Shown here: in pieces, positions 1-24,157 of the stretch
Position numbering within the stretch: the first letter of the stretch is position 1
How the letters are laid out: every line of letters begins with the position of its first letter
Program-made: the position numbers and the translations under genes
Source of the DNA: a virus
IMG/VR virus record: IMGVR_UViG_3300046002_005207
Coordinates: 1 to 24,157 of that record
Direction: 5' to 3' (one strand)
Length of the DNA stretch: 24,157 nucleotides
The notes under the pieces: model-generated
Database searches by the model: none
What the model was told of the DNA's origin: nothing
What the model saw: only the letters and a program-made list of their open reading frames with translations

Positions 1-744
1 TGTGCCATCTATGTCTGTTGTATAAATATACCCTTTAAGTTTTATATCTTGATGAGTGTTATCTGTTCGTGCAGTTACATAGAAAAATCTTGAGCCATCT
101 ATAACACGATAGTCGGCAGTTTGTAGTTCGGTAAGAAATTCGGCTACTACTGTTTCTGTTTCTTTAATTGCTGATACTGTTATCTCTTGAATAGCTCTAG
201 TTGGTAGTGTTGTTGTGGCTTTGTATAGTCCTGATATGTCAGAATCTTCTTTAGTGAAAAACCACGATTTCATACCTCCTGTGGCACTTATAGGTATTGT
301 TACATCAGTTGAATCTGTAACATCATTATCAGTTGCAGTTACACCTTCTCCTATGAAGTTAAGATTAGTTCGTTGTGGGAGAGAAGTGCCTTCGTCTTGG
401 ATTGTGTGTCCTCCACCACCACTATTAGAACCAGGAATTATTTTTGGGTAATTCTTTTCAAGAAATTCATCTAACCCTGAGATGTGTTTTAGACCGATTT
501 GTTTATCTTTCTTTATAGGTAATTTATTTATTTTATTTACTATTTCTTCTCCTGTATCTGAATTAGCAACCTCCTTGATTACCTCTGTTTTTTCTATTAT
601 AATTTCTTTTTTGGGTTCAGGAATAAGAGGTTTGATTATAGAAATAAGCTCCTTTTTTGTAGGAGTTTTTCCATCAACACCATCCTTAATGTTGAGTTTG
701 TCTTTAAATTCTTTTGTATTTAGACGAATTTCAATTTCTTTCAT
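1..744 (-). CDS. Tail fibre/appendage-like structural protein, runs off the window edge
   Basis: The minus-strand frame from the ATG at 744 stays open for 248 codons to position 1. The N-terminus (MKEIEIRL...) carries a short DGVDGKTPTKKEL stretch like the collagen-like or linker pieces of phage fibres, then a charged helical segment. A Gly-rich hinge (SNSGGGGHTI) follows, then LNFIGEGVTATDNDVTDST, a pattern common in phage appendage proteins (N-F-I-G-x-G-V-T-x-T-D-N). The rest is beta-rich. It begins one base after the stop of the 72-aa gene upstream, so both probably share the promoter at 976-1004. If the contig is circular the frame continues at 24157 and stops at 24080, giving 273 aa. Role in adsorption is inferred from composition and place at the end of the virion gene cluster. 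Confidence 0.75.
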   Translation of the reverse strand, partial: MKEIEIRLNTKEFKDKLNIKDGVDGKTPTKKELISIIKPLIPEPKKEIIIEKTEVIKEVANSDTGEEIVNKINKLPIKKDKQIGLKHISGLDEFLEKNYPKIIPGSNSGGGGHTIQDEGTSLPQRTNLNFIGEGVTATDNDVTDSTDVTIPISATGGMKSWFFTKEDSDISGLYKATTTLPTRAIQEITVSAIKETETVVAEFLTELQTADYRVIDGSRFFYVTARTDNTHQDIKLKGYIYTTDIDGT

Positions 745-745
745 T

Positions 746-964
746 TTATTCAAGAATTAACTTTACGCATAATGGTTCATTCATTTTATTTACTAATTCT
801 CCTAATACCTTATTTGTTTCTGTCAAGTCAGTAGGTTTATTTTCAGGTATATTTACAGTAGTTTTAGGGATACTCTCTATAGCCTTGACAATACTAGCAT
901 AACCATTTTTATGTAGTTGATATTTTTGTCTTTCAATTTTTAGGTCTTCTTTTTCTTTTTCCAT
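746..964 (-). CDS. Small charged, probably coiled-coil protein (72 aa)
   Basis: The protein begins MEKEKEDLKIERQKYQLHK, a highly charged helical segment with coiled-coil spacing, and ends in a mixed segment (NEPLCVKLILE). No family is recognised. It is the first gene after a consensus promoter whose -10 ends 11 bases before the ATG, so the predicted mRNA leader is only about five bases. Its TAA is followed after one base by the ATG of the fibre-like gene, indicating tight coupling. A chaperone or linker for the adjacent appendage protein is possible but only a guess. Confidence 0.75.
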   Translation of the reverse strand: MEKEKEDLKIERQKYQLHKNGYASIVKAIESIPKTTVNIPENKPTDLTETNKVLGELVNKMNEPLCVKLILE

Positions 965-975
965 ATAGTTAATCC

Positions 976-1004
976 ATTATATCATAAACTTAATAAAATG
1001 TCAA
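976..1004 (-). promoter_or_regulatory. Sigma-70-type promoter for the last two late genes
   Basis: On the minus strand TTGACA (999-1004) is followed after exactly 17 bp by TATAAT (976-981). TGA directly precedes the -10, giving an extended TGN-TATAAT. It lies just after the stop codon of the 674-aa gene at 1007. Predicted start of transcription is near 969, about five bases before the ATG at 964. Confidence 0.88.
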
Positions 1005-1006
1005 GG

Positions 1007-3031
1007 TTAAAGGTTGGGTTGTTTTTTAGATTTTTGTTGTCTATATACAAATCTAAACTTTCTAAATATTAACTCTTTTGCTTGTGTGTCTTGTTTATTA
1101 ATTTGAGCTAATTTATCTTCATCTGACATTTTCTGGTATCTAGGATTATTGAATAAAGAAGTAAGTTGTTTATTTAATTCTTGACCATAAAGTGTTTTAG
1201 CTTCCTTGAATTTTTCTTCACCTATTTTTTCTTTGAATTGAGTAATTTCCTTACTTGAAGTAGTCATCCAGTCGGTAAAAGTAGAACCTTTATCAAGTGC
1301 AGAAGTAACTTTATCAACCTCTTTGACGATACTTGAAACATTTTGTTTTTTAACTCTTGAGCCGAATAATATCGTTTCTAATACTGACTCTCTTTTTAAT
1401 TGTTCACCAAGTATATTTTCTTTAATAGGTAATGTCATCTTAGCTGGAGTTTTATTAATTATTGTATCAAAAATACCTCCTTTTGTATCTCGCTGAAAAG
1501 GGTCTATTGCCTTAGAAACGTCTGTAACTATACCAGGTATTAATCTACTTGCTATTGACTCCATAGATGCTTTACCTGCACTACTTGCAACATCAGTAGG
1601 AGAAGAATCACTTGCATATTCAATATTCTTAAGTGTATCACTAAACACCTTTGCTCCTGGGATTTCACCTAAAGCTGAAGTAAAACCTTTTGCATAACCT
1701 TGCATTTTATTAATATAACCATCACCCTTTTTTGCATACATTATTGCAGTTAAAGGTATTGCAAGAGGTCCAAACCATTCTGTAGAAACCCACCTATCTC
1801 CAATTCTTACTGCATTGAAATTAGAGTTCTTTAATTGTTCTATTTGGTTTCTCTTTGGGTCATAGGCACCAACAAAATCATCTTCATTGAATAATTGTGA
1901 AATACTTAATGCTGCTACTATTCCAATACCACCCCTAGTAAATCCTTGAGCTATTTTCTTTATAGTTGCTGGGTCTTTTAAAGTTCCTTCTGAAATACCT
2001 TTCATTGTTTGATATAAACCCTTAAATATACCACCACCTGCATAATCTAACCCAGTTGCAATTATGTTTGCAGGAGTTTTTACGAATGGCATTATCCAGT
2101 CACCAGGTCTTCCTGGTAATTTATTTAGTACGTTTCTTATACCTTCTGATATAGCAGAAATAGTTGTTCTTTGTGTGTATGTTGAAATCTGTGAGTCAAG
2201 TACTGCTTGTGCTCTAATTGTTTTACCTACTGGAGTTTTTGGGTTAAGCAAAAAAGCATCCTTTAAATATCCTTCTGCTATTTTAGTATTACCTTTAGCT
2301 GCTTTTGTTGAACCCAACATAGCACTATCAGCGAAGTTTACGGAAGCTGTTACGTTATCAGGAGCACCCATTAATTGTTTAAATATTTTATCTTCAAAAA
2401 ATCTTCCTATCTTTTTTACTGTTCCTTTACCTATAGAGGAAATTGTGTCTTTACCCAGTACACGCTGACCTCCAATCCCTGTATCTCCTATGTCTAACAT
2501 ACGAGATAAGTCAACACCAGTTTTTTGATAAACTCTAGTTGACATACCAACATATTTTTTTGCTAAATCAGTATTTAGGGTCTTAAATTGTCCAGTAGAA
2601 AAACGTCTTGTAAGAGCTTCGATAGCAGAGTTCTCTAGGTTAGAACCAATGTTAATTAATGGTGATTTAACAGATGTAAGCATAACACCTCTACCTATTG
2701 TTCCTGTAGCAACATCTAATGAAGAAGAAGGGTCAAGGGTTTTAAGATATTCATTCATCTTATTTTCAGCCACAAAATAATCAATCATTTCTTTCTCATG
2801 TTCTATACTACCTATATTGTCACCGAGTTTTTCTTTTGCAGTTCTTAATGTTCCATTAAGTTTAACAATTTGCTCTGCATCTACTGGAGATAAATCAACT
2901 CCATATTTTGTTTTAACTAAATCAGAAATTTTCTGTTTAAGTTCATTTGGTGTTAGCGGTTTCTTAGCCTTAAATTGTTGTTTAAGTTTTGTTGCTATCT
3001 CTTTTGGTATACAAGTATTTGTGTTTGCCAT
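1007..3031 (-). CDS. Large internal virion / polyvalent-type phage protein (674 aa)
   Basis: This is a mostly helical protein. Two features recall the large internal or ejected proteins of podophages and 'large polyvalent proteins'. The first is a stretch at about residues 114-140 (RGVMLTSVKSPLINIGSN) resembling their M-L-T-S-x-x-x-x-L-x-N motif. The second is PFVKTPANII at 315-324. Residues 366-381 form a hydrophobic helix (GGIGIVAALSISQLF) that could enter a membrane during DNA ejection. The C-terminus is charged and helical and ends with lysines. The ATG follows the stop of the 635-aa gene after two bases, with no Shine-Dalgarno. Family assignment rests on motif memory and gene position only; no catalytic residues are seen. 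Confidence 0.78.
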   Translation of the reverse strand: MANTNTCIPKEIATKLKQQFKAKKPLTPNELKQKISDLVKTKYGVDLSPVDAEQIVKLNGTLRTAKEKLGDNIGSIEHEKEMIDYFVAENKMNEYLKTLDPSSSLDVATGTIGRGVMLTSVKSPLINIGSNLENSAIEALTRRFSTGQFKTLNTDLAKKYVGMSTRVYQKTGVDLSRMLDIGDTGIGGQRVLGKDTISSIGKGTVKKIGRFFEDKIFKQLMGAPDNVTASVNFADSAMLGSTKAAKGNTKIAEGYLKDAFLLNPKTPVGKTIRAQAVLDSQISTYTQRTTISAISEGIRNVLNKLPGRPGDWIMPFVKTPANIIATGLDYAGGGIFKGLYQTMKGISEGTLKDPATIKKIAQGFTRGGIGIVAALSISQLFNEDDFVGAYDPKRNQIEQLKNSNFNAVRIGDRWVSTEWFGPLAIPLTAIMYAKKGDGYINKMQGYAKGFTSALGEIPGAKVFSDTLKNIEYASDSSPTDVASSAGKASMESIASRLIPGIVTDVSKAIDPFQRDTKGGIFDTIINKTPAKMTLPIKENILGEQLKRESVLETILFGSRVKKQNVSSIVKEVDKVTSALDKGSTFTDWMTTSSKEITQFKEKIGEEKFKEAKTLYGQELNKQLTSLFNNPRYQKMSDEDKLAQINKQDTQAKELIFRKFRFVYRQQKSKKQPNL

Positions 3032-3033
3032 AA

Positions 3034-4941
3034 TTATTTACAAGTTAAGAAATCTATTAAATCACCAATTACTTGGTTTACATCTTTGCCCTGTTTTAGT
3101 TGAGTATATGCACTATCATAATATTTCCCAATCTCTTTCTCAACATCAATTCCCTTTCTAAGAAGTGCTTGTTCTTTTATTATTCTTGCTTTCTTTAATG
3201 CTTCTGCTGCACCACTAGCTCCTTCGCCTTGATTTAACATTGAAAGATTTTGTCCAGCCTGTGCAGAAACATTTGATTTTGAAAGTTCTAATAATTTGTC
3301 ATATTGATTTGTATTATCAAAGTATTCTTCTGCAAGTTTAAATGCCGTTTCTTTAGACATATTTTCATCTTTTACTATTCCTTGTGCTACTTTAATAATA
3401 TGCTCCGTGTTACTATTGTCTATGTGATTCTGAAAAGCAGCAGCTTCTTTAACCTTTTGTGAAGGAGTAAAACCTGGAATATCATCTAACTTTTTAGATA
3501 ATTCTACTACTTCTTTTTTAAATTTAGGTGTTGCTGAAATTACTGCTTCTTCAAAAGTTTTAGGTTGCTTAGTTGGCTTAGGTTTACTTGCTTCATAGTT
3601 TTTATTAAACTTAAATTCACCAGAATAATATTGAGGATTATTCTTCTTAAATTTTGCATATTTGGTTGGATTCAACTTCATATAAACAACATCTGGTTGT
3701 CCTGGTGTCCAATTAGCTTCACGTTTAACTTCATCAAAACCAAATCGTTTATAATATTCAGTTAATTTACCATCAAAGTTATCTAATTTTTTAGCACCAT
3801 TTTCAATTGCATCTACAACTGCGAAAGCACCATTACCTTTTCCACCTTTATTAAAAACGCTAATTAAGTCACCATCAGGTTTAATTGCATAACCTGTATT
3901 TTTATCATAACTTAATGCAACTTTAAATTTAGAATATTCATTAGGAGTATAATCACTTAAGCCAAATTTCTTTACCATTGGTTTAACAATTTCACTAAAT
4001 TCTTGGGGTAGTTCTTTTACAGGTGCGTTGGTAATTGTTTCACCTGTTGTTTGGTTTATTTTAGTAGTATATCCATTAGGAAGAACCTCATTTGGTTCTA
4101 CTTGTCTAAATCCTTGCTCATCAAACACTCTTGGATTACTTCCATATTTAACTGTTGGTTCACCCTTTGGAGTTTTTCCCATTTTAATTGTAGGCAATTC
4201 AGTATCAGGAATTATGGGCTCATAGCCCTGTTGAATGGCATATTCTTCAGGTGTAAGTGGTGCTTTAGGAGTTTCAATAATTGGTTTCTTCTTTGAAAAA
4301 ACTTTCTTTGCAAGAGGAAAACTTCCAGCTGTAACAAGTCCAAATACTGAATCAAAAGCAGCTTGTTTTGTCCTATCTGTCATAGAAGTATTTGGGTCAA
4401 GTGCTAGTTGTCCTCCAGTAATATCACCCAATACACCTTTTGCAATATTATTTTTTACACCTAAATTGCCAACAATCTTACCTCCAAGAGCATATTCACC
4501 CATCATTTTAGATGAAGATGAAAGTGCTGTAGAAATATCTTGTTGACCTTCTGGTTTTGAGTCAGCGAGTGCTTTACTTAAATAATCTAATTGTATTCCC
4601 TTATTTCTTGGAGCATTTTTAGCTGGAGAAGGAACAAAATCACTTAATTTCAATACACTATTAGCCATAGAAACACCAATATCCCCTAGTCCAGCAGTTA
4701 ATGACATTGCTGTGTCTACTGGATGCTTAAATGGTTGTGTTGCTACGGTCTTAAGAGATTTAGGAAATTCTTTTAACCAAGAAGTAGCATTTTCTTTAAA
4801 AGTAGGTTCTTTTATTGGAGTAGGAATTGGTGCTGTATAAGGTTTTGCACCTTGTTTAATTAATTCTTGATAGGTTAAACCTCTCTTGGGAGTTACTGGA
4901 GAAGCACCCATGCTTTGTAATTGTTCTAAAGTGTATCCCAT
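3034..4941 (-). CDS. Large multidomain virion protein with a possible GNAT-like polyvalent domain (635 aa)
   Basis: The N-terminus has two related short segments (YTLEQLQSMGASP and LTYQELIKQGAKP), then an Ala/Gly-rich helical region (about 75-215). A Lys/Pro-rich linker follows. Residues about 338-425 form a compact alpha/beta segment (KFKVALSYDK, GDLISVFNKGGKGNGAFAVV, KLTEYYKRFGFDEV, PDVVYMKL). The 'YYKRFGF' element and flanking strands resemble a GNAT-like domain seen in large phage polyvalent proteins. The C-terminus (470-635) is helical. It lies between two other large virion-type genes, five bases after one and two bases before the next. An internal or ejected protein that delivers an activity into the host is plausible. 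The enzyme assignment is tentative because no acetyl-CoA loop is certain. Confidence 0.75.
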   Translation of the reverse strand: MGYTLEQLQSMGASPVTPKRGLTYQELIKQGAKPYTAPIPTPIKEPTFKENATSWLKEFPKSLKTVATQPFKHPVDTAMSLTAGLGDIGVSMANSVLKLSDFVPSPAKNAPRNKGIQLDYLSKALADSKPEGQQDISTALSSSSKMMGEYALGGKIVGNLGVKNNIAKGVLGDITGGQLALDPNTSMTDRTKQAAFDSVFGLVTAGSFPLAKKVFSKKKPIIETPKAPLTPEEYAIQQGYEPIIPDTELPTIKMGKTPKGEPTVKYGSNPRVFDEQGFRQVEPNEVLPNGYTTKINQTTGETITNAPVKELPQEFSEIVKPMVKKFGLSDYTPNEYSKFKVALSYDKNTGYAIKPDGDLISVFNKGGKGNGAFAVVDAIENGAKKLDNFDGKLTEYYKRFGFDEVKREANWTPGQPDVVYMKLNPTKYAKFKKNNPQYYSGEFKFNKNYEASKPKPTKQPKTFEEAVISATPKFKKEVVELSKKLDDIPGFTPSQKVKEAAAFQNHIDNSNTEHIIKVAQGIVKDENMSKETAFKLAEEYFDNTNQYDKLLELSKSNVSAQAGQNLSMLNQGEGASGAAEALKKARIIKEQALLRKGIDVEKEIGKYYDSAYTQLKQGKDVNQVIGDLIDFLTCK

Positions 4942-4946
4942 ATTTT

Positions 4947-6947
4947 TTATAAATAAGTTCCATCAGGTTGTAATGTATAAATTTTATTACCAATTTTCAT
5001 TGATTGAGGTTGTTCAGGTGGTAATCCTTGAGAAGTATCAGCTATAATTTTAGCGTTTTCGGGTGTATTAATAAAGTTTCCTTGTGAATCAAAAAGTTGA
5101 CTTGCTACAAAAGCAGGAACTCCTTTCCATAAAGCACCTTGAACGGCATTTTGATAGTTACCTAGATTTGATAATGCTTTAGCTTCTGCTTTATCTTTTT
5201 TAGATTGCAATTCTTTAAAGGCATCCATCTTGTATCCAATAATATCTTTATTCATTGAATTTTGTAATTTCATTATCTCTAATGTAATTTCTCTTTCACT
5301 CTTATTAAGGTCAGAATTTATTTTTATTACATTGTCATCAAAGTCAGATTGTAGTTTATTAATACTATCATTAAGATTCATATTAATCTCTCTTACACCT
5401 AAGTCATAGTTACTCTTTAATTCTGCTCTATCGGCTTGGTATTTTTCATCAAGTTGAGCTAGGGCATAACCTGCTGCTCCTGATGTATCTAAAGCACCTA
5501 GTTTAGCAAGTAATCCCATCATTGAACTCTTACTATTAATACGATTTATTTCCATCTCTGAATCAGCTTTATCAAATTCTGCTTTTGACTTATCAATCAT
5601 ATACTGTGCCTTTTCTCTTTCAGATGTTTTCATATTTGCCATCTTTTCAGTTTCAAGTTCTATGCGTTTCTCAGCTTCAATTCTATTCTTTTCTTCCATT
5701 CCAATAGTATCTCTATCGCCTTTTATCATTTCAATTTGTTGTCTTGTAAAGTTCTGTTCAGTTAATGCTTGTTCAGTCATTAGTTTATCCATTTCTTTAT
5801 TACCTGTATTAAATTTAGGTATATTCAAAAGACTGTCAAGATATTCTTGTGTTGTTTGAGGTGGTTTAATTCCACTCACCTCTGTATTTGCATTATTTTG
5901 TACCTTTGATGTAATTGAAGAAGGGGTTATTCCATACTTTGCTAGAGAGTCTACATTTGCTTTAAATGCTGTATCATTCTTGTAGGCATCTGTAAAGGCA
6001 TCTGCTGAATTAAATCCTTTAGCAATACCATCTGTCCAAGTATCAATTCTTGTTGAATACAATGAACCACTATTTTTGTCGCTAAACCAAGGGTCAGCTT
6101 GTAAGTTCTTTGCATCAGAATTAACTTGCATTATTGCTTTGTTAGCACTATCAATACCACCATAATCGTTCTTAGGTGTAGTTGGGGTTGGTGTGTAACT
6201 TGTTTTTGAAACAGTACTTGAACCATCAGCATTAGGTGTTGTTGTAGTTGAAGATGAATCTTTTATAGATAAATCTTTCATATAATCTGTATTGCCAAAA
6301 ACATTCTTAGGGTCAATAGGTGTATCACTTGCTATATCTTGTGCATTCGTAATTGTTTGTGGAGAACCATCAGGATTCAATGTTTGTCCACCTGATGTTG
6401 AGCTGTAGTTACCTTGTGCGTCTAAGGCAGTTGCCTTATTCATTGTACTAACTACTGGAGCAGTTTTTTGTGGAATTATATTTGAAACTTTCTGATTCTT
6501 TCCACCAACACTTGCCCCTGAGAAAGTAGTTGCTCCATAACCTGATTTAACTGGAATATTTCCTGAAAGATTAAATATATCTGAAGATTTAACACCTGTA
6601 ATTGGGTCAGTTCTGTAATCTAATGTTTTTGCTTGTAGGGCATTTGCTGATTGACTATTCTTAGCAGCACTATTAATTGCATCTTTAATTGTTTTACCAA
6701 CGTTGTCAAAAAATGAACCTATCTTACTTGTCTTCTTTTGTGGAAGACTTGGTGTTGGTTTACCTATTGTTGCTCCACCTCCTTTCATTGGGGTAGGTGT
6801 AGAGGATGTTTTAGAAGTACCACTTGTACCTCCTTTTGCTTGTGCTTTAACTGCTGTAAGAACAGGTGTAAACTTCTTCACCGTCTGTATTGGTGTAAGT
6901 GGTTTTGGTGGTATTACTACTTTTTTGGGTGCTGCTTTTGGTGCCAT
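4947..6947 (-). CDS. Low-complexity and coiled-coil virion protein (666 aa)
   Basis: Residues 1-260 are low complexity, rich in Thr, Ser, Pro, Gly and Lys, starting MAPKAAPKKVVIPPKPLTP. Residues about 385-475 and 500-590 are long heptad-like helices (for example EEKNRIEAEKRIELETEKM), so the protein is probably an elongated coiled coil. A short hydrophobic segment (WKGVPAFVASQLF, 608-620) precedes a Pro/Gln tail. It sits directly upstream of the two other large virion-type genes with gaps of nine and five bases. Size, composition and position fit an inner-core or ejection protein of a podophage. No enzymatic domain is visible, and no specific family is claimed. Confidence 0.78.
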   Translation of the reverse strand: MAPKAAPKKVVIPPKPLTPIQTVKKFTPVLTAVKAQAKGGTSGTSKTSSTPTPMKGGGATIGKPTPSLPQKKTSKIGSFFDNVGKTIKDAINSAAKNSQSANALQAKTLDYRTDPITGVKSSDIFNLSGNIPVKSGYGATTFSGASVGGKNQKVSNIIPQKTAPVVSTMNKATALDAQGNYSSTSGGQTLNPDGSPQTITNAQDIASDTPIDPKNVFGNTDYMKDLSIKDSSSTTTTPNADGSSTVSKTSYTPTPTTPKNDYGGIDSANKAIMQVNSDAKNLQADPWFSDKNSGSLYSTRIDTWTDGIAKGFNSADAFTDAYKNDTAFKANVDSLAKYGITPSSITSKVQNNANTEVSGIKPPQTTQEYLDSLLNIPKFNTGNKEMDKLMTEQALTEQNFTRQQIEMIKGDRDTIGMEEKNRIEAEKRIELETEKMANMKTSEREKAQYMIDKSKAEFDKADSEMEINRINSKSSMMGLLAKLGALDTSGAAGYALAQLDEKYQADRAELKSNYDLGVREINMNLNDSINKLQSDFDDNVIKINSDLNKSEREITLEIMKLQNSMNKDIIGYKMDAFKELQSKKDKAEAKALSNLGNYQNAVQGALWKGVPAFVASQLFDSQGNFINTPENAKIIADTSQGLPPEQPQSMKIGNKIYTLQPDGTYL

Positions 6948-6956
6948 ATTTTATAA

Positions 6957-7403
6957 TTAATTTGTAATTGTCCAATCAGAACTTGACGAAGTTCCTGTTG
7001 CAAAATAAATTTTCTTAGCTATTGTATCTAAATAAATATCTCCAACCTTAACTGGTGTTGATAGTGGTGCTACTATTCCTGATGAAATAGTTGGTTTTTC
7101 TGCATTAAGTTCAGCCCAATGTTCTGCTGTTAAGTTCATTCTTACAGGTTCTCCTATAATATGTGTTTGTGCTGTAGTTCCTCCAATACCTCTACCCGAC
7201 AAAGGTACAGTAATAAAATCACCATAAGCATTTGTACCTGTGGCTGTATATTGTACTATTTCACGTAAGTTTGAATTATTTGGTGATATAACTAAGTATC
7301 CAGATGATACTGTTGGTTTTGTTGATACATTAAAATCTCCTGCACCTACTGTCCAAGCCCTTGTTATTGATGTTTTGTAAAAATTTTGTAGAATTGTTGT
7401 CAT
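6957..7403 (-). CDS. Short virion appendage protein sharing the fibre docking domain (148 aa)
   Basis: Residues 1-97 are clearly related to residues 1-95 of the adjacent 610-aa fibre. Both have ILQNFYKT, then a strand, then the patterns L-V-x-S-P-N-N-x-x-L-R-E-I-V, R-G-x-G-G-T-T-x-Q-T-H and G-E-P-x-R-M-N-x-T-A-E-x-W. The C-terminus (about 115-146) has GDIYLDTIAKKIYFATG...DW, a beta-hairpin pattern frequent in phage appendage proteins. It lies seven bases downstream of the fibre gene and is co-oriented. The shared module is inferred to bind the same virion site. This could be a short fibre, cap or spike, or a plug that fills docking sites without a long shaft. Confidence 0.85.
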   Translation of the reverse strand: MTTILQNFYKTSITRAWTVGAGDFNVSTKPTVSSGYLVISPNNSNLREIVQYTATGTNAYGDFITVPLSGRGIGGTTAQTHIIGEPVRMNLTAEHWAELNAEKPTISSGIVAPLSTPVKVGDIYLDTIAKKIYFATGTSSSSDWTITN

Positions 7404-7410
7404 AGAACTA

Positions 7411-9243
7411 TTAAATTTGTGTTATTATTTTCCCAATTGTAATATTTCCAGCATTTCCTGATTTGCCAGTTGTTGGACTTCCACCTGTTCCTGCCGAACC
7501 TCCATTCCCACCTGTATTATAAATTAATCCAGTATTTATAACTGTTCCAAGAACTAATATTGTAATATCTGAACCATTACTACCATTGCCACCATTACCT
7601 CCAACCACACCATTTCCTCCATTTCCTCCATTTCCTCCTTGCCCATTTATAGTACCAGTAAAAGACAATGTACTTGCACCTAAGATAAGTAAACCAATTC
7701 CTCCATTTAAACTATGCCCTCCATTCCCTCCATTGCCTGAACTTACTGACGCACCACCATTTCCTCCATTTGTACCACCATTGCCACCATTACCACCATT
7801 ACCAGTACCTATTCCAGCTCCTCCATTTCCACCATTACCAGTTTTTCCATTTCCTCCATTCCCTCCGTGTCCAGCAGATGCACTTAAAGATTTACCTTGT
7901 CCACCATTTCCACCATTTACATATCCATCTCCACCATTACCTCCATACGAACGACCAGTAGATGTAACATTACCTCCATCTCCTCCATTCCCTCCACTAC
8001 CTCCTGTTGACCCTGAATTACCCCCATTCCCCCCGTGTCCTCCATCTCCTGTACCAGAACCTCCAATACCACCATTTCCTCCATTGCCAGTTAAGTATCC
8101 ACCACCACCTGAACCTCCACTTCCACCAACATTATTATAAGATTGTCCTGAAGCCCCAGCTCCTCCATCTCCACCATTATTACCTGAAGCAGCAGTACCA
8201 TTAGTACCTGCAAGTCCATATCCAGCAGAACCTTGAGCGCCACCACCACCTCCTCCTCCACCTGTAGTAGAACCTCCACCAACTCCATTCGACCCAGCAT
8301 TAGAACTTACACCATTGATTCCACCAGCTCCTCCTGCTCCATTTCCAGCAGAAGTAGAAGTACCACCAGCTCCACCTGAACCTCCAGTTCCACTTGTTAT
8401 TGAAGTAGCTACACCTCCGTTATTAGAATCTTGTGAAATACCTGTTGAACCACCTCTTATTCTACCGTGTAATGTCTGTAAATCAATTACTGAACTTGTA
8501 TTACCATATCTTAATTCAATAGTTCCTGCAATAGTAATTGCTCCAGTTGCGTTTAATAACGCTCCACCCGTTCCAGTAAAAGCAAGTTTTGCTCCTGATG
8601 AAACATTTATTGTTGTAAAATTATAAATTTGTCCTGCATTTAGAACAGTAGTACCTGATGTTATGTTTAAAGCTCCATCAACACCTGACCCTCCAATGAG
8701 TCCAAATCCTTGCAAAAATCCATTACTATCAATTATTTTATTTGTAACTCCATTTAATATAGACCCAGATAGTGTTGTAAATTTTGGGTCATTATTACCT
8801 ACTGCAATAGGGTCTGATGCACTTACTGGTGCTACACTTAATTTAGTATTACCATATACACTCTCTGTAGCCTTTAAATTTCCTGCAGAAATTGACAGAT
8901 TTGATATTATTGCATTTTGAGCAGCTATTTCTGAAGTCAAATAAGAATCTACATCACTCCAATATTCAGCAGTAATATTCATACGTATTGGCTCTCCTGT
9001 CGTATGTGTTTGTTCTGTTGTTCCACCCACTCCTCTTGCACTAATTGTGATATAATCACCATTTCCATCTGTTCCTACCCCTGAATAAGCCACTATTTCA
9101 CGTAATGTAGCATTATTAGGAGAAACTACTAACCAACCTGATGTTGGTGTAGGCTTTACTGTAACATAAAAAGTACCAGTTCCAGTAGACCAGTCTTGTA
9201 GAAGTGTTGTTTTATAAAAGTTTTGTAAGATTTTAATTGCCAT
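7411..9243 (-). CDS. Polyglycine-repeat tail or head fibre (610 aa)
   Basis: There are three regions. Residues 1-97 are a docking module also found in the 148-aa neighbour. Residues about 98-275 are beta-rich with Gly/Ser/Thr strands ([31 protein letters not shown]). Residues about 276-600 are dominated by GGNGGNGG and related GGX repeats, with two non-repetitive interruptions near 515-535 and 558-578. GGX arrays of this kind form polyglycine-II sandwiches in the phage S16 gp38 adhesin, so host receptor binding is the likely role; the homology is structural analogy, not demonstrated. The gene has its own consensus promoter ending seven bases before the ATG, predicting a leaderless or one-base-leader mRNA. 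Confidence 0.88.
7444..8418 (-). repeat. GGX (polyglycine) coding repeat array
   Basis: The minus strand encodes about 325 residues rich in GGN, GGA, GGS and GGD triplets, seen on the plus strand as repeated ccaccatt-, cctccatt- and ccacca-type units. The array is imperfect and interrupted twice by ordinary beta-strand sequence. Such arrays can change length by slippage or recombination, which in an adhesin would alter surface loops. It also produces long proline-rich shadow frames on the plus strand. Confidence 0.9.
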
Positions 9244-9250
9244 TGTTTCT

Positions 9251-9279
9251 ATTATACCATATTATTTATAATTTGTCAA
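9251..9279 (-). promoter_or_regulatory. Consensus promoter for the polyglycine fibre gene
   Basis: TTGACA (9274-9279) and TATAAT (9251-9256) on the minus strand are separated by exactly 17 bp, with TGG before the -10 (extended -10). Transcription should start at about 9243-9244. That is the A of the fibre ATG or the base before it, so the mRNA would be leaderless. Confidence 0.9.
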
Positions 9280-9281
9280 GA

Positions 9282-11096
9282 TTATTTAATCGACACTATT
9301 GCATCAGGTGCAAATGTGTCCTTTTCTTGCTTCATACCCATTAAAGCGAACTGTGCTATTGTAAATGTTTCACCTAATCCTGCATTTGATAATCCAATGT
9401 TAATTGATTGTGCCTTTGAAAGGAAGGAAATACGTCTTTTAATGAAAGGTGATGATGTAATAGTTTGCCCATAAGAGTCAGCAACAAGGGATTCACCGAA
9501 GTCTGTTTCACCTAATGCACCCAACTCATCTTCTAATCCTTGTCCAAGATAAAAGTTCTTTGTCTTAGCTGTTCGAACATCTGATTTATCTGAATAAATT
9601 GTTATTGTAATTTTACCTGTCAAGTTCTTAAACATTAAATCAAGATAACGGTAAATATTAAATAGGTTGAAGTCTTTATCTTCCACCCTCTTAAATACTA
9701 CCTCAGAAGAAATAGCTGTGCCATTGTCATTTAATAAAGATTCATCCCACTTAAGAACAACGAATGGTGTTACATTTTTAACAGAATAAATTGTATTGTC
9801 AATAGCAATCATTTCTGATGTTTTTGCCTTATCTCTTGAAACAAATTTAGTCCAACTATTCTTGTAAAGGGTATGACAAACAAACATCAAATCATTTGCT
9901 GTTGTTGATGTAATCGGTACTGATAAATAGAATTTTCTATTATTGTAGAAAACATTTACTAATGAATAATAAGATGGATTAATTGTGTATAGTGTATCTT
10001 TAATAGGTTCTGATATAACAGAAGTATTAATTCCCATCACACCTGTTTGTTGGTCTTTAAATCCAAATGCTCTTACTTCTCTACCTGTAAAAAACCATAA
10101 ATCATTCTCCACCCAAGATATTGCTGTTCGTGAACAAGCTCCATAATTATTTGATTGTAGTTCTTGTTTTGGGGCAAACAATCCTGTAACAACTTCCACC
10201 ATTGTTACTTTCCAAATTGATTCTTTCTTAAACACTAAAAGATAACCATAATAGTTTTCTAATCCTGTTACAACATCAACACCTAATGGTCTAAACACAT
10301 CTTGTGATTGAAATGATGTAAATGATAATCCTGCCGATGAAATTGTATGTACTCCTGATTGTGAACCTGATGTATTTATACTAACACCTCCTGGTGTTGC
10401 TGAAAGTTCAAAAGAAGAAACTGTTAAGTTAGTTGCTGAAACATAGTATGTAGTTCCTGCCACAATTCCTGTAGGTAATGCACCCGTAGTAGTAAATGTA
10501 ACACCAACACCTGCTGTAAGTCCGTGATTTGTTTTTGTTACAACCCCTGGGGTTGCGATTGAGATTGTACAAGTTCCTGATACGAAACTACTATTACCAA
10601 ATCCTGAATAGTATACTGATAAAGGTTCTGCTGTTACACCTGATACGAATAATCTGCTCTCAAATACTTCAAGAATATTTCCTTTAGGAGCTGAGGCATA
10701 ATCTGTGAAAGTAGTTCCATCATAAGTGAAAAGAGAATCTACTGCGTTACAAGCATACAATACGTTATCATAAACTACATATCCAAATTTCGCACCTGCT
10801 GTTATTGTTTTGGTAGTGTCTTCCCATAACGAATTTGTAGTATTGTATAATTGTATTTTAGTTCCTTTTGCTCGTATTAGTTTAGATGTTCCATCTTTCT
10901 TCTTATAATTAAATATAGAATGTATTGCAGTAGTTTCTGTTGCTCCAAATAAAGAAAAGCCTGTATCCTTTGAAAGATAACCAGTTTCAGAAAAATTCAT
11001 ATTGATAGGTACACTTCTTCCTGCACTATCATCGACATCTATGGCTTCCACCATATTGTCCTGTATTATTGAAAATTTAGATTTTTTTAATGGCAT
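9282..11096 (-). CDS. Tail tubular protein B-like beta-propeller/nozzle protein (604 aa)
   Basis: The protein consists of repeated beta-strand blades with aromatic and Gly turns (GYVVYDNVLYACNAVDSLFTYDG, RLFVSGV, YYGYLLVFKKESIWKV, NDLWFFTGREVRAFG). This is typical of podophage nozzle proteins related to T7 gp12. Between blades, residues about 174-253 form an inserted module with the pattern TKTNHGLTAGVGVTFTTTGALPTG...YYVS...FELSATPGG, which recurs as a mobile beta-domain in phage tail proteins. It lies two bases after the adaptor-like gene, matching the usual tubular A - tubular B order. The nozzle role is inferred from fold-like pattern, length and synteny. Confidence 0.82.
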   Translation of the reverse strand: MPLKKSKFSIIQDNMVEAIDVDDSAGRSVPINMNFSETGYLSKDTGFSLFGATETTAIHSIFNYKKKDGTSKLIRAKGTKIQLYNTTNSLWEDTTKTITAGAKFGYVVYDNVLYACNAVDSLFTYDGTTFTDYASAPKGNILEVFESRLFVSGVTAEPLSVYYSGFGNSSFVSGTCTISIATPGVVTKTNHGLTAGVGVTFTTTGALPTGIVAGTTYYVSATNLTVSSFELSATPGGVSINTSGSQSGVHTISSAGLSFTSFQSQDVFRPLGVDVVTGLENYYGYLLVFKKESIWKVTMVEVVTGLFAPKQELQSNNYGACSRTAISWVENDLWFFTGREVRAFGFKDQQTGVMGINTSVISEPIKDTLYTINPSYYSLVNVFYNNRKFYLSVPITSTTANDLMFVCHTLYKNSWTKFVSRDKAKTSEMIAIDNTIYSVKNVTPFVVLKWDESLLNDNGTAISSEVVFKRVEDKDFNLFNIYRYLDLMFKNLTGKITITIYSDKSDVRTAKTKNFYLGQGLEDELGALGETDFGESLVADSYGQTITSSPFIKRRISFLSKAQSINIGLSNAGLGETFTIAQFALMGMKQEKDTFAPDAIVSIK

Positions 11097-11098
11097 AG

Positions 11099-11701
11099 TT
11101 AAATTAATTGCTGATAAGCAAACATTTCGCCACCTCTTTGATTTCCTTCTTCATAGTTACTCTGTATACCACTTCTCTTTGTAACCTCACCTTCATACTT
11201 TGTTTTATAATATGCTGAAAGTGATTCATCTTGCAAATCCTCAAATGCTCTCTCTAATATTCCATAGACAATACATTCGTGGAAGTATTCATTGATTGCT
11301 GGATTACTACCTGATGTAAGTGCTGCAAAGGTTGGGTAGTATTTTATTGAAAGGTTAGCTGTATCTGTTGGGTAACATTTAATTGTTCCACCTTCAATCG
11401 TAACCATTCTACTTAAAGTCTTATTATCAAAATCTTCTATTGACACTTCTTCAAAAGTTTCACCACCTGAACTTTGAGCTGAACCATAAAGAGTTCCAAA
11501 TAATGTAGGTAATGTTCCCACCCCACTTGTGAAAGAAATAGTTGATGATAAAATTTTATCATTTGTAAAAATTCTTTTTATTAAATCCTGATATGCTAAA
11601 TTTGCATATATCAAAATTGTTTCATCTGAAATAATTTCAGTTGTTTGTTCTAATAATTTTGCTCTAGCTAATGATATTACTTGAATTGTGGTTAGTGCCA
11701 T
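11099..11701 (-). CDS. Head-tail adaptor / tail tubular protein A-like (200 aa)
   Basis: The N-terminal helices (TTIQVISLARAKLLE...SDETILIYANLAYQDLIKRI) are followed by a beta-rich middle and C-terminal helices (AINEYFHECIVYGILERAFEDL...YYKTKYEGEV). This is the arrangement of podophage tail tubular A/adaptor proteins, which bind below the portal. Size near 200 aa and its position between the major capsid gene and the tubular B-like gene support the call. There is no Shine-Dalgarno; the start is preceded by AATTAAAATAAA. A GC-rich hairpin separates it from the capsid gene. Confidence 0.82.
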   Translation of the reverse strand: MALTTIQVISLARAKLLEQTTEIISDETILIYANLAYQDLIKRIFTNDKILSSTISFTSGVGTLPTLFGTLYGSAQSSGGETFEEVSIEDFDNKTLSRMVTIEGGTIKCYPTDTANLSIKYYPTFAALTSGSNPAINEYFHECIVYGILERAFEDLQDESLSAYYKTKYEGEVTKRSGIQSNYEEGNQRGGEMFAYQQLI

Positions 11702-11739
11702 TTTATTTTAATTATTTGATAATCCTACTGTTGCTATCC

Positions 11740-11760
11740 CTCTCCCCGACGAAGGGAGAG
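11740..11760 (-). other. GC-rich hairpin downstream of the capsid gene
   Basis: CTCTCCC (11740-11746) pairs perfectly with GGGAGAG (11754-11760) around a 7-nt loop, in an otherwise AT-rich gap between the capsid stop and the adaptor start. No U-tract follows on the minus strand, so it is not a canonical intrinsic terminator. An mRNA stabiliser, processing site or partial attenuator that raises capsid relative to downstream genes is plausible. Confidence 0.7.
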
Positions 11761-11770
11761 AGTAGAAACA

Positions 11771-12874
11771 TTAAGCTAAGATTGTTCTTAGAACTGCACC
11801 TTTTGCACGATTTCCGTTGAATACTTTCTTACCCCATACAACTAATCCTTTACACATTGTAACGAATGAGTCATTAACGGTATCAGAAGGTATAACTACA
11901 GTTTTCATAATTTGCTGTGCGAAAGAACAATAATCTTTTGTTCCTGCAACAAACCAGTAACCAGTAGTGTTGTTACCTGCAACCAATTCGGATGAGATAA
12001 CTTTCAATCCTGCGATTTTACCAATCAATCCTTTTTCAACTACATCGTTGTAAGCTGATTGAACTGCTGGAATAAACTCAGGAGCTTGTCTGATAACACC
12101 TTCGAAAGCAGCATTAACAACAATAAATCTATCCTCACGTGGAGCTAAAGATTTATTAAGTGCTGTAGAAACGTCTACTAGACGTTGATATGCAGTAGCC
12201 TTTGCTGTAGAAAGATGTGTAGCTGCCTTGATTGAGTAAGCTGTACCACCTGAAACTGTACCACCTGAATAAGTACCTGTAGCACCTAAGTCAGAAACAG
12301 TAATTTCAGTTGTAGAAGTAAAGCCAGTAACCAAGTAAGACTTACCTGCTACTACTAGAACTCCACCTTGCATTGCAGTTGTGAAGGTTGTACCTGAACC
12401 TGCAACAACTCCTGTGGTTGCTGTAATACCAATAGTGCCTGTTGAGTAATCAGTACCAATCATATTTGCACCATTAACGTTTTGTGCCATATAAGCAAGA
12501 ACGTCTGTGTCAATAAGTTCAGAAATATCATTCTTTGTATTTGCTGCGTAAGCAGTAATTGCGTCTATATCGTTCTGAATTTTATCTACATCGTCAATAC
12601 CGAATAAGAAATAATATTGTTTATCTATTACCAAATCTTCGTAAGTTGGTGTAAGTTCTTGTGGAACTAAAGTCAAGCCTTTTGTGTAGGCAGAAAGGGT
12701 AATCTTACCTGTGGTTCGTACACGAACTCTATCTCCTGAATCTTTAATTGCACCTTCGTATTTTGTGTTAGTAACTACGGGGGTTACTGAATCGTTATAG
12801 AGCAATTCTATAAGTTTCAATGAGTACTTTATTGGTGTAAATGCACCCATAACTGGGGTTATTAATTGAGCCAT
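11771..12874 (-). CDS. Major capsid protein, P22/HK97-fold type (367 aa)
   Basis: The N-terminal arm and spine helix are followed by TPTYEDLVIDKQYYFLFGIDD, then a helix (ELIDTDVLAYMA). After an insertion, the chain continues with a P-domain-like segment (STAKATAYQRLVDVSTALNKSLAPREDRFIVVNAA), GKIAGLKVISSELV and a C-terminal strand. This layout and the position directly after the scaffold gene are those of podophage coat proteins. Residues about 139-216 are a beta-rich Gly/Thr insert (GTTFTTAMQGGVLVVAGKSYLV...ITVSDLGATGTYSGG), similar to small modules in phage tail proteins. It is probably surface-exposed. The ATG lies 11 bases from a TATAAT, so a short leader is possible. Confidence 0.88.
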   Translation of the reverse strand: MAQLITPVMGAFTPIKYSLKLIELLYNDSVTPVVTNTKYEGAIKDSGDRVRVRTTGKITLSAYTKGLTLVPQELTPTYEDLVIDKQYYFLFGIDDVDKIQNDIDAITAYAANTKNDISELIDTDVLAYMAQNVNGANMIGTDYSTGTIGITATTGVVAGSGTTFTTAMQGGVLVVAGKSYLVTGFTSTTEITVSDLGATGTYSGGTVSGGTAYSIKAATHLSTAKATAYQRLVDVSTALNKSLAPREDRFIVVNAAFEGVIRQAPEFIPAVQSAYNDVVEKGLIGKIAGLKVISSELVAGNNTTGYWFVAGTKDYCSFAQQIMKTVVIPSDTVNDSFVTMCKGLVVWGKKVFNGNRAKGAVLRTILA

Positions 12875-12885
12875 TATTTTTTAAA

Positions 12886-12914
12886 ATTATACTAATAATC
12901 TACTAATGACACAA
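12886..12914 (-). promoter_or_regulatory. Possible capsid-gene promoter with weak -35
   Basis: A perfect TATAAT (12886-12891, minus strand) lies 11 bases before the capsid ATG, the same spacing as the promoter of the 72-aa gene. Seventeen bp upstream is TTGTGT (12909-12914), which matches the -35 consensus only partly, and there is no TGN extension. Location between scaffold and capsid genes is reasonable for boosting coat expression. Confidence 0.45.
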
Positions 12915-12924
12915 ATAATTATCG

Positions 12925-13722
12925 CTAAATTTTCTTTGAACTTAAATCAGAATTATATTCTTTAGAATGTCTAGCAAATTCGGCTGGGTTTTCCATAGCC
13001 ATTCTCTGCCAATCTTCTATACTTCTACCAACTGTAGGATTTTTACTTCCTGCTGTAGAACGTTCTAATTCAACTCGATTTATTTTTTCAGTTTCTTCTT
13101 TAGCACCTATCTGTTTAGCTTTATCATAAAGATGTATTTTAGCAATATCTTTTAAAATGGTTTCAATGTTCGTTGGAACATTATTTACATTAAAGTATTT
13201 ACTTTTAAATTCATCTTTTGTTTCAGCTAATTCAGGATAATCTCTGAGAGTTTTTTGAAGTGCAGAATCCCATACTTGTTCATTATATTGTTTCTTAGCG
13301 AAGGCAATAGCAGGGTCTTTTAAGAGTTCCTCTTTGGCTCGTTTCGTAACAGTATTTGTATAAGCGATAAGATTTTGTTTAGCATCTTCATCTAAACTTT
13401 CAAAACCTGGATAGTAACTATCTGTGTTTTCCTGAACTTGATGTTCAGGTTTGTTGTCTTTTAGCTCAAGTGCTTCTTTGAGTGCCTTATTCTCTTGATA
13501 GAGTCTAAGTGCTTCTTTAGAAGACTCGCTAAACTTTGTTGCGTAATCAACTGATTGACCGACATTGTCCATCGTTGTGTTTGTGGAGTTATCATTCTCC
13601 TGCGTTCCTTTATTAACTTCTTGAGAGTTAGCGTTAGCGTTCTCAACTGCGTCAACTACAGAGTTTGCATTTTCTATTTCCATACAATCTTTTATTCTGC
13701 CGTTCCTTACGGAGTTTGGCAT
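12925..13722 (-). CDS. Scaffolding protein (265 aa)
   Basis: The protein is acidic and helical, with an Asn/Gln/Glu-rich disordered N-terminus. A coiled-coil segment (SSKEALRLYQENKALKEALELKD) follows, then a helical middle (DPAIAFAKKQYNEQVWDSALQKTL) and a C-terminus containing SIEDWQRMAMENPAEFARHSKEYNSDLS. Composition, length and position immediately before the major capsid gene are those of podophage internal scaffolds. The start at 13722 has the A/T-rich context used by other genes here. An in-frame ATG at 13683 (MEIENANS) is an alternative that removes 13 residues. It ends in TAG. Confidence 0.82.
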   Translation of the reverse strand: MPNSVRNGRIKDCMEIENANSVVDAVENANANSQEVNKGTQENDNSTNTTMDNVGQSVDYATKFSESSKEALRLYQENKALKEALELKDNKPEHQVQENTDSYYPGFESLDEDAKQNLIAYTNTVTKRAKEELLKDPAIAFAKKQYNEQVWDSALQKTLRDYPELAETKDEFKSKYFNVNNVPTNIETILKDIAKIHLYDKAKQIGAKEETEKINRVELERSTAGSKNPTVGRSIEDWQRMAMENPAEFARHSKEYNSDLSSKKI

Positions 13723-13764
13723 TATTATTAATTCGACTTTTGATAAGGTATCGTAACCATAAAA

Positions 13765-14049
13765 CTATTTCTTTTTCGAAATAACACCTTTCTTGTTCAT
13801 CTTGAACTGCATTTGTGATGTTGGTTTTTTCATTGGAGGTTCTCCTCCCCATTTACTTGAATCAAAATTCTTCATACTTCTTGGTTTAAAGGATTTTTCT
13901 TCAGCTTTCCTAACTACGTAACCTCTAGCTAATCCTTCTACGGGTTTTAGGGCATTTCCTTCTATTCCTCTAATCTCAGGGGTAGGTCGAACATACTTTT
14001 GTTTTGACCCTGGAATTAGTTTTGTAATTGTATCTTTTAATTTTCCCAT
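13765..14049 (-). CDS. Small basic head-region protein (94 aa)
   Basis: The protein is strongly basic (MGKLKDTITKLIPGSKQKYV at the start, MNKKGVISKKK at the end) and Pro/Gly-containing, with no recognised domain. It sits between the portal-associated small gene and the scaffold gene. Its charge suggests it could contact DNA inside the head or a partner in the portal region, but nothing in the sequence decides this. The start ATG follows TTAATATT, without a Shine-Dalgarno at usual distance. Confidence 0.7.
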   Translation of the reverse strand: MGKLKDTITKLIPGSKQKYVRPTPEIRGIEGNALKPVEGLARGYVVRKAEEKSFKPRSMKNFDSSKWGGEPPMKKPTSQMQFKMNKKGVISKKK

Positions 14050-14053
14050 AATA

Positions 14054-14092
14054 TTAACATTTTTTACCTCCTTTCTTTTTTGATTTTGCCAT
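14054..14092 (-). CDS. Possible 12-residue Lys/Gly micro-ORF
   Basis: Directly abutting the TAA of the 105-aa gene is ATG GCA AAA TCA..., encoding MAKSKKKGGKKC and a TAA. It fills the gap to the next gene almost exactly. The embedded GGAGG comes from the Gly-Gly codons and lies 17 bases before the next ATG, too far for a standard Shine-Dalgarno. Whether it is translated is unknown; it could be spacer. Confidence 0.3.
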   Translation of the reverse strand: MAKSKKKGGKKC

Positions 14093-14410
14093 TTATTTAT
14101 TCATTAACTGTTCAATTGATTTCTCTGCAAAAGCCTTCTCGACCTTGGGGCTATTAAGAAATCCTTGAATCTTCTTAATAAACTTTACTTCCATCTTTCT
14201 AAATATTTCTGATTGTGGAGGTAGGTCAACTTCTGTCATTCTTCCTATTGCAGTATTTAATTCATACTCTAACCATTCTGAAACATCTTTATCGGTTAAT
14301 TTTCTTCCTGATAATGCTTCTTCCCAAGATTTAAAAGTTTCTTTTTCTTCTGTGTTTAATTCTGAGAAATTCTTAAGTCCTAATTTTTTTAAATATTGGT
14401 CTAAAATCAT
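14093..14410 (-). CDS. Small helical protein after the portal gene (105 aa)
   Basis: The protein is predominantly helical and charged (YLKKLGLKNFSELNTEEKETFKSWEEALSG, then DVSEWLEYELNTAIGRM and KMEVKFIKKIQGFLN). Its ATG overlaps the portal TGA in an ATGA junction, implying translational coupling. Small helical genes in this slot between portal and scaffold are common in podophages and are usually of unknown function. No domain is recognised. Confidence 0.78.
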   Translation of the reverse strand: MILDQYLKKLGLKNFSELNTEEKETFKSWEEALSGRKLTDKDVSEWLEYELNTAIGRMTEVDLPPQSEIFRKMEVKFIKKIQGFLNSPKVEKAFAEKSIEQLMNK

Positions 14411-16098
14411 ATGTTTTGAGGTTTTGCATTAGTGCTTTTAATACTATCCTGTGGATTATTCACTTTGGAAGGTGCATCAGGTTGTGCAAGTGGCATTTGC
14501 TGAGGTTGCTGTGCTGCCATAACTGCGTCTATCTCTGATGTATCCCAATTCAATAATTCTAATGTTTTTCTATCTGCAATACTTTGTGCTACAGGATTAT
14601 TTATGAATATATTTTTAACGTATTGTATTTTCTTTAAATCAAAGTCATCTGCTTCACTTGATTCTGCCTCTGTCTTAACTACAACTTCATATCCTGATGG
14701 TGCTTTCCAATCTGTAGATGAAACTTCCTTAGGATAATAATTTCCATCAGAACCTTTCTTGTATAATTTCATTGTTCCGTGTGAATTGGCTTCAAGTATT
14801 TGGTAGAAAAGATTTCCTAATTCTTTCCAAGCTGTTCTATAGTTCTTTGATACAACTTGATTTATTCCTGCTGATTGTTTGAGTGATAACTGTACTTGTC
14901 CGAGTGTTTGTTCTCCTGCTTCTTTAACACCTCTTTCTAATGGTGTTTGTGCAACAGAAGATTGAATTAAATTCTTCAACCAAGTAATCTGACTTGCTAC
15001 ATCATTAAGAGGTTCAATTTTTATTTGCTGTACTATCTCTGAAGGATTCCCTGGAAGACCGTAGAAACCGAATGGTTTTGCCTCGAAAGCTCTTGGTTGA
15101 AATGTTCCATTCATTGTGTTGAAGAAATACATTCCATAATTACGATATGTTCTATTCTCAAGGTCTTGAGAGATATACATATTTGTAATCTTGTTAAATG
15201 TTCTAACATTGTCTGCGATACCATCTGACCAAAAATCATTTGCATCAGGGTCGGATGCCCAAGTAACTATAGGTAAACGTGTAATACCAATTGCCTCTTT
15301 AAGAGGTTTGTCATAAAGAACAACCTTGTCTACTGCAATAATTCTTAAGTGCCTAATAAATTTTTGTTCTTCAACATTCCAAACCTTGTCATAAGATTCA
15401 TTGATTTCAATAAGAACATCCGAAGCTCCAAAGTCATCAAAGTTATTTGCTCCAAGATTTTCTAATCTTTCAATTCTTAATCTGTATGATTGGTCATCGG
15501 TAGCTGCTCGAATAATTCCTTCTTTTGTATCAAGGAAAGTTTTTAATTCTTTCTTTGCTTCTTCTGAATATTTTGGATTGGCTAGTATCTCTTTTAATGA
15601 ACGGTATATATGTGTATGTTTCACGTAGAACGCTGTATCTAGGTCAAGGGGGTTGACACGTGGGTCAATTTCAATATCATAAGGGTCAATAAGGTCAATG
15701 AATACTTTTCCAGCTGAATAACCTATCTTCTTGAAACCTCTACCTTGTAGTCCAACAATTTTCTTTTCTATATTGTCAAGGATATCTAGTTTACAGTAGT
15801 CGTAGTAGAAATCATAAATAGCATTAAATATAATTTCTCCATTTTTATCTTTCTCTGTTTTATCACGTGTTTCAAATTTAAGTTTAGGAGCTTCATCAAT
15901 CTTAGAAATCCAACTTTGTATTGTTTCTCTTATGATTGGAACATTAATAGGCTGACGTTGTGTAAGTCTATTTGTGGCAACCTTATCTCTATGTAAAGCA
16001 TAGTTTTCATTCCATTGAGCAAATCTACGTTCCTTGAACTTTATAGACTCCTCCTTATTCTTTACGTGGTCTAAAATAATTTGATAATTTTTTTCCAT
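14407..16098 (-). CDS. Portal protein (563 aa)
   Basis: The N-terminal helices include FKERRFAQWNENYALHRDK and NVPIIRETIQSWISKI. An alpha/beta wing region follows with VFIDLIDPYDIEIDPRVNPLDLDTAFYVKH, the 'D-P-x-x-I-x-x-D-P' motif typical of podophage portals. Later come RLPIVTWASDPDANDFWSDGIADNV and a helical stem/crown (ERGVKEAGEQTLGQVQLSLKQSAGINQVV). The C-terminus is Gln/Pro-rich and flexible. Its position downstream of terminase and before scaffold and capsid agrees. It forms the dodecameric DNA channel at the head vertex by analogy with the family. It ends in TGA, one of only two TGA stops seen here. Confidence 0.9.
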   Translation of the reverse strand: MEKNYQIILDHVKNKEESIKFKERRFAQWNENYALHRDKVATNRLTQRQPINVPIIRETIQSWISKIDEAPKLKFETRDKTEKDKNGEIIFNAIYDFYYDYCKLDILDNIEKKIVGLQGRGFKKIGYSAGKVFIDLIDPYDIEIDPRVNPLDLDTAFYVKHTHIYRSLKEILANPKYSEEAKKELKTFLDTKEGIIRAATDDQSYRLRIERLENLGANNFDDFGASDVLIEINESYDKVWNVEEQKFIRHLRIIAVDKVVLYDKPLKEAIGITRLPIVTWASDPDANDFWSDGIADNVRTFNKITNMYISQDLENRTYRNYGMYFFNTMNGTFQPRAFEAKPFGFYGLPGNPSEIVQQIKIEPLNDVASQITWLKNLIQSSVAQTPLERGVKEAGEQTLGQVQLSLKQSAGINQVVSKNYRTAWKELGNLFYQILEANSHGTMKLYKKGSDGNYYPKEVSSTDWKAPSGYEVVVKTEAESSEADDFDLKKIQYVKNIFINNPVAQSIADRKTLELLNWDTSEIDAVMAAQQPQQMPLAQPDAPSKVNNPQDSIKSTNAKPQNI

Positions 16099-16104
16099 AA
16101 TTTA

Positions 16105-16818
16105 TTATCTGTTATATACAAATACTGAATATACTCCGTCTGTGGTGATAACAAGTTTTGTTCTTAGGTAAGCAAAACTATCTGTACTTGGAATCATTAC
16201 GAAGTAAGAAGTTCCAGAAGCTGTAGCTGATATAGTGTTTGTTCCAATATCTGTTTGAGCATTTGTCTTTGCTACGTTTGTTATAAGTCTATTGTATGCT
16301 ACGAAGTTCACACCGTCATTTGAAACTTCTACTGTCATAGCTGCGTTACCTGAAGTTAAACTATCTGCGTGTAATTGAATTGATGTGTTTGATTTATTAG
16401 ATAGTGGTAGTGGTGCTGAGTAAGAGTAGGAAGTCCAAGCTGCGTTTGTTTGTGTTTCAGCCATTGTAATTGCTGAGAAGAAAGGATTGAATACTGTCAA
16501 TACTGTTGCAGATGTAACAGAAGATATTTTTAATGCTGCAAGTTTTGCAGAATCAGCTGCACTCAATGCTGTGAAGTTTGCATTTGATGCTAGATAAGGA
16601 TTTTTAATAACTGCGTCAAGGTGTAATAGGTTAGCTGCTGCTGTTCCTATTTTAATTTCACCTGCTACTGCTGGTCCTGTTGATAGTGCTGTTACGAATG
16701 TAAAAACAACACCACCGATTGTTACTGTTTGCGTGTTAGTAAATACTCCTGTAGTTGTTAAGAAGTAATGACTTGCCTTTGTTAAACTTACTTGGTCTAA
16801 GATTTTATTTGAGTCCAT
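16105..16818 (-). CDS. Beta-rich virion protein, possible head decoration or fibre (237 aa)
   Basis: The protein is rich in Ala, Thr, Ser and Val. The segment TQTVTIGGVVFTFVTALSTG...GEIKIGTAAANLLHLDAVI (about 29-72) is a module that recurs in phage tail and head appendage proteins. The C-terminal part (AMTVEVSNDGVNFVAYNRLI...YLRTKLVITTDGVYSVFVYN) looks like an Ig-like or jelly-roll beta domain. It stands between large terminase and portal and heads a transcription unit with its own consensus promoter, with a leader of about 25 nt. High expression from that promoter would suit a decoration protein, but this is inference. Confidence 0.75.
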   Translation of the reverse strand: MDSNKILDQVSLTKASHYFLTTTGVFTNTQTVTIGGVVFTFVTALSTGPAVAGEIKIGTAAANLLHLDAVIKNPYLASNANFTALSAADSAKLAALKISSVTSATVLTVFNPFFSAITMAETQTNAAWTSYSYSAPLPLSNKSNTSIQLHADSLTSGNAAMTVEVSNDGVNFVAYNRLITNVAKTNAQTDIGTNTISATASGTSYFVMIPSTDSFAYLRTKLVITTDGVYSVFVYNR

Positions 16819-16849
16819 TTTTATAAAAATTAATACTAATATTATTTAC

Positions 16850-16878
16850 ATTATAACATATTCTATTTAATTTGTCAA
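16850..16878 (-). promoter_or_regulatory. Consensus promoter for the beta-rich protein and portal block
   Basis: TTGACA (16873-16878), 17 bp, then TATAAT (16850-16855) on the minus strand, with TGT before the -10. Its spacer is nearly identical to that of the promoter at 19082-19110 (both start AATTAAATA and end ATGT). Predicted start is near 16843. Confidence 0.9.
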
Positions 16879-16880
16879 GT

Positions 16881-18167
16881 TTACATGTTCCATTCAGGAT
16901 AAAGAGGTTGTATTCCACCAGTTTGAGTAGCATTTGTATAGATATTTTGACGAATTGGTGTTAGTGGAATATCCCATACTGCAAGGGCTAAAGACATAAT
17001 TCTGTCATCGTGTTTACCATCAGGAACGCATATTTTTGTTCCTCCATTCTCATTTAACTCATAAGTCATTGAAATTAGCTCATCAATTAATACTTCATCA
17101 TCAGGAATTTTAATTTTGTCTTGTTCGAATAGAATTTGTAAGTTTTTAAGTAGGTCAGTTCGTGAGGTTTTGTTAAATCTGAATGGGGTTATATTCATTC
17201 CCCTTGAATTTAAGTCATCAAAGACAGGTTCGCCTACACCTGTAGAGTCAATAACGATTCTACCTCGATTATAACGCAAATAAGCGTTTTCTATACGTGC
17301 TTTCTGTAAATTGTAGTCCATTTGGTTAAAAGAGTCTTGTTTTTGAAGGTGAAAATCGTTAAGATTGAATGGTGAAATCACAGTATAGTCGTTATATTTT
17401 GCGAGGTCAACCCCTATTTGGAAGAAAGCCATATCTTTTGGTTTATAGTCTTCTAATTTGTATATGTTTTCACGTACCCTACGAAAGAATCCAAGACCAT
17501 TATCAAGGAATTTACAATAATACTCCTGTTGGAATAAGTCTTGTGGCATTTCAAGACGTGCTTCTTCAAGTGCTTCTTTTGAAAGTGCCTTTGTGTCTTC
17601 AACTGTCAAGACTTGACAGAACCAATTTTTATTATTCTTTACATCTTGCATCAATTCGAATGCGTGGTTGACACCTCGGGGTGTCATAATGAATATTGCA
17701 AATCCACCATTTTCTCTAAGAATAGGAGAAATCAAGTTCCACACATCGGGTTTCATTAGGGAATACTCTGAGAAGACAACACCAACTGGGTTTGTACCAA
17801 CAATACGGTCAATGTTATCAGCACCCACCATTTGCAAAATACTCCCATTGATAAGTTCAATAACCATATCAGATTGGTTGATAGTTTTTACTATTTCTTT
17901 AGGGAAATGTTCTAAAAACTTAAAGCCATCTTTATCTGCTCCTGTCCAAATGACCTTTTTTGCCTGACTATAAGTTGGCAAAAAATAATAATATGTCCCT
18001 TTACGTTCCATCATCTTCTTTGGAAGATTTGCAAAGATTGTTTTATCTTTTCCTGAACGTCTATGTGCCACCCAAAACATTCTTTTAATACCTGAATCCC
18101 ACGCTTTAAGAATTGGTATTTGGTAGCTCCTCGCTTTGAATTTGTACGGTAGTGTTATCTCTGACAT
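16881..18167 (-). CDS. terL: Large terminase subunit, ATPase and nuclease (428 aa)
   Basis: The Walker A-like motif is AHRRSGKDKT (34-43). The Walker B region is VGVVFSEY (128-135) with the catalytic Glu, followed by the coupling motif MTPRG (161-165). The RNase H-like nuclease domain begins with GVDLAKYNDY (Asp254), then VIDSTGVGEP (Asp307) and HDDRIMSLALA (Asp387/388), the three expected acidic positions. It is complete at 428 aa, near the lower end for the family. It packages DNA into proheads through the portal. It overlaps the small-subunit gene by 62 bp in a different frame, and the start lacks a Shine-Dalgarno (context TATTACAAA). Confidence 0.95.
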   Translation of the reverse strand: MSEITLPYKFKARSYQIPILKAWDSGIKRMFWVAHRRSGKDKTIFANLPKKMMERKGTYYYFLPTYSQAKKVIWTGADKDGFKFLEHFPKEIVKTINQSDMVIELINGSILQMVGADNIDRIVGTNPVGVVFSEYSLMKPDVWNLISPILRENGGFAIFIMTPRGVNHAFELMQDVKNNKNWFCQVLTVEDTKALSKEALEEARLEMPQDLFQQEYYCKFLDNGLGFFRRVRENIYKLEDYKPKDMAFFQIGVDLAKYNDYTVISPFNLNDFHLQKQDSFNQMDYNLQKARIENAYLRYNRGRIVIDSTGVGEPVFDDLNSRGMNITPFRFNKTSRTDLLKNLQILFEQDKIKIPDDEVLIDELISMTYELNENGGTKICVPDGKHDDRIMSLALAVWDIPLTPIRQNIYTNATQTGGIQPLYPEWNM

Positions 18168-18798
18168 TTTGTAATATTTGATTTTCTATTAAATTTTGAT
18201 TGTCTTCGACCACCTTATTTTCAATTTCTATTGGGTCAGCATAAGATATACTATTTATCTTTATTTCTGATTCCATCTTACCTCCTATTTCTTGTTTTGT
18301 AGAATAGCCTTCATCTTTGCCTAGAGTAGTAACAATTGTTTTAGATATATCAGCTACAACACGTAAAACATCTTTATCGATTTCCTCCTCCTCACTACCA
18401 TCTTCTCTTAGTTTCATTTTTGAATAAGATAGATTAAGCATTCTTCCTAGATTTCTTTCTGCTTTAGAAAACATACTTGCTCTTAATAAACGTTTCTTCC
18501 TTTCTTTAAACCATTTAAAGTTTCCCATATTAAGGGCAGTATTCTTTGAATAACCTGCTGCAATTCCTGACTGAACAATATTTGGTTTACCACTTCTAAA
18601 AGATTTAATATAAAAATCCCAAGCTATTTGTTGTCTAGGGTCAACGTTCCTACCATTACTTCTTTGCTTAGGTGGCACTAGTCCTTTTTCAATATAACTA
18701 CCTTCATCATCTGCCTCCATTTCTTCCTCTACTTCTTCAGATGGAATAATTGTAGACATTATTCCATCATCTTCATTTTCTTCGGTTTCATTATTCAT
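18106..18798 (-). CDS. terS: Small terminase subunit (230 aa)
   Basis: An acidic N-terminus is followed by a DNA-binding helix-turn-helix-like region at about 55-105 (QQIAWDFYIKSFRSGKPNIV, then AGYSKNTALNMGNFKWFKER), characteristic of phage small terminases ('A-W-x-x-Y-...-N-x-x-x-S-x-I-x-A-G-Y-S'). A helical segment probably mediates oligomerisation, and an Asn/Glu-rich tail follows. It immediately precedes and overlaps the large subunit. Its ATG overlaps the stop of the upstream small gene. Role: recognition of the packaging site and handing of DNA to the large subunit, by family knowledge. Confidence 0.87.
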   Translation of the reverse strand: MNNETEENEDDGIMSTIIPSEEVEEEMEADDEGSYIEKGLVPPKQRSNGRNVDPRQQIAWDFYIKSFRSGKPNIVQSGIAAGYSKNTALNMGNFKWFKERKKRLLRASMFSKAERNLGRMLNLSYSKMKLREDGSEEEEIDKDVLRVVADISKTIVTTLGKDEGYSTKQEIGGKMESEIKINSISYADPIEIENKVVEDNQNLIENQILQNVRDNTTVQIQSEELPNTNS

Positions 18799-19075
18799 TT
18801 GTTTTCTTTTCCTTTTCCTTCTCGACTTTTAAGCCAATTGCTTGGTCAATAATAGCAATAATATGTTTCTTAAAATCACTATTGGAAGATAGAGGCATCT
18901 GTGCTTCTACAACTGTATCCTTTAACTTAAGTGTTAAGAATAAGATAGCAGCACTACCTTCCTTTCCATCCTTACCTACAGGAACATCCTTAAGAACAAA
19001 TCCTATAGTATCGACCTTTCCTTTGTAATGCTCACCAAACGAAAACAACTCACTCTTTTGTTTTTTTGTCATCAT
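18791..19075 (-). CDS. Small first gene of the packaging operon, unknown function (94 aa)
   Basis: The protein is MMTKKQKSELFSFGEHYKG... with a beta-rich middle (AAILFLTLKLKDTVVEAQMPL), a helix (FKKHIIAIIDQAIGL) and a Lys/Glu tail. No family is recognised. An in-frame ATG at 19081 exists, but the promoter -10 ends at 19082. Transcription should begin at about 19075, exactly at the ATG chosen here, giving a leaderless mRNA; the 19081 ATG would not be transcribed. Its stop overlaps the start of the small terminase gene, suggesting coupling and a packaging or regulatory role. Confidence 0.75.
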   Translation of the reverse strand: MMTKKQKSELFSFGEHYKGKVDTIGFVLKDVPVGKDGKEGSAAILFLTLKLKDTVVEAQMPLSSNSDFKKHIIAIIDQAIGLKVEKEKEKKTNE

Positions 19076-19081
19076 TGGCAT

Positions 19082-19110
19082 ATTATAACATAATATATTT
19101 AATTTGTCAA
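19082..19110 (-). promoter_or_regulatory. Main late promoter (terminase operon), leaderless
   Basis: TTGACA (19105-19110), 17 bp, TATAAT (19082-19087) on the minus strand, with TGT before the -10. The distance from the -10 to the ATG at 19075 is six bases, so the predicted start of transcription coincides with the start codon. It stands back to back with the plus promoter at 19132-19160. Confidence 0.9.
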
Positions 19111-19131
19111 GTGTATTTTCTATAAAAAAAC

Positions 19132-19160
19132 TTGACTTTTGTTTTTAAATATGCTATAAT
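19132..19160 (+). promoter_or_regulatory. Divergent plus-strand promoter driving the structured RNA
   Basis: TTGACT (19132-19137), exactly 17 bp, TATAAT (19155-19160), with TGC before the -10 (extended). Predicted start is near 19167. It faces away from the terminase promoter, with only 21 bp between the two -35 boxes, so binding of a regulator here could coordinate both directions. Confidence 0.9.
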
Positions 19161-19166
19161 GGAGGT

Positions 19167-19535
19167 CTGGAGATTAGGTAGGGCGAACTTGTAAAGCCTA
19201 ACTCTGGTTGCCAATTAAATTTACAAGACTTGTTATATCTGATGTGTTAGGCAGCATCCTAACGTGCTTTATACCATAACAGGAGTTAATCAAACGTTCC
19301 ATAGACTTCCTGGCGTTTGAAACACACATAGGTCTTTCCTTTGAAAGTTGCCTATGATAGTGGGAAGAAAGAATTAACCTAGAGAAAAGGGATTACTTAA
19401 TTCAATGGCTAAGCTATACTTTTAGGGCTTTTATACCCTCTATGTGCATTACCCATAACGGGGGCAAAGCCTAAAAGTTAAGGTAACATTAATACTAATT
19501 ACACTTGTTTAAGATTTGATTGGGGCTAGAACTAA
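19167..19535 (+). ncRNA. Candidate structured ncRNA or long structured 5' leader (about 370 nt)
   Basis: No convincing ORF is present from the promoter to the RNase H-like ATG. Perfect or near-perfect helices are:
- CTTGTAAA 19188-19195 with TTTACAAG 19220-19227;
- GTTAGG 19246-19251 with CCTAAC 19258-19263, competing with GCCTAAC 19196-19202;
- CAAACG 19291-19296 with CGTTTG 19314-19319;
- CATAGG 19327-19332 with CCTATG 19351-19356, enclosing CTTTC/GAAAG;
- GAATTAA 19371-19377 with TTAATTC 19397-19403;
- a 13-bp helix ACTTTTAG/CTAAAAGT plus GCTTT/AAAGC (19419-19432 with 19465-19477), enclosing CCCTC/GGGGG and TATG/CATA.
It does not match tmRNA, RNase P RNA or a group I intron as far as I can see, and no U-tract terminator is present before the ORF. 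Confidence 0.7.
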
Positions 19536-19961
19536 ATGAAATATTATACAGACGGTTTTACAAAACTTAAGAATCCTTCTCCTTTAGGTGGAGGCTATAC
19601 GATAGTAGATGAGAATAATACTGTAATAACAGTAGAAAACATTAACAAAGTAGGATTTACAAACAATGAAGCTGAACTTCTTGGTGTTTACAATTGTTTA
19701 AAGATATGCAACAAGAAAGATATTATATCTACTGACTCAATGAATACAATCGCTTGGGTTAGAGCAAAGAAACTAAAGAAAGTAGCTAGACAAGACTTAA
19801 TTGAAATAATAAAAGAGTGTAAACAACTCGTAGAAAATAAATCTATTAACCTTATGTGGGAGGGTAGAAATTTTAATCTTGCAGGTATACACAATGAAAC
19901 AAAAGAATTAGATACATTTTCTTTGTTTTGTCAAGGGGTAAGTTTTCCAAAAAGTGAGTAG
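19536..19961 (+). CDS. RNase HI-fold protein, fourth catalytic residue apparently lost (141 aa)
   Basis: The N-terminal strand YTDGF carries Asp6. TNNEAELLGVYNCL supplies Glu47, matching the TNNxxEL signature. ISTDSMNTIAWV supplies Asp67. These correspond to the first three catalytic acids of RNase HI. The final motif, usually N-x-x-A-D, reads RNFNLAGIHNE, with Gly117 where the fourth Asp is expected. Length is close to a bare RNase HI domain. It is the only plus-strand ORF directly below the structured RNA and may be cotranscribed with it. Removal of RNA primers or R-loops is the family role; with the altered site it may bind RNA-DNA hybrids or use another acid. Confidence 0.85.
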   Translation: MKYYTDGFTKLKNPSPLGGGYTIVDENNTVITVENINKVGFTNNEAELLGVYNCLKICNKKDIISTDSMNTIAWVRAKKLKKVARQDLIEIIKECKQLVENKSINLMWEGRNFNLAGIHNETKELDTFSLFCQGVSFPKSE

Positions 19962-20014
19962 CGGTTTTTTGACCACTAACGTCTTTGCGGCGGTGCCCAC
20001 CAACCCCCCCCCCG

Positions 20015-20349
20015 TCACACAATAACATGTTTGTCAACAACACAGCAAGACAATATTGTCAAGTATAATAAATATATCATATACGATATAATGCCAACAC
20101 CTAGCACCCTAACACCCTCGAGGGTCTCCCTTGCAAGCCCCCGACCATTAATAGCCTATAAGTTCTCACACAATAACATTTCTGTCAAGGTGTTGATATC
20201 TTACTATTGACATGTTTAGCAAAGTTGTGTTGCAATATTAGGAGGCTCACACCATTTGCAGTCTGTCAATGGATGTCGCACAATATTTTTGCTCTCGCCA
20301 AACAATCCTTGTTTTACACCTCTTTTTCTAGCTAACATGTCGCACAATA
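20015..20349. repeat. Four iteron-like TCRCACAATA repeats
   Basis: Copies begin at 20015 (TCACACAATA), 20166 (TCACACAATA), 20276 (TCGCACAATA) and 20340 (TCGCACAATA), all in the same orientation. The first two extend further (CACACAATAACAT, then TGTCAA a few bases on), and the last two share GTCGCACAATATT. A related ACACAATAA overlaps the -35 of the promoter at 22847. Same-orientation short repeats are typical of iterons or activator sites. Confidence 0.6.
20072..20091. repeat. Operator-like inverted repeat, copy 1
   Basis: ATATATCA-TATA-CGATATAA, matching the fuller copy at 22131-22150 in 14 of 16 arm positions. It lies in the non-coding block just after a TATAAT. A dimeric repressor or partition-type protein is the likely kind of ligand. 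Confidence 0.5.
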
Positions 20350-20371
20350 TTATTTTCTTATAATATATTTA

Positions 20372-20391
20372 ATATACCATATATGATATAA
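20372..20391. repeat. Operator-like inverted repeat, copy 2
   Basis: ATATACCA-TATA-TGATATAA, same length and spacing as the copies at 20072 and 22131. It lies about 60 bp upstream of the promoter at 20433-20461. Confidence 0.5.
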
Positions 20392-20432
20392 ACATTACAC
20401 CACTAACACCATTATAATGCAAGGCTTTTTAC

Positions 20433-20461
20433 TTGCTATCTTTTTATTATTCGTATATACT
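20433..20461 (+). promoter_or_regulatory. Probable promoter of the first small-gene cluster
   Basis: TTGCTA (20433-20438), 17 bp, TATACT (20456-20461). It is weaker than the other promoters. The inverted repeat ATATAC-TATAT-GTATAT covers the -10, so a repressor bound there could block it. Predicted leader to the ATG at 20513 is about 45 nt. A short GCAAG/CTTGC hairpin (20419-20436) overlaps its -35. Confidence 0.5.
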
Positions 20462-20512
20462 ATATGTATATCAATTAGTCATTGGTATACATTATAAATT
20501 ATAAATAACATT

Positions 20513-20680
20513 ATGGAAAAACAAGTAAAAGAAATAAGATATAAGAAAATAGGTGTTATTATGGGTAGAATAGTTTGTGGCAAGGAAGAATATATCGTGG
20601 TCAATAAAAAGGGGGAAGTAGTAGGTATATCACAAGGTGATATTAAAAATTTTATTAGAAATAGTAATTTTATAAGATAA
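20513..20680 (+). CDS. Small early protein (55 aa)
   Basis: The translation is basic and beta-prone: MEKQVKEIRYKKIGVIMGR..., then EEYIVVNKKGEVVGISQGDI and a C-terminal helix rich in Asn and Ile. No family is recognised. It is the first of five closely spaced plus-strand ORFs that share A/T-only start contexts. The start follows AATAACATT with no Shine-Dalgarno. Confidence 0.6.
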   Translation: MEKQVKEIRYKKIGVIMGRIVCGKEEYIVVNKKGEVVGISQGDIKNFIRNSNFIR

Positions 20681-20690
20681 TCATAATTAT

Positions 20691-20867
20691 ATGATAAACA
20701 AAAAGAAAAAATGCAATTTATTGGATTGTCGTGGTTGCCATTATGAGTCTTTAGAAAAGAAAAGAAAACAAAAAGAAAAGCGTGATGATATAATTTTATG
20801 GATTATTACGCTTGGGCTAGGTGGTGGAATAGGTTTTATACTTAAGTTGTGTTTTATAATAGGGTAG
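20691..20867 (+). CDS. Small Cys-motif protein with one C-terminal membrane segment (58 aa)
   Basis: The N-terminus is basic and contains CNLLDCRGCH (Cys8, Cys13, Cys16, His17), a possible metal site. A highly charged Lys/Arg stretch follows, then a hydrophobic Gly-rich segment (about 34-57, IILWIITLGLGGGIGFILKL) that looks like a single transmembrane helix. The orientation would put the charged N-terminus in the cytoplasm. A single-helix phage membrane protein could be holin-like or an inner-membrane effector. No family match is claimed. It starts ten bases after the preceding stop. Confidence 0.6.
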   Translation: MINKKKKCNLLDCRGCHYESLEKKRKQKEKRDDIILWIITLGLGGGIGFILKLCFIIG

Positions 20868-20892
20868 TATTAATAATTAATAGTATAATAAT

Positions 20893-21015
20893 ATGGTGAA
20901 AATAACTTGCGTTAATTGTAGTAAAGTAATGGAAGAAGAAGAAAAAGCATTTTTTTGTAATAAATGCTTAGAAAATATTGAAGAAGATTATCAAAACTTA
21001 ATTGATGAAGAATAA
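20893..21015 (+). CDS. Miniature zinc-ribbon protein (40 aa)
   Basis: Two CxxC knuckles (TCVNCS with Cys6/Cys9, and FCNKCL with Cys22/Cys25) separated by 12 residues form a plausible zinc ribbon. An acidic C-terminal tail (ENIEEDYQNLIDEE) follows. Small zinc ribbons of this kind in phages often bind host proteins or nucleic acid; the target is unknown. It starts in the context AATAATATGG. Confidence 0.6.
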   Translation: MVKITCVNCSKVMEEEEKAFFCNKCLENIEEDYQNLIDEE

Positions 21016-21019
21016 TAAT

Positions 21020-21283
21020 ATGATATACAATAAAATATACATAGGCAGTAACAATGAAACAAAAAAAGTTGAAAAAGAAAAACTATTCGAGATTATTAGT
21101 AATTGGGGTTATGATTTTACGGGTATTGATACAATAGGCTATTATAAGGGGGAAAAAGAAAATAGCATAATAATAGAAATATACGGCGAGATTAATATAA
21201 ACATGATACACGAACTAAAAAGAGTGTTAAAACAATATAGCATTATACATGTTATTGATTATAAACAAGTTAATTTTATTTAA
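21020..21283 (+). CDS. Small early protein of unknown function (87 aa)
   Basis: The protein is an alpha/beta mix: MIYNKIYIGSNNETKKVEKEKLFEII at the start, then GIDTIGYYKGEKENSIIIEIYG, and a helix (MIHELKRVLKQYSII) before a final strand. It looks like a small single-domain fold. The start at 21020 is preferred over the in-frame ATG at 21002. It follows the previous stop directly, has the local AATAATATG context, and avoids overlap with the zinc-ribbon gene. No family is confidently recognised. Confidence 0.68.
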   Translation: MIYNKIYIGSNNETKKVEKEKLFEIISNWGYDFTGIDTIGYYKGEKENSIIIEIYGEININMIHELKRVLKQYSIIHVIDYKQVNFI

Positions 21284-21287
21284 TTAT

Positions 21288-21482
21288 ATGAGAAAAGTAT
21301 ATAAAAATTTAACAGAAGACCAGAAAAATAGAAATGTTATATTTTCTAGCGAATTAGTAGGTGGCAATAAAATACATGAGATTTTTAAAGATGATGAAAA
21401 TATATCTTATAAAATAGCATTGTTAAAAGATGATAAATTTTTTAATAAAAGCCCTTTCAAATATAATTTAATACGAGAATAG
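21288..21482 (+). CDS. Small early protein (64 aa)
   Basis: The translation (MRKVYKNLTEDQKNRNVIFS...KSPFKYNLIRE) is charged and mixed alpha/beta, with no recognised domain. The start at 21288 has the same TAATTATATG context as neighbouring genes and follows the previous stop by four bases. A longer in-frame start at 21249 would overlap the upstream gene. It is the last gene before the three-hairpin gap. Confidence 0.62.
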   Translation: MRKVYKNLTEDQKNRNVIFSSELVGGNKIHEIFKDDENISYKIALLKDDKFFNKSPFKYNLIRE

Positions 21483-21493
21483 TTTATTTTAAT

Positions 21494-21574
21494 ACTAGCA
21501 TAATTATATTGTGCTAGTGATAAAGTAAAATAACATTAATATAACATTTTACTTTTACTAACTTGCTAGTTAGT
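21494..21574 (+). other. Three tandem hairpins in a 106-bp intergenic gap
   Basis: There are three perfect stems in a row: ACTAGCA 21494-21500 with TGCTAGT 21512-21518; AAAGTAAAAT 21522-21531 with ATTTTACTTT 21546-21555; ACTAACT 21557-21563 with AGTTAGT 21568-21574 around a TGCT loop. A second TGCTAGT at 21564-21570 could replace the first as partner of ACTAGCA, so alternative folds are possible. No U-tract follows, so this is more likely an RNA processing or regulatory element for the gene at 21589 than a simple terminator. Confidence 0.65.
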
Positions 21575-21588
21575 TAGCACTTTAACAA

Positions 21589-21822
21589 ATGAATATAAAA
21601 ACATTAGATAATCTTTATAGAGATACTGAAGACTATAAAAATATGACAAGTTATAGAGCATGTGAACGAGCTGAAGGCTTTGGAGAAGGAGAAGGAGCAT
21701 GTGAAGATGAAATACTAACAGCTTGGCAATGGCTACATGATAAAAAAGTTGCATATTCTTTACAGGGGTTTTATGGTCGTACAGCTCAATCTTTAATAGA
21801 GCAAGGAGCAATATCACAATAA
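21589..21822 (+). CDS. Small conserved-type phage protein with LQGFYGRTA motif (77 aa)
   Basis: The second half reads ILTAWQWLHDKKVAYSLQGFYGRTAQSLIEQG. It closely fits a widespread family of small phage proteins of unknown function with A-W-Q-x-L-x-D-x-x-x-x-x-x-L-Q-G-x-x-G-R-T-A. The first half is charged with a Gly/Glu-rich turn. The gene follows the three-hairpin leader. Recognition is from memory of the motif; no biochemical role is known to me. Confidence 0.75.
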   Translation: MNIKTLDNLYRDTEDYKNMTSYRACERAEGFGEGEGACEDEILTAWQWLHDKKVAYSLQGFYGRTAQSLIEQGAISQ

Positions 21823-21826
21823 TATC

Positions 21827-22027
21827 ATGCCAAAATTCACTAAAAAGCATTATATAGTTATAGCGAGTATTATGTTAAATTGTTTACCATGTAATGACGG
21901 AAGTAATACTGATGAAGAAGTATTTTTACATAAATACATTTGCGATAATTTTAAAGATTATTTTATAAAAGATAATCCAAAATTTGATGAAGATAAATTT
22001 TTGATAGCTTGCGGTATAGAAGAATAA
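21827..22027 (+). CDS. Small early phage protein (66 aa)
   Basis: It starts KFTKKHYIVIASIMLNC and ends FIKDNPKFDEDKFLIACGIEE. The bipartite pattern (F-T-K-K-H-Y near the start, D-N-P-x-F-D-x-x-K-F-x-x-A-C-G at the end) recurs in small phage proteins of unknown function. Three cysteines are present (residues 19, 22 and 39) plus one near the end. It lies four bases after the preceding gene and before the bidirectional terminator at 22078-22109. Confidence 0.72.
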   Translation: MPKFTKKHYIVIASIMLNCLPCNDGSNTDEEVFLHKYICDNFKDYFIKDNPKFDEDKFLIACGIEE

Positions 22028-22077
22028 AAAAGATGTTAAAATTACAATGATACACTTTAAGTGATAATCATAAAATT

Positions 22078-22109
22078 AAAACACGAAAAACTAGCGTTCG
22101 TGTTTTTTT
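22078..22109 (+). terminator. Intrinsic terminator ending the first small-gene cluster
   Basis: ACACGAA (22081-22087) pairs with TTCGTGT (22097-22103), extendable by three A-T pairs to a 10-bp stem with a 9-nt loop. Seven T follow. Upstream A-rich sequence gives TTTTAATTTT on the other strand, so it may also stop transcription from the convergent HNH gene. Confidence 0.85.
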
Positions 22110-22130
22110 GTATTTAATTTTATAAAAGCA

Positions 22131-22150
22131 ATATATCATATGTGATATAT
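22131..22150. repeat. Operator-like inverted repeat, copy 3
   Basis: ATATATCA-TATG-TGATATAT, a perfect 8-bp-arm inverted repeat with 4-bp spacer and the best of the three copies. It lies in the 218-bp gap (22028-22245) between two convergent units, downstream of both, which is an odd place for a simple repressor site. Confidence 0.6.
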
Positions 22151-22245
22151 GCAAATTAAAAGTAAACGCCTAAAATTTTAATACATGATAATCAAATTAA
22201 AAGTTGATAAGCATCGCATACATAGATAGATTTACATAGATAGTT

Positions 22246-22746
22246 TTAAAATTTAGAACCCTTAGTAATATTTTCCTTAAACCACAGAGGTTGTAGATTA
22301 GTATAATGACAAGCTTGGTTATATTCTTTTTGTTTAGTTAAATCAAACAAAGATAGGGGTTTTACATGGTCTATATTCCAACCAGTTTTAGATAGATTTT
22401 TCCAATTCATACCAGTTTTAAATTTTTTTTCTAAATAAGTTTTTAATTCAGGTATTGTGCATCCAAGACTATCAATTACCTTACCTTTAGTTGAATTTAA
22501 TTTAATTGCTTGTCTTAAACCACTTCTAACTTGTATTTGTAATCTAAATTGTTTATTATTATGATATTTATTAAGAGTGTATTTATTTTGATAGTTAATA
22601 AATTTATTACTACGATGATATTTAGCACATATTAAATTATGACAATCTTTACAATAAGCAAATTGTCCATCTTTCCTACGATTATCTTTATAAAACATTG
22701 ATAAATCACGAAACATTAAGCACTTCAAACATTGTTTATTATTCAT
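22246..22746 (-). CDS. HNH endonuclease with N-terminal zinc finger (166 aa)
   Basis: Residues 6-35 carry CLKC and CKDC (Cys6/9 and Cys32/35), a zinc finger often found before phage HNH domains. A basic linker follows. The HNH core is WNIDHVKPLSLFDL (Asp126, His127), then HYTNLQPLWFKENITKGSK with Asn150, Leu-Gln-Pro-Leu-Trp and Asn159, the usual N-L-Q-x-L end of the motif. It is the only minus-strand gene in the right arm and has its own leaderless promoter, suggesting a free-standing homing-type insertion. A role in DNA packaging or host DNA cleavage is an alternative. Confidence 0.9.
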   Translation of the reverse strand: MNNKQCLKCLMFRDLSMFYKDNRRKDGQFAYCKDCHNLICAKYHRSNKFINYQNKYTLNKYHNNKQFRLQIQVRSGLRQAIKLNSTKGKVIDSLGCTIPELKTYLEKKFKTGMNWKNLSKTGWNIDHVKPLSLFDLTKQKEYNQACHYTNLQPLWFKENITKGSKF

Positions 22747-22752
22747 AGTTCT

Positions 22753-22781
22753 ATTATAGCATAGATATAAATTTATGTCAA
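22753..22781 (-). promoter_or_regulatory. Consensus leaderless promoter of the HNH gene
   Basis: TTGACA (22776-22781), 17 bp, TATAAT (22753-22758), with TGC before the -10. Six bases separate the -10 from the ATG, so transcription should begin on the A of the start codon at 22746, as at the terminase promoter. Confidence 0.9.
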
Positions 22782-22846
22782 GTAGATAACTAAATTTGAC
22801 AAACTATATTTATTATATCTGAATGTTTAAAAGTGGATAACTCTTG

Positions 22847-22875
22847 TTGACACAATAATGGGTTGGGTATATGAT
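22847..22875 (+). promoter_or_regulatory. Promoter of the second small-gene cluster
   Basis: TTGACA (22847-22852), 17 bp, TATGAT (22870-22875). An ACACAATAA matching the iteron-like repeats overlaps the -35. The roughly 50-nt leader holds a perfect hairpin AAATGATT (22884-22891) with AATCATTT (22897-22904), then A/T-rich sequence up to the ATG at 22931. A DnaA-box-like AGTGGATAA lies just upstream at 22832-22840. Confidence 0.75.
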
Positions 22876-22930
22876 GAGTGTATAAATGATTTAGTCAATC
22901 ATTTAATTATAAAAAATTATAAAAATAATT

Positions 22931-23086
22931 ATGAACAAAGAAGAAAAAATAATGTTTTTGACGAACGAAATTAAGAGGCTCGAAGATAGTAAGCAAAAGA
23001 ATAGTCAAGAGTTTTTCATTATAAGAGAACAAATAGAGTTATATAAGTCGGCTCTATCTAAAATGATAAAAGAAAATGAACAATAA
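22931..23086 (+). CDS. Small coiled-coil protein (51 aa)
   Basis: The whole protein is a charged amphipathic helix (MNKEEKIMFLTNEIKRLEDS... to ALSKMIKENEQ) with heptad-like Ile/Leu/Phe spacing, so a coiled-coil dimer is likely. Function is unknown. It is the first gene of the second cluster and overlaps the next by 11 bp. The start context is AAAAATAATT with no Shine-Dalgarno. Confidence 0.62.
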   Translation: MNKEEKIMFLTNEIKRLEDSKQKNSQEFFIIREQIELYKSALSKMIKENEQ

Positions 23087-23219
23087 TTGCCCTACAAACT
23101 GTGCATGTTGCTCTGAGGATAAACGAGAGGGTATCCCCGAAGACATAGAAAACATAGATGAGGTCGAAGACGAATATAATCGATTAACAGATGATGAGAT
23201 TAATAATTTAGCAGATTAA
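23076..23219 (+). CDS. Small acidic Cys-cluster protein (47 aa)
   Basis: The N-terminus MNNNCPTNCACCSED holds Cys5, Cys9, Cys11 and Cys12, a compact possible metal-binding knot. The rest is strongly acidic (DIENIDEVEDEYNRLTDDEINNLAD), as in phage proteins that mimic DNA or bind basic host factors, though that is speculation. It overlaps the upstream gene by 11 bp in another frame. Confidence 0.55.
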   Translation: MNNNCPTNCACCSEDKREGIPEDIENIDEVEDEYNRLTDDEINNLAD

Positions 23220-23233
23220 TATGACATACTAAA

Positions 23234-23467
23234 ATGACATACATAATAAGTGAACGAGATAAACAACTAGAAGAAGATTTAATGCTATCATATTTACAGA
23301 TAGACTGGTTGGATAGCTATGGTGGACGCACAGAAGATGATTTAAGAGCAGATGATGACGGACTCTATATAGAGATGTCAATGGGTGGCAACGCTTTTAA
23401 GAAGAAGTATATGCCCTCAATTAAGAAATTACTAGATTTAAAGATTAAAGAATTATGGAAACGATAA
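23234..23467 (+). CDS. Small early protein (77 aa)
   Basis: The N-terminal half is acidic (SERDKQLEEDLMLSYLQIDW, then RTEDDLRADDDG). It is followed by a strand (LYIEMSMGG) and a basic C-terminal helix (IKKLLDLKIKELWKR). No family is recognised. Its last 13 bases overlap the next ORF, indicating coupled translation. Confidence 0.68.
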   Translation: MTYIISERDKQLEEDLMLSYLQIDWLDSYGGRTEDDLRADDDGLYIEMSMGGNAFKKKYMPSIKKLLDLKIKELWKR

Positions 23468-23832
23468 TAAGCGAGATAGAAATACAAGATAAATATATCT
23501 TAGACGATGATAATGAAAACCTAATTCAGCCTCAAATTAAACTAGGTTTCGACTTGACAAAAAGACCAAACTATCTTAAAGATACGCATATAAAATTTCA
23601 TAGATGTGGTTGGTGTTACAATATGGTGTATACGAATAGTGTTTATTGTTGTAAAGACTGTTGTCAAGAGAAACAAGACTGGTTACTTTTAAACACAATG
23701 AAGAAGAAAAAAGAAGTGGAAAGAGTTAGGAGTAATGAAAGATACCATGCTATGACCATTGAGGAAAGACGAGAATATGCAAAAAAAAGTAACCAACGAA
23801 GATTATTAAAATTAAAAAATAAAACAAAATGA
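23455..23832 (+). CDS. Cys-rich putative zinc-binding protein with basic tail (125 aa)
   Basis: A central zinc-binding region contains HRCGWC (Cys51, Cys54) and YCCKDCC (Cys65, Cys66, Cys69, Cys70). Residues 81-125 are a long basic helix (KKKKEVERVRSNERY, then ERREYAKKSNQRRLLKLKNK), as in small nucleic-acid-binding proteins. Similar finger plus basic-helix layouts occur next to HNH nucleases, but no HNH core is present here. It overlaps both neighbours and ends in TGA within an ATGA junction, followed in frame by CAA TAA. Confidence 0.72.
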   Translation: METIISEIEIQDKYILDDDNENLIQPQIKLGFDLTKRPNYLKDTHIKFHRCGWCYNMVYTNSVYCCKDCCQEKQDWLLLNTMKKKKEVERVRSNERYHAMTIEERREYAKKSNQRRLLKLKNKTK

Positions 23833-23972
23833 CAATAAAAGAATTAAAAGATTTACTAAGTGAATATAAAGATAGCAATAAAGTGATTATCGAAACCCCC
23901 GAAGGAGATATAATCGAAGACATGATAGTCAATGTGGGGTTAGGTGGAGAGATAGTGATAGGAGAATTTTAG
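23829..23972 (+). CDS. Small widespread-type phage protein (47 aa)
   Basis: MTIKELKDLLSEYKDSNKVIIE, then IIEDMIVNVGLGGEIVIGEF. The pattern (short helix 'T-I-K-E-L-x-x-x-L', an Asp/Asn-turn, a V-I-I-E strand, then a closing hairpin) is that of a common family of very small phage proteins of unknown function. Its ATG overlaps the upstream TGA. It is the last plus-strand gene before the promoter at 23995. Confidence 0.7.
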   Translation: MTIKELKDLLSEYKDSNKVIIETPEGDIIEDMIVNVGLGGEIVIGEF

Positions 23973-23994
23973 CAAACTAAGTTCAGTTATCCCC

Positions 23995-24023
23995 TTGACA
24001 GGCAAAATTAGAAATGCTAGACT
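23995..24023 (+). promoter_or_regulatory. Promoter of the terminal structured RNA
   Basis: TTGACA (23995-24000), 17 bp, TAGACT (24018-24023), with TGC before the -10. Predicted start is at about 24030, which is exactly the first base of a predicted helix, supporting a real transcript. Confidence 0.75.
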
Positions 24024-24029
24024 AGGTAT

Positions 24030-24157
24030 GCAGAGCAACCATTGTGAGTTAACAATAATAACTGTAAGTAAGGCTCATGCTACAAAACTAATAATGCCTC
24101 ATTAAATCTAGGAAAGAAGTAATATTTTAGTCCATTAGAATTTAGTGAGGTATTCTT
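24030..24157 (+). ncRNA. Candidate second structured RNA, reaching the window end
   Basis: The first hairpin pairs GCAGAGC (24030-24036) with GCTCATGC (24073-24080) through one bulged A. The second is an 18-bp helix, AATGCCTCATTAAATCTA at 24093-24110 with 24136-24154, containing one bulge and two G-U pairs around a 25-nt loop. TTCTT follows at the edge, so an end or a continuation cannot be judged. No plus-strand ORF is evident. If the molecule is circular this RNA is antisense to the 3' end of the fibre-like gene. Confidence 0.55.
24080..24157 (-). CDS. Possible 3' end of the left-edge fibre-like gene across a circular junction
   Basis: Reading the minus strand from 24157 in the phase left open at position 1 gives 25 sense codons (KNTSLNSNGLKYYFFPRFNE...) and TAG at 24080-24082. 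Composition suits the end of a beta-rich phage protein. An open run of this length has an appreciable chance of arising randomly, and the same bases form a strong hairpin, so the call is tentative. Confidence 0.35.
   Translation of the reverse strand, partial: KNTSLNSNGLKYYFFPRFNEALLVL

Follow-up and report, generated by a model that had tools for sequence, protein, structure and literature searches.

A structured RNA of about 225 nt that is encoded upstream of an RNase HI-family gene was found in a phage genome, and it is almost certainly real and previously undescribed. The window, i.e. the whole stretch of DNA that was analysed, corresponds to an IMG/VR virus record and is 24,157 bases long. 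A homologue of the RNA is present ahead of the RNase H gene of a second virus contig (L007), where the helices are largely maintained, in many pairs by changes on both strands. From these sequence comparisons, the RNA and the RNase H appear to be co-inherited and probably work as a pair.

Organization of the RNA locus

The initial annotation had placed a strong promoter ahead of an ORF-free stretch, and this arrangement was recovered. The promoter, predicted from its match to 11 of the 12 consensus letters, is of the sigma-70 type and TG-extended (19132-19160, plus strand; TTGACT, 17 nt, TG-TATAAT) and would serve both the RNA and the RNase H gene. A divergent promoter matching 12 of 12 letters (19082-19110, minus strand; TTGACA, 17 nt, TG-TATAAT) is predicted for a small gene at 18791-19081. 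This small gene stands ahead of the terminase genes, which are located on the minus strand of the window with the terminase large subunit at 16881-18167. Between positions 19161 and 19535, the plus strand contains no ORF of at least 50 aa and is free of stops over 37 codons at most. No reading frame is conserved in this region and the insertions and deletions that separate the window from L007 are not multiples of three, in agreement with its earlier description as non-coding. No intrinsic terminator was found in the window between the RNA and the RNase H start, and for this reason a single transcript that starts at the promoter at 19132 would carry the RNA and continue into the RNase H gene.

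The conserved core of the RNA extends from 19179 to 19403 on the plus strand, which also carries all the elements described below. It was defined by the covariance-model match to L007 and by covariation, and its limits were set there because the similarity of the 5' flank and of the linker between the window and L007 is no better than that of shuffled sequences. Helix A (19188-19227) is made of 8 bp joining 19188-19195 to 19220-19227. All eight pairs are kept in L007, six of them by double change, and the helix is nearly all replaced between the two homologues (CUUGUAAA/UUUACAAG versus CCACAUUA/UAAUGUGG). A further pairing termed PK1 (19182-19198), between GGC at 19182-19184 and GCC at 19196-19198, would turn helix A into an H-type pseudoknot; its letters are identical in L007, without covariation, which is consistent with PK1. 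Element B (19239-19274) is composed of CUGAUGU, a 6-bp hairpin (19246-19251 with 19258-19263) with the loop CAGCAU, and CUUUAUAC, and three of the six hairpin pairs are by double change. It is followed by helix C (19290-19320), whose 7 bp (19290-19296 with 19314-19320) are all kept, three by double change. Helix D (19328-19355) comprises an outer AUAGG/CCUAU and an inner CUUUC/GAAAG stem with five double changes, and is flanked by conserved ACACAC and GAUAGUGGGAA. Finally, element E (19371-19403) displays a 7-bp helix GAAUUAA/UUAAUUC, an inner 3-bp CCU/GGG and the loop AGAGAAAA. A weak candidate for a second pseudoknot, X (19306-19367), would join 19306-19311 to 19362-19367; five of its six pairs are kept in L007 and one change is single-sided.

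All the complementary stems listed in the initial annotation were found at 19161-19535, but its estimate of an RNA of about 370 nt has to be reduced to the 225 nt of the core. The bulged 13-bp helix that it had listed does exist (19418-19431 with 19466-19478), but it is specific to the window and falls outside of the conserved RNA, within the linker to the RNase H start (19404-19535), in a 3' third that cannot be aligned with the linker of L007. It had also been suggested that GUUAGG at 19246 could act as a switch by pairing alternatively with CCUAAC at 19197. This alternative pairing is absent in L007 (CUUGGA versus GCCGUC) and it is the local hairpin that covaries instead.

No Shine-Dalgarno sequence precedes 25 of the 27 genes of the window (for example those at 7411-9243, 18791-19081 and 22246-22746), and several genes exhibit a TATAAT a few bases before the ATG, which points to leaderless transcripts and an unusual host. 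The gene at 7411-9243 is predicted to encode a 610-aa protein of the virion region with a long stretch of glycine/asparagine-rich repeats. Downstream of the RNase H gene, a long non-coding stretch (19961-20512) contains a C run, 23-bp direct repeats (TCACACAATAACAT..GTCAA, at 20015 and 20166) and other repeats, and is possibly an origin or a regulatory region.

Conservation and reach of the RNA

Folding energy by itself does not set the stems of the window apart from chance, the z values being -1.4 for 375 nt, -2.2 for the 370 nt that precede the ATG and -0.5 for the core. The core is considered as a real structured RNA because of its conservation, namely the covariance-model match and the double changes, and not because of its folding energy. 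The window sequence alone served to build a covariance model (R1), which was searched over the RNase H loci and unrelated controls. It matched only the window and L007 at 5700-5917, the latter with 97.2 bits and an E value of 3.9e-24, while the next matches reached 14.5 bits; over a further 0.97 Mb of other viral loci, no match was obtained at an E value of 0.5 or better. In the alignment made by the model, 96% of cells are paired and 19 of the 41 pairs have changed on both sides. None of 500 shuffles contained as many double changes, and 0-1 were left when the partner strand was slid. The three broken pairs are all located in the outer helix of element E, where L007 has an insertion, and this helix is complete in both sequences when placed by hand. 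The counts were taken from the model-made alignment since a MAFFT alignment of the window with L007 shifts helix A by one base.

Such compensatory changes in the helices point to an RNA structure that is under selection. The initial annotation had proposed to look for covariation among homologues, and the L007 homologue does covary strongly. Moreover, identity between the window and L007 amounts to 74% at unpaired positions (99/134) versus 48% at paired ones (39/81). Unpaired positions that are more conserved than paired ones are characteristic of RNAs with a functional core.

The RNase H has relatives in seven other virus contigs (L002, L003, L006, L007, L008, L009 and L023) and in one contig of an Ignavibacteriales MAG (L024). 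A two-sequence model from the window and L007 (R2) gave no convincing match in the other six virus loci, the best one (10.5 bits, E 0.14) being in L003 outside the leader. Element E was searched as the outer helix, CC..GG and a loop within two changes of AGAGAAAA, a definition drawn from the window and L007 only. It is also present in two further leaders, those of L003 and L008, and the 2.43 Mb of viral DNA searched contained it at three unrelated places; its chance of occurrence per leader is about 0.1-0.2%. Element B was searched as CUGAYGU, a hairpin and CUUUAUAC, with two letters relaxed to fit L023. With a hairpin of at least 6 bp, its occurrences in 2.48 Mb were limited to the window, L007 and L023, always ahead of the RNase H. 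In L002, L006 and L009, the leader is ORF-poor and foldable, and is at most a candidate for a copy of the RNA. As judged from these comparisons, full homology is proven for one pair only, the window and L007, and the wider family rests on single elements.

Leaders fold better than shuffles in L002, L003, L006 and L009 (z -3.6 to -4.2), and little or no better in the window, L007, L008 and L023. Folding energy is thus no guide. Pseudoknots drawn by hand in L002, L003, L006, L008, L009 and L023 were discarded, as the search of single leaders performed no better than on shuffles. Of note, the leader RNA is preceded in L002 (4560-4650), L003 (4599-4700) and L023 (5300-5400) by a TATAAT-like box, then by what may be a leaderless ORF of some 30 codons, and by a terminator-like hairpin. 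This arrangement is absent in the window.

The RNA did not correspond to any known class among the 4227 Rfam families searched, which included GOLLD, ROOL, tmRNA, RNase P, 6S and the group I intron. No match was found in the window at E values up to 5, in line with the impression gained by eye that the RNA is unlike tmRNA, RNase P RNA, 6S RNA and group I introns. None was found at E values up to 1 in L006, L007, L008, L009, L023 and L024, and L002 and L003 yielded chance-level matches only. The ARAGORN tRNA/tmRNA gene model found none of these genes. In the open-licence literature, which did not cover a 2017 survey of 224 candidate structured RNAs, no published description of such an RNA was found. 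In IMG/VR, the DNA pattern ACACACA...TGATAGTGGGAA gave six chance matches in addition to the L007 contig. The pattern TAAA...GACTTGTT...CTGATG occurred in at least 119 stretches and, among the matches listed, all were due to chance except that of the L007 contig. Isolate phages and plasmids yielded nothing related to the RNA, nor any close relative of the RNase H. The phylum of the Ignavibacteriales MAG was also surveyed: of 395 genomes, only the MAG itself had the RNase H subfamily and none had a match to R2, a result that shows little by itself. Together with the covariation and the lack of a coding frame, the absence of an Rfam match bears out the original proposal that an RNase H gene is preceded here by a structured phage RNA, or a long leader, of an undescribed kind.

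The RNase H and its genomic neighbourhood

The gene that follows the RNA (19536-19961, plus strand) encodes a 141-aa protein of the RNase HI family (PF00075, E 2.7e-8; phrog_531). Its AlphaFold2 model has a pLDDT of 86.7 and the top Foldseek matches are RNases HI of solved structure. By profile and predicted fold, the protein is thus identified as an RNase HI, which substantiates the initial assignment of the downstream gene as RNase H-like. Residues D6, E47 and D67 are invariant in the subfamily alignment. The usual C-terminal AD is replaced by AG and, in most rows of the alignment, an acid is found four residues on; the fourth catalytic acid of the D-E-D-D set is uncertain. Compared to the prokaryotic RNases HI ST0753 and the N-terminal domain of Rv2228c, the fold and the family are alike, but the phage subfamily ends with R..NLAG..N[ED] whereas typical RNases HI carry N..AD. 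In L007, the RNase H frame (6001-6361) is broken near codon 32, be it a real feature or an assembly error, and the RNA upstream is intact. The pair may therefore not function in L007, unless the break is an assembly error.

An ORF-poor leader directly precedes the RNase H on the same strand in all eight virus contigs of the subfamily. In L024, an RNase H of the subfamily has coding sequence, not RNA, in front of it. In a whole-contig comparison at E 1e-5, the RNase H was the only protein common to the window and L007, with the reservation that contigs are fragments in which shared genes may be missed, and most other contig pairs had zero to three further common proteins. The window and L007 have terminase and portal proteins that could not be aligned with each other. 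The gene located after the RNase H also varies: it encodes the portal in L007, the terminase in L009 and RtcB in L023, and in L002 and L003 it is small and conserved. Because the contigs otherwise share almost nothing and the following gene varies, the RNA and the RNase H look like one cassette, and this distribution makes a functional pairing of the two likely.

Several neighbouring genes deserve to be mentioned for their own sake. The gene found directly after the RNase H in L023 (6241-7425) codes for an RtcB RNA ligase (PF01139, E 3e-115), which suggests RNA repair or ligation in that gene unit. In L009, a GroEL-like chaperonin gene, recognized by eye, is present at 8950-10545 downstream of the terminase gene of this phage contig. 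The terminase of L003 (1650-3623) and the helicase of L024 (1174-3495) each appear to hold an intein-like insertion.

Possible roles and comparison with known systems

The RNA would be a discrete folded unit that acts with the RNase H on phage or host RNA or on RNA-DNA hybrids, and the two would be transferred between unrelated phages as a cassette of two parts. In this cassette, the RNA would be a partner of the RNase H or a substrate matured by the enzyme, and not an ordinary expression switch. We assign a probability of roughly 45% to this reading of a discrete RNA working with the RNase H rather than as a cis leader. It is favoured by three features: the conserved sequence stops 132 nt short of the RNase H start in the window and 75 nt short of it in L007, no expression platform is conserved and Shine-Dalgarno sites are mostly absent. 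These same features speak against a cis-acting leader of the RNase H mRNA which, as a riboswitch or as an autoregulatory target for binding or cleavage by the RNase H, would set read-through, stability or translation: the linker is not conserved and the window linker holds no terminator. Such a leader is nonetheless a serious possibility, only slightly less probable than the discrete RNA. The RNA is always 5' of the gene and in the same orientation, and the window has no terminator between the two, which is exactly the layout expected of a leader; the strong conservation of the unpaired letters also fits a ligand-binding core. In addition, a segment before the start codon of the window can pair with the 3' strand of helix A (14 of 300 shuffles are as good), but the competing pairing before the start codon of L007 is no better than shuffles (227 of 300).

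Other explanations are much less probable. A strong promoter, a structured transcript and an RNase H lie side by side, as would be expected if the transcript hybridised at an origin and were trimmed by the RNase H into a replication primer in the manner of ColE1 RNA II. The cumulative GC skew is indeed lowest near the locus in the window and in G002 and G006, but G001, G003 and G004, in which the flanking genes are mostly co-directed, show no turning point there. The skew signal follows gene direction, since the turning point is missing where the flanking genes run the same way, and no sequence is conserved 3' of the core, so that a primer seems quite unlikely. A packaging RNA similar to phi29 pRNA is suggested by the terminase genes that adjoin the locus in the window, L003, L007, L008 and L009. 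This role appears very improbable, given that L002 and L023 have no terminase neighbours, that the RNase H is the constant neighbour, and that the window and L007 have terminases that cannot be aligned although their RNAs are homologous. Finally, a chance fold in an intergenic region would account for a window folding energy hardly below that of shuffles, but it is refuted by the covariation, that is by the match of L007 and its 19 double changes, and its likelihood is next to nil.

The reading of a discrete RNA working with the RNase H can be extended in a more speculative way. The RNA, pseudoknotted, and a dedicated RNase H would bind each other, the RNA directing or restraining the enzyme or being matured by it, and would spread as a cassette that, for instance, attacks or escapes a host process based on RNA or RNA-DNA, retron defence being one example. 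This extended scheme is on the whole unlikely. If the RNA and the RNase H do bind, they would constitute a new RNA-enzyme module; if they do not, a conserved leader of unusual size would remain, in a virus mostly devoid of Shine-Dalgarno sites. To our knowledge, phages have few large structured RNAs and most of the known ones come without a named protein partner. A new RNA family that is apparently co-inherited with one enzyme subfamily would thus offer a direct and testable partner for an orphan RNA.

Among known systems, ColE1 RNA II is also a structured transcript that works with RNase H. ColE1 uses the host enzyme whereas the RNase H described here is phage-encoded, and the GC skew at the RNA locus gives no evidence of an origin. 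The pRNA of phi29 resembles the present RNA as a phage RNA encoded near packaging genes, which is the case in several contigs. It is shorter than the 225-nt core and belongs to a different type of phage, and the RNA described here is not always found next to the terminase. Riboswitches and autoregulatory leaders similarly sit 5' of one gene family and have a conserved unpaired core, but they differ by the conserved expression platform that is missing here together with linker conservation. GOLLD and ROOL are large ornate structured RNAs of phages and prophages, of unknown function and often near tRNA islands, and GOLLD often exceeds 800 nt (PMC12286853). The present RNA departs from both by its 225-nt core, by the lack of a detected tRNA gene and of an Rfam match, and by its constant RNase H neighbour. 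GOLLD and ROOL, which are structured phage RNAs predicted to fold in a complex way (PMC12286853), come closest in kind to the RNA described here.
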